Positions 1 through 64,000 of a stretch of 64,000 nt of DNA are shown here, in pieces. Location: contig NZ_CP042582.1 in NCBI RefSeq assembly GCF_008728835.1, positions 3,003,001 through 3,067,000 of the forward strand. Direction: 5' to 3'. A program made the translations under genes and the position numbers. This DNA comes from Hypericibacter adhaerens (GTDB lineage Bacteria; Pseudomonadota; Alphaproteobacteria; Dongiales; Dongiaceae). Under the pieces are notes generated by a model. That model did not search any database. It saw nothing but the letters and a program-made list of their open reading frames with translations, and was not told the origin of the DNA. Position 1 is the first letter of the stretch. The number at the start of each line of letters is the position of its first letter.

Positions 1-1651
1 TCTCCCGCGTAATCTCGCTGGCCGGCTTGTCTTCCCGCAAGCCCAGGAAGGAGGCCTGACGGACGAGCCCGTCCCGGGTCCAGGTGGCGAACTCGGTTTC
101 GCACACCAGGCTCGGCTCGACATAAGTCACGCCGCGTCGGGCTGCGGCGGGGATCGCCGCGAAGGGCGGCTCGTCTTGGCGGATCGGTTCGAGCCTGCGC
201 CGCAGCGCGAGCGATTGCGCCCGGCCGAAGCCGGTGCCGACCCGGCCAGCATAGCGGAGACGGCCGCCGTCGCCATAGCCCAGGAGCAGCGCGCCGACGC
301 CGGGCCGTCCCTTGGCCGGGCGGGTGAAGCCGCCGATGACGAACTCCTGGCGCTCGCGGCATTTGGACTTGAGCCAGCCCGTGCCGCGGCCGGAGCGGTA
401 CGGATCCTGGGCGCGCTTCGAGACCACGCCTTCCAGCGCCAGCTCGCAGGCATGGCGATAGATCTCGCCGCCATCGCGATCGAAATGCTGGCTGAACCGC
501 AGGACGCCGCGTTCGGTGGCGCCGAGCAGCCCGAGAAGCCTGGCTTTGCGTTCGAGAAGCGGCAACGCGCGCAGATCCTGGCCGTCGAGATAGAGCAGAT
601 CGAACAGAACGAAGGCGAGCTCGCCTTGCTCGTCACCGGAGAGGATGGCCTGCAGCTGGCCGAAATTGGAGAGCCCGTCGGCCTCGAACGCCACGATCTC
701 GCCGTCGAGCAGCGCCGTCTTCGCGGGCAAGGCCCCGACCGCTTTCGCGATGGCGGGAAAGCGCTTGCACCAATCGAGCCCGCGCCTTGTCAGAAGCGAG
801 ACCTTGCCGCCATCGAGCCGCGCCTGGATGCGGTAGCCGTCGAGCTTGATCTCATGCACCCAGCCTTCGCCCGCGGGCGGCGCCCCGACACGGGTGGCGA
901 GCTGCGGCTCGACGAAATCCGGCAGCCTGCCGCGCTTGCCGGCGGCCTTGACCGTCTTCGCAGGAGACGGCTTCGGCCTCGCCGCCTTCGCGGCATCTCG
1001 GCCGTCGGCGCCCGCATCGCCCCGGTTGCTGTGCCAGACCGATGAGCCGCGGGCGATCTCCTCCATGCTGCGGCCGGAGCGCACGCTGCGATCCGCCTCC
1101 TCGAGGAGGGCGCCGCCGTCACCGGGCTTCGCTTCGCCGTCGCGCCCCTTGATCAGGAGCCAGTTGTCGTGCTTGTCGCGCGGCGAGCGGCGGCGCATCC
1201 GCACCAGGTTCCATTCGCCCTTGAGCCGCTCCCCCTCCAGGCGGAACTTGAGCCGGCCCGCCCGCATCATGGCGTCGGGGTCGCCCAGCGGTTCCCAGCT
1301 CCCCTCGTCCCAGAGCATGACGGTGCCGCCGCCATATTGCGGCTTGGGAATGGTCCCCTCGAAGTCGCCATAGGCCAGCGGATGATCCTCGACATGCACC
1401 GCCAGGCGCTTGTCGGCGGGATCGAGGCTGGGACCGCGCGTCACCGCCCAGCTCTTGAGGACGCCGTCCATCTCCAGCCGAAAGTCGTAATGCAGCCGGC
1501 GCGCTGCATGCTTCTGGATCAGATAGCGGCGACCCCCGCTTCGTCCCTGGGCGCCGCGCGGTTCGGGCGTGGCCTCGAAATCCCGCTTGGCCCGATAGCG
1601 CGCCAGCGATTTGTCCCGGGGAGCCGCCTTCCGCCGCCGCCCTGCCCTCAT
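1..1651 (-). CDS. ligD: ATP-dependent DNA ligase LigD (3' part outside window)
   Basis: Joins DNA ends in bacterial non-homologous end joining with Ku. The frame is open for 550 codons from base 1651 to the left edge, so the C-terminus is missing. Residues of about 35-150 form the 3'-phosphoesterase domain, with the HAARRLHYDFRLE and HVEDHP metal-binding segments. The ligase adenylation domain follows, with the nucleotidyl lysine K269 in KLDGYR, then a C-terminal OB-type region (GFTRPAKGR, ARYAGRVGTGF-like). The order is phosphoesterase then ligase; a primase-polymerase domain could lie beyond base 1. The start ATG overlaps the ku stop as ATGA, so the two are translationally coupled. No frameshift is seen. 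Identification is secure; the full domain set is not visible. Confidence 0.93.
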   Translation of the reverse strand, partial: MRAGRRRKAAPRDKSLARYRAKRDFEATPEPRGAQGRSGGRRYLIQKHAARRLHYDFRLEMDGVLKSWAVTRGPSLDPADKRLAVHVEDHPLAYGDFEGTIPKPQYGGGTVMLWDEGSWEPLGDPDAMMRAGRLKFRLEGERLKGEWNLVRMRRRSPRDKHDNWLLIKGRDGEAKPGDGGALLEEADRSVRSGRSMEEIARGSSVWHSNRGDAGADGRDAAKAARPKPSPAKTVKAAGKRGRLPDFVEPQLATRVGAPPAGEGWVHEIKLDGYRIQARLDGGKVSLLTRRGLDWCKRFPAIAKAVGALPAKTALLDGEIVAFEADGLSNFGQLQAILSGDEQGELAFVLFDLLYLDGQDLRALPLLERKARLLGLLGATERGVLRFSQHFDRDGGEIYRHACELALEGVVSKRAQDPYRSGRGTGWLKSKCRERQEFVIGGFTRPAKGRPGVGALLLGYGDGGRLRYAGRVGTGFGRAQSLALRRRLEPIRQDEPPFAAIPAAARRGVTYVEPSLVCETEFATWTRDGLVRQASFLGLREDKPASEITRE

Positions 1652-2553
1652 GCCCGCTTTCGTGCCCGGCCCGGCGCGCGCGAAGGGGCCGCCCGCTTCT
1701 TGCGCGGCGCGGGAGCCTGCGGCCCGCGATCGATCCGGGTCTCGCTATCGCTCCCACTGCTCCGGCGACCCACGCTCCGCCGCAGGGCTTCCATCAGATC
1801 GATGACCTCCGCGCCCTTGCGCTCGGGTTCCTCGACCTGGATACGGCGTCCTTTCGACTTCAGCTTGCGCTCGATGAGCTCGCGCAGGGCATTCTCGTAG
1901 TGATCCTTGAAGCGGTCCGGCTCGAAATCGCCCGTCTTCTGCTCGATGAGCTTCTGCGCCAGCCCGAGCTGGTCCTTGTCGACGGGCACGTTCTTGATGC
2001 CGGCGAAATAGTCCTCCGCCTTTCGCAGATCCTCCGCATAGCGGAGCGTTTCCAGCAACATGCCTTTTCCGCAAGGTTGCAGGGCCGCGATGCGCTCGCG
2101 TCCCGACAGCACGATCTGCCCCAGCCCGATGCGCTTGGTCGAGCGCAACGCGTCCCGGATCACCACGAATGCCTCCATCGCCGCCTCGCCATCCGGCACG
2201 ACGAAGAAGGGTTCCTCGAAATAGATCGCGTCGATTTGGTTGCGGTCGACGAACCGCACGATGGAGAAGCTGTCCTTGGATTCCAGCCGCAGCGCCTTGA
2301 GCTCATCGGGCTCGATCAGAACATACTGATCCTTCGAATATTCGTAGCCCTTGGCGATGTCCTCGCGCTCGACGGCGCCCTGGCCCGGCACGACGTTCAG
2401 ATGGCGGACCCGCTTGCCGGTCGGCTTGTGGATCTGGTGGAACCGGATCTCGCTGCGCACGTCGACGGCGCGATAGATCGCGACCGGCAGCACCACCAGC
2501 GACAGGCGGATGGCGCCGCTCCAGGTCGGCCGCGCGCCCTTCGGCTCAGCCAT
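1648..2553 (-). CDS. ku: Non-homologous end joining protein Ku
   Basis: Forms the homodimeric ring that binds double-strand break ends and recruits LigD. The 301-residue protein is the usual bacterial Ku length. It opens with the family's typical segment (WSGAIRLSLVVLPVAIY), then FHQIHKPTGKRVRH, a GYEYSKDQYVLIEPDEL core and YFEEPFFVVPD. The C-terminal tail (about residues 265-301) is lysine/arginine-rich, as in other bacterial Ku proteins, where it aids DNA and LigD contact. The start overlaps the end of the upstream small membrane-protein gene by 8 bp, and its stop overlaps the ligD start, so all three are one transcription unit. Such systems mainly act in stationary phase or under stress, which fits the neighbouring EcfG-type promoters. 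Confidence 0.95.
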   Translation of the reverse strand: MAEPKGARPTWSGAIRLSLVVLPVAIYRAVDVRSEIRFHQIHKPTGKRVRHLNVVPGQGAVEREDIAKGYEYSKDQYVLIEPDELKALRLESKDSFSIVRFVDRNQIDAIYFEEPFFVVPDGEAAMEAFVVIRDALRSTKRIGLGQIVLSGRERIAALQPCGKGMLLETLRYAEDLRKAEDYFAGIKNVPVDKDQLGLAQKLIEQKTGDFEPDRFKDHYENALRELIERKLKSKGRRIQVEEPERKGAEVIDLMEALRRSVGRRSSGSDSETRIDRGPQAPAPRKKRAAPSRAPGRARKRA

Positions 2554-2785
2554 TGTTCATCCAATAGGCCAGGAGGATGCCGAAGGCGATCGTGACCATC
2601 GCGATCGAGATGCCGAGGATCTTGCGCAGATGACCGGAGGTTTCGCCGGACCGGGCCTCTTCCGTACTGAGCACCGGCTCGCCATGGCCGCCCGTTTTCC
2701 TGTCATGCGCGATGGCGCCCGGCTCGTCCTTGCTCATCTCGCGCCCGGGCATGAAGCCGTCCGTGTCCTCATCTTCGTCGCTCAT
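2546..2785 (-). CDS. Small acidic C-tail-anchored membrane protein
   Basis: A 79-residue protein of unknown function. Residues 1-50 are hydrophilic and acidic (MSDEDEDTDGF), and a single hydrophobic helix sits at the very C-terminus (ILGISIAMVTIAFGILLAYWM), so the bulk should face the cytoplasm. An ATG six codons upstream (base 2803) is also in frame, but AGGAGA lies 5 nt before the ATG at 2785, so the latter was chosen. It lies 14 bp after a small basic protein gene and overlaps ku by 8 bp. This position between a stress protein and ku makes a stress role likely but unproven. I do not recognise a named family. Confidence 0.7.
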   Translation of the reverse strand: MSDEDEDTDGFMPGREMSKDEPGAIAHDRKTGGHGEPVLSTEEARSGETSGHLRKILGISIAMVTIAFGILLAYWMNNG

Positions 2786-2799
2786 GAGATTCTCCTGTG

Positions 2800-3102
2800 T
2801 CATTTGCGACGGCCTGCCCTCGTCCGTGCCGCTTTCTTGGCGGATGCCGTCCGCGCCGCAGCCGGACGTGCCGCGGTCGCCCGGCCGCCACGCTTTCCGC
2901 CCTTCTCGTAGGGCTCCCGGTTCTCCGGCCGGCCTTCGCCGGAACCGCCCAAGCGGCCGCCGCCGGAAATCTTGTTCTCGACGGCCCAGGCCCGGCGCGC
3001 CGCCTCCTGGGGCGGAAAGCCGCGCTTCTCGAAACTGTCCTCGATATGCCGTGCCTGGCGCTTCTGCTTGGCAGTGTATTTCGATTTGTCGCCGCGTGGC
3101 AT
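2800..3102 (-). CDS. Small basic protein of the 'plasmid stabilization protein' type
   Basis: A 100-residue basic protein. The N-terminal half (MPRGDKSKYTAKQKRQARHI, then a helix with GFPPQEAARRAWAVENK) matches a short family often annotated in Proteobacteria as plasmid stabilization protein. The C-terminal half is Gly/Ala/Arg/Lys-rich and likely disordered, like a histone H1 tail, suggesting nucleic acid binding (inference). An upstream ATG at 3150 exists, but AGGAGA is 5 nt before the ATG at 3102. It heads the operon with the tail-anchored peptide, ku and ligD. It is chromosomal here, so the family name need not describe its role. Confidence 0.75.
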   Translation of the reverse strand: MPRGDKSKYTAKQKRQARHIEDSFEKRGFPPQEAARRAWAVENKISGGGRLGGSGEGRPENREPYEKGGKRGGRATAARPAAARTASAKKAARTRAGRRK

Positions 3103-3122
3103 GGATTTCTCCTCATGAAGGA

Positions 3123-3174
3123 GCCGGCCCCGCCCGCGCCCGCCTTGCATGCCGGCGCGGGCTCAGGGGCCGGC
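3123..3174 (-). terminator. Long GC-rich stem-loop between PRC-barrel gene and ku operon
   Basis: Outer arms GCCGGCCCC (3123-3131) and GGGGCCGGC (3166-3174) enclose inner arms CCCGCGCC (3133-3140) and GGCGCGGG (3154-3161). It lies just after the stop of the PRC-barrel gene. There is no T-tract, so it may weaken transcription or protect RNA rather than stop it fully. Some read-through into the ku operon is possible. Confidence 0.45.
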
Positions 3175-3199
3175 GTCACTGATATCGGCCCTTCGGCGA

Positions 3200-3589
3200 T
3201 CAGAGCCAATAGGGCGGGATGCCGTAATAATCATGGAGGCGGGTGCCCCATTCGCGATCCGAAAGCTCCGCCTCGTTCTCGTAGCGCGGTGCCTTCTTGA
3301 GCGTGTCGGCATCGAGATTGACGACATAGCCGCTCTTGCCGGTGTCATAGCTGAGGACGGACCAGGGCAGAGCGTAGCGGCTCTGGCCGAGGCCGAGGAA
3401 GCCGCCGAAGGTCGCCACGGCGTAAGCGACCTTGCCCGAGAGCTTGTCGATCATGACCTCGTCCACCTCGCCGAGATGGTCGCCCTTGGGGTTGTAGATA
3501 TTGGTGCCATTGACCTTGTTGGCCCCGATGAGGCTGTAGGTCTCGCGCTGCTCGAGCGTGCTTTGAGTCTGGGGAATGGGCGACGCCAT
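3200..3589 (-). CDS. PRC-barrel domain protein
   Basis: A 129-residue soluble protein with one PRC-barrel (residues about 17-90: SLIGANKVNGTNIYNPKGD, then VDEVMIDKLSGKVAYAV). PRC-barrels are small beta-barrels found in photosynthetic reaction centre H subunits, RimM and many stress-induced proteobacterial proteins. The C-terminus ends with the conserved-looking WGTRLHDYYGIPPYW. The ATG is preceded by GGAGAG. A GGAAC-N16-AGTT motif 48 bp upstream suggests EcfG-type control. Its precise molecular role is unknown. Homologues commonly sit among general-stress genes, as here. Confidence 0.85.
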   Translation of the reverse strand: MASPIPQTQSTLEQRETYSLIGANKVNGTNIYNPKGDHLGEVDEVMIDKLSGKVAYAVATFGGFLGLGQSRYALPWSVLSYDTGKSGYVVNLDADTLKKAPRYENEAELSDREWGTRLHDYYGIPPYWL

Positions 3590-3636
3590 TGAATCTCTCC
3601 TTCAGAGTCGGGTGTCGTTATCGTCCGTGCAGACGT

Positions 3637-3661
3637 AACTGCGAAGGCCTCGATCCGTTCC
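3637..3661 (-). promoter_or_regulatory. EcfG-type promoter, near match (GGAAC-N16-AGTT)
   Basis: Read on the minus strand: GGAAC at 3661-3657, 16 nt spacer, AGTT at 3640-3637. The alphaproteobacterial EcfG consensus is GGAAC-N16/17-CGTT, so one base of the -10 differs. The -10 box lies 48 bp upstream of the PRC-barrel start codon. Confidence 0.6.
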
Positions 3662-3682
3662 GCTCCGCCCCGCATTCAGGGT

Positions 3683-3979
3683 TCAGGCCGGATCTGGTCC
3701 TGCAGGAAATCGCGGGGCGCGACCGGGCGGCGCCCCCGGCGGCTGGTCGGGCGGGAGATCGGGATTGCGCCGGCCCGGCAGCGGCATCGGCGGATCGGTC
3801 GGGCCCGGATCGCCCGGAACCGGATCGCCCGGCTGCGGCGGGCCCGGCGGCACCGGCTGGGGCGGATCCGGATCGGGGCGGCCGGGTCCGGGGATCGTGG
3901 CGAGACGCTGCCCTCGCGAAGGCGGAGCATAAGCTCGCCGGGCGCCGGGACGCCGATCCATCATCAGCTGCTTCCACAT
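3683..3979 (-). CDS. Proline-rich small protein
   Basis: A 98-residue protein of unknown function. After a short basic N-terminus (MWKQLMMDRRPG) it is almost wholly Pro, Gly, Asp and Arg (PDPDPPQP, PPGPPQPGD, PTDPPMP), so it should be disordered. Other minus-strand frames are open here because of the base composition. This frame was chosen for its strong Shine-Dalgarno, TAAGGAGG, 5 nt before the ATG. No signal peptide or membrane helix is evident. It sits between two EcfG-motif genes. Moderate confidence that it is translated; function unknown. Confidence 0.55.
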   Translation of the reverse strand: MWKQLMMDRRPGARRAYAPPSRGQRLATIPGPGRPDPDPPQPVPPGPPQPGDPVPGDPGPTDPPMPLPGRRNPDLPPDQPPGAPPGRAPRFPAGPDPA

Positions 3980-4048
3980 GAGAACCTCCTTAGGATCGAG
4001 CGACGCTGGCCCTGCTGCGTGACGAGCGGCGGCCTCCAGAAAGCAATC

Positions 4049-4078
4049 GGCCCGGCGTCGCGGGAGCGACGCCGGGCC
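4049..4078 (-). terminator. Stem-loop after the Gln-rich protein gene
   Basis: A perfect 13-bp GC-rich stem (4049-4061 with 4066-4078) and a 4-nt loop. It is 65 bp beyond the stop of the Gln/Asn-rich gene and upstream of the proline-rich gene. A T-rich stretch follows on the minus strand only after several bases (GATTGCTTTC). Confidence 0.65.
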
Positions 4079-4143
4079 TTCGCTCAGACGCGTTCAGTCA
4101 AACCTGACGGTCGACCTTCGGCGCCCTCGCTTGACGCGCAGGA

Positions 4144-4437
4144 TCAGTGCTTGCCGCCCTGCTTGTCCTCGCCACGCCCCACGCCCGGCTTGTTCTGATT
4201 CTGATCGCCCTTGCGATCGACGGGGACCTCGCGCGAGCGATCGGTGCCCTGCGCATAGCGCTCCTGCGGGCCGGTGCCGCCCTGACGGTCGCGCTGGCTC
4301 GGGTCATGCTGGGTGGGATCACCCTGCTTCTGGCCCTGACCTTGCCCCGGATTCCGCTGCGGGTTCTGCTGCATCTGCTGCGGATTCTGATTCTGCTGGC
4401 CCTGCTGCTGGCCGGGCTTGTCCATCGGGTTACCCAT
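4144..4437 (-). CDS. Gln/Asn-rich disordered protein
   Basis: A 97-residue hydrophilic protein. It starts MGNPMDKPGQQQGQQNQNPQ and continues with Gln/Asn/Pro/Gly repeats, then a charged second half (Arg, Asp, Lys, Gly) ending RGEDKQGGKH. There are no hydrophobic stretches and almost no aromatic residues, so it is probably intrinsically disordered. An ATG at 4479 is also in frame, but GAAGGGA precedes the ATG at 4437, and the EcfG-type -10 box at 4478-4481 would put the transcript start downstream of 4479. That settles the shorter form. Function unknown; a desiccation- or stress-protective role is only an inference from composition and promoter. Confidence 0.7.
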   Translation of the reverse strand: MGNPMDKPGQQQGQQNQNPQQMQQNPQRNPGQGQGQKQGDPTQHDPSQRDRQGGTGPQERYAQGTDRSREVPVDRKGDQNQNKPGVGRGEDKQGGKH

Positions 4438-4477
4438 GATGAATTCCCTTCGTGGTCGGGTTGTCGATACACACCAC

Positions 4478-4502
4478 AACGGCGGCTTTCGGTACCGGTT
4501 CC
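4478..4502 (-). promoter_or_regulatory. EcfG-type promoter, exact match (GGAAC-N16-CGTT)
   Basis: Minus strand: GGAAC at 4502-4498, 16 nt spacer, CGTT at 4481-4478. All nine consensus bases match. The -10 box lies 41 bp upstream of the Gln/Asn-rich gene start. Confidence 0.8.
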
Positions 4503-4625
4503 ACCGGTCTGCGCAAAGATGCCGGGCACGTCGCCCTTTGGCCTTGCCGGTCCGCGCGAGGACGAAGCCACAACAAGGTCACAGGAACGCTGGCTTCGGC
4601 GCCGGCGCCGCCTCGCGAAAACCTT

Positions 4626-4841
4626 TCAGGACTTCTTCCGACTGCCGCTCTTGCGGCTGCGACGCGGTGGGACCTTCTTCCCTTTCTTGCGCGCCTCCGA
4701 GATTCCGATGGCAAGCGCTTGCGCCCGGGTCTTCACTTTCCCGCCCTTGCCGCCGGGGCCGCTGCGAAGCGTGCCCTTCTGGCGTCGCCGCATGGCGCCG
4801 GCAACGGTTCGCGAGGCGGATTTGGAATATTTGCGAGGCAT
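4626..4841 (-). CDS. DUF6496 family small basic protein
   Basis: A 71-residue, very basic protein. It has the features of the DUF6496 family: MPRKYSKSASRTVAGAM, a KGTLRSGPGGKGGKVKTR segment, then a helix with QALAIGISEARKKGKKVP and a Lys/Arg/Ser tail. The function of the family is not known. Its basic charge suggests binding to nucleic acid (inference). It starts 75 bp downstream of the SDR gene on the same strand with no promoter motif of its own, so it may be cotranscribed from the EcfG-type promoter upstream of the SDR. SD: AAGGAGTGAG before the ATG. Confidence 0.8.
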   Translation of the reverse strand: MPRKYSKSASRTVAGAMRRRQKGTLRSGPGGKGGKVKTRAQALAIGISEARKKGKKVPPRRSRKSGSRKKS

Positions 4842-4916
4842 TGTCTCACTCCTTGCTATCGCCGGCGCACGCGAGACGGCGTGCCGGCTTCGTCCGACCC
4901 CGGTCGATGGACAGGC

Positions 4917-5903
4917 TCACCCGCCGCCATAGCCGCCGATGACGGGCAGGATCTCGCCGGTGATGTAGCTGGAGCAATGGGACGACGCGAGGAAGACGAA
5001 GGCCGGCGCGATCTCCTCGGGCTGGGCGGGACGCTTCATCGGCGTGTGGGCGCCGAACCGGCTGACATCCTCGGCCGACCGGTCCGCCGGATTGAGCGGC
5101 GTCCAGACCGGCCCCGGCGCCACCGCGTTGACCCTGATGCCGCGCTCGACCAGGTGGCTCGCCAGCGAGCGGGTGAAGGCATGGATGCCGCCCTTGGTCA
5201 TGGCGTAGTCCAGCAGCTCCTTGCTGCCCTGCAGGGCCGTCACCGACCCGTTGTTGACGATGGCGCCGCCGTCGGTCATCTGCTCGACCGCCGCCTGCGC
5301 CATGTGAAAATAGCCGTAGAGGTTGGTCTTGAGCGTGCGGTCGAAATGCTCCTCGGTCAGATCCTCGAACCGGGGCGTGTGGAGCTGGAAGGCCGCGTTG
5401 TTGACGAGGATGTCCAGGCGGCTCAGCTCCTTCACGACGCACGCGACGGCTTCGCGGCAGAACTGCCGGTTGCCGACATCGCCCGGAATCAGCAGGCAGC
5501 GCCGCCCCTCCCGCTCGACGGCCTCCCGCGTGACCGCGGCATCGTCATGCTCGTTGAGATAGACCAGGGCGAGGTCGGCACCCTCGCGCGCATAGAGCGT
5601 GGCCACGGCGCGTCCGATGCCGGAATCGCCGCCCGTGATGATGGCGACCATGCCCTTCAGCTTGTCCGAGCCCTTGTAGTAAGGCGCGTCATACATGGGC
5701 GCCGGCGACAGGAGCGCCTCCTCTCCCGGTTTCCACTGATGCTGTTTCGGAAAGGGAGGTGCGGGATAGGGCCGCGCACCCGCCTGCATCGCGCCTCCCG
5801 CCTTCTCCGGCGGCGGGCTGTCCTCGATGCGGTCGATCTGCTGCTGGATTTCCCGCTGCTCTTTCGCGGTCTGCTCGGCGCGTTCTCTGGAATCGGTTGG
5901 CAT
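4917..5903 (-). CDS. SDR family oxidoreductase (glucose/ribitol dehydrogenase type)
   Basis: An NAD(P)-dependent short-chain dehydrogenase of 328 residues, of the long-N-terminus type typified by Bacillus YdaD/YhdF general-stress proteins. The Rossmann motif TGGDSGIGRA sits at about 85-95. NNAA follows, then the active-site Ser of NGSVTALQGS, the YAMTK Tyr/Lys pair, and GPVWTPLNP. The first 75 residues carry a Glu/Gln-rich helix and the KQHQWKPG signature of this subgroup. A longer reading from 6008 is open, but the EcfG-type promoter at 5938-5962 lies inside it, so the ATG at 5903 is preferred. The substrate is not known. Confidence 0.88.
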   Translation of the reverse strand: MPTDSRERAEQTAKEQREIQQQIDRIEDSPPPEKAGGAMQAGARPYPAPPFPKQHQWKPGEEALLSPAPMYDAPYYKGSDKLKGMVAIITGGDSGIGRAVATLYAREGADLALVYLNEHDDAAVTREAVEREGRRCLLIPGDVGNRQFCREAVACVVKELSRLDILVNNAAFQLHTPRFEDLTEEHFDRTLKTNLYGYFHMAQAAVEQMTDGGAIVNNGSVTALQGSKELLDYAMTKGGIHAFTRSLASHLVERGIRVNAVAPGPVWTPLNPADRSAEDVSRFGAHTPMKRPAQPEEIAPAFVFLASSHCSSYITGEILPVIGGYGGG

Positions 5904-5937
5904 GATGTCTGCTCGCTTCCGGGCCGGTTCTCGACGC

Positions 5938-5962
5938 AACGCCGGCCCGGCCCTTCGGTTCC
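5938..5962 (-). promoter_or_regulatory. EcfG-type promoter, exact match (GGAAC-N16-CGTT)
   Basis: Minus strand: GGAAC at 5962-5958, 16 nt spacer, CGTT at 5941-5938. The -10 box is 35 bp upstream of the SDR start codon; it probably also serves the DUF6496 gene downstream. Confidence 0.8.
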
Positions 5963-6163
5963 CGCCGGCCCCCTCCTCCGCCCCGGGGCGGCGCTCCTCT
6001 GGGCCCAAGGGAGCGGCGGCGGGGATTTCCAGGAAAAGAAAGGGTTAACGCTCACCTTTTAGGCTGTCGGATTGGGCTTGGCCGACGTCCCTCCGGCCTG
6101 CCCAGAGGCGCCGGGGAAATCGACCGCTGGCGTCGAACCGCGACCCGGACGACAGACGAGCGC

Positions 6164-7372
6164 ATGACCCGACAGGATCTCAAGGTTCCCTCGCCGGAAG
6201 AGCTCAAGGCGATCATCGGCACGCATCTGCTCTGGACCCGCACGCCCTCCAAGGGCAAGCGCGGCGACCTCTCCTATTGCTCGTTGCCCGGCATCGATCT
6301 CTCCGGCCTGGACCTTCACGGCCTGGTCTTCACCGGCGCCGATCTGAGCGGCGCCCGGCTCGACAATTGCGATTTCACGGAATGCGACTTCTTCGGCGGC
6401 AATCTGTCGGGCGCGCATCTGCGGGGTGCCAAGCTCCGCCGCGCCATCCTGCGCGGCGCAAGGCTGGCGGGCACGGACCTCGAGGGCGCCGACCTGCATG
6501 AGGCGGATCTGCGCGAGGGCGTGCTCTATCGCCACCGCAAGCGCGTGGGCGAGATCGAGGTCGACGGCGTGGCCGAGGCGGAGATGACCAATTTCTTCCG
6601 CGCCGACCTGAGCAACGCCAAGCTGTCGGGCTCGGTGTTCAAGGGCGCTCGCATGGCGGGCGCCATCATGGCGAACGCCACCATGATCGGCGCCGACTTC
6701 TCGGGCTGCGACATGAGCGGCGCCGATCTGCGCGGCGCCAATCTCTCGGGCACCAACTTCACCAACGCCCGGATGGTGGGCGTCAAGATGGTGGGCGTCT
6801 CGATCGACAAGACGGTCTTCACCGGCGCGGACCTGACCGGCCTCATGCCCGAGGATATGAGCCAGGTGAAGGGCTGGGCCCGCGATGCCAAGTTCGACCC
6901 GCCTCCCGTCAACAACCGCGACAACCTGCCGGCCGTGCTGGAGACGCACGAGAAGTGGCTGCAATCCGACGGGCGCGAAGGCCAGCAGGCGGTGTTCGAG
7001 CGCGCCGATCTCTCGCGGATCGACCTCGCCGGCCGGATGCTGCGGCTGGTGGTGTTCCGGCGCTGCAGCCTGGCCGGCGCCGATTTCACCCAGACCCGGC
7101 TCTATGCCGTCGATTTCAGCGGCTCCGACCTGCGCCAGGCGCTGTTCCGCGGGGCCATGATGAAAGGCGGGCGTTTCGATGCCGCGGACCTCACCGGCAT
7201 CGACCTGACGGGCTCCCGGATCGCGCCGCTGCCGCTGGCCGGCGGTGCCCAGATCGCGACCAGCTTCCGCGGTGCCAAGCTCTCGCCGAGCCTCTTCACG
7301 GGCGCCGATGTGCTGGCCGGCGATTTCAGCGATACCGCGCTCGCGGGGAGCGGCTTTCCGTTCCGGGGCTGA
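6164..7372 (+). CDS. Pentapeptide repeat protein
   Basis: A 402-residue protein built from A(D/N)LxX pentapeptides, which fold into a right-handed quadrilateral beta-helix. Block one spans about residues 36-230 (for example GADLSGARLDNCDF, GADLRGANLSG). A non-repeat linker of about 50 residues with MPEDMSQVKGW follows. Block two runs from about 280 to 395 and ends GSGFPFRG. The first 30 residues (SPEELKAIIGTHLLW) may form a capping helix. No signal peptide or membrane helix is visible. Function cannot be assigned; some family members mimic DNA and inhibit gyrase, others are scaffolds. It converges with the HD-GYP gene with 12 bp between stops. Confidence 0.88.
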   Translation: MTRQDLKVPSPEELKAIIGTHLLWTRTPSKGKRGDLSYCSLPGIDLSGLDLHGLVFTGADLSGARLDNCDFTECDFFGGNLSGAHLRGAKLRRAILRGARLAGTDLEGADLHEADLREGVLYRHRKRVGEIEVDGVAEAEMTNFFRADLSNAKLSGSVFKGARMAGAIMANATMIGADFSGCDMSGADLRGANLSGTNFTNARMVGVKMVGVSIDKTVFTGADLTGLMPEDMSQVKGWARDAKFDPPPVNNRDNLPAVLETHEKWLQSDGREGQQAVFERADLSRIDLAGRMLRLVVFRRCSLAGADFTQTRLYAVDFSGSDLRQALFRGAMMKGGRFDAADLTGIDLTGSRIAPLPLAGGAQIATSFRGAKLSPSLFTGADVLAGDFSDTALAGSGFPFRG

Positions 7373-7384
7373 GTTCCCGAGGCG

Positions 7385-8659
7385 TCAGGCCGCGAACTCG
7401 AAATGCTCCTGCTCGAACAGGGCGAGACAAGCCTCGACCACGGCGGGATCGTAGATCGAGCCGGAGCCGCGGCGGATCTCCTGCAGCGCGGCCGCAGGCC
7501 CGATCGCCGCGCGATAGGGCCGGTGCGAGGTCATGGCCTCCACGGTATCGGCGACCGCGAGGATGCGGGCCTCGAGCAGGATCTGCTCGCCGACAAGGCC
7601 CCGGGGATAACCCGACCCGTCGAAGCGTTCGTGATGCTGGCGAACGATCTCCGCGAGCGGCCAGGGGAAATCGACCTTGTTCAGGATCTCGTAACCGGCC
7701 TCGGGGTGCGACTTGATCATCGCGAACTCGGCCTCGGTCAGTCGCGACGGCTTGCTCAGGATCTCGCTCGGAATCTGGATCTTGCCGATATCGTGGCAGA
7801 TGCTCGCATGCTTGAGCCCTTCGCGGCGATGCCGGTCGAGCCCGATCCGATCGGCGATGGCGAGAGCCAGCACCGTCACCCGCTCCTGATGACCGGCGAG
7901 ATAGCCGTCGCGCTTCTCCACCATGGTGGCGATGGCGGCGATGGTCTGGCGCAACGTCGCCTCCAGGCCGAACAGGTGGCGCTGAAGCCTCGCTTCCGCC
8001 TCGAGGCGCTGGCTGATGTCGCGCCCGCTCGCCAAGGCGCCGATGATGCGCCCGACCGCGTCCTTGAGCGGCACGCCCTGGAACTCGAAGGGCAGTGTCG
8101 AGCCGTCCTTGCGCAGGATCGTCACCTCGAGCCCGATCTGCTGCCCCTGCATCACCTTCAGGAAGGCTTCGATGGTTCGCGGCCGATCCGCCGGCGCGAC
8201 GAAATCCTGCATGGGCCGGCCCAGTATGTCTTCGCGCGCATGGCCGACGATACGGGTGCAGGCGAAATTGACGGCCGTCACGCGGGCCTGCGGATCGAAG
8301 GTCACCACGGGATCGGAGAGCGCATCCAGCAGCTCGACCCGCTGCTGGTGCGAGGCCGCCTGCTCGGTGGACTGCGCCATGGCAGCCCGGTGACAGTATC
8401 GCGAAAGGACGTAAACCAGGCCCGTCGAAAGCCCGATGAAGAGGAAGGCCTTGTTCGTCTGTCCTTGCGCGAAGAACGTTTCGTCACCGGCGGACAGGAG
8501 CAACAGAAGACTGTCCGAGACCAGGACCCAGGTGGCGCCGATCACGAAATAGAGCGCCGCCGCGGCCACGGGCGTCAGCAGCAGCAGCCATCGTGTCTCG
8601 TTGGCGTCGAGCCTCCCATGGCTCATCCAGCCTCTGAATTGTTCTCCCAGGACCCTCAT
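7385..8659 (-). CDS. Membrane PAS/HD-GYP cyclic-di-GMP phosphodiesterase
   Basis: A 424-residue signalling protein. Two N-terminal membrane helices (about 24-50 and 70-88) are followed by a PAS sensor domain (about 105-218). The HD-GYP domain (about 235-405) has H289-D290 in HASICHDIGKI and HHERFDGSGYP at 342-352. HD-GYP proteins with these residues hydrolyse cyclic di-GMP. There is no GGDEF or receiver domain. The start ATG is the first in frame, and the upstream region is unusually AT-rich, which may hold its promoter. The input signal is unknown. Confidence 0.92.
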   Translation of the reverse strand: MRVLGEQFRGWMSHGRLDANETRWLLLLTPVAAAALYFVIGATWVLVSDSLLLLLSAGDETFFAQGQTNKAFLFIGLSTGLVYVLSRYCHRAAMAQSTEQAASHQQRVELLDALSDPVVTFDPQARVTAVNFACTRIVGHAREDILGRPMQDFVAPADRPRTIEAFLKVMQGQQIGLEVTILRKDGSTLPFEFQGVPLKDAVGRIIGALASGRDISQRLEAEARLQRHLFGLEATLRQTIAAIATMVEKRDGYLAGHQERVTVLALAIADRIGLDRHRREGLKHASICHDIGKIQIPSEILSKPSRLTEAEFAMIKSHPEAGYEILNKVDFPWPLAEIVRQHHERFDGSGYPRGLVGEQILLEARILAVADTVEAMTSHRPYRAAIGPAAALQEIRRGSGSIYDPAVVEACLALFEQEHFEFAA

Positions 8660-9136
8660 GCATTCGTCCCCTTGGCATTCGGCTGATGCGGACGCTCAGC
8701 CCTTTGGACAATCCTGTTGTGTTATTTGAGGGTCAGGTTTCGCCCGAATGGTAAACATAACGTGACTATTTTCGGAATTTGGTCAGTTAATCAATGATCT
8801 AGAAAAACCTAAAATACACAGTAATTTTATGTTGTTAGGGGTTTCTACCGAGGGCGGCCACGGGGGAGCCCTGCGACAAAAAAGCGAGCAGCCCCCCGAT
8901 TTTTTCACCCGTAACGGGCCACTCGGCCGTCGGATTTCGGCGCGAGGCCCCGGTCCCGGCCCCTCCGGTTCCCACCGTGAACGATCCAAGGGTGAGATAT
9001 CTGGCGGGCTCCAGGAACCGCCTCTCTGCCCCAGGAGTTGAAGGCGGAGCGGTCGGTCAATCGGCCGCAGACGCCGGCGCGTCGAACTCCGTTCTTTCCG
9101 CGTGGCCATATCGATGCCGTCGCACGGAGAAATGTC
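8660..9136. other. Intergenic region with AT-rich tract
   Basis: No convincing gene. Bases about 8745-8840 are strikingly AT-rich for this genome (runs such as ATTTTATG, AACCTAAAATAC) and probably contain the promoter of the minus-strand HD-GYP gene. A GGAAC-N17-AGTT variant lies at 9014-9039. Confidence 0.5.
9014..9039 (+). promoter_or_regulatory. Possible EcfG-type promoter (GGAAC-N17-AGTT)
   Basis: GGAAC at 9014-9018, 17 nt spacer, AGTT at 9036-9039. It is 98 bp upstream of the next plus-strand start. It differs from consensus at the first -10 base; weaker than the three exact sites. Confidence 0.4.
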
Positions 9137-9430
9137 ATGATCAATCCCACAGCTCGTGCCGTGGGCATCCCCTGGTACCGCGGCGAGGATTACCTGACGC
9201 TTCGCTCCCGAATGGTCGATGCGGCGAGCCTGCCGCCGGTCTTCGACCAGTGGCTGTCCGTCGCCGAAGAGCTGGAGCAGCGCCTTCGCCACGAGGGCCA
9301 CGTCGTGGAACGCATCTTCATCGACCATGATGCGTTCCTGGAATGGTGCAGGAAAAAGAACTGCGGCTGGGACGCCGACGCGCGGGCCCGCTATGTGGAG
9401 GAGATCGTCGCGCGCCGGCATTTCAACTGA
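9137..9430 (+). CDS. Conserved-looking hypothetical protein
   Basis: A 97-residue soluble acidic protein, not assigned to a named family. It reads MINPTARAVGIPWYRGEDY, then a helix VFDQWLSVAEELEQRLRHEG, a strand VVERIFIDHDAFLEWC and a C-terminal helix DARARYVEEIVARR. The alternating helix/strand pattern and codon use look like a real folded protein. The ATG at 9137 follows GGAG at 8 nt; an earlier ATG (9038) would add an unconvincing Arg/Pro-rich extension that overlaps the possible promoter. I recall similar small proteins in other Proteobacteria, but no function. Confidence 0.7.
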   Translation: MINPTARAVGIPWYRGEDYLTLRSRMVDAASLPPVFDQWLSVAEELEQRLRHEGHVVERIFIDHDAFLEWCRKKNCGWDADARARYVEEIVARRHFN

Positions 9431-9460
9431 TCCGCGCCCGCGATCCTCCCTGCTCCCCGA

Positions 9461-9485
9461 GGAACCGGGTCCCGCATTCGGCGTT
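9461..9485 (+). promoter_or_regulatory. EcfG-type promoter, exact match (GGAAC-N16-CGTT)
   Basis: GGAAC at 9461-9465, 16 nt spacer, CGTT at 9482-9485. All nine consensus bases match. It lies 108 bp upstream of the secreted Thr/Asn/Gly-rich protein gene. Confidence 0.75.
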
Positions 9486-9592
9486 CACGTCCACAAGCAC
9501 CGGCGTACGCGGCAAGCGCGCGCCCCACACGCCTCGTCTCGAGACAGGATTCCGGGGCCGGATCTCGGGGCGGCGATCCCAAGGAGGTTCGA

Positions 9593-10111
9593 ATGAAACG
9601 TCTTCCGCTACTTCTCGCCAGCGCGTTGATCGCGATCGGAACGAGCGGCGCGGTCTGGTCTCAAAGCAGCTCGTCGGGCGGCTCCAGCAGCACGGGCTCG
9701 ACCCTTGGAACCGGCACCGGAACCGGCGCACCGATGAGCGACACGACGGGTGGCGGCCCGCTGGGCAATAGCGTGCCGGACAGCGCCGCGAGCCCGACCA
9801 CGAACAATCCCGCAACGAGCACGAATACCAATCTGAACACCAACACCGGCGTCAACCCGCTGACGGGGACCAACACCAACACGGGCACCGTGGGCTCCAC
9901 CAGTACCGGCACGACGTCGCCCAGCGCGACCGGCACCAATACCGGCACGAACACCGGCGTCGGCACCACGACGGGCGGTGTCGGCGTCAGCACCGGCGGC
10001 ACCGGCTCCAGCTTCGTGAACTCGGGCAGCAGCCACATCAATACGGTCACGGGCACCGGCGGGGCCAATCCGTCGATCCCGGACAGCGGTGCCGACGCCG
10101 CGACCCCCTGA
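9593..10111 (+). CDS. Secreted Thr/Asn/Gly/Ser-rich low-complexity protein
   Basis: A 172-residue protein with a clear Sec signal peptide (MKRLPLLLASALIAIGTSGA, cleavage near VWS-Q or SGA-V). After it, almost every residue is Thr, Gly, Ser, Asn, Ala or Pro, with repeating TNTNT, TGTNTGT and GTGTG units. There are no Cys, Arg or Lys residues in the mature part. It should be an extended disordered chain in the periplasm or outside the cell. The Shine-Dalgarno AAGGAGG is ideal, and an exact EcfG-type promoter motif lies upstream. Function unknown; the repeats make the gene prone to length change. Confidence 0.8.
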   Translation: MKRLPLLLASALIAIGTSGAVWSQSSSSGGSSSTGSTLGTGTGTGAPMSDTTGGGPLGNSVPDSAASPTTNNPATSTNTNLNTNTGVNPLTGTNTNTGTVGSTSTGTTSPSATGTNTGTNTGVGTTTGGVGVSTGGTGSSFVNSGSSHINTVTGTGGANPSIPDSGADAATP

Positions 10112-10125
10112 GGCTCGGCTCCACT

Positions 10126-10158
10126 GGCGCCGGTCGCGAGCCTGTCGCGGCCGGCGCC
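10126..10158 (+). terminator. Stem-loop after the Thr-rich protein gene
   Basis: Arms GGCGCCGG (10126-10133) and CCGGCGCC (10151-10158) with an inner CGCG/CGCG pairing. It begins 14 bp after the stop codon. There is no U-tract, so intrinsic termination is uncertain. Confidence 0.45.
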
Positions 10159-10252
10159 CATCCGTGAGCGGCCGCCTCCATCCCATGAATTGAATCGGAC
10201 GAGAAACACGCTGGCGTTCTTGGCAGCCGAGTTCAGCGGCTGCTGACGAGCG

Positions 10253-10540
10253 TCAGTTGGGGCGTCGCTTCGACCGCGACGGTTTGGCGGGGGACGGGGC
10301 CGACTGGGAAGAGCCGGGCAGGCTTTCCGCCGTGAGATCCCTCAGATAGCCCGGCACGGAATCCTCTGTCAGCGCGCGCCCATATCGGCGCAGCAGCTCC
10401 GCCTGCTTCCGCAGCCTCATGGTCTGCGTGCGCAGAACGGGATCCCCTTTCAGATGATTCAAGACAAGCGCTTCATCGTCTGAGCCGAGACGACCTTCGA
10501 CGAAATCCTGCAACATTCGCCGGGTGACGCGCCGCGGCAT
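10253..10540 (-). CDS. Anti-sigma-factor-like small soluble protein
   Basis: A 95-residue protein resembling the cytoplasmic N-terminal part of ECF anti-sigma factors. It has TRRMLQDFVEGRLGSDDEA, then LNHLKGDP, a long helix TQTMRLRKQAELLRRYGRAL, and the EDSVPGYLRDL motif, which parallels the EPVP-R-L motif of those proteins. There is no transmembrane helix and no Cys/His zinc motif; the C-terminus is a basic Ser/Pro/Lys tail. It is divergent from an EcfG-like sigma gene across 542 bp. Binding to that sigma factor is an inference. It is not a clear NepR. Confidence 0.65.
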   Translation of the reverse strand: MPRRVTRRMLQDFVEGRLGSDDEALVLNHLKGDPVLRTQTMRLRKQAELLRRYGRALTEDSVPGYLRDLTAESLPGSSQSAPSPAKPSRSKRRPN

Positions 10541-11082
10541 TGCCGATCAAACCGTTGTCGCTTTCATGGGCACCATCGTATCTCGGCTGCACTGTCCCTT
10601 TAATTTGCATGCAATCGCACGCCGCAACCACAGCATTTGACAGTGGGATCGCGTTCCAACCTTCGCCGAATTACAACCTTTTGGGGGCATTTCCGCAAAA
10701 ATTTTGAACCATGCTCATTTTTCTCTAGAGCGTTTTCGTAGAATATGATTTGCTCTCTTGTCGCTGCCGTCAACTTAGAGGCAAGCGAGCGCGCCGGAGA
10801 CGGATCGTCTCGGCAATTCATTTGAAATCCTCGGTACCTTGGCGAGATCGGGGTTTTTGCATGAATAACTGCGCTGCGATGATGATACGGACACTGTCGG
10901 GATCGTCGGCGGCTGGTTCGCGTGGCTTGGCGAAGCCCGCAACCGCGCCGGCAGGTCGCGATCCAACGGTGCAGGTTTTCGTAAACACAACTTCACGTTG
11001 TTCAATCGGAACGTCTCCCATCAACACGCAGCCGCCGAATGAGGGGGGTCCGGCGGCGTTGGAAACAGCGGGCGGTGTCGAC
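10541..11082. other. Intergenic region between anti-sigma-like and sigma genes
   Basis: No supported gene. Bases about 10590-10770 are AT-rich relative to the surroundings and probably hold divergent promoters. A GGAAC occurs near 11018 but without a correctly spaced CGTT. Confidence 0.5.
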
Positions 11083-11730
11083 ATGTCCGAACATCCTTCT
11101 TTCGACTTCGCGCAGGAACTGATGGCCGCGGCCCCGGCCCTGCATCTCTATGCCCGCTCTCTCACCCGTAAGCCCGATGCGGCCGAGGATCTTCTTCAGG
11201 ACACGCTCCTGCGCGCCTGGGCGGGCCGACGCCACTTCACGCCCGGCACGAGCTTCCGCGCCTGGGTTTTCACGATCATGCGCCACCGGTTCCTCGATAT
11301 CTGCCGGAGGAACCGAAGCGTCGATCTGGATCTCGAGGGGCAGGCGGATCATCCCTCGCTGAGCACACCGGCGCATCAGGAGCTGGGCGTCGAGCTGCGG
11401 GAAATGGCCCAGGCCTTCTGGCGCCTGTCGGGAGACCACCGGGAAGTTCTTCTGCTCGTGGGCGTGATCGGCCTCAGCTACGACGCGGCCGCGGCCGTCC
11501 TGGGCTGCCGCCTGGGCACGGTCAGAAGCCGGCTCTCGCGGGCGCGCGACCAGTTGCAAGCCCAGATCGAGCATTTCGGAGAGCCGGTCCCGGACGAAGA
11601 GAGGACAAAGGAGAATGGCGACGACTGCCTCGCCCGGCTGTTGAGCGACCGGGACGCCTTGCTGGACCGCTCGGAAAGATATGCACGCAGCCATCGGCTT
11701 GCAGGAGCCACGCGGACCAACGTCGATTGA
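11083..11730 (+). CDS. ECF sigma factor, EcfG-like
   Basis: A 215-residue RNA polymerase sigma factor. Region 2 (about 17-80) has YARSLTRKPDAAEDLLQDTL and FRAWVFTIMRHRF. Region 4 (about 105-160) has LSGDHREVLLLVGVIGLSYD and GTVRSRLSRAR. These resemble the EcfG (ECF15) general-stress family. A tail of about 55 residues follows region 4. A longer reading from 10750 is open but has no sigma homology, so the ATG at 11083 was chosen, although its Shine-Dalgarno is weak. EcfG factors are normally released by PhyR/NepR; neither is seen in this window. It is the likely reader of the GGAAC-N16-CGTT sites nearby (inference). Confidence 0.85.
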   Translation: MSEHPSFDFAQELMAAAPALHLYARSLTRKPDAAEDLLQDTLLRAWAGRRHFTPGTSFRAWVFTIMRHRFLDICRRNRSVDLDLEGQADHPSLSTPAHQELGVELREMAQAFWRLSGDHREVLLLVGVIGLSYDAAAAVLGCRLGTVRSRLSRARDQLQAQIEHFGEPVPDEERTKENGDDCLARLLSDRDALLDRSERYARSHRLAGATRTNVD

Positions 11731-11760
11731 TCCAGTCGTAACCGGATCGGGAGCCGTCAG

Positions 11761-12060
11761 ATGTCGATCTTGCGGGATTTTGGAATCACGATTGCCGCGG
11801 GTGGCGCCACCCTGCTGCTGCTGGAGCTGTTCAGCCCCGCCGCCCCGCTCCAGGAGTTGCCGCTGGGCGACGTTGCGAGCTCCTTGAACTGGCCGATCAT
11901 CAAGGTGATCGGCGGCGTGAGCGCTCTGGTCCTTGGCGCCTGCATGGCCATCCAGCCGCCGCGATTGATGGCCGCCGTCTCAGAGCGCGATGAACGTTCC
12001 AGCGTTCAGCCAGGCGCGCAAGAGCTGCGATCCGTCATTCCCGAGCACGACCAGGGCTGA
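11761..12060 (+). CDS. Small membrane protein
   Basis: A 99-residue protein of unknown function. Two hydrophobic helices (about residues 8-26, ITIAAGGATLLLLELF, and 45-65, WPIIKVIGGVSALVLGAC) are joined by a short loop. The polar C-terminal tail (about 30 residues) carries several Glu/Arg. It starts 30 bp after the sigma factor gene on the same strand, preceded by GGGAG, and may be cotranscribed with it. No family is recognised. Confidence 0.6.
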   Translation: MSILRDFGITIAAGGATLLLLELFSPAAPLQELPLGDVASSLNWPIIKVIGGVSALVLGACMAIQPPRLMAAVSERDERSSVQPGAQELRSVIPEHDQG

Positions 12061-12140
12061 TCGCAGCGATGAGGAAAGGCATCGTTGTCGATCCGAGCAT
12101 GCCCGATAGGCGGTCCGTCGCCATGAAACGCTTCACCGAG

Positions 12141-12164
12141 GGAACCAAATCGGTGTGACGCGTT
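12141..12164 (+). promoter_or_regulatory. Weak EcfG-like motif (GGAAC-N15-CGTT)
   Basis: GGAAC at 12141-12145 and CGTT at 12161-12164, with a 15-nt spacer, one base short of the usual 16-17. It is 82 bp upstream of the next gene. Low confidence. Confidence 0.3.
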
Positions 12165-12245
12165 GTCATTCCACCTCTTCCGTTGTCTGCCGATCAAAGG
12201 CGCCGAGGAAGTCGCCGCGCCGCCTAGCCAGAGATAGAGGTTGCC

Positions 12246-12593
12246 ATGTCTGGGATTGAAGAGTTCGAAAGCCGGATTCACGCGGCCGAGACCATGCTGC
12301 AGGCGATGTTCTGCACGGTGACGGCCGACCTGATCCTGTTCCAGGCCGCCGTGCAGGCGCTGCGCGAAGAGGGTATCCTGACGGACAAGATGGTCGATCG
12401 CATCGCGATCGACGCCCATATCCGCCTTCAGCAGTTCGACGATACCGCGCTCAGCAAGCCGATGGCGGCGGAGATCGCCGCGCAGCTGGACGGCTTGGCG
12501 GAACGCCTGCGCGCCGCCGCTCCCTCCCGTCCCGTGATCGACCGTCCGGCGAGCGCCGTCGGCACCAGCGCACGAGCGGCGCCCAGCCGGTAA
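12246..12593 (+). CDS. Hypothetical helical protein
   Basis: A 115-residue soluble protein, family not recognised. Residues 1-90 look all-helical (EEFESRIHAAETMLQAMFCTV, ILFQAAVQALREEGIL, AAEIAAQLDGLAERLRAA), followed by a Pro/Ala/Ser-rich tail. No signal peptide or membrane helix. The ATG follows AGAGG at 7 nt. A weak EcfG-like motif upstream hints that it belongs with the stress genes on its left. Confidence 0.65.
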   Translation: MSGIEEFESRIHAAETMLQAMFCTVTADLILFQAAVQALREEGILTDKMVDRIAIDAHIRLQQFDDTALSKPMAAEIAAQLDGLAERLRAAAPSRPVIDRPASAVGTSARAAPSR

Positions 12594-12847
12594 TACATCC
12601 GTCACATAAGAGGGCGAGCAGCCCCAAGGGCCGGGCTTCGAGGGATCGAGCCCCCGCGCCCCAGGCACGAGTAAAGCCCTGCCTTTCCTGGATTCCCCGG
12701 CTTCGGTATCGTTCGGGATGACGGTGCCGGGTGGGGAACGTCGCTGCTCATCTTCGCCAGCAAATGCAGATGCCTCATATCCGCCGGCCCCGTGATGCCG
12801 GTGGCGTTCTTCCGGCCGAACGGCAGGAGAACGGATACGCGCGTGGG

Positions 12848-13783
12848 ATGGTGATGGATTCTCAGGTCGACCGGCCGCTCGATCACATACTGCAACGAGT
12901 CCGGTGTCAGCCGACGCCGTCGCCGGATGCCACGATATGCATGATCGTGGCGCGCAATGAGGAGCTCAGGCTTCCCGATTGTCTCCGCCATCACAGAAAA
13001 CTCGGCGTCGACAGGTTTGTGATCGTCGACAACGATTCAAGCGACGGGACTTCGTCCTATCTCCGTCAGCAACCCGATGTCGATTTGTGGTCCACAAGGA
13101 ATTCTTACGGTGAATCCGGATTTGGTGGCTGGTGGTATTACTCTCTGGCGGAACAATACGGGTTCGGGCGTTGGTACCTCTTGATCGATGCCGACGAGCT
13201 GCTCGTATATCCCGACATGGAAAATCGCGGTCTTCGCGATGTGGCGCGAAGACTGACGGAACTCGGCGTCTACGCGATGCGCGCGCCGATGATCGACATG
13301 TATCCCGACAAACCGCTGGACAGCATCGAGTACCGGGCAGGCGACAGCCTGATCGAGGCCTGCCCGTTTTTCGACGGCGACAGCTACTACATCATCCAAT
13401 CCCAGAAGGGCCGGACTCTCATGCGGGGAGGACCCCGGCAACGTTTGCTTTCGACCGAGGAACGGCCGTTTACGGTTTCTCTCGAGAAGTTTCCGTTTCG
13501 GTTCTGGGTGGATGGAACGCCGTTTCGGCATCACGCCTCGCCGTTCCCCACGCTGAGGACCCCGCCCATCGGGGCGCTTCTCCACTTCAAATTTCTCGAT
13601 GATCTCGGATCGCGGATCGACGCTGCCGTCAGCGAAGGGGAACATTGGAACGGAGCGGCGGAATATATTCGATACAAAGAAAAGTACGAGGCCCTGAGAT
13701 CCCCGTTCTACGAAGGCAGTGCGAGATACGAAGGCCCGGACTCCCTCGTCAGGCGCGGCATCATTGCCCGGTTTCCGTGGTGA
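12848..13783 (+). CDS. Glycosyltransferase family 2-like protein
   Basis: A protein of about 311 residues. It has the GT-A nucleotide-sugar fold: ICMIVARNEELRLPDCLRHH, then FVIVDNDSSDGT, and the metal-binding DxD in LLIDADELL. The second half (SYYIIQSQKGRTLMRGGPRQ, FRHHASPFPTLR, LLHFKFLDD) matches the GT2/GT92-like proteins that begin with a conserved MVARNE. The reading frame is open to 12731; the ATG at 12848 or 12854 is preferred because family members begin shortly before ICMIVARNE. Base composition is visibly less GC-rich than its neighbours, and it stands alone next to a tRNA gene, suggesting acquisition by transfer. The acceptor is unknown. Confidence 0.78.
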   Translation: MVMDSQVDRPLDHILQRVRCQPTPSPDATICMIVARNEELRLPDCLRHHRKLGVDRFVIVDNDSSDGTSSYLRQQPDVDLWSTRNSYGESGFGGWWYYSLAEQYGFGRWYLLIDADELLVYPDMENRGLRDVARRLTELGVYAMRAPMIDMYPDKPLDSIEYRAGDSLIEACPFFDGDSYYIIQSQKGRTLMRGGPRQRLLSTEERPFTVSLEKFPFRFWVDGTPFRHHASPFPTLRTPPIGALLHFKFLDDLGSRIDAAVSEGEHWNGAAEYIRYKEKYEALRSPFYEGSARYEGPDSLVRRGIIARFPW

Positions 13784-13998
13784 GGAATCGCGGCGGACCG
13801 GCGATCGAGCGATGGATCGTCGGGTCGATCGCAACGATCCGCGGCTCGCTTCACGATTCATCCCGATGCGGCGCGGGCCGGCGCGAAGGCACCGGAAGCG
13901 GCCCGTCATGCGAGCGCTCGCCCTTCCCCATGCCGCCCCGGATCGCAAGGCCCGGGGCCCCGGTCAGCTCTGCCATGTCTTGAACGATTGGGGGAAAA

Positions 13999-14075
13999 TG
14001 GTCGGAGCGACAGGATTTGAACCTGCGACCCCCAGACCCCCAGTCTGGTGCGCTACCAGGCTGCGCCACGCTCCG
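13999..14075 (-). tRNA. tRNA-Pro (GGG)
   Basis: A 77-nt cloverleaf including encoded CCA. Acceptor stem CGGAGCG/CGCTCCG with discriminator A. D-arm GCGCAGCCTGGTAGCGC. Anticodon stem CCAGA/TCTGG with loop CTGGGGG gives anticodon GGG. T-arm GCAGGTTCAAATCCTGT. No intron. Confidence 0.95.
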
Positions 14076-14182
14076 ACGACCCTGGGGCGCCCTTATAGCG
14101 GCCCGCCCGGGTCCAGGCAACCATCGCTGCCCTGCGGCAAAAACCCCGCGGAAAATCGTCCGGGAAACCTCGATAAAACGGT

Positions 14183-14731
14183 TCAGCCCAGCAGGCGCGC
14201 CAGGCGGTTGCGGAGGTCCGTCAGCTCCTCGATCGCGTTCTCGATGAGCTCGCGACGATGGGTTTCCGGATCGGCCGTCTCCGCCGCTGCAGGCGGTGCC
14301 GTGACGGCGTCCAAAAGGTCGGGCTCGGCCGCCGGCTCATGCTCCGCGACCGGGAGTTCCGCAGGCTCGGCCGTCTCCGCAGCCGCCATCTCCTGGGCAC
14401 GGGAGCGGAACACGCCTTCGCGCATCAGCCGCTGCACGCCCTTGATCGTGTAGCCCTCTTCATAGAGCAGCTTGCGGATCGCCCGCAGCAGATCGACATC
14501 CTCGGGCCGGTAATAGCGGCGCCCCCCGCCCCGCTTCAGCGGGCGCACCTGGGAGAACTTGGTTTCCCAAAACCGCAACACATGCTGCGGCACATCAAGC
14601 TCGGTCGCCACTTCGCTGATGGTGCGGAAGGCGCTCGCGGATTTCTCATTGCGGCGAGCGCCTGCGTCCCGGCTCTCGGCCGGGAGGGCGTTCTCCGCCT
14701 CATGGCGACGCTGCGGTTGCGGCAGCGGCAT
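14183..14731 (-). CDS. MerR family transcriptional regulator
   Basis: A 182-residue regulator. An N-terminal winged helix (about 33-105) carries the MerR pattern [22 protein letters not shown], then [28 protein letters not shown]. The second half is Ala/Glu-rich, ending with a helix ([18 protein letters not shown]) that may form the dimer coiled coil. There is no metal-binding Cys set. The start overlaps the ihfA stop as TGATG, an arrangement common in alphaproteobacteria. Its targets are not known. Confidence 0.9.
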
Positions 14732-15051
14732 CAGTCAGCCTCTTTCGGCGCCGTCTCGGGGCTGCCCCCGTTCACGCGATGCTTGAGGACATGCGAGGCC
14801 CGGAACACCAGCACCTTGCGCGGCTTGATCGGCACTTCCTCGCCGGTCTTCGGGTTCCGCCCGATGCGCTGTCCCTTCTGGCGAACCATAAAGGTACCGA
14901 ATGACGAGATTTTCACAGTCTCGCCCTTCGCCAGCGTATCGGCGATCTCCTTCAGCACCGTCTCCACCAGATCAGCCGACTCATTCCGTGACAAGCCGAC
15001 CTCTTGGTAGACGGCTTCGCTGAGTTGGGCTCGGGTGACCGTGTTGCTCAT
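14731..15051 (-). CDS. ihfA: Integration host factor subunit alpha
   Basis: A DNA-bending protein of 106 residues that pairs with IHF-beta. Features: [39 protein letters not shown], the conserved beta-arm [17 protein letters not shown], and [11 protein letters not shown]. An earlier ATG at 15105 adds 18 residues lacking similarity, whereas GGGGG precedes the ATG at 15051. It is translationally coupled with merR downstream and lies downstream of plsX-fabH, the usual alphaproteobacterial order. Confidence 0.95.
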
Positions 15052-15396
15052 GGCATTCCCCCGTTCTTCATCCAAAACGCTAGCGCGCGGCGAGAAACCA
15101 GTCAATTACAGGAGGATCGGCCTCGCTCTTGAACCTCGATGGGCGATCACGAATCCAACCCACGAGCGAATCCCGTTAACCATGATGCATGGGCTTGTTC
15201 GGACGGTCTAATCCTCTTCGGGACCCCGCCTGTGTCATCACCGGGGCAGCCCCATGTCCGACTCGGGACGGATCTGTTTCAGGAAGTAAGTGGATAAGAC
15301 ACGGGATAACTCGCCCGGCGACGGCCCGGCGGGAGGCCTCGGAGGCAACAGGGACGAGGGTCGGACCCGGCCGACAGCCGGGGCGGGAAATCCGGC
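15052..15396. other. Intergenic region between fabH and ihfA
   Basis: 345 bp with no supported gene. Probably contains the ihfA promoter (minus strand). No strong hairpin with a T-tract was seen. Confidence 0.5.
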
Positions 15397-16374
15397 CTAC
15401 CAGCGCAGCAGGGCCGAGCCCCAGGTGAACCCGCCCCCCATGGCCTCGAGCAGGACCAGCTGGCCCGGCTTGATGCGGCCGTCGGCCTTGGCCTCGGCCA
15501 GCGCCAGGGGGATCGAGGCGGCGGAGGTGTTGGCATGGCGGTCGATCGTGACGACCACCTTCTCCGGGGGCAGCTTCAGCCGCTGCCCCATGCTGTCGAT
15601 GATGCGCAGGTTGGCCTGGTGCGGCACCAGCCAGTCGATCTCCGATTCCGAGACGCCGTTCTGGGCGATCGCGGCATCGACCGCCTGGGCCAGCTTGGTC
15701 ACGGCATGGCGGAAGACCTCGCGGCCTTCCATGCGCACGAAGCCGGCCTTGCCGGTGCTGGAAGGGCCGCCGTCGACATAGAGCATGTCGTGATAGCGCC
15801 CGTCGGAGAAGAGATGGGTCGAGAGCACGCCGCGGTCGCTCTTGTCCCCTTTGCTCTCGACGGCCTTGAGCGCCACGGCCCCGGCCCCGTCGCCGAACAG
15901 CACCGAGGTGCCGCGGTCGTTCCAGTCGAGAATGCGGGTGAAGGTCTCGGCGCCGATCACCAGCGCGCTCTTCGCCTGCCCCACCTTGATGAAGTTGTCG
16001 GCCACGGCCAGCGCATAGACGAAGCCCGAGCAGACCGCCTGCACGTCGAAGGCCATGCCATGATGCATGCCGATCGCCGCCTGGACCCGCGTGGCGGTCG
16101 CGGGGAAGGTCTCGTCGGGCGTGGTGGTCGCGAGCACGATCAGGTCGAGCTCGTCGGGCGTCATGCCCGCATCCGCGAGGGCGGCCTCGGCCGCGTTGAT
16201 CGCCAGATGCGAGGTCAGCTCGCCCTGGGCCGCGACATGGCGCTGGCGGATGCCGGTGCGCTGACGGATCCACTCGTCCGACGTCGCCATCTTCGTGGCG
16301 AGATCGGCGTTGGTCACGACCTTTTGGGGAAGATAGGCGCCGCAGCCCGCGACCAGAGACCGGATCACGCTCAC
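15397..16374 (-). CDS. fabH: 3-oxoacyl-[ACP] synthase III
   Basis: Condenses acetyl-CoA with malonyl-ACP to start fatty acid synthesis. The 325-residue length is normal. The catalytic triad is present: C115 in VQAVCSGF, H252 in PHQANLR, and N282 in [11 protein letters not shown]. The C-terminal [13 protein letters not shown] is typical. The ATG overlaps the plsX stop as ATGA, so the two are coupled. Confidence 0.97.
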
Positions 16375-17420
16375 AGTTCCGCCGCCTGCGGGCGCGAAAC
16401 CGCTGCGGTGTTGGTGTTGCCGAAATCCTCGGTGATGCGCGCCAGCGCGCGATGCATGATCATATCCGCCGCCACGCCGATCGCGTTGGAGAAGCCCAGC
16501 GCGTCGGTACCGCCATGGCTTTTGACGGCGATACCGTTGAGCCCCATGAAGATGGCGCCGTTATAGCGGCGCGGATCGGTCCGCAGCCGCAGCGCGTTCA
16601 AGGCAGGCCGCGCCAGGAGATAGCCCAGCTTCGACAGGAACGAGCTCTTGAAGGTGGCGCGCATGAACTCGGCATAGAGCTTGGCCGTGCCCTCGATCGA
16701 TTTCAGCGCGATGTTGCCGGTGAAGCCGTCGGTCACCACCACGTCGACCGTGCCCTTGGCGATGTCGTCGCCCTCGACAAAGCCGTGAAAGCTGCCGGGC
16801 AGCTTGAAGTCGCGCAGAAGCGCGCTCGCCTCGCGCAGCGCCTCATGGCCCTTCATATCCTCCGAGCCGACATTGAGCAGTCCCATGGTCGGGCTGACGA
16901 CGCCCAGCACCGTGCGGGCGAAGACGTTTCCCATCACCGCGAACTGCACCAGGTTGTCGGCGTCGCATTGCACATTGGCGCCGAGGTCGAGCATCACGCT
17001 CTCGCCCTTGAGCGTCGGGAAGAAGGAGGCGATCGCCGGCCGGGTGATGCCCGGCAGCGTCTTCAGCACCACCTTCGCCATGGCCATCAGCGCGCCGGTA
17101 TTGCCCGCCGAGACGACGCCGGCGGCGTCGCCGCTCTGCACCGCGTCGATCGCAAGGCGCATGCTCGAGCTGCGGCCGGTGCGCAGCGCGGTCGAGGGCT
17201 TGTCCTCGCCCTTCACCATCTGGTCGGTATGGTGGATGGTCGAGACCTTGGCCAGCGCGCGATACTTGTCGAGCAGCGGCTTCACCCGCTGCTCGTCGCC
17301 GAAAAACAGGAAATGCACCTGAGGGAAGCGCTGGCGCGCGATGTTCGCGCCCTTCACCACCATCTCGGGAGCACGATCGCCGCCCATGGCATCGAGCGCG
17401 ATGGCAAATTGCCCGGTCAC
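16371..17420 (-). CDS. plsX: Phosphate acyltransferase PlsX
   Basis: Converts acyl-ACP to acyl-phosphate for phospholipid synthesis by PlsY. The 349-residue protein has [20 protein letters not shown] at the N-terminus, [48 protein letters not shown] and [11 protein letters not shown]. The start is GTG at 17420, with AGGAGA 4 nt upstream; an upstream ATG (17549) would add 43 unrelated residues and run close to rpmF. It is the first gene of plsX-fabH, 32 bp after rpmF. Confidence 0.96.
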
Positions 17421-17452
17421 GCGGTCTCCTCTCGGGAGATCAGCCGACGAGA

Positions 17453-17635
17453 TCAGGCGGCCTTGGACTCGGAAACGCTCCGCCCGTCGTAATACCCACA
17501 GGCGCCGCACACATGGTGGGGCCGCTTGAGCTCGCCGCAATTGGGACACTCAGCATGCGCATTCGGCTTCAAGGCGTGATGCGAGCGGCGCATGTTGCGG
17601 CGCGACTTCGAGGTCTTTTTCTTAGGAACAGCCAT
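17453..17635 (-). CDS. rpmF: 50S ribosomal protein L32
   Basis: A 60-residue ribosomal large-subunit protein. [20 protein letters not shown] is diagnostic. A zinc ribbon is present: C30, C33, C43 and C46. It precedes plsX-fabH, as in most bacteria, linking ribosome and lipid synthesis. Confidence 0.98.
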
Positions 17636-17758
17636 TGTCTTACGTTCTCCGCAGGGGCCACCGGCCGGCGCGCCCGTTTTCTAGCCAAAAACCTTTGTTC
17701 CGGCAAGCCAAAGCCCGCTCGAAACCACCCGTGTGAACGGGCTTCACTCCCGGGCCCT

Positions 17759-18298
17759 TCAGCCCTTCTTCTTCCCCTGCAGCGCCGACAGCGCCGCGAA
17801 GGGCCGCTTGGGTTCCGGTTCACCCGGCGCTTCGTCGCGCCAGGTCACATCGGCACCCGGAGCGCGCGGATAAGGATCGATCCGCTCCGCCAGCTCCTGC
17901 ACCACCGTCTCGCCCAGATCGATCGCGCCCTCCTCGATCGGTTCCGGCGGAGCCTCCGATTCGACCGAGACCACCGCCTCGGCCTCCGGGCCGGGCTCCG
18001 CTTCGACGAACTCGACCGCGAACTCGCCCTCGATCTCGCTCGCCACCGGCGCCAGGCTCGCCACGCAAAGCTGGGTCAGCTTCGCCTGGAGCCGCCCCTC
18101 CACGGCGATCCGGCCGCGCGAAAGACGTTTCAGCCGGAGCTCGGCCCGCAGCAGGTCGAGGCTTTCCAGCCCCAGCCGCGCCGCCAACGCCTCGCGTTCC
18201 GCCGGCTTGGCCTCGATCTGCCGACCGATTTCGTCCCGGCCGATGCGCTCGACGCGAATCGGTCTGGAAAATTCGGGCTGTAGCTGGGGTTCGGCCAT
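17759..18298 (-). CDS. DUF177 (YceD-like) protein
   Basis: A 179-residue protein of the DUF177/YceD family, usually encoded next to rpmF. YceD proteins are linked with 23S rRNA maturation or stability. The N-terminal half has FSRPIRVERIG and a helical region; the middle has GRLQAKLTQLCVASLAPVASEIEGEF. The family's typical second Cys pattern is reduced to one Cys. An acidic Pro/Glu stretch precedes DPYPRAPGADVTW and the C-terminal RPFAALSALQGKKKG. SD AAGGAG. A hairpin at 17728-17741 (CCCGT/ACGGG) lies just beyond its stop. Confidence 0.9.
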   Translation of the reverse strand: MAEPQLQPEFSRPIRVERIGRDEIGRQIEAKPAEREALAARLGLESLDLLRAELRLKRLSRGRIAVEGRLQAKLTQLCVASLAPVASEIEGEFAVEFVEAEPGPEAEAVVSVESEAPPEPIEEGAIDLGETVVQELAERIDPYPRAPGADVTWRDEAPGEPEPKRPFAALSALQGKKKG

Positions 18299-18429
18299 CG
18301 CGACGCTCCTTGGGCGCCGGCCGCAAAAAGCGCGCCAACATAAGGAAAGCCCCCGCCCCGGTCAATGGTCGCTTGGTCGCGCCCGGGAACGGCTTGGGAA
18401 CACAAGGAATCTAATTTTAGTCCAATATG

Positions 18430-18984
18430 TTAAGACCGGTCCAGGCCGGGAGCGGGAAAGGAAACCCGCCCCTCCAGCAGGGCGGCGGCGGGCTGCGCGG
18501 CCAGGTCCGCGGCCGCCTGGCCCAGATAGCGGCCCATCGCCGCCAGAGGCAGCCCCTGCCGGTCCGGCAGCGTTCCATAGAGGTTCCGCGCCAAGGCATC
18601 GGCCAGGGCGGATCCCGCCGGATCCGACAGGGCGGCTTCGTAGGCCGCCGAGCGGCCGTAGAAGGCCTTGGCCATGGCCTTCACCCGTTTCCCCACGCTC
18701 AGGTCGCCGACGCCGATCTCCCGCAGCGATTCGTCCATATCGACGAACATGCGGTCGAAGAGGCGCTGGGCCAAGGCGGCGCCGGCCGGGCCCTCGGCCC
18801 GCAAACGGCGCAGGACCAGGAAGGCATGAAGCGTCAGCATCTCGAACCGGCCGTCGAGGCTGTCCGGCACGCGCCCTTCCCGGAAGAAGGCGGGCTGCCG
18901 CGCCTGCTCCACCAGGGCGGCGTAGAGTCGTTCCGCCGGCGTGGCCGATGGGTCGGAACGGAACAGCCGGGAAAGCCAGCTCAT
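18430..18984 (-). CDS. Ubiquinol-cytochrome c chaperone (CBP3 family)
   Basis: A 184-residue protein of the Ubiq_cyt_C_chap/CBP3 family, which assists assembly of the cytochrome bc1 complex. Typical segments are AERLYAALVEQARQPAFF, a FEMLTLHAFLVLRRL helix, QRLFDRMFVDMDESLREIGVGD, then VGKRVKAMAKAFYGR. No signal peptide or membrane span, consistent with a cytoplasmic chaperone. The family is characteristic of alphaproteobacteria and mitochondria. Confidence 0.92.
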   Translation of the reverse strand: MSWLSRLFRSDPSATPAERLYAALVEQARQPAFFREGRVPDSLDGRFEMLTLHAFLVLRRLRAEGPAGAALAQRLFDRMFVDMDESLREIGVGDLSVGKRVKAMAKAFYGRSAAYEAALSDPAGSALADALARNLYGTLPDRQGLPLAAMGRYLGQAAADLAAQPAAALLEGRVSFPAPGLDRS

Positions 18985-19097
18985 CGCGCAGCCTGCTGTA
19001 AGGGAAGGATAATGCCGTCAGGCCGGTTGACAGGGTTCCGGGCTGATGGAAAGGTGCGGCGCGTCTGGCGGCGTGCCGCCAAGGGGATCAAGAGGTC

Positions 19098-19565
19098 GTG
19101 AGTATGGGTCGTCGTCGACGTGTTGCGCTGAGCGTCGCAAGCTTTGCCGTGGCGGCGCTGACCGCGGGCTGCAGCCCGACGATCGATACGCGCGGCAATC
19201 TGCCCGACGCCGACAATGTGCTGAAGATCCAGCCCGGCATCGACACCAAGAACGAGGTGGCGCAGCTCCTGGGCTCGCCGTCGACCACCGGCACCTTCAA
19301 CGACAACAAGTGGTACTACATCAGCACCCGGACCCGGAGCGTCGCCTTCCTCGAGCCCGAGATCGAGGATCAGCAGGTCCTGATCGTCAGCTTCGACAAG
19401 ACGGGTGTGGTCGACGACCTCAAGGTCCTCGGCCTCGAGGATGCCAAGCAGATCGAGCCGAACGAGCGCGTGACGCCGACGCTGGGCCGCGAGCTGACGA
19501 TCATCCAGCAGCTCCTCGGCAACCTCGGCCGCTTCAACAAGGACGCCGAGGAAAGCGGTCCCTGA
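19098..19565 (+). CDS. bamE: BamE/SmpA-like outer membrane lipoprotein
   Basis: A 155-residue lipoprotein of the SmpA/OmlA family, part of the beta-barrel assembly machine. A basic signal peptide ends in the lipobox LTAGC (Cys 25). The BamE fold follows: IQPGIDTKNEVAQLLGSPS, then NDNKWYYISTRTR and VLIVSFDKTGVV. The start is GTG at 19098 with AGAGG upstream; an in-frame ATG two codons later is an alternative. It is divergent from the bc1 chaperone gene, as is common in alphaproteobacteria. Confidence 0.92.
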   Translation: MSMGRRRRVALSVASFAVAALTAGCSPTIDTRGNLPDADNVLKIQPGIDTKNEVAQLLGSPSTTGTFNDNKWYYISTRTRSVAFLEPEIEDQQVLIVSFDKTGVVDDLKVLGLEDAKQIEPNERVTPTLGRELTIIQQLLGNLGRFNKDAEESGP

Positions 19566-19627
19566 TCGAAGGCCCGGCCGCTCCTCGCGGGCCAGACCCG
19601 GCGAGCGCGGCATCCACCCGGCAAAGC

Positions 19628-19659
19628 AAAGCCCCGGCGGGCGATCCCGCCGGGGCTTT
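19628..19659 (+). terminator. Intrinsic terminator after bamE
   Basis: A perfect 14-bp stem (19628-19641 with 19646-19659), loop CGAT, ending in TTTT. A-rich on the left and T-rich on the right, so it can work in both directions, serving bamE (plus) and the convergent hppA (minus). Confidence 0.9.
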
Positions 19660-19698
19660 TCCTTCTCATGCGAGGCAGCCGTCACGAAACCCCGGCCG

Positions 19699-21783
19699 TC
19701 ACACGGCGGCGAGGATCGCGAGCAGCAGCAGCGCCACGATGTTGATGATCTTGATCATCGGGTTAACGGCGGGACCGGCGGTGTCCTTGTAGGGATCGCC
19801 GACCGTATCGCCCGTCACCGCGGCCTTGTGGGCGTCCGAGCCCTTGCCGCCGTGATGGCCGTCCTCGATGTATTTCTTCGCATTGTCCCAGGCGCCGCCG
19901 CCCGAGGTCATCTGGATGGCGACGAAGAGACCGGTCACGATGGTGCCGAGCAGCATGGCCCCCAGCGCCGTGAAGGCCTCGGCCCGGCCCGCGATCGCGT
20001 CGATCACGAAATAGAGCACGATCGGCGCCAGCACCGGCAGCAGCGACGGCACGATCATCTCTTTGATCGCGGCCTTGGTCAGCAAATCGACGGCGCGGCT
20101 GTAATCGGGCTTCGCCTTGCCCTCCATGATGCCCTTGATCTCCTTGAACTGGCGCCGGACCTCGATCACGACCGAGCCCGCCGCGCGGCCCACGGCCATC
20201 ATGCCGAGAGCGCCGAAGAGGAAGGGCAGCAGGCCGCCGACGAAGAGGCCGATCACCACGAACGGATCCTGCAGCCGGAACTCGACCGACAGGTCCGGGA
20301 AGTAGTGGCGGAGATCCTCGGTATAGGCCGCGAACAGCACCAGGGCCGCGAGCGCCGCCGAGCCGATGGCGTAGCCCTTGGTCACGGCCTTGGTGGTGTT
20401 GCCGACGGCGTCGAGCGCGTCGGTGGTCTTGCGCACGTCCTTCGGCAGGTCCGACATCTCGGCGATGCCGCCGGCATTGTCGGTGACGGGGCCGTAGGCA
20501 TCGAGCGCCACGACCATGCCGGCCAGCGCCAGCATGGTGGTCGCAGCGACCGAGATGCCGAAGAGGCCGGCGAACGAGAAGGCCACGATGATGCCGGCGC
20601 AGATCACGATCACCGGCAGGGCGGTCGCTTCCATCGAGACCGCGAGGCCCTGGATGATGTTGGTCGCATGGCCGGTCTCCGAGGCCTTGGCCACGCTCTT
20701 CACCGGACGATAGGCGGTCGAGGTGTAGTACTCGGTGATCCAGACCAGGAGGCCGGTCACCGCGAGGCCCACCAGCGAGCAATAGAAGATGTCGCCACCG
20801 GACACGGTCCGCTCGCCGATCTGCAGCGCCGCATCCCAGCCGAAAAGCTGCTGGATGACGATGAAGATCAGGACCGCCGAGATGATGGCGGCCACCACGA
20901 GGCCCTTATAGAGGGCGCCCATGATGTTGTTGGAGGAACCGAGGCGCACGAAGAAGGTGCCGATCACGGAACCGACGATGCAGACGCCGCCGACCAGCAG
21001 CGGGAAGAGCATGAGCGCGCTCTGCTGGGCCGGATCGACCACGAAGATCGCGGCCAGCAGCATCGTCGCCACCACCGTGACCGCATAGGTCTCGAACAGG
21101 TCGGCCGCCATGCCGGCGCAGTCGCCGACATTGTCGCCCACGTTGTCGGCGATCACGGCCGGGTTGCGGGGGTCGTCCTCGGGAATGCCGGCTTCGATCT
21201 TGCCGACCAGGTCGGCGCCGACGTCGGCACCCTTGGTGAAGATGCCGCCGCCCAGGCGCGCGAAGATCGAGATCAGCGAGGCGCCGAAGCTCAAGGCCAC
21301 CAGGGCCTCGAGGATGTGGCGCTGCTCCATGCCGGTCGAGCGCAGGATGAAGTAGTAGATGGAGACGCCGAGCAGGCCCAGCCCCACCACCAGGAGGCCA
21401 GTGATGGCGCCCGACTTGAAGGCGATCGCGAGCGCCGGCTTCAGGCCCTGGCGCGCGGCCTCGGCCGTGCGGACATTGGCGCGGACCGAGACGTTCATGC
21501 CGATATAGCCGGCAGCGCCCGAAAGCACCGCGCCGATCACGAAACCGATCGCCTGCCAGAGGCCCAGCGTCACGGCGAGGATCACGACGATCACGATGCC
21601 GACGATGCCGATGGTGGTGTATTGGCGGTTGAGATAGGCGCGGGCACCCTCCTGCACCGCCGCCGAGATCTCGCGCATGCGGTCATTGCCGGTGCCGGCC
21701 GCCATCACCGAGCGTGCGGCGTAGATGCCGTAAAGCAGCGCCAATACGCCGCAAGCAATGACGATCCATTCCGTGGTGGCCAT
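19699..21783 (-). CDS. hppA: K+-independent H+-translocating membrane pyrophosphatase
   Basis: Pumps protons with energy from pyrophosphate hydrolysis. The 694-residue protein has about 16 predicted membrane helices. Catalytic segments: [12 protein letters not shown] and [19 protein letters not shown], and a C-terminal [17 protein letters not shown]. The [10 protein letters not shown] segment has Lys where K+-dependent enzymes have Ala, which marks the K+-independent H+ type. The frame extends upstream to 22062, but the ATG at 21783 with GGAAGGA 5 nt before it starts the first helix ([18 protein letters not shown]). Common in Rhodospirillales. Confidence 0.97.
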
Positions 21784-22180
21784 AGCAGTCCTTCCATCCC
21801 TTAGGGAAACTTGCCCGGAGAAGCCGGCGGGGGCGCACGAATCGGCAGCCCGCCGCCCGGCCGGGCGGCTGAAAAATGCGGGGCGGACCTTAGGGGATTC
21901 AGGACCCCAAGGCAACACGGGAAGGCGCGGGTTTGCAGCCATTTCCCGAAGGGATGCCCGGCCTCGGGCCGGTCTTCCAAGGGGCGGTCTCGTCGGATGG
22001 TCGGGCCTTCGCGGGGAAACGCGGCCCCGGGGTCGGGAGGGGGCGGAACCGGCCGCCGGCACCGGCCCGGCCTCCGCCAGGGATTAACCACCCCGGGAGA
22101 AGGCCGGTGCGGTATTTTCCCGCACCAATCGGCGGCCCGCCGGATATGCTCGCGCGCCCGCTTCACGGCACGATGAGCCC
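21784..22180. other. Divergent intergenic region hppA / DMT transporter
   Basis: 397 bp with no supported gene. An inverted repeat (CCTTAGGGG at 21888-21896 and CCCCAAGG at 21905-21912) lies about 105 bp upstream of hppA and could be a leader hairpin or an operator. Confidence 0.4.
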
Positions 22181-23203
22181 ATGTCGCTTCAATCCAGCCT
22201 CGCCTTCACCCTTTCCGTTCCGGATCTCTGGCGCGCCGCCGCGCGGCGCCTGGGCGGACTCTTCGAACAAGCGCCCCTCTTCTGGGGCATCCTGCTGATG
22301 CTGGCGACGACCGGCCTCTGGGCCGTGGCCTTTGTCGCGCCCCTTCTGATGAACGGATCGAGCGCCGCCGAGATCACCGTCGGCCGGTTCCTCGTCTATG
22401 GCGCGATCTCGGTCGCCTCGCTGGGCGCCGGCGGATTCCGATCGCTCACTTGGCGCCATTTCGGCATCGCCTTCGCCCTGGCACTGGCCGGCAACGTGGC
22501 CTTCTATTTCATCCTCACCATCGGCATCCAGCTCTCCGGTGCCACCTTCGCGATCCTGATCTTCGGCATGGTGCCTGTCACCGTCTCCCTGTTCGGGCGC
22601 ATGGCCGCGAAGGAAGGCGCGCTCAGCGTCATCGCCCTGCCGCTCGGCATCTTCATGGTGGGGGTCGTGACCTTCAATCTCGGCAAGACGGATTTCCTGC
22701 GCGACATGTCCGACTTCTCCGCGCTCGGAACCCTGCTCCTGCTCGGCTGCCTCGCCATGTGGACCTGGTATGCCATCGCCAACTCGCGCTTCCTGCAGGC
22801 CCATCGCAGCATCGATCCCGGCCGATGGAACTCGCTGATCGGGACCGCCTCGCTGGTGGCGGTTCTGGCGGCGGCCCCCGTTTTCTACGCCCTTGGCGAG
22901 CTGCGAAGCCCCTTGGCCATTCCGCGGCAGGAGCTTCACGGCATCCTGTTCTGGAGCATCGTGCTCGGCGCGGGCTCCACCTGGCTCGCCTACCTGCTGT
23001 TCAACATCGCAGCCCGGCTTCTGAAGGTGAGCCTGCTCGGCCAGCTCATCATCTTCGAAGCCTTCTTCGGCGTGGCCTATGTGTTCCTGGCAAGCGGCAA
23101 GCTGCCCAACCCGCTGGAGCTCGCGGGCTTCGCCGTGGCGATCGTGGGGATCTGGTGGTCGATCCGCCGCCTGCAGGGGAAAGCGCCCCCGGCGGCCAGC
23201 TAA
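22181..23203 (+). CDS. DMT superfamily (EamA) transporter
   Basis: A 340-residue inner-membrane protein with about ten hydrophobic helices in two EamA halves (about 35-165 and 185-330). Family features include GLWAVAFVAPLLM, the Pro/Thr-rich helix TFAILIFGMVPVTVSLFG, and a C-terminal half with SIVLGAGSTWLAYLLFNIA and IIFEAFFGVAYVFL. EamA carriers export metabolites such as amino acids, but the substrate cannot be read from sequence. Its stop overlaps the convergent FliL-like stop by 4 bp. Confidence 0.88.
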   Translation: MSLQSSLAFTLSVPDLWRAAARRLGGLFEQAPLFWGILLMLATTGLWAVAFVAPLLMNGSSAAEITVGRFLVYGAISVASLGAGGFRSLTWRHFGIAFALALAGNVAFYFILTIGIQLSGATFAILIFGMVPVTVSLFGRMAAKEGALSVIALPLGIFMVGVVTFNLGKTDFLRDMSDFSALGTLLLLGCLAMWTWYAIANSRFLQAHRSIDPGRWNSLIGTASLVAVLAAAPVFYALGELRSPLAIPRQELHGILFWSIVLGAGSTWLAYLLFNIAARLLKVSLLGQLIIFEAFFGVAYVFLASGKLPNPLELAGFAVAIVGIWWSIRRLQGKAPPAAS

Positions 23204-23649
23204 CTGGCGAAGCGCGTCTCGACGGCGGTGAAGGTCACGTTGGTGATGCTGCCAGGCTCGCCCATCACCTTGTCGGCCGCGATCAGGAGCCGGCCCTTGA
23301 CCAGGTCGAGATTGAAGTTCTGCTCCTGCATGTAGCGCCGGCCGAGCAGGTCATAGAGCACGACGAAGAGCCGGTCGTTCAGCACGGGCAGTCGCGCCTC
23401 GGCCTTGGGCCGGACGGATTCGTCCTTGAGCTCCATCGTCAGCTCGACCGTGATCATGCCGTGGGGCATGCCGTCGCGGATCACCGGCACGGTGAAGGCC
23501 GGCAGCTTGAGATAGGCGATGGGGGCGGCCACGGGTGCCGCCGCGAGCTGCGGGTCGGCGGGTTTTTCGCGCAGGAAGAACCACCAGGCCGCGGCACCGC
23601 CGCCGCCCAGCAGAATCAGCAGGAGCAGGATCAGGACCAGCTTCTTCAT
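23200..23649 (-). CDS. FliL-like single-span membrane protein
   Basis: A 149-residue protein with an N-terminal signal-anchor (LVLILLLLILLGGGGAAAWWFF) and a periplasmic domain resembling FliL: AYLKLPAFTVPVI, MITVELTMELKD, and a C-terminal SITNVTFTAVETRF. FliL binds flagellar stators, but no flagellar genes are near. It follows thiL by 83 bp on the same strand and is probably cotranscribed. This orphan arrangement after nusB-thiL recurs in alphaproteobacteria. Role unknown. Confidence 0.75.
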   Translation of the reverse strand: MKKLVLILLLLILLGGGGAAAWWFFLREKPADPQLAAAPVAAPIAYLKLPAFTVPVIRDGMPHGMITVELTMELKDESVRPKAEARLPVLNDRLFVVLYDLLGRRYMQEQNFNLDLVKGRLLIAADKVMGEPGSITNVTFTAVETRFAS

Positions 23650-23732
23650 GGCGGCCCCAAGATCGCCCCGGGGCGTTGAAAATTGGGTTAAGGCTTGACT
23701 AAGTTCGAGGCAAATCCAGGCGGCCTAAGCGC

Positions 23733-24743
23733 TTAGAAATGCTCCCATCCCCGCCGCGCCAGGGGGATCTCCCGGCCCTGGCCGTCAAGCAGCCGCACGG
23801 TCCCGGGGCTCGAGCCCGAAGGCTCGATCATCCGCCCGACCTCGGTCAGTCGCAGATTCAGCCGCCGGCCCAGATCGGCGAGGGTCGCCCGCGCGGCGGC
23901 CGGCGCCGTGAACAGCAGCTCGTAATCGTCGCCCCCCGCGACGATGTCGACGATCAGGGCCGGATCCTCGTCCAGGGCCCGCGCCGCCGCCGGCGAGAGC
24001 GGCAGCCGGTCGCGCTCGACCTCGGCCGCCAGGCCGGACTGCTCGCCGACATGGCCGAGATCGGCGATCAGGCCGTCGGAGATATCGAGCGACGCCCGCG
24101 CCAGGCCCTCCTCGAGCAACGCCCCCCCGAGGCGGAGGCGCGGCTGCGGCAGGCGATACCGGTCGATGAGATGGTCGCTCTCCGCCTTGGGCATCGCGGG
24201 AAACCGGCCGCGCAGCCGCTTGAGCCCGAGCACGGCATCGCCGAGCGTGCCGCTGACGAAGACGAGATCGCCCGGCTTGGCCGCGTTGCGCCGCAAGACC
24301 CGGCCTATCGGGACTTCGCCCAGAACCATGATCGAGATCGACACGGGCCCCGGCGTGCTCATGGTGTCGCCGCCGAGCAGGCCGATGCCGAACTCGGCCT
24401 GGTCCGCGGCGAGGCCGGCGCAGAAGGATGCGATCCAGGGCTCGTCGACCGAGGCATCGAGCGCGCAGGTCATCAGATAGCCGAGCGGTGCGGCCCCCTT
24501 GGCCGCCAGGTCGGAGAGATTGACGCGCAGCGCCTTGCGCGCGATCTGATCGGGCGGATCGTCGGTGAGGAAATGCACCCCGCCGACCACGCCGTCGGTC
24601 TTCAGCACCAGCTCGGTGCCGGCCCGCGGTGTCAGGAGAGCGACATCGTCGCCGAGACCGAGCGCCCCCGGCGTCGCCGCCGCCAGCGGCGCGAAATAGC
24701 GCCGGATCAGCTCGAACTCACCCGGTCGTTTCGCGCTGGCCAC
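23733..24743 (-). CDS. thiL: Thiamine-monophosphate kinase
   Basis: Phosphorylates thiamine monophosphate to thiamine diphosphate. The 336-residue length is typical. Features: [14 protein letters not shown] at the N-terminus, LGLGDDVALLTP, the VGGVHFL-D motif, RKALRVNLSDLAAKGA, GLLGGDTMSTPG, SLDISDGLIADLGH and VAGGDDYELLFTAP. The N-terminus overlaps nusB by 26 bp. Confidence 0.97.
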   Translation of the reverse strand: MASAKRPGEFELIRRYFAPLAAATPGALGLGDDVALLTPRAGTELVLKTDGVVGGVHFLTDDPPDQIARKALRVNLSDLAAKGAAPLGYLMTCALDASVDEPWIASFCAGLAADQAEFGIGLLGGDTMSTPGPVSISIMVLGEVPIGRVLRRNAAKPGDLVFVSGTLGDAVLGLKRLRGRFPAMPKAESDHLIDRYRLPQPRLRLGGALLEEGLARASLDISDGLIADLGHVGEQSGLAAEVERDRLPLSPAAARALDEDPALIVDIVAGGDDYELLFTAPAAARATLADLGRRLNLRLTEVGRMIEPSGSSPGTVRLLDGQGREIPLARRGWEHF

Positions 24744-25233
24744 GCGTATCGCCTCCGAGCTCGTCGGGCCTGAGCGAGCGCGCGATCCGATCGAGGATGC
24801 CGTTCACGAGACCGGTCTCGCGGTCGCCGAGGAAGGCCGCGGAGATCGCGACATATTCGCTGATCGCGACCCGGGCCGGCAGATCCGGGCGCGCCGATAC
24901 CTCGTAGGTGCCGGCGCGCAGCACCGCCAGCAGCAGAAGCTCGAGCCGCTCGACCGACCAGTCCGGATCGAGCACCGCGGCGATCATGTCGTCGAGCTCG
25001 CCGCTGGTGGCCGAGGCCCCGCGGACGATATCGGAGAAGAGCTGCGGGTCGCTCTCGGGCACCCCGCCCTCCTCGATCGCCTTGCCCAGCCGGTGACGGA
25101 TGAACTCGGAGATGACGATGGACGGATCGGCGCCGGTGAGCGCGATCTGATAGAGGGCCTGCACCGCGGCCAGGCGCGCGCCGCGCCGCGGATCGATCGC
25201 GGCGGGGTCCTTGCCGGTTTGCCTGGTGCTCAT
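24718..25233 (-). CDS. nusB: Transcription antitermination protein NusB
   Basis: A 171-residue RNA-binding protein that, with NusE, mediates antitermination on rRNA operons. It has [34 protein letters not shown], the core [20 protein letters not shown], and [26 protein letters not shown]. The start overlaps the ribH stop by 4 bp, and its end overlaps thiL. This ribH-nusB-thiL order is standard. Confidence 0.96.
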
Positions 25234-25739
25234 GGGCCGGCTTCGATGACGCGATCGACGCCGTATTTGCGCTTCAGCGCGACCATCGCCAGGCAGGCAT
25301 TGACCGCGTCGCGGCCCTTGTTCTTCTCGGTGACGCGCGCCCGCGCCAGCGCCTGCGCCTCGTTCTCGACCGTGAGGATGCCGTAGCCGATGGCGAGGCC
25401 GTAGCGGATCGCCAGCTCCTGGAGACCGCGCGCGCTCTCGCCGCAGACATAGTCGTAATGCGTGGTCTCGCCGCGAATGACGCAGCCCAGCGCCACATAG
25501 CCGTCGAAAGGCTGCTTCACGCCGTGGGTCGCCTCGACCACGATGCGGATCGCAGCCGGCACCTCGAAGGCGCCCGGCACCTGGATGGTTTCATAGCTGC
25601 AGCCGGCCGCCTCGAGCGCCTGGGTGGCGCCTTTCAGGAGCTCGTCCGAGATATGGTCGTAGAACCGGGATTCCACGATCAGCACATGCGGCGCGCCGGC
25701 CTTGCCGGCCGATGGCTTGGAGGTCGTTGTACGGGCCAT
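25230..25739 (-). CDS. ribH: 6,7-dimethyl-8-ribityllumazine synthase
   Basis: Penultimate step of riboflavin synthesis. The 169-residue protein has [19 protein letters not shown], the substrate-binding [31 protein letters not shown] and the conserved [16 protein letters not shown]. The first 15 residues are a Ser/Thr/Lys-rich extension. It is 12 bp after ribBA and coupled with nusB. Confidence 0.97.
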
Positions 25740-25751
25740 GACAGGACTGCC

Positions 25752-26897
25752 TCAGCGCGCCGGCGGAATGGGCCACTGGTCGACGACCGTCAGGCCGTAG
25801 CCCTCGAGGCCGACGATGGTGCGGTGGGTGTTGGAGATCAGGATCATCTCGCGCACCCCCAGATCGATCAGGATCTGCGCGCCGACGCCATAGTCGCGCA
25901 GCTGGCCCGTGCTCTCGCTCTTCTGGTTGTGATGCGCCAGCACCCGCTCGCTGAGGCTGGTCGGGTGCGGCTCGCGGATCATGACGACCACGCCGCGGCC
26001 GTGATCGGCGATCATCTGCATCGCGGCCTGAAGCTGGCCGCCCCGCCCGCCCGTGGTGTCGCCCAGCACGTCGTCCAGCACATTGAGCGCATGCATGCGC
26101 ACCGGGATCGGGCCCGGCGCCGAGAGGTCGCCCTTCACCAGCGCGATATGCTCGGCATAGGCCACGCGGTTCACATAGACGATCATCTGGAACTTGCCGC
26201 CATAGCGGCTCTCGAACTCGGTCTCGATCGAGCGCTCGACGATGCGGTCGTGGCGGCGGCGATAGGCGATGAGGTCGGCGATGGTGCCGATCTTGAGGGC
26301 GTGGCGCTGGGCGAAGGCGATCAGGTCGTCGCGGCGCGCCATGGTGCCGTCGTCGTTCATGATCTCGCAGATCACGCCCGACGGGTTGAGGCCCGCGAGC
26401 CGCGCCAGGTCGACCGCGGCCTCGGTATGGCCCGCGCGCACCAGAACGCCGCCGTCGCGCGCCTGCAGCGGGAAGACATGGCCCGGCGTCACGATGTCGG
26501 CCCGGGTCTTGCTCGGATCGATCGCGGTCGCGATGGTCCGCGCGCGGTCGGGCGCCGAGATGCCGGTGGTGACGCCCTCTCGCGCCTCGATCGAGACGGT
26601 GAAGGCCGTCTGATGCCGGGTCCCGTTATGCTGCGCCATCAGCGGCAGGCCCAGATGCTCGACACGCTCGCCGGTCAAGGCCAGGCAGATCAGGCCGCGG
26701 CCGTACTTGGCCATGAAATTGATCGCGTCGGGGGTCGCCATCTGTGCCGGGATGACGAGGTCGCCCTCGTTCTCGCGGCTCTCGTCGTCGACCAGCACGA
26801 ACATGCGCCCGTTGCGCGCTTCCTCGATGATGCTCTCGGTCGGCGAGACGAGGTCGGAGAAGGTCGCCCGCCAGGGCTCGAGCTTGGGCTGGCTCAT
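25752..26897 (-). CDS. ribB: 3,4-dihydroxy-2-butanone 4-phosphate synthase with degenerate GTP cyclohydrolase II domain
   Basis: Residues about 20-215 form an intact DHBP synthase, making the four-carbon precursor of riboflavin: [32 protein letters not shown], then [20 protein letters not shown] and [15 protein letters not shown]. Residues 216-381 align with GTP cyclohydrolase II but lack the three zinc Cys: where the active enzyme has SECLTGD and RCDCG, this has ALNVLDD and RGGQ. The RQEGRGIG catalytic stretch is also lost (REPHPTSLS). This form occurs in alphaproteobacteria. GTP cyclohydrolase II must be supplied elsewhere. The stop is 12 bp before ribH; the start overlaps the riboflavin synthase stop. 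Confidence 0.92.
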
Positions 26898-27487
26898 GCC
26901 GGTTCCTTTTCGGTGAGGCGGGCAAGGTAGCGCGCCATCATGTCGATTTCCAGATTGACCCGGTCGCCCTCATGGGCGGCGCCCAGGTTGGTGGCCTCGA
27001 GCGTGATGGGGATGATGTTGACCCCGAAATCGACGCCCGCGACCTCGTTCACGGTCAAAGAAACGCCGTCCATCGCGATCGAGCCCTTGGACGCGATGAA
27101 GCGCGCCAGGGCCTTGGGCGCGGAGACGGTCAGCCGAACGCTGCCGCCGTCCGGGCGCACGGACTTGATCCGGCCGACGCCATCGACATGGCCGCTCACC
27201 AGATGGCCGCCCAGTTCGTCGCCGAGTCGCAGCGCGCGCTCCAGATTGACCCGGGTGCCCACCTGCCAGCCGCCGAGCGTGGTCACATCCAGCGTCTCGT
27301 TCGAGGCCTCGAAGGCGAACCAGCCGGGCCCCTTCTCCACCACCGAGAGGCAGCAGCCATTGCAGGCGATGGAAGCGCCCAACGCGATCCCTGCGGTGTC
27401 GTACTGCGTCTCGATCACGAGCCGCGTCACCGCGCCGGGCTTGCGCTCGCGGACCTTGCCGAGATCGGTGATGATGCCGGTGAACAT
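26894..27487 (-). CDS. ribC: Riboflavin synthase subunit alpha
   Basis: Dismutates 6,7-dimethyl-8-ribityllumazine to riboflavin. The 197-residue protein consists of two lumazine-binding repeats. It begins MFTGIITDLGKV, with ASIACNGCCLSVV and GTRVNLERALRLGDELGGHLVSGHVDG in repeat one, and GSIAMDGVSLTVNEV with VNLEIDMMARYLARL in repeat two. Its stop overlaps the ribB start by 4 bp (ATGA). Confidence 0.97.
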   Translation of the reverse strand: MFTGIITDLGKVRERKPGAVTRLVIETQYDTAGIALGASIACNGCCLSVVEKGPGWFAFEASNETLDVTTLGGWQVGTRVNLERALRLGDELGGHLVSGHVDGVGRIKSVRPDGGSVRLTVSAPKALARFIASKGSIAMDGVSLTVNEVAGVDFGVNIIPITLEATNLGAAHEGDRVNLEIDMMARYLARLTEKEPA

Positions 27488-27534
27488 GCGTGACCCGAGG
27501 TTGTGCGGGGCGAGAGGCCCGAAGCCGCGCTAAT

Positions 27535-28665
27535 CTATGAGCGGCGTTTATAGCTTTCCAGCAGGTCGGCGCCCAGGGGCTCCGCTGCTATGCGCTGGAA
27601 GCGGGGCATCTCGGTGAGACTTGCAAGGCTGAGCGGACCGGCGGCCGGAATGCCGTCGCCGCCGATGATGCCCGGGCTGCGGAACCAGGCCAGCCGGTCC
27701 ACCAGGTCCTGCGCCAGCAAGGAAGCGGCCAAGCGGCCGCCGCCTTCGACGAGAAGGCGCGTCAGGCCCCGGCCGGCGAGTGCCTTCAAGACCGCCTGGA
27801 GATCGAGACGGCCATCCTTGTCCAGGGGCACCTCGATCAGCTCAGCTCCGGCCTTGCGAAAGCTTTCCTTTCGCGCGTCTGCGACATCCGGCCCCACCAC
27901 GATCCAGCTGGGGTGCACGTCGCCGGAGACGACCAGCTTGGCCGAGGGTGGCAGCGCCAGATCGCGGTCGAGCACGATACGAACGGGTCGCCGATCCTCG
28001 AAGCCCGGCAGCCGTACCGTCAGCTCGGGATCGTCGGCGAGCGCGGTGGCGCCACCGACGAGCACCGCATCATGCTGCGCCCGCATCAGATGGACGCGGG
28101 CACGCGACGCCTCGCCGGTGATCCAGCGGCTTTCGCCGCCGGCGAGCGCGATGCGACCGTCGAGCGTGCTCGCGATCTTGAGCGTGACCAGCGGGCGGCC
28201 CAGCCTCACGCGCGAGAAGAAACCGGCATTGAGATCGGCCGCCTCGTCCTGCAGCGGACCCAGCGCGACCGCGATGCCCGCCGCGCGCAGCTTCGCCAGC
28301 CCGCGGCCCTGCACGCGCGGATCGGGATCCTCGATCGCGGCGACGCAGCGCTCGATGCCGGCGGCGACCAGCGCTTCGGCGCAGGGCGGCGTCTGGCCGT
28401 GATGCGAGCAGGGCTCGAGGCTGACATAGGCGGTGGCGCCCTTCGCCGCCGCACCGGCGCGGCGCAGCGCCTCCACTTCCGCATGCGGCCGCCCGCCGGG
28501 CTGGGTCCAGCCCCGGGCGATGACGCGGCCCTCGGGCGCCACCAGCACGCAACCCACCGCCGGATTGGGCCAGACCCGCCCCAGCCCCCGCGCCGCCAGC
28601 GTCAGCGCGGCGCGCATATGCGCGATGTCGGTATCGGTGGGTTTGGGGCTCTTGGCCAACTTCAC
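27535..28665 (-). CDS. ribD: Bifunctional diaminohydroxyphosphoribosylaminopyrimidine deaminase / reductase
   Basis: Carries out two consecutive steps of riboflavin synthesis. The deaminase domain (about 10-150) has the zinc site HAEVEALRRAG and PCSHHGQTPPC. The reductase domain follows with LKIASTLDGRIA, SRWITGEASR and LLVEGGGRLAASLL. The start is uncertain: the open frame extends to an ATG at 28716, but those first codons are encoded by an intergenic palindromic repeat (MDPRFRGDD). The GTG at 28665 gives 376 residues and was chosen. No FMN riboswitch is visible upstream. Confidence 0.93.
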   Translation of the reverse strand: MKLAKSPKPTDTDIAHMRAALTLAARGLGRVWPNPAVGCVLVAPEGRVIARGWTQPGGRPHAEVEALRRAGAAAKGATAYVSLEPCSHHGQTPPCAEALVAAGIERCVAAIEDPDPRVQGRGLAKLRAAGIAVALGPLQDEAADLNAGFFSRVRLGRPLVTLKIASTLDGRIALAGGESRWITGEASRARVHLMRAQHDAVLVGGATALADDPELTVRLPGFEDRRPVRIVLDRDLALPPSAKLVVSGDVHPSWIVVGPDVADARKESFRKAGAELIEVPLDKDGRLDLQAVLKALAGRGLTRLLVEGGGRLAASLLAQDLVDRLAWFRSPGIIGGDGIPAAGPLSLASLTEMPRFQRIAAEPLGADLLESYKRRS

Positions 28666-28689
28666 TCTGCCCGTTGCACGTCCCACGCC

Positions 28690-28769
28690 GTCATCCCCGC
28701 GAAAGCGGGGATCCATGCTTCAGCAGCGGCGAACCCGGCAGGATGGATCCCCGCTTTCGCGGGGATGAC
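28690..28769. repeat. Intergenic palindromic repeat (REP-like)
   Basis: Two perfect 26-bp inverted arms, 28690-28715 and 28744-28769, each itself containing a CCCCGC/GCGGGG hairpin around GAAA or TTTC. It lies between nrdR and ribD. A shortened copy with 19 identical bases occurs at 49022-49040. Repeats of this type, translating as DPRFRGDD or FAGMT, are dispersed in many proteobacterial genomes. Confidence 0.85.
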
Positions 28770-28781
28770 GACCGGGAGTTC

Positions 28782-29240
28782 TCAATCCGCGTCGCCGCCG
28801 AGGCGGCCGACGAATTCCTCGAAGTCCTTCGCCTCGCGGAAATTGCGGTAGACCGAGGCGTAGCGGACGAAGGCGACCTGGTCGAGGCTCTTGAGCGCCT
28901 CCATCACCATCTCGCCCACCACCTTGGACGGGATCTCGCTCTCGCCCGAGCTTTCCAGCCGGCGCACGATGCCGTTGACCACGCGGTCGAGGCGGTCGCT
29001 GTCCACGGGGCGCTTGCGCAGCGCGATCTGCATCGAACGCATGACCTTGTCGCGATCGAAGGGCTCGCGCTGGCCGTTGCTCTTCACCACGGTCAGCTCG
29101 CGCAGCTGCACGCGCTCGAAGGTGGTGAAGCGCGCGCCGCAGTTCGGACATTGCCGCCGCCGCCGGATCGCCGATCCGTCCTCGGTCGGACGGGAATCTT
29201 TGACCTGAGTATCCTCGTTGCCACAGAACGGGCAGCGCAT
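28782..29240 (-). CDS. nrdR: Transcriptional repressor NrdR
   Basis: Represses ribonucleotide reductase genes in response to ATP/dATP. The 152-residue protein has the zinc ribbon C3, C6, C31, C34 ([18 protein letters not shown] ... [14 protein letters not shown]), followed by an ATP-cone domain ([39 protein letters not shown]). It lies between glyA (33 bp upstream) and the rib genes, a conserved alphaproteobacterial order. Confidence 0.98.
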
Positions 29241-29273
29241 CGCGAGTCCCCCTTTCGCTTGGCGCCCGCTCGG

Positions 29274-30572
29274 CTAGCGCCGACCGGTATAGACCGGGAA
29301 GCGCCGGCAGAGCTCCTGGACCTGGGCGCGAACCTCGCGCTCGGTCCTGCTGTTGTCGTCCGGATGGGCCGCCATCCCGTCGAGCACCCGCCCGATCAAA
29401 CGGCCCACCTCCTTGAATTCCGCGACCCCGAAGCCGCGGGTGGTCGCCGCCGGCGAGCCCAGCCGCACGCCGGAGGTGATGGTCGGCTTCTCCGTGTCGT
29501 ACGGAATGCCGTTCTTGTTGCAGGTCATGCCGGCATGCTCGAGGCTCGCCTCGGCCGCCTTGCCGGTGAGCTTCTTCGACCGCAGATCGACCAGCATCAG
29601 GTGATTGTCGGTGCCGCCCGTGGTGATGGCCACGCCCTGCCCCACCAGCGTCTCGGCCAGCGCCTTGGCGTTGTCGACCACCTGCTTGGCATAGAGCTTG
29701 AACTCGGGCCGCAGCGCCTCGCCGAAGGCGACCGCCTTGGCGGCGATCACATGCATCAACGGGCCGCCCTGGAGGCCCGGGAACACGGCGGTGTTGATCT
29801 TCTTCCCGATCTCCTCGTCCTGGGCGAGGATCATGCCGCCGCGCGGGCCCCGCAGCGTCTTGTGCGTCGTGGTGGTGACGACATGGGCATGCGGCAGCGG
29901 GCTCGGATGCACGCCGCCCGCGACCAGGCCCGCGAAATGCGCCATGTCCACCATGAAATAGGCGCCCACGGAATCCGCGATCTTGCGGAAGCGCTCGAAA
30001 TCCCAGAAGCGCGGATAGGCGGAGCCGCCGGCCAGGATCAGCTTCGGCTTGTGCTCCTTGGCGAGCTTCTCGACCTCGTCCATGTCGACGCGCAACGTAT
30101 CGGGCCGCACATTATAAGGCACGACCTTGAACCACTTGCCCGACTGGTTGACGGGCGAGCCGTGGGTCAGATGGCCGCCCGCCGCGAGATTGAGGCCCAT
30201 GAAGGTGTCGCCCGGCTGCAGCAGCGCCATGAACACGCCCTGGTTCGCCTGCGCGCCCGAATGGGGCTGCACATTGGCGAAGCTGCAGCCGAAGAGCTTC
30301 TTCGCGCGCTCGATCGCCAGCGCCTCGGCCACGTCGACATATTCGCAGCCGCCGTAGTAGCGCCGGCCCGGATAGCCCTCGGCATATTTGTTGGTGAGGA
30401 CCGAGCCCTGCGCCTCCAGCACGGCCACGGAGACGATGTTCTCCGAGGCGATCAGCTCGATCTGATCCTGCTGGCGGTGCAACTCGTCGCTGAGGGCATG
30501 GGCCAGTTCCGGATCGCGCTCGGCGAGCGGCATGGTGAAGAAGCCGGGAATCTGGGCAGCGGCGGCGGACAT
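29274..30572 (-). CDS. glyA: Serine hydroxymethyltransferase
   Basis: PLP enzyme interconverting serine and glycine with tetrahydrofolate. The 432-residue length is typical. Features: [46 protein letters not shown], the PLP lysine in [16 protein letters not shown], and [19 protein letters not shown]. It begins with a short Ala-rich leader. No glycine riboswitch was recognised in the short upstream gap. Confidence 0.98.
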
Positions 30573-30632
30573 AGCGATCGGTATCCTCTTTCTCTCTTCA
30601 GCGATGGTCGAACTTCAGCGGGCAGGCTGTCG

Positions 30633-31070
30633 TCAGGACAGCTTGCCGACACGCCTCGTATGCCGCTCGCCCCCCTCGAACGCGGTGGCGAGAAACGTCT
30701 CGAGGCAGTCCTTGGCGACCTCGGGCCCCAGCAGGCGCGCGCCCAGGGCCAGCACGTTCGCGTTGTTGTGCTGGCGCGCGAGCCGGGCGCTGGTGCCGTC
30801 ATGGCAGACGGCCGCGCGAACATGGCGGTGGCGGTTGGCCGCGATCGAGATGCCGATCCCGGTGCCGCAGATGAGCACGCCGCGCGCGGCGCGGCCCTCT
30901 TTCAGGGCCGCGGCCAGCTTGTCGGCGAAATCGGGATAATCGACGGATTCCGGGCCGTTCGTACCGAGGTCGAGCGATTGGAATCCCAGGCGGACGAGTT
31001 CCGCCTTGAGCAGTTCCTTGAGCTCGAATCCCGCGTGATCGGCGGCGATGGCGATGGTCTCTGGCGGCAT
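30633..31070 (-). CDS. rpiB: Ribose 5-phosphate isomerase B
   Basis: Interconverts ribose 5-phosphate and ribulose 5-phosphate. The 145-residue protein has IAIAADHAGFELKELLKAEL, DLGTNGPESVDYPDFADKLA, the active-site Cys in GVLICGTGIGISIAANRH, and ARLARQHNNANVLALGARLLG. The ATG at 31070 fits the family length; the frame is open far upstream without similarity. It is upstream of glyA, a frequent pair in alphaproteobacteria. Confidence 0.95.
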   Translation of the reverse strand: MPPETIAIAADHAGFELKELLKAELVRLGFQSLDLGTNGPESVDYPDFADKLAAALKEGRAARGVLICGTGIGISIAANRHRHVRAAVCHDGTSARLARQHNNANVLALGARLLGPEVAKDCLETFLATAFEGGERHTRRVGKLS

Positions 31071-31260
31071 CGGCGCGAGGCTGCTTTCCGGGGTTGGCAA
31101 GACCGGTAGCCTTACCACATCTGGCGGGCGGCAACCAAGGCGCCGCAAACCCTCGCGGGAACCACAATAGGGCGCAAGCAGCGCCAAAGGAGCCGCGCCC
31201 GCGACATTGAGGAAGGTTAACGGGGGCGGGGCGAAAGGAAGGAACGATAAAGCGGCGATC

Positions 31261-31285
31261 CCCTCCCCCGCCTTGCGGGGGAGGG
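31261..31285. repeat. Perfect palindromic hairpin
   Basis: CCCTCCCCCGC and GCGGGGGAGGG, 11 bp each, around CTT. It resembles dispersed intergenic repeats of high-GC alphaproteobacteria. Confidence 0.5.
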
Positions 31286-31379
31286 TCAGGGAGGGGCTGC
31301 TCGGTGTCCAAGACCGCGCAGCCCCCTTCCTAGCCCCCGTGCCGGGGGAAGGGACAGTCGACGCTTCCCCCAAAAGCAG

Positions 31380-31408
31380 AAGGGCCCGGCGTTGCCGCCG
31401 GGCCCTTC
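31380..31408 (-). terminator. Terminator of the branched-chain substrate-binding protein gene
   Basis: A 12-bp GC-rich stem with arms AAGGGCCCGGCG and CGCCGGGCCCTT around a 4-nt loop, starting about 22 bp beyond the stop. On the minus strand it is followed by a short T-containing run (CTGCTTTTG). Confidence 0.75.
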
Positions 31409-31430
31409 CTCAACCGGCCGTTGAGGCGGA

Positions 31431-32552
31431 TTACTTCGCTTCGGCGTAGTTGCCGTCCTTGAAGACGTACCACACATAGGTGGCCTTCTTCAGATCGCCC
31501 TTGGCGTCGAAGCCGAGCGAACCGATCACCGAGTCCCAATCCTGCGAGCGCAGGGCGGCGGCGACCTTCTCGGAGTCCGTGGTGCCGGCCTTCTTCACCG
31601 CTGCGGCCCAGATCTGGATCGCGGCATAGGTGGAGAGGGTGTAGCCCTCGGGCTCGAACCCGTCCTTGCGGAAGGATTCCACGACGGCCTTGGCGCTCGG
31701 CAGGTTGCGCGCCTCGGCGGCGTTGGTGAACATCGTGCCGTCGGCGGCCTTGCCGGCGAGGGTCGCGAACTCGAGCGTGTTGAGCGAGTCACCCGAGAGC
31801 AGCGGCGCCTTCAGGCCCTGCTCGCGCGACTGCTTCACGATCAGAGCGGCCTCGGGGTGATAGCCGCCGAAATAGATCACGTCGGCCTTGGCGTCCTTGA
31901 GCTTGCTGACGAGCGCCGTGTAGTCCTGCTCGCCCGCGGTGATGCTCTCGTTGAGGACTTCCTTCACGCCGGCCTTGTTCAGCGCATCGCGGGTCAGATC
32001 GGCGAGGCCCTTACCATAGGCCGACTTGTCGTCGACGATGGCGATGTTCTTGCCCTTGAAGTGCGCGGCGAGCCAGGCGCCCGCGAAGGAGCCCTGCTGG
32101 TCGTCGCGGCCGCAGGTGCGGAACAGCGTGTCCCAACCGGAGGCAGCGGCGTCCTCGGTGAACTTCGGGTTGGTCGAGGCCGGCGTGATCTGCAGGATGC
32201 CTTCCTCGTGATAGACGGCCGAAGCCGGGATCGACGAACCGGAGCAGAAGTGACCGGCGACGAACACGACGCCCTTCGACACGAGGTCGTTGGCGACCGC
32301 GACCGCCTGCTTCGGATCGCAGGCATCGTCGCCGACTTCGAGCTTGAGCTGCTTGCCCAGCACGCCGCCCGCGGCGTTGATGTCCGCCACGGCCTTCTCG
32401 GCGCCGCGCTTCAGCTGCGCGCCGAACTCCGCCAGGTCGCCGGTGATCGGGCCGGCCACGCCGATGGTGAGGTCGTCCGCGCGCGCGGGCGTCACCGACA
32501 GCGACGCCGCGACGGCCGCAGCCGCCAGCAGCGGTAGTGCAAATTTACGCAT
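31431..32552 (-). CDS. livK: Branched-chain amino acid ABC transporter substrate-binding protein
   Basis: A 373-residue periplasmic type I binding protein. The Sec signal peptide is MRKFALPLLAAAAVAASLSV... cleaved near PARA-DD. The family core follows: LTIGVAGPITGDLAEFGAQ, AEKAVADINAAGGVLGKQL, DDACDPKQAVAVANDL, VAGHFCSGSSIPAS and ITPASTNPKF. The ATG at 32552 with GGGAGA upstream starts the signal peptide; the frame remains open to 32666 without one. It is the last gene of the liv cluster, separated by 170 bp, so probably has its own promoter for high expression. Confidence 0.93.
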   Translation of the reverse strand: MRKFALPLLAAAAVAASLSVTPARADDLTIGVAGPITGDLAEFGAQLKRGAEKAVADINAAGGVLGKQLKLEVGDDACDPKQAVAVANDLVSKGVVFVAGHFCSGSSIPASAVYHEEGILQITPASTNPKFTEDAAASGWDTLFRTCGRDDQQGSFAGAWLAAHFKGKNIAIVDDKSAYGKGLADLTRDALNKAGVKEVLNESITAGEQDYTALVSKLKDAKADVIYFGGYHPEAALIVKQSREQGLKAPLLSGDSLNTLEFATLAGKAADGTMFTNAAEARNLPSAKAVVESFRKDGFEPEGYTLSTYAAIQIWAAAVKKAGTTDSEKVAAALRSQDWDSVIGSLGFDAKGDLKKATYVWYVFKDGNYAEAK

Positions 32553-32722
32553 CAATCGTCTCCCTGTTGCAGTGATGGGCTCCGGCTTTGAGCGCCGGCA
32601 GCCCTCTGGAAAACTTTCGTTATCGCCGCATACCTTGCAGGTTGATGACATTCTACCACCCGCCATAGGCGCGGCAATTCGTTTCGGGTCATCCGAAGGG
32701 AGGAACCCAAGGCCCTGGCCCC

Positions 32723-33088
32723 TCAGGAGATTTCCTTCCAGCCGAAAAGCCCGGCCCGGGCATAGAGCCAGGGATACTGGGTCACCATCTTGCGCGCCCG
32801 GGTCAGCCGGTGGGCGATCAGGGCGATCCCGCAGAGCACAATGGCGTGGCTGACATAGCCGACGATCGGGCCGAGATCGGAGAAGCTCAAGGGGACGATC
32901 CGGGCCGCGAACAGGAAGTTGTCGGCCAGCCGCTCCGCCACCGTCAGCAGGAGGCCGTAGGTGACGTTCTGCCAGGCCGGCCGCCAGGTTTCGCCCAGCG
33001 CCTGCCCCATCAGGAACGAGGCCCCGCCGAAGAGGATGACCGTCAGGCCGATGAAGACCGGGATGGATTCGCCGAGGATATAGTCCAT
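32723..33088 (-). CDS. DUF6867 family membrane protein
   Basis: A 121-residue protein with three or four hydrophobic helices: IPVFIGLTVILFGGASFLMG, VTYGLLLTVAERLADNFLF, and VGYVSHAIVLCGIALIAHRL. It ends QYPWLYARAGLFGWKEIS. It matches my memory of DUF6867, a family found beside branched-chain ABC transporters in alphaproteobacteria. It lies 20 bp after livF, so it is likely an accessory subunit or regulator of the transporter; its role is unproven. Confidence 0.75.
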   Translation of the reverse strand: MDYILGESIPVFIGLTVILFGGASFLMGQALGETWRPAWQNVTYGLLLTVAERLADNFLFAARIVPLSFSDLGPIVGYVSHAIVLCGIALIAHRLTRARKMVTQYPWLYARAGLFGWKEIS

Positions 33089-33108
33089 GGATCCGCTCCT
33101 TCAGGTCC

Positions 33109-33876
<768 letters not shown>

Positions 33877-33886
33877 GTCCGGGCCC

Positions 33887-34767
<881 letters not shown>

Positions 34768-34771
<4 letters not shown>

Positions 34772-36294
34772 GGCTTGCCCCCTCCTCCGCCCGCATTCTT
34801 GGGATGCAGGCGGATGGTCGGGTCGCGATGGGCGAGCAGGCCGCCCGGTCGCCAGATCATGATCAGCACCATGCCGATGCCGAAGGCCAGCATGCGGTAG
34901 TCCTTGAGCTCGCGGAACAGCTCGGGCAGGCCGATCAGAACGGCCGCGGCCAGCACGATGCCGACTTGGCTGCCGAGGCCGCCCAGCACGACGATCGCGA
35001 GGATGACCGCGGATTCGATGAAGACGAAGCTCTCCGGGCTGACGAAGCCCTGGCGCGCGGCGAAGAAGGAGCCTGCGAAGCCCGCGAACATGGCGCCGCA
35101 AGCGAAGGCCGTGAGCTTGGTGTTGGTGGGATTGATGCCGAGCGCGCGGCAGGCGGTCTCGTCCTCGCGCAGGGCTTCCCAGGCGCGGCCCAGCGGCAGC
35201 CGTCGGATGCGCAGCGTGAAGAAGTTGGTGATCAGCGCGCAGGCGAGGATGAGATAATAGAGGAAGACGATGCGCCAATAGGGATTGTAGGTGACCTCGG
35301 TGCCGAGCAGCTTGCTGAAGAGGTCATAGACCGTCATGCCGCCGTCGGGCGCGGTCCGCTCGAAGGTGAAGCCGAAGAACGAGGGCCGGGCCACCTTGTT
35401 GATGCCGTTGGGGCCGCCCGTCACCCACCACCAGTTGATCAGGATGATGCGGATCATTTCGCCGAAGCCCAGCGTCACGATGGCGAGATAGTCGCCGCGC
35501 AGGCGCAGGACCGGGAAGCCCAGCAGCAGGCCGAAGGAGGCGGAGAGCATGCCGGCGATCGGCAGGCAGAGCCAGAAGCTCCAGCCGAAATCGGCCGCGA
35601 ACATGGCGTAGCTGTAGGCGCCGACCGCGTAGAAGGCGACATAGCCCAGATCGAGCAGGCCGGCGAGGCCCACCACGATGTTCAGGCCCCAGCCCAGCAT
35701 GATGTAGGTCACGACCAGCGTGCAGATGTCGATGACCTTGCGCTTGGAGGCGCCCATCGGCAGCCAGGGCAGCACGATGGCGAAGATGACCAGGATGACG
35801 GCGATGACCGGCACGAGCTGGCGGACCGCGGCCCCCATCTGCTGGGCGACCGTGGGTTTCGCCGAGACGCGGCCGCGGTTGCGGGCCTGCCAGGCGATCT
35901 GCGCCGCGCGGATGCAGATGACCGCCGGCACGATGGCGGCACCCCAGTCGATCGTGATCGACTTGAAGGGCAGCAGCATATGGGCCAGCGCCACATCCTC
36001 CTCGAGGATCAGCGAGGCCACCAGCACCACCGTCACCACGCCCGATCCGATCAGCGCCGGGATCGGGCGGCCGGCCCGCATCAGGCTGATGGCCATCGAG
36101 CCGAAGAAGACGCCGATGACGGCGACGAAGACCTCGGTATAGCGCGTCTCGAAGGTGAGCTGGCCGGTCGAGCTGACGGTCTCGATGCCGACGATGCTGC
36201 AGGCCAGGAGGAAGGTGACGACGGCGGCGAGGGCTGCTTTCTTCAGGATCTCCTGCATGTCGAGCGCGGCAGGATTCTGGGTCGTGACCGCCAT
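34768..36294 (-). CDS. livM: Branched-chain amino acid ABC transporter permease
   Basis: A 508-residue inner-membrane permease. The first about 190 residues contain four extra helices seen in proteobacterial LivM (for example [19 protein letters not shown]). The conserved core is in the second half: [81 protein letters not shown] and [21 protein letters not shown]. It is 4 bp from the livH stop and coupled to livG. Confidence 0.95.
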
Positions 36295-36298
36295 GGGA

Positions 36299-37216
36299 TC
36301 AGACCTTCTCGATCTCGGGTCGGCCGAGCAGGCCGGTCGGGCGGAAGATCAGCACCATGACCAGCACGGTGAAGGCCGCGACGTCCTTGTACTCGACGGT
36401 GAAATAGGCCGACCAGAACACCTCGATCAGGCCGATCAGGAGCCCGCCCAGCATGGCGCCCGGCATCGAGCCGATGCCGCCCAGCACGGCCGCGGTGAAG
36501 GCTTTGATGCCGGCGACGAAGCCGATATAGAAATCGATCACGCCGTAATAGAGCGTCACCATCAGGCCGGCGACGGCGGCGAGCGCCGCGCCGATGATGA
36601 AGGTCGTGGCGATGGTGCGGTTGATGTTCACGCCGAGGAGCGAGGCCATCTTCATGTCCTGCTCGCAGGCGCGCTGCTGCCGGCCGAGGGAGGTCCGGGT
36701 GATCAGCATGGTGAAGCCGAACATCAGCGCCACCGTGATCAGCATGATCGTGATCTGCAGGTAGCTGAGCTCGACGGTGAAGCCTTCCTTCTCCATCAGC
36801 GTGAAGCCGCCCGAGATCGGCGGCGGCGTCAGCGGCTTGCCGCGGGCACCCTGGAGCAGCAGCACGAAGTTCTGCAGGAAGATCGACATGCCGATCGCGG
36901 AGATCAGCGGCGCCAGCCGCGTCGAGCCGCGCAGGGGCCGGTAGGCCACGCGCTCGACCGACCAGCCATAGACCGCCGTCAGCAGCACCGCGACGATCAG
37001 CACGATCAGGAGCGCCAGCGGCACCCAGGTGATGCCGAGATAGCCCAGCACCAGGAAGCAGATCAGCGCGTTGAAGGCGCCGATCATGTAGATGTCGCCA
37101 TGGGCGAAATTGATCATGCCGATGATGCCGTACACCATCGTGTAGCCGATCGCGATCAGCCCGTAGACGCCGCCCAGCGTCAGGCCGTTGATCAGCTGCT
37201 GAAGGAAATATTCCAT
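36299..37216 (-). CDS. livH: Branched-chain amino acid ABC transporter permease
   Basis: A 305-residue permease with about eight membrane helices. It begins with the LivH pattern [39 protein letters not shown], contains [21 protein letters not shown], and ends [22 protein letters not shown] followed by [11 protein letters not shown]. The ATG at 37216 is the natural start; the open frame upstream runs into intergenic DNA. It is followed 4 bp later by livM. Confidence 0.95.
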
Positions 37217-37587
37217 GCTGCTTCCCCGCGGACGACCCGCGAAGGAGGCACCGGCAACAGCCGGCGGCCGTCGCTCACACCACGCGCCGTAAGCGCGCGG
37301 CATGCGTCGCCGCCCGAAAAAGTGCTGAAGAGCGCGGACAGCCGCGCCCTGGCCGGAAAGCCTCCCCTCACGCTCGTTCCCGAGCCGGTCCCTGTTTTGA
37401 TCGTTATGCCAGCGGTTGGTTCCGCGCTTGGCCTTTCGACCCCTATAGCCCAGCGCCGGGAAGACCAGCAAGCGGGTTTTTGCAGATTGGTGACCGGACC
37501 AACCGGCCAACCACGCGGAAAAACCCGTAGCCGGGATGTTAATGAAGCCGATATCGGCGACCGCGGCAGGACAAAGGGCCATGGCCG
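37217..37587. other. Intergenic region between the two livH-type genes
   Basis: 371 bp without a supported gene. It includes a locally less GC-rich stretch around 37390-37450 and likely holds the promoter of livH-livM-livG-livF. Confidence 0.45.
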
Positions 37588-38946
37588 TCAGACCCGCTCG
37601 TCCGCCGACGTCGTCTTCAAGGTGCCCAGCAACCCGCCCGGCCTGAACCAAAGCACCAGCACGAGCACGGTGAAGACGGCGATATCCTTCCAGGCGCCGC
37701 CCACCAGTGCGGAGGTGAAGGTCTCCGTGAGCGCGATCAGCATGCCGCCGACCACGGCGCCGGGCAGCGAGCCGATCCCGCCCAGCAGGGCCGCGGTCAG
37801 CGCCTTGAAGGCGATCAGCGTGCCCATGTGGAAATTGATCACCCCATACTGGGCACCGGCGAAGAGGCCCGCGGCCCCGGCCAGCGTGCCGCCGATCACG
37901 AAGGTGGCGGCGATGACACGATCGACATCGACGCCCAGCAGCCGGGCCATCGCCGGGTCCTGCGCGCAGGCCCGCTGCTGGCGGCCGAAACGGGTGCGCA
38001 TGCTGATCCACCAGAGCAGCGCCAGCATCGCCACGGTGGCGCCGGCGACCATGGCATGGCCCTCGTTGAGATAGAGGTCGAAACCATGGCCGGTAACGAG
38101 CGGCCAGCTCTGCAGCTCCTCGACCAGGAGATAGCGGGTCTTGGCGCCCTGGAGCAGCCGCACCGATTCCTTGAGCACGATCGAGAGGCCGATCGCCGCG
38201 ATCAGCGGCACGGTCGGGGGCGCGCCGCGCAAGGGCCGGAACACCATGCGGTCCATCGCCCAGCCATAGGCGGCCGAGACGACCAGGCCGCCGGCGAGAA
38301 TCAACAGCAGCACGCCCGTGCCGGTCTGGCCGAGGAGATAGAGCGCCGCCGCGTTGCTCAGCAGAATGAAATAGGCGCCCAGCATATAGACCTCGCCGAA
38401 GGCGAAGTTGATGGCGCGGGTGATGCCGTAGACCAGCGTGAATCCCAGCGCGATCAGCGCGTAGACGCAGCCCAGCGAGATCGCGTTGATGCCCTGCTGG
38501 AGGTAGTAGAGCGCCGTGGCCTGGGACGTGCGCGGCGCCTTCGGCGCGCCGTCGGGCGGAATCAGGTCCTCGAGATGCTCGAGCTTGAAGAGCTGCTGGA
38601 TCTCGTAGCGGCTCATCGTCCCGTAATGGCTGGTGTCGAGCTGCTGCAGCTGCCAGGCATCCTCCTCGCTATGGCGCGGCAGGAAATAGCAGACGATCCA
38701 GCCGTCCTTTTCCGCCCCGGACTCCGAATGCCACTCGATCCGGACGACGTTCACCTCGCCCAGCCCCTTGCCGTCGCTTTCGACGCTGATCGAGAGCGGC
38801 GAGCGGTCGAAGGCGCGCACCATGTCCTGGCAGTGGGAGATGGCCGTGCCCTCGGCCCGCGCCATGCCCGGCAGCGAAAGCGCCAGCAGCGGCCCGAGGA
38901 ACAGGAGAGCCCAGATCGTCCGGTACCCGATGCGTCGGGTGTTCAT
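37588..38946 (-). CDS. Second LivH-type permease with N-terminal exported domain
   Basis: A 452-residue permease. Residues about 1-31 form a signal peptide (LALSLPGMARA). Residues 32-140 form a soluble periplasmic domain with a Cys pair (SHCQDMVRAF and WIVCYFLPRH) and segments VVRIEWHSESGAEKDGW. From about 148 the LivH core begins (YYLQQGINAISLGCVYALIALGFTLVYGITRAINFAFGE), with FGRQQRACAQDPAMARLLGVD and the C-terminal FRPGGLLGTLKT. It is paralogous to the adjacent livH. It is upstream on the same strand, 371 bp apart, and divergent from the CGNR gene. The extra domain could add a substrate- or partner-sensing role (inference). Confidence 0.88.
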   Translation of the reverse strand: MNTRRIGYRTIWALLFLGPLLALSLPGMARAEGTAISHCQDMVRAFDRSPLSISVESDGKGLGEVNVVRIEWHSESGAEKDGWIVCYFLPRHSEEDAWQLQQLDTSHYGTMSRYEIQQLFKLEHLEDLIPPDGAPKAPRTSQATALYYLQQGINAISLGCVYALIALGFTLVYGITRAINFAFGEVYMLGAYFILLSNAAALYLLGQTGTGVLLLILAGGLVVSAAYGWAMDRMVFRPLRGAPPTVPLIAAIGLSIVLKESVRLLQGAKTRYLLVEELQSWPLVTGHGFDLYLNEGHAMVAGATVAMLALLWWISMRTRFGRQQRACAQDPAMARLLGVDVDRVIAATFVIGGTLAGAAGLFAGAQYGVINFHMGTLIAFKALTAALLGGIGSLPGAVVGGMLIALTETFTSALVGGAWKDIAVFTVLVLVLWFRPGGLLGTLKTTSADERV

Positions 38947-39002
38947 CGCCTGGCGCCCGCCCCTGCGCCCATCGAGGCTCGCCTTCGCGGCCTCTGTTAT
39001 GT

Positions 39003-39028
39003 TACCGTTTAAATCACGTTAGACGGTA
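39003..39028. promoter_or_regulatory. Inverted-repeat candidate operator
   Basis: Arms TACCGTTTAA (39003-39012) and TTAGACGGTA (39019-39028) match at 9 of 10 positions around a 6-nt spacer. It lies 11 bp before the CGNR gene start and 57 bp upstream of the divergent permease, the position expected for a shared or autoregulatory operator. Confidence 0.55.
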
Positions 39029-39038
39029 TCAACCTGTC

Positions 39039-39704
39039 ATGCAACGCCACCGGGAAGCCTTACCGAAAAGAGAGGATGAGCCGCCGAGCCGGGCCGGCAG
39101 CCTCGCCCTCATCGCCGGCGCACCCTGTCTCGATTTCGCCAACACCAGCAGCGGCCGCGGCAGTCCCCATCATCTCGAGCATCTGCGCAGCTACGAGCTG
39201 CTGCTGGTCTGGGGCGAGCATGCCGGGCTGCTGAGCGCGCCCCTCCACCGGACCCTGTCGGCGCGGGCCGAGGCCGAGCCGGCCGCCGCTGCGCGCGTGC
39301 TGCAGCGGGGGCTCGCGTTGCGCGAGGCCATCCATGGCATCGCCTCCGCCCTCGCCCATCATGAGCCGCTGCCGGCCGACGCGCTCGCCATCCTCAACCG
39401 GGAACTATCCCGGGCGATGGGCCAGGCAAGACTGCATGCGGCGGAATCCGGCTTCGCCTGGGACTGGTCGGAGAGCGAGCCGGCGCTCGATCGCCCGCTC
39501 TGGCCGATCGCGCGCTCCGCGGCCGAGCTCCTCGCGGGTGGCGGGCTCGACCGGGTCAAGCAATGCGGCGGCCAGCATTGCGGCTGGGTCTTCCTCGACC
39601 TCACCAAGAACGGACGCCGGCGCTGGTGCGAGATGGAGGTCTGCGGCTCGCGCGCCAAGGTCCGGCGCTATCGCGAGCGGCAACGCCAGGCCGGCGCTGC
39701 CTGA
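39039..39704 (+). CDS. CGNR zinc-finger / ABATE domain regulator
   Basis: A 221-residue protein with an N-terminal ABATE-type domain (LALIAGAPCLDFANTSSGRG, HLRSYELLLVWGEHAGLL) and a C-terminal CGNR-type treble-clef zinc finger: C176, C181, C197, C202, with WVFLDLTKNGRRRWCEM and CGSRAKVRRYRER (CGSR in place of CGNR). Members are predicted transcription regulators. It is divergent from the exported-domain LivH gene, with a candidate operator between, so it may control itself and the transporter (inference). Confidence 0.88.
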   Translation: MQRHREALPKREDEPPSRAGSLALIAGAPCLDFANTSSGRGSPHHLEHLRSYELLLVWGEHAGLLSAPLHRTLSARAEAEPAAAARVLQRGLALREAIHGIASALAHHEPLPADALAILNRELSRAMGQARLHAAESGFAWDWSESEPALDRPLWPIARSAAELLAGGGLDRVKQCGGQHCGWVFLDLTKNGRRRWCEMEVCGSRAKVRRYRERQRQAGAA

Positions 39705-39846
39705 AGCCGGTTATCGCTGCATAACCAACGGTTTCCACGGCGATGCGCGATCCCGCCCCTTTTCCCTTGCGGGCCGCATGGGCAGGGGCGCCAACTCATG
39801 CTAAGAGACCGGTTTCCAAGCCCTGAACCGTCGCAGGAGACCCGCG

Positions 39847-41067
39847 ATGACCGCCGCCGGCGCCACGCAGAAAGCCCATTCCTCCAAGTCGCATCGCCCC
39901 GAGTTCCAGTGGGAGGATCCGCTGCTGTTCGACGAGCAGCTGACGGAGGAGGAACGGCTGATCCGCGACACGGCGCGCGGCTATTGCCAGGAAAAGCTGA
40001 TGCCGCGCGTGCTCGAGGCCAACCGCAAGGAGCGGTTCGACCGCGAGATCATGAACGAGCTGGGCGAGCTGGGGCTGCTGGGCTCGACCATCGAGGGCTA
40101 TGGCTGCGCCGGCGTGAATTACGTGAGCTACGGCCTGATCGCGCGCGAGGTGGAGCGGGTCGATTCCGGCTACCGCTCGGCCATGAGCGTGCAGTCGAGC
40201 CTCGTCATGCACCCGATCCATGCCTACGGCACCGAGACGCAGCGCCAGAAATACCTGCCGCGCCTCGCCAAGGGCGAGCTGGTCGGCTGCTTCGGCCTGA
40301 CCGAGCCCGATGCCGGCTCCGATCCCGGCAGCATGCGCACCCGCGCCCGCAAGGTGGATGACGGCTACATCCTCAAGGGCGCCAAGATGTGGATCACCAA
40401 TTCGCCGATCGCCGACGTGATGGTGGTCTGGGCCAAGGACGACAGCGGCCAGATCCGCGGCTTCATCCTCGAGCGCGGCATGAAGGGCCTGACCACGCCC
40501 AAGATCGAGGGCAAGTTCTCGCTGCGGGCCTCGGTCACGGGCGAGATCGCGATGGCCGACGTGTTCGTGCCCGAGGAGAACCTGCTGCCCAACGTCTCGG
40601 GCCTCAAGGGCCCCTTCGGCTGCCTCAACAATGCGCGCTACGGGATCGGCTGGGGTGCCTTGGGTGCCGCCGAGTTCTGCTGGCAGGCCGCGCGCAACTA
40701 CACGCTCAACCGCCAGCAGTTCGGCCGGCCGCTCGCCGCCAACCAGCTCGTCCAGAAGAAGCTCGCCGACATGCAGACCGAGATCGCGCTGGGCCTGCAG
40801 GCCTGTCTGCGCGTCGGCCGGCTCAAGGACGAGGGCAAGGCGGCGCCCGAGATGATCTCGCTCATCAAGCGCAATTCCTGCGGCAAGGCGCTCGAGATCG
40901 CCCGCACCGCGCGCGACATGCATGGCGGCAACGGCATCTCGGACGAGTTCCACGTGATCCGTCATGTGATGAATCTCGAGGCGGTCAACACCTACGAGGG
41001 CACGCACGACGTCCATGCCCTCATCCTCGGCCGCGCCCAGACGGGGATCCAGGCGTTCAGCGCCTGA
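39847..41067 (+). CDS. gcdH: Glutaryl-CoA dehydrogenase (acyl-CoA dehydrogenase)
   Basis: FAD-dependent oxidation and decarboxylation of glutaryl-CoA to crotonyl-CoA in lysine/tryptophan breakdown. The 406-residue protein has the GcdH pattern [70 protein letters not shown], the Arg-containing [14 protein letters not shown] and the catalytic Glu384 in NTYEGTHD. It is 29 bp upstream of the cysteine hydrolase gene. Confidence 0.92.
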
Positions 41068-41096
41068 GAGAGGCTACGCTACCGAGGGAGGTCGGC

Positions 41097-41630
41097 ATGA
41101 CGACGGCACTCGTGGTCATCGATGTCCAGAACGGCATGTTCGAGAGCGATCCACCGCCCTATCGCGGCGACGTGGTGCTGTCGCGGATCGCGGGGCTGCT
41201 CGACCGTGCCCGTGCCGCGGGCACGCCGGTCTTCCATGTCCAGCATGACGGCGGCCCCGGCGATCCGCTCGCCAAGGGCACGCCGGGTTTCGACCATCAC
41301 CCGATGGTGGCGCCCCGGGGCGGGGAGCCGGTCATCGAGAAGCGCCGCGTCAACGCCTTCCAGGACACCGACTTCCATGCCCGGCTGCAGCAGGCCGGCA
41401 TCGACCGGCTGATCATCGCCGGGCTGCAGACGGAATATTGCGTCGACACCGCCTGCCGCGTCGCGGTGGGGCTGGGCTACAAGGTCGCCCTGGTCGCCGA
41501 TGCCCATTCCACCTTCGACAGCACCGAGCTCCCGGCCGAGCGCATTGTCGCACACCACAACAACACGCTCGGCGGCGGGTTCGTCGAGCTGGTGACGAGC
41601 GACAAGGTGGCATTCCAAGCAGCGCGCTAG
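41097..41630 (+). CDS. Isochorismatase-family cysteine hydrolase
   Basis: A 177-residue cysteine hydrolase of the isochorismatase/nicotinamidase fold. The triad is D9 (LVVIDVQN), K82 (VIEKRRVNAF) and C115 (QTEYCVDTAC). The cis-peptide region GLQTEYCV is standard. The ATG follows GGGAGG. The substrate is not clear; members act on amides such as nicotinamide or ureidoacrylate. It is directly downstream of gcdH, but a metabolic link is not evident. Confidence 0.87.
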   Translation: MTTALVVIDVQNGMFESDPPPYRGDVVLSRIAGLLDRARAAGTPVFHVQHDGGPGDPLAKGTPGFDHHPMVAPRGGEPVIEKRRVNAFQDTDFHARLQQAGIDRLIIAGLQTEYCVDTACRVAVGLGYKVALVADAHSTFDSTELPAERIVAHHNNTLGGGFVELVTSDKVAFQAAR

Positions 41631-41824
41631 CGGCTTCGATTTGGCCGGGTTTTTCAGCGCGCGGTTGCCGGCCCGCCGGGACCCGAGCCAGGCCATAAGC
41701 GCGGCTAAAGCCTCCGCTCAGTTTTCATCGTTTGTCTGCGCCGCCGCCGGGATTTCATGCTCGGCCCCATGAACAACCCCCGATGGTGGCGGCCGCCGGC
41801 CGCTCGTCGGGCCGGGAACCGGTC

Positions 41825-42883
41825 ATGGGCATTATCCCGCCAAAACAGACGCTGCCGACGCTCGACCTCGCCCGGCTCGATGCCGGGCCGTCGGAGCGAC
41901 AGGCCTTCCTCGAGGAGCTGCGCGAGACCGCCCGCGAGCTCGGCTTCTTCTACCTGACCGGGCACGGCATTTCGCCCAGCCTGATCAATGAGGTGCTGAC
42001 GCTCTCGCGGCGTTTCTTCGATCTGCCGGAAGCGGACAAGCTGTCGATCGAGATGGTCAACTCGCCGCATTTCCGCGGCTATAACCGCGCCGGGCTCGAG
42101 CACACGCGCGGGCTGCCGGACTGGCGCGAGCAGATCGATATCGGCGCCGAGCGCGAAGCCCTCCCCTTCGATCGCTCGGCGCCGCCCTGGACCCGGCTCC
42201 AGGGCCCCAACCAGTGGCCCGCGGCCCTGCCCGGGCTCAAGGCGCCGTTGCTGCGCTACCAGGCGGAAGCGACGGCGCTCGGAATCCGGGTGACGCGCGC
42301 CTTCGCGGCCTCGCTCGGCCAGCCCGACGACGTGTTCGAGCCGATCTATACGCCGGCACCCAACCAGCTCCTGAAGATCATCCGCTATCCCGGCCGCGCG
42401 GAAGGCGAAGGCGACCAGGGGGTCGGCGCCCACAAGGACAGCGGCTTCGTCACGGTACTGCTGCAGGACACCGAGCCGGGGCTGCAGGTCGAGACCGGGC
42501 AGGGCTGGATCGACGCGCCGCCCGTACCGGGAACTTTCATCATCAATGTCGGCGAGCTCCTGGAGATGGCGACCGGCGGCTATCTGCGCGCCAACCAGCA
42601 TCGCGTCGTCTCGCCCCCGGCGGGCAAGGACCGTCTCTCGGTCGCCTTCTTCCTCGGCGCCCGGATGGATTCGACCGTGCCCCTCCTGACCCTGCCGCCC
42701 GAGCTCGCCGCCCGGGCGCGCGGCCTGACCCAGGACCCGCTCAATCCGCTCTTCCAGGAAGTGGCGAAGAACTTCCTCAAGAGCCGGCTGCGCTCCCATC
42801 CCGATGTGGCGCGGCGCCATCACTGGGACCTGCTCGATCCCAAGGACCGGCAGGGCGACCTGCCCAAAGCTTCCGCCTACTGA
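41825..42883 (+). CDS. Isopenicillin N synthase-family 2-oxoglutarate/Fe(II) oxygenase
   Basis: A 352-residue non-haem iron oxygenase. N-terminal DIOX_N region: LPTLDLARLD, ARELGFFYLTGHGIS, FFDLPEADKLSIEM. The jelly-roll core has iron ligands H203 and D205 (GAHKDSGFVTVLLQD) and H259 (NQHRVVSP), and the 2-oxoglutarate-binding R270-x-S272. The start is uncertain; the frame is open to 41732, but the ATG at 41825 places LPTLDLARL at the usual distance. It lies 43 bp upstream of an O-acetylhomoserine sulfhydrylase and an ABC transporter, suggesting oxidation of a sulfur compound (inference). Confidence 0.85.
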   Translation: MGIIPPKQTLPTLDLARLDAGPSERQAFLEELRETARELGFFYLTGHGISPSLINEVLTLSRRFFDLPEADKLSIEMVNSPHFRGYNRAGLEHTRGLPDWREQIDIGAEREALPFDRSAPPWTRLQGPNQWPAALPGLKAPLLRYQAEATALGIRVTRAFAASLGQPDDVFEPIYTPAPNQLLKIIRYPGRAEGEGDQGVGAHKDSGFVTVLLQDTEPGLQVETGQGWIDAPPVPGTFIINVGELLEMATGGYLRANQHRVVSPPAGKDRLSVAFFLGARMDSTVPLLTLPPELAARARGLTQDPLNPLFQEVAKNFLKSRLRSHPDVARRHHWDLLDPKDRQGDLPKASAY

Positions 42884-42926
42884 ACCGCCCACCGCCCTTC
42901 CCGGCTTGGCAACAGGAGATGCCGTC

Positions 42927-44264
42927 ATGACCACCGATTCCCGGAACTTCGAGACCCTGGCGCTCCATGGCGGCACCTATCGGGCCGATCCCGTCTCCGG
43001 CGCCGTCGCGGTGCCGCTCTACCAGACGACCTCCTACCAGTTCCAGAACACCGACCACGCCTCGCGCCTGTTCGCGCTCGAGGAGCTCGGGAACATCTAC
43101 ACCCGCGTCCAGAACCCGACCCAGGACGCCTTCGAGCAGCGCATCGCCGCGATCGAGGGCGGTGCCGCGGCGCTCGCCGTCGCCTCCGGCCAGGCGGCCT
43201 CGGCCTATGCGGTGCTGAACCTCGCCCAGGCCGGCGACAATATCGTCGTCTCGACCGACCTCTATGGCGGCACGGTCACGCTCTTCTCGCAGACGCTGAG
43301 GCAATTCGGGATCGAGGCCCGCTTCGTCGACCCGTCGGACCCGGAGAATTTCCGCCGCGCGACCGACGCCAAGACCCGCGCCTATTACGCCGAGACGCTG
43401 CCCAATCCCAAGCTGCATGTGCTGGCGATCAAGGAAGTCGCCGATATCGGGCGTTCGCTGGGCGTGCCGCTGATCGTCGATAACACCGCGGCGCCGCTGA
43501 TTGCGCGGCCGTTCGAGCATGGCGCCGCCGTGGTGGTGCATTCCAGCACGAAATATATCGGCGGCCACGGCACCTCGATCGGCGGCGTGCTGATCGACGG
43601 CGGCAATTTCCCGTGGGAACAGCATGCCGAGCGCTTCCCGCTGCTGACCCAGCCCGATCCCGCCTACCACGGCGCGATCTGGACCGAGGCCGCCAAGCCG
43701 CTGGGGCCGATCGCTTTCCTGCTGCGTGTGCGGGTGAAGCTCCTGCGCGATCTCGGCGCGGCGGTCTCGCCCTTCAACGCCTGGCAATTCATCCAGGGGC
43801 TGGAGACGCTGCCCTTGCGCGTGCAGCGGCACAACGAGAACGCGGTCAAGGTCGCCAACTTCCTGACCAATCACGAGCAGGTCGAGAACGTGATCTTCCC
43901 GGGCCTCCAGAGCGGCAGGCTGCGCGAGCGCGCGGACAAATATCTCAAGGGCGGCTATGGCGGACTGGTGGGCTTCGAGCTCCGCGGCGGCGTCGAGGCC
44001 GGCCGGCGCTTCATCGATGCGCTCAAGCTTCTCTATCACGTCGCCAATATCGGCGACGCGCGGTCGCTGGCGATCCATCCGGCCTCGACCACCCACCAGC
44101 AGCTCTCGCCCGAGGAGCAGCTCGCGGCCGGGGTCACGCCCGGTTATGTGCGGCTCTCGGTCGGCATCGAGCATGTGGACGACATCATCGCCGACATCCG
44201 CCAGGCCCTCGACGCGGCGGGCCGCGCCGCCGGTACCGGCCCGGTGGCGAAGGCGGCGGAATAA
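42927..44264 (+). CDS. metY: O-acetylhomoserine aminocarboxypropyltransferase (sulfhydrylase)
   Basis: PLP enzyme making homocysteine (or a thioether) from O-acetylhomoserine and sulfide or a thiol. The 445 residues are normal for MetY rather than the shorter MetB/MetC. Features: FETLALHGGTYRADPVSGAV, PLYQTTSYQF, YTRVQNPTQDAFEQRIAAIEGG, the PLP lysine K209 in HSSTKYIGGHG, and ASTTHQQLSPEEQLAAGV near the end. SD AGGAG 8 nt before the ATG. Placed between an oxygenase and a sulfonate/NitT-type transporter. Confidence 0.92.
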   Translation: MTTDSRNFETLALHGGTYRADPVSGAVAVPLYQTTSYQFQNTDHASRLFALEELGNIYTRVQNPTQDAFEQRIAAIEGGAAALAVASGQAASAYAVLNLAQAGDNIVVSTDLYGGTVTLFSQTLRQFGIEARFVDPSDPENFRRATDAKTRAYYAETLPNPKLHVLAIKEVADIGRSLGVPLIVDNTAAPLIARPFEHGAAVVVHSSTKYIGGHGTSIGGVLIDGGNFPWEQHAERFPLLTQPDPAYHGAIWTEAAKPLGPIAFLLRVRVKLLRDLGAAVSPFNAWQFIQGLETLPLRVQRHNENAVKVANFLTNHEQVENVIFPGLQSGRLRERADKYLKGGYGGLVGFELRGGVEAGRRFIDALKLLYHVANIGDARSLAIHPASTTHQQLSPEEQLAAGVTPGYVRLSVGIEHVDDIIADIRQALDAAGRAAGTGPVAKAAE

Positions 44265-44317
44265 GGATCCAGCCAACAAGGGCGCGCGGTCCCCGCGCGC
44301 CAGCAAGGGAGGAAGAG

Positions 44318-45349
44318 ATGACCGAGGCGACGAACAAACGGGCTTCCGATGTCTCGCGGCGGCGGCTGCTGCAATATGCGGGGGCGACGGGTGCCGCCGC
44401 GTCGCTCGCCTTCGCCGGGCGCGGCCTCCTGGACTCGGCCGATGCGGAGGAGCCGACCAAGCTCAAGGTCGCCTGGGCGCAGGGCGCCGCCTGCCACTCG
44501 CCCCTCGCCTTCGCCCAGTCCAAGGGCATCTTCGCCAAGCACGGGCTCGATGTGGAGCTGATCAATTTCAGCGGCTCGACCCAGCAGCTCCTCGAATCCA
44601 TCGCCACCGGCAAGGCCGATGCCGGAATCGGACTGCTGCTCTCCTGGCTCAAGCCGCTGGAGCAGGGCTTCGACGTCAAGCTCATCGCCGGCACCCATAG
44701 CGGCTGCATGCGCCTGCTGGCCGCCCCCGACGCCGGCATCGCCAAGGTCGAGGACCTCAAGGGCAAGATCGTGGCGGTCTCCGACCTCGCGAGCCCGGCG
44801 CGCGACGCCTTCGTCGTGACGCTCGCCAAGGCCGGCATCGACCCCGACAAGGAGGTCGAGTGGAAGGTGTTCCCGGCCGATCTCCTCGGCACCGCCGTCG
44901 AGAAGGGCGAAGCCCAGGCGGTGGCCCATCTCGATCCGGAGACCTACCGCTTCAAGAAGCAGAACCACCTGATCGAGATCGCGAACACGCAGTCGGGCGT
45001 CTATGCCGACCGCACCTGCTGCGTGGTCGGTGCCGGCGGCCCGCTGCTCAAGAACGATCTGCCGGCGGTGCGCAAGCTGGTCGAGGCCGTGCTGGAGGTC
45101 CATGAATACACGGCCGCGCATCCCCGCGAGATCGCGCAGAACTATTACGACGAGTTCAAGCCCTCGGTCTCCGTGGACGACCTGACCGAGATGCTGAGCG
45201 CGCTACCCTATCACCATCATCCGGCCGGGGCGCCTTTGACCGCCGAGATCAAGCTCGCGGTCGACGACCTGAAGCTGGTCAAGGTGTTCAAGCCTTCGCT
45301 CGACTCCGCGGCCTTCGCTTCGGACATCACCTTCAACGTCCTGGCCTGA
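44318..45349 (+). CDS. NitT/TauT-family ABC transporter substrate-binding protein
   Basis: A 343-residue periplasmic protein with a twin-arginine signal (SRRRLLQYAGATGAAASLAF), so probably exported folded by Tat. The mature part has the SsuA/TauA-like fold: LKVAWAQGAACHSPLAFAQSKGIFAKHGLDVELINF, STQQLLESIATGKADAGIG, then LKGKIVAVSDLASPARDAF. Ligand may be a sulfonate, sulfate ester or related anion given metY next door, but the family also takes nitrate, pyrimidine precursors and others. The SD GGGAGGAAG is strong. The permease gene follows 12 bp later. Confidence 0.87.
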   Translation: MTEATNKRASDVSRRRLLQYAGATGAAASLAFAGRGLLDSADAEEPTKLKVAWAQGAACHSPLAFAQSKGIFAKHGLDVELINFSGSTQQLLESIATGKADAGIGLLLSWLKPLEQGFDVKLIAGTHSGCMRLLAAPDAGIAKVEDLKGKIVAVSDLASPARDAFVVTLAKAGIDPDKEVEWKVFPADLLGTAVEKGEAQAVAHLDPETYRFKKQNHLIEIANTQSGVYADRTCCVVGAGGPLLKNDLPAVRKLVEAVLEVHEYTAAHPREIAQNYYDEFKPSVSVDDLTEMLSALPYHHHPAGAPLTAEIKLAVDDLKLVKVFKPSLDSAAFASDITFNVLA

Positions 45350-45361
45350 TCCGCTCCCGCG

Positions 45362-46384
45362 ATGAGCGAGGCCACCGCGGACAAGCCCTGGGGCGGCGCA
45401 TCGACACTCAATGCGGCGTCCCGGGCATCCGCGCGGCAAGGAGGCACCTGGTGGCTGGGCGCTGTCGCCGGGCTGGCCTGGCTGCTGGCGGCGGCCGTCA
45501 CGGTCGCCTGGCCGGATCTCCATGACTGGGAGAGCACGCATCAGGTTGCGATCGCCGAGACCGCGGTCGGCGCTTGGCTCCTGCTGCTCGGCGCGCTCTC
45601 GCCCTGGCTCCCGCTTCCAGGCCGGCGGCTGCGCTATTGGGGGCCCTGGCTCCTGGCGCTGGGGCTGGGCTTCGCACTCTGGCAGGTCGCGACCGCCAAG
45701 TTCGGCTGGCTGCCCCGGCCCTTCTTCGCGCCGCCCCAGGGCATCGTCGATGTCTTCATCGAGGATTGGCCGCGCCTGCTCGAATGCGTCTGGCGCTCGC
45801 TGTTCCTCTGGGGCACGGGCTACTTCTTCGGCGTGACCCTCGGCTTCCTGCTCGGCACCGCCATCGGCTGGTCGCGCCTCGCCGCCTACTGGATCCAGCC
45901 GGTGCTGAAGCTGATCGGGCCGGTGCCGGCCAATGCCTGGATCCCGATCGTCTTCTTCGTCTTCCCGACCACTTTCAGCGGCAGCGTGTTCCTGATCGCG
46001 CTGGCCTCGGGCATCCCGGTCACGATCCTCACCTGGTCGGGCATCGCCTCGGTCGGCAATGCCTATTACGACGTGGCCCGCACGCTGGGCGCCAGCAACC
46101 GGTTCCTGATCCTCAAGGTCGCGGTGCCGGCGGCGATGCCGCATGTCTTCGTCGGGCTGTTCATGGGGCTCTACAGCTCCTTCGCCGTGCTGGTGGTGGC
46201 CGAGCTCCTGGGCGTGAAGGCGGGGCTCGGCTGGTATATCCAATGGGCCACCGGCTGGGCCGCCTACGCCAATGTCCATGCGACGCTGATCATCATGGCG
46301 CTGCTCTGCTCCGGCCTGGTGAAGCTGCTGTTCCTGGTCCGCGACCGGACCCTCTCCTGGCAGCGCGGGGTGGTGCGGTGGTAG
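45362..46384 (+). CDS. NitT/TauT-family ABC transporter permease
   Basis: A 340-residue inner-membrane permease. Two N-terminal helices (about 30-50 and 65-85) precede the usual six-helix core. The core holds FFAPPQGIVDVFIEDW, SLFLWGTGYFFGVTLGFLLGT and the EAA-like loop YYDVARTLGASNRFLILKVAVPAAMPHVFVGL. The first-half extension is longer than in SsuC. The stop overlaps the ATPase start. Confidence 0.9.
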   Translation: MSEATADKPWGGASTLNAASRASARQGGTWWLGAVAGLAWLLAAAVTVAWPDLHDWESTHQVAIAETAVGAWLLLLGALSPWLPLPGRRLRYWGPWLLALGLGFALWQVATAKFGWLPRPFFAPPQGIVDVFIEDWPRLLECVWRSLFLWGTGYFFGVTLGFLLGTAIGWSRLAAYWIQPVLKLIGPVPANAWIPIVFFVFPTTFSGSVFLIALASGIPVTILTWSGIASVGNAYYDVARTLGASNRFLILKVAVPAAMPHVFVGLFMGLYSSFAVLVVAELLGVKAGLGWYIQWATGWAAYANVHATLIIMALLCSGLVKLLFLVRDRTLSWQRGVVRW

Positions 46385-47205
46385 CGGCCGGCCGAGCGAT
46401 ATTGGCCGGCAATCCCGGCCAGGCGATCTCGCTGCGAGAGGTCTCGCATGGCTATGACCTCGACCGGGGCCATGTCGCCGTGCTCGACCGCCTCACGCTC
46501 GAGGTGAAGCCGGGCGAGTTCGTCGCGATCCTCGGCGCCTCGGGTTGCGGGAAATCGACGCTGCTGCGGCTGATCGCGGGGCTGGAACGGCCGCGCGCCG
46601 GCCAGATCCTCGTCGATGGCGAGCCGGTGGCCAAGCCGGACCCGTCGCGGATCCTGGTGTTCCAGGACCCCACGCTCTATCCCTGGCGCTCGGTCCGCAA
46701 GAATGTCGCGCTGGGTCTCGAGGCCCGCCGTCTGCTGCCGGCGCAGTGGCAGCGCGTCGACGACACGATCTCGCTGGTGCGGCTCGAGGCCTTCGCATCG
46801 GCCTATCCCCATCAGCTCTCGGGCGGCATGGCCCAGCGCGCGGCCCTGGCCCGCGCGCTCGTCAACGACCCACGGGTCCTGCTGCTCGACGAGCCCCTGG
46901 GCAAGCTCGACGCGCTGACGCGCATGACCATGCAGGGCGAGATCGAGGCGCTCTGGCAGCGCGCCGGCTTCACCGCCCTCCTCGTCACGCACGACATCGA
47001 GGAAGCCCTGCTGCTCGCCTCTCGGATCATCCTGCTGAGCGACCGGCCGGCGCATATCGTACGGAAGGTGGCGATCGACCGTCCCTACCCGAGGCGGCGC
47101 GACGATCCCTCGTTGAGCGCGCTGCGGCAGGAAATCCTCGCCACGCTCGGCGTCGGCGCCGTCGCGCAGGACGCCGGCATCATCGGCAAGGCGGAGGGAT
47201 CATGA
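46378..47205 (+). CDS. NitT/TauT-family ABC transporter ATP-binding protein
   Basis: A 275-residue ATPase. Walker A GASGCGKS, Q-loop VFQDPTLYPWRSVRKNV, signature LSGGMAQRAALARAL, Walker B VLLLDEPLGKLDALT, and switch LLVTHDIEEALLLASRI, all typical of SsuB/TauB. No ATG is available near the N-terminus; GTG at 46378, overlapping the permease stop, is the likely start. Its stop overlaps the next gene's ATG (ATGA). Confidence 0.9.
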   Translation: MVAAGRAILAGNPGQAISLREVSHGYDLDRGHVAVLDRLTLEVKPGEFVAILGASGCGKSTLLRLIAGLERPRAGQILVDGEPVAKPDPSRILVFQDPTLYPWRSVRKNVALGLEARRLLPAQWQRVDDTISLVRLEAFASAYPHQLSGGMAQRAALARALVNDPRVLLLDEPLGKLDALTRMTMQGEIEALWQRAGFTALLVTHDIEEALLLASRIILLSDRPAHIVRKVAIDRPYPRRRDDPSLSALRQEILATLGVGAVAQDAGIIGKAEGS

Positions 47206-47510
47206 CCGGACGCCATCGCCGGATCCTGGTGGTGCTCCTCGCCGGTCTCGGCCTGGCCGCCCTCCTGGCCGCGACCGGCTGGTGGTGGCTGATCTTCCGC
47301 CAGGTGATCGAATATGGCTACCTGACCTTCGGCGGTGCCGCCGCCTGCATCGTCAACAAGACCGACATCTGCGAATTGGTGATGTCGCTCTGCGGCGCGC
47401 GCCATCCCTTCGGTGTCGCGCGCTATTCGCCGGCACTGTTCTGGCTCGGCCTCGCGATCCTCTCGGCGAGCCTGATCGCGGGCCCGTCGCGCAGCTTGTC
47501 GCGCCGCTAG
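47202..47510 (+). CDS. Small two-helix membrane protein of the ABC operon
   Basis: A 102-residue protein of unknown family. Hydrophobic helices at about 8-32 (ILVVLLAGLGLAALLAATGWWWLIF) and 76-92 (ALFWLGLAILSASLIAG). The loop between has three Cys (AAACIVNKTDICELVMSLCGARH). It overlaps the ATPase stop by 4 bp, so it is translated as part of the transporter operon and may be an accessory subunit (inference). Confidence 0.65.
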   Translation: MTGRHRRILVVLLAGLGLAALLAATGWWWLIFRQVIEYGYLTFGGAAACIVNKTDICELVMSLCGARHPFGVARYSPALFWLGLAILSASLIAGPSRSLSRR

Positions 47511-47657
47511 CGTAAAGCCGGCGGCAAGGCCGCGGAAATCCACAAGGTCAAGTCCCTTTCTGTCGCGGTTTTTGTTCCTATCCGCGCCCGCCTTGCCTTC
47601 GCGTCCGGGGCCATGCCATCCTGACGCCCGCCGAATTCGGCCAATCCCGGTAGTATC

Positions 47658-49007
47658 ATGAAACAATTGGAAGAATTTCTCGCCGAGCGCAAGATCGACG
47701 AGGTCGAATGCCTCGTTGCCGACATGTCGGGCATCGCCCGCGGCAAGATCCTGCCCGCGAAAAAGTTCATCAAGAGCACGCGCGACGACAATCTGCGCCT
47801 GCCCGAGAGCATCTATCTGCAGACCGTCACCGGCGAATATCCGGACGACGACGAGAACTCGATGGCGACGGACCAGGATCCGGACATCTATCTGCGCCCG
47901 GATCCCGACACGATCTCGCTCGTCCCCTGGTACAAGGAGCCGACGGCGCAGGTCATCAACGACGCCTATTATGCCGAGGACAAGCCGGTCGACATCGCCT
48001 CGCGCTATGTGCTGAAGCGCGTGCTCGAGCTCTATGACGAGCGCAACTGGCGGCCCGTCGTGGCGCCCGAGCTGGAATTCTTCCTGGTCCAGGTCAACAC
48101 CGACCCCGACCTGCCGCTGCAGCCGCCGATCGGCGCTTCGGGCCGGCCCGAGACCGGGCGGCAATCCTACGGCATCGACGCCACCAACGAGTTCGATCCC
48201 ATCTTCGAGGATGTGTACGACTTCTGCGAGACCATGGGCCTCGACATCGACACGCTGACGCACGAGGCCGGTGCGGCGCAGATGGAGATCAACTTCAACC
48301 ATGGCGATCCGCTCTGGCTCGCCGACCAGGCCTTCCTGTTCAAGCGCACGGTCCGCCACGCCGCCATGCGCCACAATGTCTATGCCACCTTCATGGCGAA
48401 GCCCCTGGCGAACGAGCCCGGCAGCTCGATGCATATCCACCAGTCGGTGGTGGACAAGCGCTCGGGCCGGAATCTCTTCTCCCATCGCGACGGCAGCGAC
48501 AGTGCCCTGTTCCGCTCGCATGTGGCGGGGCTGCAGCGCTACCTGCCGCAGGTGATGCCGCTGCTGGCTCCCAACGTGAACTCCTATCGCCGGCTGCAGC
48601 CCTATCTCGACGCCCCCATCAACGTCCATTGGGGCGTGGACAACCGTTCGGTCGGCCTGCGCGTGCCGATCTCGAGCGCCGCGGGCCGGCGCATCGAGAA
48701 CCGGCTCGCCGGCGCCGACGCCAACCCCTATCTCGCGATCGCGGCCTCGCTCGCCAGCGGCTATCTCGGCATGATCGAGCGCTTGAAGCCCACCAAGCAG
48801 GTCGAGGGCTCGGCCTATCGCCTCGCCCACACCCTGCCGCGCACGCTCTATGACGCGCTCAACCGCTTCAACGCCTGCCGGCAGATCAAGCCGATCCTGG
48901 GCGAGCGCTTCTGCCAGGCGGTCGATTTCGTGAAACGCGCCGAGCTCGAAGCCAATTCGCGCGTGATCAGCTCCTGGGAACGCGAGCATCTGTTGTTGAA
49001 CGTGTGA
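47658..49007 (+). CDS. puuA: Glutamine synthetase family protein (gamma-glutamylputrescine synthetase type)
   Basis: A 449-residue ATP-dependent ligase joining glutamate to an amine. It has the PuuA/GlnT-like N-terminus EEFLAERKIDEVECLVADMSGIARGK, catalytic Glu motifs (VVAPELEFFL, GAAQMEINFNHGDPL), SSMHIHQSVVD, NSYRRLQPYLDAPINVHWGVDNRSVGLRVP and ENRLAGADANPYLAIAASLASG. The adenylylation Tyr loop of GlnA is absent. Two class III aminotransferases downstream support a polyamine route, although no PuuB or PuuD is present. Confidence 0.85.
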   Translation: MKQLEEFLAERKIDEVECLVADMSGIARGKILPAKKFIKSTRDDNLRLPESIYLQTVTGEYPDDDENSMATDQDPDIYLRPDPDTISLVPWYKEPTAQVINDAYYAEDKPVDIASRYVLKRVLELYDERNWRPVVAPELEFFLVQVNTDPDLPLQPPIGASGRPETGRQSYGIDATNEFDPIFEDVYDFCETMGLDIDTLTHEAGAAQMEINFNHGDPLWLADQAFLFKRTVRHAAMRHNVYATFMAKPLANEPGSSMHIHQSVVDKRSGRNLFSHRDGSDSALFRSHVAGLQRYLPQVMPLLAPNVNSYRRLQPYLDAPINVHWGVDNRSVGLRVPISSAAGRRIENRLAGADANPYLAIAASLASGYLGMIERLKPTKQVEGSAYRLAHTLPRTLYDALNRFNACRQIKPILGERFCQAVDFVKRAELEANSRVISSWEREHLLLNV

Positions 49008-49020
49008 TTTTGACCCCAGT

Positions 49021-49048
49021 CGTCATCCCCGCGAAAGCGGAAATGACG
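49021..49048. repeat. Partial copy of the intergenic palindrome
   Basis: A hairpin with arms CGTCAT..CCGC and GCGG..ATGACG around GAAA. It shares 19 consecutive bases with the arm at 28690-28708. It sits just after puuA and could also act as its terminator. Confidence 0.6.
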
Positions 49049-49103
49049 ATGATGGGCGATCCTTCCGCCTCGCCCACCGATGCCGCCTTTAGGGTCTCTC
49101 GAG

Positions 49104-49331
49104 TCAGGACTTTGTCGCTCGGCGCAGGCTGCGCCCGCCCCACCAGAGCAGCAGGCTCGCAACGGCGAAGCCGGCAATGAGGATGAGCGCATCGTCGCTG
49201 AGGCCGCCGCTGCCGCCCGCGCCCAGCGTGCGGATGTCGGAAAAGACCAGCGCGAAGAGGAAGCCGATCAGGGCCGCGAGGCCCGACAGGACGGCCAGGG
49301 CCATCAGGATCAGCCCGAACGTGGATTTCAT
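49104..49331 (-). CDS. Small two-helix membrane protein
   Basis: A 75-residue protein of unknown function. Two hydrophobic helices (MKSTFGLILMALAVLSGLAA..IGFLFALVF and ALILIAGFAVASLLLWWGG) are separated by a Gly-rich loop and followed by a basic RSLRRATKS tail. It is antisense-oriented relative to its neighbours. The start at 49331 gives a protein beginning in the first helix; its Shine-Dalgarno is weak. Moderate confidence. Confidence 0.5.
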   Translation of the reverse strand: MKSTFGLILMALAVLSGLAALIGFLFALVFSDIRTLGAGGSGGLSDDALILIAGFAVASLLLWWGGRSLRRATKS

Positions 49332-49767
49332 GACGGTTCCATGGCGCCGCGCGGAAGAAGCGCCTGTGAATTCTTTCAGCCTCCCGGCCTCGCGGGACCG
49401 GTCTCGAAGGTCGTTGCACCTATAGCATAGCCAGACCCGCCCGGCCTGCATGGCCGGCCGCTTCCCGCCGCAAAGGCCCCATGCTAGGCTCCCCGCCAGC
49501 GATGCAGGAAACGATCCGCCCCGTCGCGGGGCCGGTCGGCCCCGAGGGCCGGTCGGGCGCCCGCTCCGTCAGACCCCGCCGCGCCGGCGAAGACACGGCG
49601 CGCTCGCGGCAGACGGAGCTGCTCATCCTCTGCGCCCGCATCGGCTTCAACCCATAAGGCATTAGACCCGGACGTCCGGCTCCGGCCGCGCCCTGCCCTT
49701 GCCTTTTCGCAGGCGGCGGCCGCTCTCCCTATGCTTGCAACCGATCGCTCCTGGAAGGATTCACCCC
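49332..49767. other. Intergenic region upstream of the aminotransferases
   Basis: 436 bp, very GC-rich from 49510. A 58-codon plus-strand frame (49481-49657) is open but has no recognisable features. It probably holds the promoter of the two aminotransferase genes. Confidence 0.4.
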
Positions 49768-51159
49768 ATGGCTCAGGCCGCACGCCGCAACTCCACCGCC
49801 GAATGGCAGGCGCAGGATCTGGCGCATCACCTCCATCCCTTCACCGACCAGCATGCGCTGCCCGGCCACGGCGTGCGCGTCATCGCGCGGGCGGAGGGCA
49901 CCTATCTGTTCGATTCCGACGGGCGCCGGCTGCTCGACGCCTTCGCCGGCCTCTGGTGCGTCAATCTCGGCTATGGCCGCAAGGAGCTGGCCAAGGTCGC
50001 CTATGACCAGATGATCGAGCTGCCCTACTACAACACCTTCTTCAAGACCACGACGCCGCCCGCGGCCGAGCTCTCGAAGATCCTCGCCGACATCACGCCC
50101 AAGGGCCTCGACCGCGTCTTCTACGGCCTGTCCGGCTCGGATGCCAACGACACCATCGCCCGGATGGCGCGCCATTACTGGAACCTGATGGGCAAGAAGA
50201 CCAAGAAGACCATCATCGGGCGCCATAACGGCTATCACGGCTCGACCATGGCCGCGGCCTCGATGGGCGGCATGACCTATATGCACGCCATCGCCGACCT
50301 GCCGCTGCCGGGCTTCGTCCATATCCAGCAGCCCTATTGGTATGGCGAGGGCGGCGATCTCAGCCCCGCCGAGTTCGGCCGCAAGGCGGCCAAGGCGCTC
50401 GAGGACAAGATCCTGGAGCTGGGGCCCGAGAACTGCGCCGCCTTCGTCGGCGAGCCGATCCAGGGCGCCGGCGGCGTGATCATCCCGCCCGAGACCTACT
50501 GGCCCGAGATTCAGCGCATCTGCAAGCAGTACGATCTGCTCGTCATCGCCGACGAGGTGATCTGCGGCTTCGGGCGCACCGGCTACTGGTTCGCCTCCGA
50601 GCATTTCAAGATCGAGCCCGACTTCATGACGCTGGCCAAGGGCCTGACCTCGGGCTATCTGCCGCTTTCGGCCGTCATGGTGGGAAAACGCGTGGCCGAC
50701 GTGATCGCCGGCGACAAGGGCGGCGAATTCAATCACGGCTATACCTATTCCGGTCACCCCGTCTCCTGCGCGGTCGCGATCGAGAATATCCGCCTCCTGC
50801 GCGAGGAAGGGCTCGTGACCCGCGTCCATAACGAGACCGGCCCCTATCTCGCCAAGCGGCTCCAGGAACTGAAGGACCATCCGCTGGTGGGCGAGGTCCG
50901 CACGCTGGGCTTCATCGGCGCGATCGAGCTGGTCAAGGACAAGGCCAAGCGGCAGTTCTTCAAGCCGGTCGGCGAGGTCGGCACCATCTGCCGCGATCAT
51001 TGCTTCGCCAACGGCCTGGTGATGCGCGCCACGCGCGATACCATGCTGCTCTCGCCGCCGCTGCTCTGGACGGCCGCCCATGTGGACGAGTTCATGGAGC
51101 TCACCCGCAAGGCGCTCGACCTGACGCTCACCGACGTAAAGAAGAAGGGATGGCTGTGA
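49768..51159 (+). CDS. Class III aminotransferase (omega-amino acid:pyruvate type)
   Basis: A 463-residue PLP aminotransferase. Features: LHPFTDQHALPGHGVRVIARAEGTYLFD, FAGLWCVNLGYGRKELA, FYGLSGSDANDTIARMARHYW, GYHGSTMAAASMGG, FVGEPIQGAGGVIIPPETYW, IADEVICGFGRTGYWFAS, and the PLP lysine in TLAKGLTSGYLPLS. The ATG at 49768 with GGAAGGA upstream is preferred over 49699. It is 31 bp upstream of a paralogue, indicating a two-gene operon for polyamines or omega-amino acids. Confidence 0.88.
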   Translation: MAQAARRNSTAEWQAQDLAHHLHPFTDQHALPGHGVRVIARAEGTYLFDSDGRRLLDAFAGLWCVNLGYGRKELAKVAYDQMIELPYYNTFFKTTTPPAAELSKILADITPKGLDRVFYGLSGSDANDTIARMARHYWNLMGKKTKKTIIGRHNGYHGSTMAAASMGGMTYMHAIADLPLPGFVHIQQPYWYGEGGDLSPAEFGRKAAKALEDKILELGPENCAAFVGEPIQGAGGVIIPPETYWPEIQRICKQYDLLVIADEVICGFGRTGYWFASEHFKIEPDFMTLAKGLTSGYLPLSAVMVGKRVADVIAGDKGGEFNHGYTYSGHPVSCAVAIENIRLLREEGLVTRVHNETGPYLAKRLQELKDHPLVGEVRTLGFIGAIELVKDKAKRQFFKPVGEVGTICRDHCFANGLVMRATRDTMLLSPPLLWTAAHVDEFMELTRKALDLTLTDVKKKGWL

Positions 51160-51190
51160 TCCCCTGATCGCAGCACGGAGGAAACGACCC

Positions 51191-52588
51191 ATGCGCAACC
51201 TGAAATATGACAGCAAAGCCCTCTGGCGGATGGACCGGGATCACTATGTCCACCCCTGGACCGATTTCTCGACCTTCAAGGAGACCGGCTCCGATGTCAT
51301 CGCCGAAGGCGACGGCATCTATGTGTTCGACGCCGACGGCAAGCGCTATATCGACGGCATCGGCGGGCTCTGGTGCGTCAATATCGGCTATGGCCGCGAG
51401 GAGATGGCCCAGGCGCTGGCCGAGCAGGCGCGGCGCATCTGCTACTACTCGACCTTCACCCACCTGACGACGCCGCCCGCGGCCGAGCTGGCGGCGAAGC
51501 TGGCGCAGCTCGCCCCCGGACCGCTGAACCATGTCTTCTACACGACCGGCGGCTCGGAATCGAACGACGCTATCGCCCGGTTCATCGCCTTCTACTTCAA
51601 CCGCCTCGGCAAGAAATCGAAGAAGAAGATCATCGCCCGGACCGACGGCTATCACGGCTCGACGCTGCTCACGGCGACCATCACCGGCGTGGCGTTCGAC
51701 AAGATCGGCTTCGACACGATCGAGGATCTGGTCCACCACATCCCCTGCCCCAACCCCTATCGCCGGCCCGAGGGCATGACGGTCGAGGAATTCGGCGACC
51801 AGTGCATCGCCGATCTCGAGAACAAGATCCTCGAGCTGGGGCCGGAGAACGTCGCCATGTTCTTCGCCGAGCCGATCATGGGCGCGGGCGGCGTGATCGT
51901 GCCCCCGCCCGGTTATCACAAACGCGCTAAGGAGGTCTGCGCCAAATACGAGGTGAAATACATCTCCGACGAGGTGGTGACGGGCTTCGGCCGCCTCGGC
52001 CATTTCTTCGCCTCGAAGGATAATTTCGACCTGCAGCCGGACGTCATCACCACCGCCAAGGGCATCACCTCGGGCTATCAACCGCTCGGCGCCATCCTGC
52101 TGTCGGACGAGATCTACGACGTGATCAGCGTGCCCCAGGAGAAGGGCGCGATGCTCACCAACGGCTTCACCTATTCCGGCCATCCGATCGCCTGCGCGGC
52201 GGGGCTCAAGAACATCGAGATCATGGAACGCGAGGATATCTGCGGCCATGTGCGCGAGGTCGGGCCCTATTTCAAGAAGCGGCTCGAGAGCCTCTACGAC
52301 CTGCCGATCGTGGGCGACGTGCGCGGCAGCCATTTCATGCTCTGCGTCGAATTCGTCGCCGACCGGAAGACCAAGGCGCTGCTGCCGCCCGAGGCCGCCA
52401 TCGGCAACCGCATCTCGCGGCTCGCCCAGGAACGCGGCGCCATCATCCGCCCGATCGGCCATCTCAACGTGATGTCGCCGCCGCTCACCATGACCAAGGC
52501 GCAGGTCGACGACCTGGTGGAGATCATCCGCCAGTCCGCCACCCTCGCCATGGACGAGCTCAAGCGCGAGAAGCTCTGGAACGGCTGA
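51191..52588 (+). CDS. Class III aminotransferase (putrescine/polyamine:pyruvate type, SpuC-like)
   Basis: A 465-residue PLP aminotransferase. It begins LWRMDRDHYVHPWTDFSTFKE, typical of SpuC and relatives, with IGGLWCVNIGYGREEMA, FYTTGGSESNDAIARFI, GYHGSTLLTATITG, FFAEPIMGAGGVIVPPPGYH, ISDEVVTGFGRLGHFFAS and the PLP lysine in TTAKGITSGYQPLG. It is about 45% identical by eye to the upstream aminotransferase. SD CGGAGGAAACG. An inverted repeat follows the stop. Confidence 0.9.
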   Translation: MRNLKYDSKALWRMDRDHYVHPWTDFSTFKETGSDVIAEGDGIYVFDADGKRYIDGIGGLWCVNIGYGREEMAQALAEQARRICYYSTFTHLTTPPAAELAAKLAQLAPGPLNHVFYTTGGSESNDAIARFIAFYFNRLGKKSKKKIIARTDGYHGSTLLTATITGVAFDKIGFDTIEDLVHHIPCPNPYRRPEGMTVEEFGDQCIADLENKILELGPENVAMFFAEPIMGAGGVIVPPPGYHKRAKEVCAKYEVKYISDEVVTGFGRLGHFFASKDNFDLQPDVITTAKGITSGYQPLGAILLSDEIYDVISVPQEKGAMLTNGFTYSGHPIACAAGLKNIEIMEREDICGHVREVGPYFKKRLESLYDLPIVGDVRGSHFMLCVEFVADRKTKALLPPEAAIGNRISRLAQERGAIIRPIGHLNVMSPPLTMTKAQVDDLVEIIRQSATLAMDELKREKLWNG

Positions 52589-52604
52589 GGCCGCCCGGCT
52601 CCTG

Positions 52605-52644
52605 CGGACCTATGGGCGCCGTCCTGACGCCGCCCATAGGTCCG
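52605..52644 (+). terminator. 14-bp inverted repeat, likely terminator
   Basis: Perfect arms CGGACCTATGGGCG (52605-52618) and CGCCCATAGGTCCG (52631-52644) around a 12-nt spacer, followed by TTAAGCTTT. It is 17 bp after the aminotransferase stop. It also lies 28 bp before the next start, so a regulatory hairpin is possible. Confidence 0.65.
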
Positions 52645-52671
52645 TTAAGCTTTCGGGGCTAAGCTCCCGCC

Positions 52672-54807
52672 ATGGGGGAGCAGACGACACCCGGCCTCGA
52701 TCTGGCCATCGGCCATCTGCGGTCCGGCCGACCGGCCGAGACGGCCGCGATCTGCCGCGCGCGGCTCGCGGCCGATCCCGCCGATTTCGAGGCCTGGCAT
52801 CTGCTGGGCGTCGCCCGCACGATGCTGGGAGAGACCCGGCCCGCCATCGAGGCCCTGACCCGCGCCGTCGAGCTCCGGCCCGACCATGCCGAGGCGAACC
52901 GGAACCTGGGCGCGCTCCTGGCGCAGGGCAAGCGCTTCGGGGAGGCCATCCCCCATCTCGAGGTCGCGCATCAGGCGGCACCCGACAGCCGCGAGGCGAT
53001 CATCTACCTGGCGCGAGCCTTGCGCGAGAGCGGCCAACCCGAACGCTCGGCAGGATTTCTCGAGCCCTATCTCGCGAGCCATCCGCAGGACGCCGAGGCC
53101 TGGTACCAGCTCGCCCTGGCGCTCGCCGGGATACATCGGCCAGCCGAGGCGATCGGCGCGGCCCAGCGTGCGCTGGCGATCAAGCCGGACCATGTCGAGG
53201 CCGAGCGGGCGCTTGCGGGCATCCATTTCAACGAGCGGGACTATGCGGCGGCGATCGCCGCCTGGCGCCGGGTGGCGGCGCTGCGGCCGCGCGATCCCGA
53301 GAGCCATCGCGGCCTCGCCAAGACACTGGCGGTCGACGGCCATATGGAGGAGGCCGACGCGGCGCTCGGACGCGTGCTGAGCCTGGCGCCGGACTGGGGC
53401 ACCGAGATCAGGCGCGCCACGCTGCTGCGCCCGCTGATGCGCAGCCTTGCCGATATCGACGAGACGCGTCGGCGCTATGGCGACCGGCTGGCGGCCCTCG
53501 CGCAACGCCATCCGCAGCTACGGGATCCCAATGTCGAGGTCGCCGACTGCGTCGCCTTCTATCTCGCCTATCACGGCCGCGACGACCTGCCCCTGCAGCG
53601 CCAGCTCGCGGCGCTCTATCTCGACGCCTGCCCGGCCCTCGGCAGCGAGGCCCCGCATCTCCGGGACTGGCGCCCCCGTTCACGGCCCCGGATCGGCGTG
53701 GTCTCGACCAACCTCAACGCCCATACCGTCGGCTTCGTCACGCTGGGGTTGCTGCAGCAGTTCGACCGCAGCCGGTTCGAGCTGGTGCTGCTGCGCACGG
53801 CCCCGCCCTCGCCTTCGGCCACCCAGGCGAAGTTCAGCGCCTGCGCCGACCAGGACATCACTCTCCCGTCGAACCTCGCGGAAGCCCGGGCACGGATCGC
53901 GGCCGCCCAATGCGACCTCCTCTACTATCCCGATATCGGGATGGCGCCGCTCACCTACTTCCTGCTGTTCGCGCGCCTCGCCCCGGTGCAGGTCGTGGGC
54001 TGGGGCCATCCCGACACCACCGGCATCCCGAACGCGGATTACTGGATGTCCTCGGCGGTGTGGGAGCCGGCCGAGGCCGATGACCACTACACCGAGCGGC
54101 TGGTGCGGCTCGCCGCGCCGCCGATCCATTACGAGCCGCGCGTCTGGAACCCGCCGGCCCGGAGCCGCGCCGAGCTCGGGCTGCCGGAAACAGGCCGGCT
54201 CTATCTCTGCCCGATGAGCCTGTTCAAGATCCATCCGGGCTACGACCCGCTGTTGCGGCGCATCCTGCAGGAGGACCCCGAAGGCTGGCTGCTTTTCGCC
54301 AGCGGCCACAGCGTCAACTGGGACGAGGTGCTGAAGCAGCGCGTGGCGGCGGGCGACGAGCGGCTGGCGCGCCGCATCCTGTTCCTGCCGCGCTACGAGA
54401 TCGCCGATTTCACGGCGCTGGGGCCGGTGGTCGATTGCCAGCTCGACCCGATCTATTTCGGCGGCGGCCGCACCAGCCTCGACATTTTCCATACCGGTGC
54501 CCCCATCGTCACCTGGCCCGGCCCCTTCATGCGCAGCCGCATCACCAGCGGCTTCTACCGCCGCATGGGCGTGACGGAGCTAGTCGCGCGCGGCCATGAG
54601 GATTACGTGGCCCTGGCGCTGCGCACCGCGAAGGACGATGATTTCCGCGAAGCGATGCGCCGCAGGATCCGCGAGCGGGCGGGCGCGCTCTACAAGACGG
54701 TCGGCGCCGTGCGCGAGGTCGAGGATTTCTTCGCCGCCGCCATCGCCGCGGCGGGAAACGGCCAGCCGTCCATCACCTGGAACCCGCCGGCCGCGACGCC
54801 CCCCTGA
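52672..54807 (+). CDS. TPR protein with SPINDLY/O-GlcNAc transferase-like catalytic domain
   Basis: A 711-residue soluble protein. Residues about 5-245 contain some six to seven tetratricopeptide repeats (for example FEAWHLLGVARTMLGETRPAIEALTRAVELRPDH). From about 325 on there is a GT41-type catalytic region: RIGVVSTNLNAHTVGFVTLGLLQQFD, CDLLYYPDIGMAPLTYFLLFARLAPVQVVGWGHPDTTG, YLCPMSLFKIHPGYD and the nucleotide-binding YFGGGRTSLDIFHTGAPIVTWPG. The family adds GlcNAc or fucose to Ser/Thr of proteins in eukaryotes. Bacterial targets are mostly unknown. Confidence 0.9.
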   Translation: MGEQTTPGLDLAIGHLRSGRPAETAAICRARLAADPADFEAWHLLGVARTMLGETRPAIEALTRAVELRPDHAEANRNLGALLAQGKRFGEAIPHLEVAHQAAPDSREAIIYLARALRESGQPERSAGFLEPYLASHPQDAEAWYQLALALAGIHRPAEAIGAAQRALAIKPDHVEAERALAGIHFNERDYAAAIAAWRRVAALRPRDPESHRGLAKTLAVDGHMEEADAALGRVLSLAPDWGTEIRRATLLRPLMRSLADIDETRRRYGDRLAALAQRHPQLRDPNVEVADCVAFYLAYHGRDDLPLQRQLAALYLDACPALGSEAPHLRDWRPRSRPRIGVVSTNLNAHTVGFVTLGLLQQFDRSRFELVLLRTAPPSPSATQAKFSACADQDITLPSNLAEARARIAAAQCDLLYYPDIGMAPLTYFLLFARLAPVQVVGWGHPDTTGIPNADYWMSSAVWEPAEADDHYTERLVRLAAPPIHYEPRVWNPPARSRAELGLPETGRLYLCPMSLFKIHPGYDPLLRRILQEDPEGWLLFASGHSVNWDEVLKQRVAAGDERLARRILFLPRYEIADFTALGPVVDCQLDPIYFGGGRTSLDIFHTGAPIVTWPGPFMRSRITSGFYRRMGVTELVARGHEDYVALALRTAKDDDFREAMRRRIRERAGALYKTVGAVREVEDFFAAAIAAAGNGQPSITWNPPAATPP

Positions 54808-54830
54808 TCCGCGAAGCGGAAGGAGCCCCG

Positions 54831-55103
54831 ATGCTGTTCATGGTGATCGAGAAATTCCGCGGCCAGGACATCAAGGCCGTCTATCGCCAGTTCCGCGACA
54901 AGGGCCGGATGACGCCCGACGGCCTCGCCTTCGTCGGGAGCTGGGTGACGGCCGACAATGGCCGCTGCTTCCAGCTCATGGAATGCGACGACCTCACCCT
55001 GCTCCAGCGCTGGGCCGCCGAATGGTCGCATTTGGTGGAATTCGAGATCGTACCGGTCGTCACCGGCAAGGAGACGGCCGCGGCGCTGGCGGGACAGCTC
55101 TAG
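54831..55103 (+). CDS. DUF3303 family protein
   Basis: A 90-residue protein: MLFMVIEKFRGQDIKAVYRQ, then GLAFVGSWVTADNGRCFQLMECDD and LQRWAAEWSHLVEFEIVPVV. It matches the DUF3303 pattern, a small ferredoxin-like (dimeric alpha-beta barrel) fold. Function unknown. SD GGAAGGAG. It is 23 bp after the TPR glycosyltransferase, so probably cotranscribed. Confidence 0.85.
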   Translation: MLFMVIEKFRGQDIKAVYRQFRDKGRMTPDGLAFVGSWVTADNGRCFQLMECDDLTLLQRWAAEWSHLVEFEIVPVVTGKETAAALAGQL

Positions 55104-55125
55104 GCCGCAGGCTGGCTGACCGCTC

Positions 55126-55683
55126 CTAGTTCTGCTGGCTTTCCCGATCCGCCTTCATCTGCTTGAGCAGCGTCAGAAGATCGCCGCCCTCGGGATAGCG
55201 GAAATTCACAAAGCGCCAATGGCCGTTCTCGTACGCAAGTTCCGGAACGACGCTGGGCGTTTCCGATCGCTTACCGGACGTCACCGCATAGACATCGACC
55301 AGGTAGTCCTTGCCCTCTTGCCGGGCAGAACCGACTTCATAGCGCTTCGCGGGATCCTGGGTATCCAGGAAGGGATCGAAATCCAGCCCGACGATATCGT
55401 CTCCCTTGGCCTGCGCCTGCGCGGCCAGGTCGTCCTTCAGGGCCTGGACGAGCTCACCATCGAAGTCGGCGCTCATCTTGTCGACGGCAAGCCGCCAAGG
55501 CGGAACCGGCTGCCCGGCGAGGGCCTTCGGCACATAGGCTTCGTAGAACTTCTGCACGAACTCGCGGCTCGACGCGGCAAGATCACCCGCCTGCACCGAC
55601 GAAACATGCAGAGCGAGAAGCAGGAGACAGCCGATCGCTGCCCCGCCCCGGCTCAACGGCGTCATCCGCCATCCCCTCGTCAT
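55126..55683 (-). CDS. Exported DUF3828-like protein
   Basis: A protein of about 185 residues with a Sec signal peptide (GGAAIGCLLLLALHVSSVQA, cleavage near VQA-GD). The mature part has SREFVQKFYEAYVPKAL, then LDFDPFLDTQDP, RYEVGSARQEGKDYLVDVYAV and NGHWRFVNFRYPEGGDLLTLL. It resembles DUF3828, a periplasmic NTF2-like family. ATGs at 55710, 55683 and 55665 are all possible; those at 55683 and 55665 have G-rich sites 7 nt upstream. It is convergent with the DUF3303 gene. Confidence 0.72.
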   Translation of the reverse strand: MTRGWRMTPLSRGGAAIGCLLLLALHVSSVQAGDLAASSREFVQKFYEAYVPKALAGQPVPPWRLAVDKMSADFDGELVQALKDDLAAQAQAKGDDIVGLDFDPFLDTQDPAKRYEVGSARQEGKDYLVDVYAVTSGKRSETPSVVPELAYENGHWRFVNFRYPEGGDLLTLLKQMKADRESQQN

Positions 55684-55828
55684 TTCGGAACCCCCAACAG
55701 CTTCGCGCACGAATGACTTCCGTCGAACGAATCGACAGGTCGCGCGTGGCGGTATGGTAGCCTACCCTATGGCCACCCCATAGGTTCCTGGCAAGGCTCT
55801 CAAGCGCGCAAGCGACGGGGCGCCGCCG

Positions 55829-57313
55829 TCAGGCCGGCACGCCGCCGAGGCAGAGATATTTCATCTCGGTGAAGTCATCGAGGCCGTATTTTGAGCCTTC
55901 CCGGCCCACGCCCGACTGCTTGACGCCACCGAAGGGCGCCACCTCGGTCGAGATCAGGCCGGTGTTCATGCCGACCATGCCGTATTCCAGCGCTTCCGCG
56001 ACCTTCCAGATCCGGCGGACATCGTTCGCGAAGAAATAGGCGGCGAGACCGAACTCGGTGTCGTTCGCCATCTCGATCACCTCGTCCACGCCGTCGAAGC
56101 GGAAGACCGGCGCCAGCGGACCGAAGGTCTCCTCCCTGGCGACCAGCATGCCCTGGGTCACGCCGGTCAGGACGGTGGGGCTGAAGAACAAGCCGCCGCG
56201 GGCATGGCCGCCCCCGCCAGTCGCGACGACGGCCCCCTTCCCCACGGCGTCCTCGATATGGCGCTTCACCTTGCCGACCGCCTTCTCGTCGATCAGCGGG
56301 CCGACCTCGATATTCGCCTCGAAGCCGTCGCCGACCCGCAAGGCAGCGGCGCGGGCCGCCAGCTTGCGGGAGAACTCGTCATAGATTCTCGACTGCACAT
56401 AGATCCGGTTGGCGCAGACGCAGGTCTGGCCGGCATTGCGGAACTTCGACTGGATCGCGCCCTCGACCGCCGCGTCGACATCGGCATCGTCGAACACGAT
56501 GAAGGGCGCGTTGCCGCCGAGCTCCAGGCTGAGCTTCATGATCTGGTCCGAGGCCTGGCGCATCAGGATGCGGCCCACCTGGGTCGAGCCAGTGAAGGTC
56601 AGCTTGCGGACCTTGTCGTTGCGGCAGATGTCCTGGCCGAAGCTTTGCGCGTCGGTGGTGGTGACGACGCTGAAGAGGCCGGAGGGCACGCCGGCGCGCT
56701 CGGCCAGGACCGCAAGCGCGGTCGCGGAGAGCGGCGTCTGGAAGGCCGGCTTGAACACGATCGCGCAGCCCGCCGCCAGCGCCGGCGCGATCTTCCGCAG
56801 CGGCATGGCCGACGGGAAGTTCCAGGCGGTGATGGCGCCCACCACGCCGACCGGCTGACGGATCACGAAGATGCGCTTGTCCCGCTGATGGCCCGGAATG
56901 ATGTCGCCATAGAGGCGCTTCGCCTCCTCCGCATACCATTCGACATAGGAGGCGCCATAGAGGACCTCGCCCCGGGATTCCGCGAGCGGCTTGCCCATCT
57001 CCGCGGTCAGGATCGCCGCGAGGTCGTCCTGGCCGGCAATGATGAGCTCGTACCATTTGCGCAGGACGGCGCCGCGCTCCTTCCCCGACCGCTTCGCCCA
57101 TTCCTTCTGGGCCGCATGGGCCGCATCGACCGCGGCGGCGGTCTCGGCGCTGCCGAGATCGGGCATCCGGGCCAGGACCTCGCCGTTCGACGGGTTCGTG
57201 ACGTCGAAGCCCTTCCGCCCCTCGGCGGCGATCCATCTCCCGCCGACGAGCGTGGCCTCGCTGAGCAGGCCGGGATCACGCAGCCGCGCCGCCAGGGTCC
57301 GCGAGACGGTCAT
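55829..57313 (-). CDS. gabD: NAD-dependent succinate-semialdehyde-type dehydrogenase
   Basis: A 494-residue aldehyde dehydrogenase. Features: GRWIAAEGRKGFDVTNPSNG, WNFPSAMPLRKIAPALAAGC, LTFTGSTQVGRILM, the general base Glu in KLSLELGGNAPFIVFDDAD, the catalytic Cys in RNAGQTCVCANRIYVQ (about residue 300), and REETFGPLAPVFRF. The closest characterised type is GabD, but being the last gene of a transporter/hydrolase cluster it may act on a different semialdehyde (inference). It starts 31 bp after the permease stop. Confidence 0.85.
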   Translation of the reverse strand: MTVSRTLAARLRDPGLLSEATLVGGRWIAAEGRKGFDVTNPSNGEVLARMPDLGSAETAAAVDAAHAAQKEWAKRSGKERGAVLRKWYELIIAGQDDLAAILTAEMGKPLAESRGEVLYGASYVEWYAEEAKRLYGDIIPGHQRDKRIFVIRQPVGVVGAITAWNFPSAMPLRKIAPALAAGCAIVFKPAFQTPLSATALAVLAERAGVPSGLFSVVTTTDAQSFGQDICRNDKVRKLTFTGSTQVGRILMRQASDQIMKLSLELGGNAPFIVFDDADVDAAVEGAIQSKFRNAGQTCVCANRIYVQSRIYDEFSRKLAARAAALRVGDGFEANIEVGPLIDEKAVGKVKRHIEDAVGKGAVVATGGGGHARGGLFFSPTVLTGVTQGMLVAREETFGPLAPVFRFDGVDEVIEMANDTEFGLAAYFFANDVRRIWKVAEALEYGMVGMNTGLISTEVAPFGGVKQSGVGREGSKYGLDDFTEMKYLCLGGVPA

Positions 57314-57344
57314 GGTGAAGGCTCTCCTTCCTCGGTCGGTGCGT

Positions 57345-58370
57345 TCAGATCTGCGTCCGGATATGCGGCGAGCGCGCGTAGAGCGTCACCATGGGCACGA
57401 TCAGCAGGCCGAACACCGCCTGCTGCATCGCGTAGCTGAGGCCGAGGCCGACCAGGAGCGAGGTCAGCACGGTCAGCACCAGCACGCCGACGATGGTCGC
57501 CCCGTAGCCGCCCCAGCCGCCGAGCAGCGAGGTGCCGCCGATCACCACCGCCGCGACCGTGGTGAAGAGGTAGGGATCGCCCACGCCGACGAAGCCGCCG
57601 CCGGAGAAACCGAGCAGCACCATGCCGGTCACGGCGGACATGGCGCCGCTGATCACATAGGCCACGACCCAGACGCGGAACTCGGAGATCAGGACGCGGG
57701 CGGCGGCGCGGCGATTGCCGCCGACCGCATAGAAGCTCCGCCCGAACAGGGTCTTCGCCATCACCGTCATGAGCAGGGCCGCGATCGCGAACCAGACGAT
57801 GACCACGGGCGGCAGCGGCAGCCCCAGCGTGGTGCCGGCGACCGAGGAGAGATTGCGCAACCAGGGCGGCACCTCGCCCAGCACGTTGCCGGCATAGGCC
57901 GAGCCGATGCTGGTGACGATCTGGCAGGCGCCGACCACGGCGAACCCCATGCCCAGCGTCATGATCAGCGCCTGCGACTGCGACCGGAAGGTCAGGAGGC
58001 CGTTGAGGAGGCCGATCACGGTTCCGCCCAAGAGCACGATCAGGCAGGCGAGGATCGGCGACACCCCCCAGTTGAACAGGCCGGCGAGGATGATGTTGGA
58101 GGAGCCGATGACATAGGGGATCGACATGTCGATCCCACCCAGCATCGCGCACAGGGTCTGGCCGAGCGATGCGAGGCCGAGGAAGGCGGCCAGCAGCAGC
58201 ATCGAGCGGATATTGGCGTAGGAAGCGAAGCCCGGCACCAGCAGCGTGCCCACCACCGAAACCAGGAGGAGGAGCGCCACGCCGAGCAGGATGCTCCTGC
58301 TGATCGCGATCCGGTGCCGCTCGCCCTGGGCGGCCGATGGGCTCTCGGGGCGGGTCGTGCTGTCAGTCAT
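57345..58370 (-). CDS. RbsC-type ABC transporter permease
   Basis: A 341-residue permease with about ten hydrophobic helices. It has LCAMLGGIDMSIPYVIGSSNI, LTFRSQSQALIMTLGMGFAVVGA, LFGRSFYAVGGNRRAAARVLISEFRVW and VVIGGTSLLGGWGGYGATIVGV, all typical of the BPD_transp_2 (RbsC/XylH) family. Its start overlaps the paralogous permease by 8 bp. Together they form a heterodimeric membrane channel. Confidence 0.92.
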   Translation of the reverse strand: MTDSTTRPESPSAAQGERHRIAISRSILLGVALLLLVSVVGTLLVPGFASYANIRSMLLLAAFLGLASLGQTLCAMLGGIDMSIPYVIGSSNIILAGLFNWGVSPILACLIVLLGGTVIGLLNGLLTFRSQSQALIMTLGMGFAVVGACQIVTSIGSAYAGNVLGEVPPWLRNLSSVAGTTLGLPLPPVVIVWFAIAALLMTVMAKTLFGRSFYAVGGNRRAAARVLISEFRVWVVAYVISGAMSAVTGMVLLGFSGGGFVGVGDPYLFTTVAAVVIGGTSLLGGWGGYGATIVGVLVLTVLTSLLVGLGLSYAMQQAVFGLLIVPMVTLYARSPHIRTQI

Positions 58371-59343
58371 AGGCGCGCCCCGAGCGGAAGTTCATGACGC
58401 TGTTGATCAGCAACGAGATCATCAGGATGAGGCCGGTCGAGAGCGAGGTCACGAAGCCGGCGATGCTGCCGAAATCGAAGGTCGAGAGCGCATAGGAGAT
58501 CAGATACATGCTGATCGCCCCCAGGATCGAACCGAGCCCGCCGCCGGTGCCGCCGCCCAGGCTGGTGCCGCCGAGCACGAGAGCGGTGATCGCCGCCAGC
58601 GTGTAGGTGGTCCCCTGGGTCGGATCGCCCGAGGCGATGAGCGCCGTGTAGGTGAGCGCCGCGATCGCGGTGTAGATGCCGGCCACGATATGGGCGCCGA
58701 AGCGGGCCGCGACCGAATTCACGCCGTTGGCGAAGGCCATGCGCTCGTCGGCGCCGGTCAGCCGGATCTGCTGGAAGAAGGAGCTGCGCGTGAACAGGAA
58801 CCAGAGCGCGATCATCACCAGGAGGATGATCGCGACCGGCGAGAAGATGCTGGTGCCGTAGCCCCAGCCGTCCATCCATTCCGGCGCCGAGCCCGAGGGC
58901 CGGTCCAGCACCACCAGGTTCACGCCCACCAGCACCAGGAAGCCGCTCAGGGTGACGATGATGGGGCTGACGCGGGCATAGAGGATGATCGCCGCGATGA
59001 TGCAGTGATAGACGATCCCGGCCGCGACCACATAGGCGACGACGGCCACGGGATTGGTCCAGCCGTTCTCGACCAGCCACTTGACCAGGGTGCAGTTGAT
59101 GAAGCCCAGCAGCGGCCCGACGGAGAGGTCGACGCCGCCGCGCCCGACCAGCGCGATCGGCGTCAGTGCCAGCGAAGCCAGGATCAGCGGCGTCACGACG
59201 ATGATGGCGCCGCCGATGCCGTCGCGGGTGAAGAGGCTGGGCCCGCGCAGCGCGGCGACGATCAGGAGGACGACGATGAGGACGAGCGGCACCATCAGGT
59301 GCCGGTGGCGCTCGACGGTCGCGCTTTGGATCCGGGCGGTCAC
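58363..59343 (-). CDS. RbsC-type ABC transporter permease
   Basis: A 326-residue permease of the same family: ALVGRGGVDLSVGPLLGFINC, IVTLSGFLVLVGVNLVVLDRPSG, then RLTGADERMAFANGVNS and ITALVLGGTSLGGGTGGGLGSILGA. The start overlaps the ATPase stop by 4 bp (ATGA). The two permeases differ enough to be old paralogues. The long periplasmic loop around residue 130-150 (SGSAPEWMDGWGYGTSIF) is typical. Confidence 0.92.
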   Translation of the reverse strand: MTARIQSATVERHRHLMVPLVLIVVLLIVAALRGPSLFTRDGIGGAIIVVTPLILASLALTPIALVGRGGVDLSVGPLLGFINCTLVKWLVENGWTNPVAVVAYVVAAGIVYHCIIAAIILYARVSPIIVTLSGFLVLVGVNLVVLDRPSGSAPEWMDGWGYGTSIFSPVAIILLVMIALWFLFTRSSFFQQIRLTGADERMAFANGVNSVAARFGAHIVAGIYTAIAALTYTALIASGDPTQGTTYTLAAITALVLGGTSLGGGTGGGLGSILGAISMYLISYALSTFDFGSIAGFVTSLSTGLILMISLLINSVMNFRSGRAYD

Positions 59344-60896
59344 GACGCCTCCTCGAGTTTGGAGACCAGGGGTTCGATGTCGTCGGTATGGCCGAACATG
59401 GCGGCCAGCAGCGCATGCTCGGCGATCTCGGTGCCCGACAGCGTGCGGAACAGGGAGCCGTTGCGGAACACCATCACGCGGTCGGCGAAATCGAAGAATT
59501 CCTCGATCTCGCTGGAGAGATAGATCACGGCACCGCCGCCGGCGGTGAAGGCCTTGAGCTGGATATAGAGATCGCGCTTAGTCTGCAGATCGACGCCGCG
59601 GGCCGGATCGTCGAGCACGATGACCTTCGGCTCGGCGGCCAGGGCTCGGGCGATCAGGACTTTCTGCTGGTTGCCGCCGGAGAGCGAGGTGATCCGGTTG
59701 GAGGCGCGGCCGGCGCGGATCGCGAGCCGCTGCCTTTCCTTCTGATAGAGGGCATCGACCGGGCCGTTCCGGATCCAACCGAACTGGCCGAAGCAGCTTC
59801 GGTAGAGCGCGATGGCGAAATTCTCGAAGATGCTGAGATTGGGGAAGATGCCCTCCCGCGCCCGATCGCCGGAGACATAGACGATGCCGTGGTCCGACGC
59901 CTCGGCGAGGCTCGAGATCGGCCGCTCGGCGCCGCCCTCGGCCGCCGCGATGCGGCCCGAGAACGGCGGCAGGATGCCCGCGGCGACCCGCAGGAAATGG
60001 CTCTGGCCCTGCCCGTCGAGGCCGGTCACCCCCAGGATCTCGCCGGATCGCAGCGTGAAGTCGAACGGCGCGGCCCCGACCCGGACGCCGATCCGGCTGC
60101 CCGAAAGCGCGGTCTCGCCGGCGGCGATCCGGGCGGGATTGCGGGTCTCCGGCCGGATCTCCTGCAGCGAGCGCTTGGGCGACATCAGGGCGAGGAGATT
60201 GGCCTCGGTGATCTCCTTGCCGACGAGCTCGCCGACCGTTTTGCCGTCGCGCAGGACCGTGGCGCGGTCGGTGATGCGGATGAGCTCGGCGATGCGGTGG
60301 GTAACGATGACGATGCAGCAGCCGGCATCGCGCAGCTTCCGGATCTCGACATGCAGCTTCGCCGTCGCCTCGAGATCGAGGGCCGCCGAGGATTCGTCGA
60401 GGATCAGCACCTTGGGATTGCAGAGCAGCGCGCGGGCGATGACGATCCATTGCCGGACGCTGAGCGGCAGGTTGCGCACGGGCATGTCAGGATCGAGATC
60501 GAGCCCGGTGAAGCGCAGCAGCATCTCCCGGCTCTGGCGCCGGGCGTCGGCGGGGCTCCGGCCGCGCCGCCAGAGGGTGTCCGTGCCGGCGAAGAGATTG
60601 TCGACGATGGTGAGATTGTCGGCGACCAGCACCTCCTGGAAAATCGTCGCGACGCCGATCTTGCGGGCCTGGATCGGGTCGAGGGGGGTCTCGCCGAGGA
60701 CCTTGACCTCGCCGGAATCGGCGTTGAGCACGCCAGAGAGAATCTTGGCGAGCGTGGATTTCCCGCTGCCGTTCTCGCCGACGATCGCATGCACCTCGCC
60801 TGGCCGGATCGTGACTGTCAACCCGTCGAGGGCGACGGTCTCGCCGAAGCGCTTCCGGACATCGCGGACCGTGACTATCTCTTTGGCATCCTGCAT
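59340..60896 (-). CDS. RbsA-type ABC transporter ATP-binding protein
   Basis: A 518-residue tandem ATPase. First domain: Walker A GENGSGKSTLAK, FQEVLVADNLTIVDNLF, variant signature LPLSVRQWIVIARAL, Walker B VLILDESSAALDLEA. Second domain: the usual degenerate Walker A of RbsA proteins (GLDGQGQSHF), SGDRAREGIFPNLSIFEN, signature LSGGNQQKVLIARAL and Walker B VIVLDDPARGVD, with Asp where Glu is usual. It is 107 bp after the binding-protein gene. Confidence 0.92.
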   Translation of the reverse strand: MQDAKEIVTVRDVRKRFGETVALDGLTVTIRPGEVHAIVGENGSGKSTLAKILSGVLNADSGEVKVLGETPLDPIQARKIGVATIFQEVLVADNLTIVDNLFAGTDTLWRRGRSPADARRQSREMLLRFTGLDLDPDMPVRNLPLSVRQWIVIARALLCNPKVLILDESSAALDLEATAKLHVEIRKLRDAGCCIVIVTHRIAELIRITDRATVLRDGKTVGELVGKEITEANLLALMSPKRSLQEIRPETRNPARIAAGETALSGSRIGVRVGAAPFDFTLRSGEILGVTGLDGQGQSHFLRVAAGILPPFSGRIAAAEGGAERPISSLAEASDHGIVYVSGDRAREGIFPNLSIFENFAIALYRSCFGQFGWIRNGPVDALYQKERQRLAIRAGRASNRITSLSGGNQQKVLIARALAAEPKVIVLDDPARGVDLQTKRDLYIQLKAFTAGGGAVIYLSSEIEEFFDFADRVMVFRNGSLFRTLSGTEIAEHALLAAMFGHTDDIEPLVSKLEEAS

Positions 60897-61003
60897 GACG
60901 GCTCAAACCGGGGAATGGACAGGGCGAGCCTTGCGGCTCGCCCTGCAGAGTCGGTCGCCGTGGCCGCGGAAGGCGCGGCTTCGGCGCTTGCTGGCCCCCG
61001 CCT

Positions 61004-62188
61004 TCAGTTCGCGGATTTCCACGTCATCGGATCGGCCGGACGGAGCACCATGTCGTCCGCCAGGGCCTTCGGGAACCAGGCCTCGGCCGGCGGCTCGATC
61101 CAGTTGGGATCGTCGATCTTGCAGTCCTCCGGCAGCGCCGCCTTCACGTCGTCATAGGTGAACTTGAGCACGGGACGGATCACCGACTGGATCTTCGGAC
61201 CCTGGCCCTGGAGCGTGCGCAGCATCATGTTCCAGACGATGTAGAGCTCGTCTCCCGGGGGCCACACGTAGAAGCCGGCATCCACCCAGTCCGGATGCTG
61301 GCGCCAGTAGCAGGTGGCACCCGCCTCGCCGGCGATGCTGATCGGCACCATCGGACGGCCGGACTGCAGCAGCGCCTGCAGCACGCCGTTCTCCGAGGGT
61401 GACTGCAGCACGATCGCGTCGAGCTGCTCGGGATGGGTGGCCAGGAACTTCTGGACCTCGACCTGGGCGACCTGGTCGGTCCACTGCCCCTGCACGGTCC
61501 CGATCAGCTTGATGCCCGGATACTCGGCCAACGCCTTCTTCGCGCCGGAATCGAAGCTGTCGGAAGAAGCGAGGCCGGCGATGCCGCTGACCAGCAGCAC
61601 GTTGCCCTTGCCCTTGATCTTCTCGGCGATGGCCTTGGCGATCTGGTAGCCGCCGTCGACATAGTTGGCCGAGACGCTGATCGCCTCGGGCGCCGTGACG
61701 TAGCCGGAATAGGAGAAGACCGGCACGCCCTTGTCATAGGCGTATTTGATCGTCTGGTTCAGGGCCGTCACGTTCGAGCAGCAGAGGAAGATCGCGTCCA
61801 CGCCCTGGTCGACGAGCTGGCGCATCTGCTGGATCTGCACGGCGTCCTTCAGGTCGGACTGCTTGACGATGACGTCCTTGATCAGCCCCGCCTGCTGGGC
61901 CTGCGGCAGCAGAACCTTCATCAGGCGGTCCATCGACGCCGCGCGCCAGGTGTTGCCGGCATAGGAGCTGGCATAGCCGATGGTCCAGGGCGGGCCGTGA
62001 CGCGGCTTGAAGTCGCGCAGCAGGCTCGCCCCGGTCGGCTGGTTCTTGTCGAGGCCCTCATAGGCCTTCTGGTGTTCCGGCAGCAGCTCGTCGAGGCCGG
62101 CTGCGGCCGCCATCCCCGCGGAGAGCAGCATCATGGCCGTCCCCGCAGCGATGCATTTGAGCGCTACGCGCATCATCAGTCCTCCCAT
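61004..62188 (-). CDS. Sugar-type ABC transporter substrate-binding protein
   Basis: A periplasmic protein of about 394 residues with a Sec signal peptide (MRVALKCIAAGTAMMLLSAG, cleavage near AAA-AG). The mature chain has a type I periplasmic fold (Peripla_BP_4-like): WTIGYASSYAGNTWRAASM, DLKDAVQIQQMRQLVDQGVDAIFLC, YDKGVPVFSYSGYV and VLLVSGIAGLASSDSF. The C-terminus is longer than in RbsB. The ATG at 62188 overlaps the hydrolase stop (TGATG). ATGs at 62176 or 62173 after GGGAGGA are alternatives. The ligand is unknown; an ester or amide substrate of the neighbouring hydrolase is possible. Confidence 0.85.
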   Translation of the reverse strand: MGGLMMRVALKCIAAGTAMMLLSAGMAAAAGLDELLPEHQKAYEGLDKNQPTGASLLRDFKPRHGPPWTIGYASSYAGNTWRAASMDRLMKVLLPQAQQAGLIKDVIVKQSDLKDAVQIQQMRQLVDQGVDAIFLCCSNVTALNQTIKYAYDKGVPVFSYSGYVTAPEAISVSANYVDGGYQIAKAIAEKIKGKGNVLLVSGIAGLASSDSFDSGAKKALAEYPGIKLIGTVQGQWTDQVAQVEVQKFLATHPEQLDAIVLQSPSENGVLQALLQSGRPMVPISIAGEAGATCYWRQHPDWVDAGFYVWPPGDELYIVWNMMLRTLQGQGPKIQSVIRPVLKFTYDDVKAALPEDCKIDDPNWIEPPAEAWFPKALADDMVLRPADPMTWKSAN

Positions 62189-63069
62189 CACTGTGTCTTC
62201 CTGTTCTTGATTTCCGCGAGTATCGGAAGAAGGTACTTGCGGAATTCCTGGTAGTTCTCCGTCACCGGGAAGTGGCCGAGCTTTTCCATCACCCAGAACT
62301 TGCTGCCCTTCACGAGATCGGCGAGCTGCTTGGTCTCGGCAGGAGAGGTGTTCGGGTCGTACTCGCCGGTCAGCATGTAGAGCATGCATTTGCTGGTATC
62401 GATCCGGCGCGCTTCCTCCGGGGAGACGTCGTGGTCGTAGTAGTAATAGAGGAGATCGCCGGCGAAGATGCCCGGGCCGCCGCAGCTATATTCCCACTGG
62501 ATCTCGCGCACGTTCGCCTCGGGCGAGTACGGCGAGATGTTCAGCAGCATCGCCGCACCGACCGAGGTCCGGTTCACGTTGGGGTTGTCGAACTCGCGCC
62601 GGATGCCGGCCATGCCGACATCGATATATTCCGCCGCCGAGCGCAGCGCGCCCTCGACCGCGATCGTCGCGCGGTATTTCTCCGGGTAATTGGAGGCGAG
62701 ATCGACGGCGAGGTGGCCGCCCATCGAGCTGCCCATATAGACCGGACGATCCAGGCCCAACGCCGCCGCGAAGGCATTGGGGAAGTCCATCATGAACTTC
62801 TTGGTCATGTTGTATTCCTTGGCCCACCACTTCTCGCCGTACGGCGGAAGCGACTTGCCGTGGAACGGCAGGTCGAAGACGATCGCGCGGAAGTCCCTGG
62901 TGACCTCGGAATCGCAGAGCAGGTGACGGTACTGGCGGCCGTCCGAGCCCGCGGTGTGGCCGAGCAGGATCGGGATCCCCTGCCCCGCCTCCTCGTAATA
63001 GACGCGGTACTCGACGCCATCGATTGTGAGATAGACATAGCCGCCGGTGATCGGATCGCGCTTGACCAT
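62188..63069 (-). CDS. Alpha/beta hydrolase
   Basis: A 293-residue hydrolase. Catalytic triad: S115 in MGSSMGGHLA, D238 in TGEYDPNTSP and H266 in KLGHFPVTENY. The oxyanion region is ILLGHTAGSDGRQYRHLL, and FDLPFHGKSLPP is conserved. No signal peptide, so it acts in the cytoplasm, presumably after uptake. It overlaps its neighbours on both sides (TAATG and TGATG), so all are tightly coupled. The substrate is unknown. Confidence 0.87.
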   Translation of the reverse strand: MVKRDPITGGYVYLTIDGVEYRVYYEEAGQGIPILLGHTAGSDGRQYRHLLCDSEVTRDFRAIVFDLPFHGKSLPPYGEKWWAKEYNMTKKFMMDFPNAFAAALGLDRPVYMGSSMGGHLAVDLASNYPEKYRATIAVEGALRSAAEYIDVGMAGIRREFDNPNVNRTSVGAAMLLNISPYSPEANVREIQWEYSCGGPGIFAGDLLYYYYDHDVSPEEARRIDTSKCMLYMLTGEYDPNTSPAETKQLADLVKGSKFWVMEKLGHFPVTENYQEFRKYLLPILAEIKNRKTQ

Positions 63070-63452
63070 TACCGTGCCCCCCGGTTGGCGACATCGCGCA
63101 TCAGGCTCATCATGCGATTGAGCGCCGGCAGGTAGGCGAATGTCTCGTTGGTGACGCTGAGCTTGAGGCCGTGCTTGACCGCGGTCGATTGCAGGCACTG
63201 GTAGAAGGGCTTCGGCTTCGCGGCCAGCATGTTGGTCCAGTGATCCCGGGTGCCGCGGACCACGATCTTGCATTGATCGTCCGGCACCGAATCGCCGGTG
63301 ATCTGCGTCAGCTTGCCTTCCTTGAAGTGGAGCACGTGTACGTCGTCCGCGATGCCCACCTTGACGGCACCGTTGAGGTAGCGCGTTTCCCGGACGAACT
63401 CCAGGTCCCTTTCCGCGGCCGCGCGGAAATCGTCGATCTTGAGCAGAGCCAT
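63069..63452 (-). CDS. SCP2-like (sterol carrier) domain protein
   Basis: A 127-residue protein with an SCP2-type fold pattern: LNGAVKVGIADDVHVLHFKEGKL, then CKIVVRGTRDHWTNML, and a C-terminal helix ALNRMMSLMRDVANRG. SCP2 domains hold a hydrophobic ligand. The ATG at 63452 follows GGGAGGAAGG; the longer reading to 63479 is less likely. The stop overlaps the hydrolase start (TAATG), so the two are coupled and may act on the same bulky or hydrophobic substrate (inference). Confidence 0.72.
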   Translation of the reverse strand: MALLKIDDFRAAAERDLEFVRETRYLNGAVKVGIADDVHVLHFKEGKLTQITGDSVPDDQCKIVVRGTRDHWTNMLAAKPKPFYQCLQSTAVKHGLKLSVTNETFAYLPALNRMMSLMRDVANRGAR

Positions 63453-63543
63453 CTGCCTTCCTCCCGCTTTTGGTTGCACGCTCCGCCGCCCGCCTCGTTC
63501 GACGAGGGCGCAAACCCGTGGCGCGGACCCCTGTCCCGCGCCG

Positions 63544-64000
63544 CTATTCCCCCTTCTTCCCTTCCCGCTCGCTCAGGAACTCGAAGATCGCGGTGTGATC
63601 GGCACCCGGCTTCATCGCGCCGGACGCCTCGCGCCAGAGTGCCGCCGCCGCCGCGATGCCATCGGCGTCGATCCCGACGCTCTTGGCGAGATCGAGGGCC
63701 GTCGCGACGTCCTTCGCCATCAGCGCCGCGGCGAAGCCCGAGCCGAAGGACCCGGAAAGCACGAACGGCTTCATCTTGGTCTCGGTCGAGTTGTTCCGGC
63801 CGGTCGAGGCGTTGAGCGTGTCGACGATCGTCTCCGGATCGAGGCCGAAGGCGCGGCCGACGATCACCGCCTCGCAGGCGGCGACCAGGCCCGCGGCGGA
63901 GACGTAGTTGTTCAGCGCCTTCATCGCGTGACCCGCACCGAGCGGACCGACCCGCAAGATCGACTGGGCCATGCATTGCAGGAGCGGCCGCGCCCGCTCG
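63544..64000 (-). CDS. 3-hydroxyisobutyrate dehydrogenase-family oxidoreductase (5' end outside window)
   Basis: The C-terminal 151 residues of a beta-hydroxyacid dehydrogenase; the frame is open through the right edge, so the NAD(P)-binding Rossmann domain is missing. The visible part has GPLGAGHAMKALNNYVSAAGLVA with the catalytic Lys, the helix EAVIVGRAFGLDPETIVDTLN, FGSGFAAALMAKDVATALDLA, and DHTAIFEFLSER at the end. It leads the cluster with the SCP2-like and hydrolase genes. Confidence 0.85.
   Translation of the reverse strand, partial: ERARPLLQCMAQSILRVGPLGAGHAMKALNNYVSAAGLVAACEAVIVGRAFGLDPETIVDTLNASTGRNNSTETKMKPFVLSGSFGSGFAAALMAKDVATALDLAKSVGIDADGIAAAAALWREASGAMKPGADHTAIFEFLSEREGKKGE

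Follow-up and report, generated by a model that had tools for sequence, protein, structure and literature searches.

EcfG-type promoters in Hypericibacter adhaerens and the apparent replacement of the PhyR-NepR switch by a small anti-sigma-like protein

Analysis of the window (the whole 64-kb stretch of H. adhaerens DNA studied here) and of related genomes suggests, with a probability of roughly 0.6, that (i) sites of the EcfG type are read by EcfG-clade sigma factors, (ii) the genus has lost PhyR and NepR, and (iii) NepR has most likely been replaced by a small class I-type anti-sigma factor (class I is abbreviated ASDI below). The genome carries EcfG-clade sigma genes at 11083 of the window and at 3.82 Mb, the latter being less divergent, and probable target genes cluster near both. 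In the proposed mechanism, PhyR-NepR, the usual control of EcfG, would have been lost in the genus, and a soluble protein of 75-95 residues, encoded divergently from each sigma gene, would stand in for NepR. This protein would bind and hold sigma in unstressed cells, and stress would free the sigma factor through proteolysis, a ligand or another partner; the pairing of each sigma factor with particular sites and the induction by stress are likewise part of the proposal. The reading is backed by the position and conservation of the promoters, the clade of the sigma factors, the lack of detectable NepR and PhyR, the predicted fold of the small protein and its adjacency to sigma.

The sites of the window and the genes around them are given below, with site-to-start-codon distances taken from the sequence and the list of open reading frames.

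3200..3589, minus strand: PRC-barrel protein (PF05239, E 1.4e-14)
3637..3661, minus strand: near match to an EcfG-type promoter, GGAAC-N16-AGTT, 47 bp before the PRC-barrel gene (start 3589)
4144..4437, minus strand: Gln-rich protein with no assigned function, 40 bp after an exact site
4478..4502, minus strand: exact match to an EcfG-type promoter, 40 bp before the Gln-rich protein gene (start 4437)
4626..4841, minus strand: DUF6496 protein (PF20106, E 5.5e-27)
4917..5903, minus strand: SDR family oxidoreductase (NF005214, 483.5 bits, cut-off 413)
5938..5962, minus strand: exact match to an EcfG-type promoter, 34 bp before the SDR gene (start 5903)
9014..9039, plus strand: weaker candidate promoter, GGAAC-N17-AGTT, 97 bp before the ORF at 9137
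9461..9485, plus strand: exact match to an EcfG-type promoter, 107 bp before the Thr-rich protein gene (start 9593)
9593..10111, plus strand: secreted Thr-rich protein with no assigned function, 107 bp after an exact site
10253..10540, minus strand: cysteine-free protein of 95 aa, probably a soluble class I anti-sigma factor (profile and structure comparisons)
11083..11730, plus strand: EcfG-clade ECF sigma factor, a divergent paralogue (profile matches, tree, bit scores)
11761..12060, plus strand: small membrane-like protein, with a paralogue (~30% identity, E 3e-9) encoded after the 3.82-Mb sigma gene
12141..12164, plus strand: weaker candidate promoter, GGAAC-N15-CGTT, 81 bp before the ORF at 12246

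The motif GGAAC-N16-CGTT has three exact sites in the window against 0.34 expected, and none of 100 shuffles reaches three; when spacers of 15-18 are permitted, four sites are found against 1.09 expected, a count matched in 1 of 100 shuffles. The original prediction had listed the three exact sites and the near match at 3637-3661 as lying close upstream of four genes, and had put the chance occurrence in the window below one. All four are present at those coordinates and on those strands, the near match being GGAAC-N16-AGTT, with distances of 34, 40, 107 and 47 bp to the SDR, Gln-rich, Thr-rich and PRC-barrel genes, and the chance estimate holds. As for the near match, the -10 boxes of this promoter class have been reported to be flexible (PMC7083833). 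The candidates at 9014-9039 and 12141-12164 were absent from the original list. Judged by sequence, the window sites are very probably general-stress promoters of the EcfG type. The DUF6496 gene possibly shares a transcript with the SDR gene. Neither Pfam nor NCBIfam gave a match for the Gln-rich protein, and a Pfam search with the Thr-rich protein was likewise without a match.

Several further genes were considered. Ku and LigD are also encoded in the window (2-2553), and both are encoded close to the SDR relative in loci L089 and L095; the LigD sites in these two loci nearly touch the start of the match and were left uncounted. Relatives of the ORF at 2800-3102 show a weak signal, with an exact site within 150 bp upstream in 5 of 24 loci and the control in 1 of 24.

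A genome scan, proposed as a check on the regulon, gave a divided answer. The exact motif occurs 48 times in the 5.87-Mb genome and its reversed pattern 60 times; thus, an excess in number was not borne out, the bare count was dropped as proof of a regulon, and the position of the sites was used as the test instead. Half of the sites (24/48) are intergenic, compared with 10/60 reversed-pattern controls (Fisher p 3e-4), and 19/48 are intergenic with a gene on the same strand starting no more than 250 bp downstream, compared with 2/60 controls (Fisher p 2e-6). With the six sites of the two clusters described here removed, the proportions are 13/42 and 2/60 (p 1e-4). The control rate of 2/60 implies about 17 genuine sites in the genome. 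Genes around the 48 sites and 60 controls were called by a home-made codon-usage script, which places the start of the window sigma gene at 11122 rather than 11083 and that of the Thr-rich gene at 9734 rather than 9593, and which overlooks small genes such as 10253-10540.

The genes that follow the sites, named by eye with no family search, include those for CsbD and for DUF883-like, PRC-barrel-like, entericidin-like and Fe-superoxide-dismutase-like proteins. Many of the upstream sites precede gene kinds typical of general stress: csbD, ecnAB and ku-ligD have been reported as direct targets in Sphingopyxis granuli (PMC7083833), and PRC-barrel and Ku genes as EcfG-dependent in Sphingomonas melonis (PMC6599016).

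The SDR promoter was footprinted in the best 80 of 245 loci with a relative of the SDR gene. Among the 21 alphaproteobacterial loci outside the Mesorhizobium group, 15 carry GGAAC-N16/17-NGTT no more than 300 bp upstream, a post hoc figure since the groups were assigned from record titles after the first footprint. The pattern was found in none of the 52 Mesorhizobium-group loci (one of them titled only 'Bacterium M00...') and in none of the 7 loci labelled as other groups, and the reversed pattern in none of the 80. The earlier footprint of these best 80 of 245, with a looser pattern, had given 15/80 against 4/80 on the opposite strand. No close SDR homologue was found in the same-genus genome G014, so the window cluster is not footprintable there.

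A second cluster of three sites lies at 3.82 Mb (locus L113) and adjoins a paralogous sigma gene. Three sites within 5 kb occur twice in the genome, and two such triplets arise in 0.17% of 20,000 random placements. The 3.82-Mb sites precede genes for a small membrane protein, CsbD and a secreted PRC-barrel-like protein; in G014, which represents a sister species, each of these three genes keeps one site, in one case with an N17 spacer. That the sites are chance matches is therefore very improbable: the genome count, lower than that of the reversed pattern, speaks for it, whereas the position upstream of genes, the two triplets, and the conservation both at SDR relatives and at the 3.82-Mb locus in G014 all speak against it. 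The general-stress regulon originally proposed for the window is supported by site position, gene kinds, SDR conservation and the second conserved cluster, and it is not limited to the window cluster.

The window and 3.82-Mb loci have a common gene order, namely a small gene, a divergent sigma gene and a gene for a small membrane protein; the divergent arrangement of the small gene and sigma recurs in G014. At 3.82 Mb, the small gene is preceded at 97 bp by a near match (AGTT), and there feedback through an EcfG-type site would be possible; no EcfG-type site was found before the window small gene at 10253-10540. At 3.82 Mb and in G014, a gene for a 100-aa protein is kept between the small gene and sigma; this protein, which has no match in Pfam, could take part in control.

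The sigma factor at 11083 had been described as probably EcfG-like, and its position in the tree agrees with this. In most nepR-bearing genomes of the family, its best match is the EcfG encoded beside nepR. In a tree of 57 rows, the four sigma factors of the genus form a clade (100/98) nested in a 27-row clade (99/94) together with 11 NepR-linked EcfGs and 12 other family sigma factors. Excluded from the tree were a PhyR row, the G011 sigma, which is truncated where its contig ends, L193, which lacks a sigma match, and loci repeating genes taken from larger stretches. Of 28 sigma factors adjoining anti-sigma-like matches, 27 fall outside the 27-row clade, and the remaining one, L192, is its sister (92/85); two of the 14 other family sigma factors, L145 and L149, group with ASDI-linked sigmas. 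In AU tests, a single clade of the OWN and NepR-linked sigmas was not rejected (p 0.206), nor was it demonstrated, and the p-value for OWN with the ASDI-linked sigmas is overstated because that test took in L192, the sister of the EcfG clade.

Bit scores separate the two paralogues. When compared with the family's 11 NepR-linked EcfGs, the window sigma reaches 113-138 bits and the 3.82-Mb paralogue 145-177 bits; with other family ECFs, the window sigma reaches up to 121 bits. Membership of the EcfG clade by score is thus clear for the 3.82-Mb paralogue and narrow for the window sigma. The window sigma is therefore a divergent EcfG-like factor that need not be the one reading the window sites, and the main EcfG is more likely to be encoded at 3.82 Mb. 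A further step along this line would be that the window sigma is no general-stress factor at all but reads some other promoter, that only the 3.82-Mb EcfG drives the sites, and that the neighbourhood is coincidental. The divergence of the window sigma and the lack of an EcfG-type site before it or its small neighbour favour this view, which we nevertheless consider rather unlikely, as the window sigma lies inside the EcfG clade, has a similar region 4.2 sequence and sits in the same gene order as at the 3.82-Mb locus.

The preferred reading, in which EcfG-clade sigma factors read the sites under a brake other than NepR, depends on the fate of NepR and PhyR. Of the 17 order genomes, 10 match the Pfam NepR model, which gives no match in the H. 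adhaerens genome (G000) or G014. It also missed G003 and G006; a NepR profile built from 12 loci of the family recovers both and matches 12/17 order genomes, with none found in G000 or G014 at E 0.1, all candidates scored. With a profile of the PhyR sigma-like domain, the same 12/17 genomes score 186-224 bits; the best match in G000 is the EcfG paralogue (24 bits) and in G014 an ECF-like match (43 bits). As these 12 genomes supplied both profiles and are bound to match, the real test lies in the other five (G000, G014, G002, G007 and G015), all without detectable NepR and PhyR. A whole-PhyR query gives 13 matches in G000 and 17 in G014, of which 29/30 fall in the receiver part, starting no earlier than query residue 126; the exception starts at query residue 64, in a 1253-aa frame (E 1.9e-4). 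PF22029 was rejected as a PhyR test, its two matches in the H. adhaerens genome being the two sigma genes. A class-wide survey gave PhyR matches in at least 67 of 385 genomes at E 1e-18 (up to 10 candidates scored per genome); with few candidates scored and some weak matches ECF-like, it was not used for absence.

These data bear on an alternative in which the regulon is ordinary: a NepR-PhyR pair that is too divergent, or carried on an unassembled plasmid, would control the 3.82-Mb EcfG, and the small proteins would be accessory anti-sigma factors. NepR is short and can be divergent (PMC5830050), and the Pfam model did miss two NepR-bearing genomes. Still, the family profile that recovers those two (both helped to build it) finds none in G000 or G014, the PhyR sigma-like domain is detected in neither, and both assemblies are single contigs, 99% complete. 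We regard this alternative as unlikely.

Under the reading that we prefer, the small protein at 10253-10540 takes the place of NepR. It gives profile matches to anti-sigma-like proteins adjoining ECF sigmas, and among the ten structural matches listed for its predicted structure, the seven best are ECF anti-sigma complexes. The predicted fold is a three-helix domain with an extra helix, as in ChrR, RslA, RsiW and MucA. These comparisons point to a probable class I anti-sigma factor. The protein has no match to the NepR model PF18557 up to E 1, and its profile aligns with the NepR profile over 24 columns at a probability of 20%. NepR is not among the ten structural entries, which excludes nothing, and a PDB sequence search with the anti-sigma profile returned chance-like matches only. 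A survey with this profile found matches in at least 67 of 385 genomes (up to 13 candidates scored per genome). At 29 such loci outside the genus, 21 frames are long (~250-340 aa) with a hydrophobic stretch, three are small (L186, L187, L192) and five loci are without an assigned frame.

Comparison with other genomes shows both parallels and exceptions. In G002 and G007, an EcfG-like sigma gene adjoins genes for CsbD, a small membrane protein and a DUF883-like protein, with three GGAAC-N16-NGTT sites in each cluster; no anti-sigma gene was called near it by a caller that can miss small genes. NepR-PhyR loss may have occurred more than once in the family. In G158, from another family, an exact site stands 37 bp before a small anti-sigma-like gene, and the adjoining Dps-like gene has an exact site as well; the sole PhyR match (70 bits) is in a frame of 206 aa that contains the ECF motif AW[LMI]F. 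This genome may be a parallel to the window arrangement. G219 and G110 speak against a simple rule, as both keep PhyR alongside small anti-sigma-like genes.

Three known systems invite comparison. The PhyR-NepR-EcfG response of Alphaproteobacteria (ECF15) is similar in promoter motif, sigma clade and target-gene kinds; here, however, NepR and PhyR were not detected, and a class I-type small protein is encoded beside each sigma gene, whereas NepR is a class II anti-sigma factor (PMC8103513). We do not class the system as PhyR-NepR-EcfG because these two defining parts were tested for and not found. The non-canonical EcfG2 of Rhizobium etli is likewise reported as an EcfG-like paralogue with no adjoining NepR-type anti-sigma factor or response regulator (PMC3892343). 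R. etli has NepR and PhyR elsewhere, whereas neither was detected in the H. adhaerens genome. SigE-ChrR of Rhodobacter sphaeroides, an ECF sigma with a soluble class I anti-sigma factor, resembles the window pair in the predicted fold of the small protein; ChrR is zinc-dependent, whereas the window protein lacks cysteine and is encoded beside an EcfG-like sigma. The ZAS class of anti-sigma factors is described in PMC8999054.

The system probably behaves as an EcfG regulon with a brake of another kind, the new element being the apparent replacement of the PhyR-NepR switch. According to published accounts, PhyR-NepR is the conserved trigger of general stress responses in Alphaproteobacteria (PMC4814048, PMC6599016), and in the literature searched, mainly non-subscription, no description of an EcfG response lacking both PhyR and NepR was found. 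We give about even odds to a rewired stress response in which EcfG and its promoters were kept, PhyR-NepR was lost and sigma came under a stand-alone class I anti-sigma factor; stress would then reach EcfG by a different route. If this is true, a regulon and its input can evolve apart, the EcfG regulon being kept without its PhyR-NepR trigger, and it becomes testable how a master stress sigma factor passes under the control of an anti-sigma factor from a different class.

Three features accompany the EcfG-type promoter sites of the window, the first two lying between these sites and assigned by eye:
6164-7372, pentapeptide-repeat-like protein
7385-8659, PAS plus HD-GYP-like protein
2-3102, minus strand, overlapping run of LigD, Ku and two small genes, 3' of the PRC-barrel gene

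The promoter of the PRC-barrel gene might be common to the LigD-Ku run. In family genomes with PhyR-NepR (loci L117 and L119-L124), phyR and nepR are divergent, and GGAAC...GTT sites were found in the stretch separating the two genes; since these sites are near-palindromic and so placed, one site may drive both strands.

At the paralogous sigma locus of the window's own genome (L113) and its counterpart in the same-genus genome G014 (L163), a conserved protein roughly 100 aa long, for which the Pfam search gave no match, is encoded with the small anti-sigma gene on one side and the sigma gene on the other:
L113 4955-5257, conserved protein
L163 9854-10165, conserved protein

Two palindromes, CCGACCTAAGTCGG and CCGACTTAAGTCGG, are located 5' of the G014 small anti-sigma gene (L163 9544-9578), and may be a regulator site.

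In genome G219, the small anti-sigma-like protein encoded at L301 5664-5900 scores above the Pfam NepR cut-off (28.4 vs 25.7 bits), and the adjoining sigma gene is of the ECF type, non-EcfG. The EPxP helix motif may be common to NepR and class I anti-sigmas.
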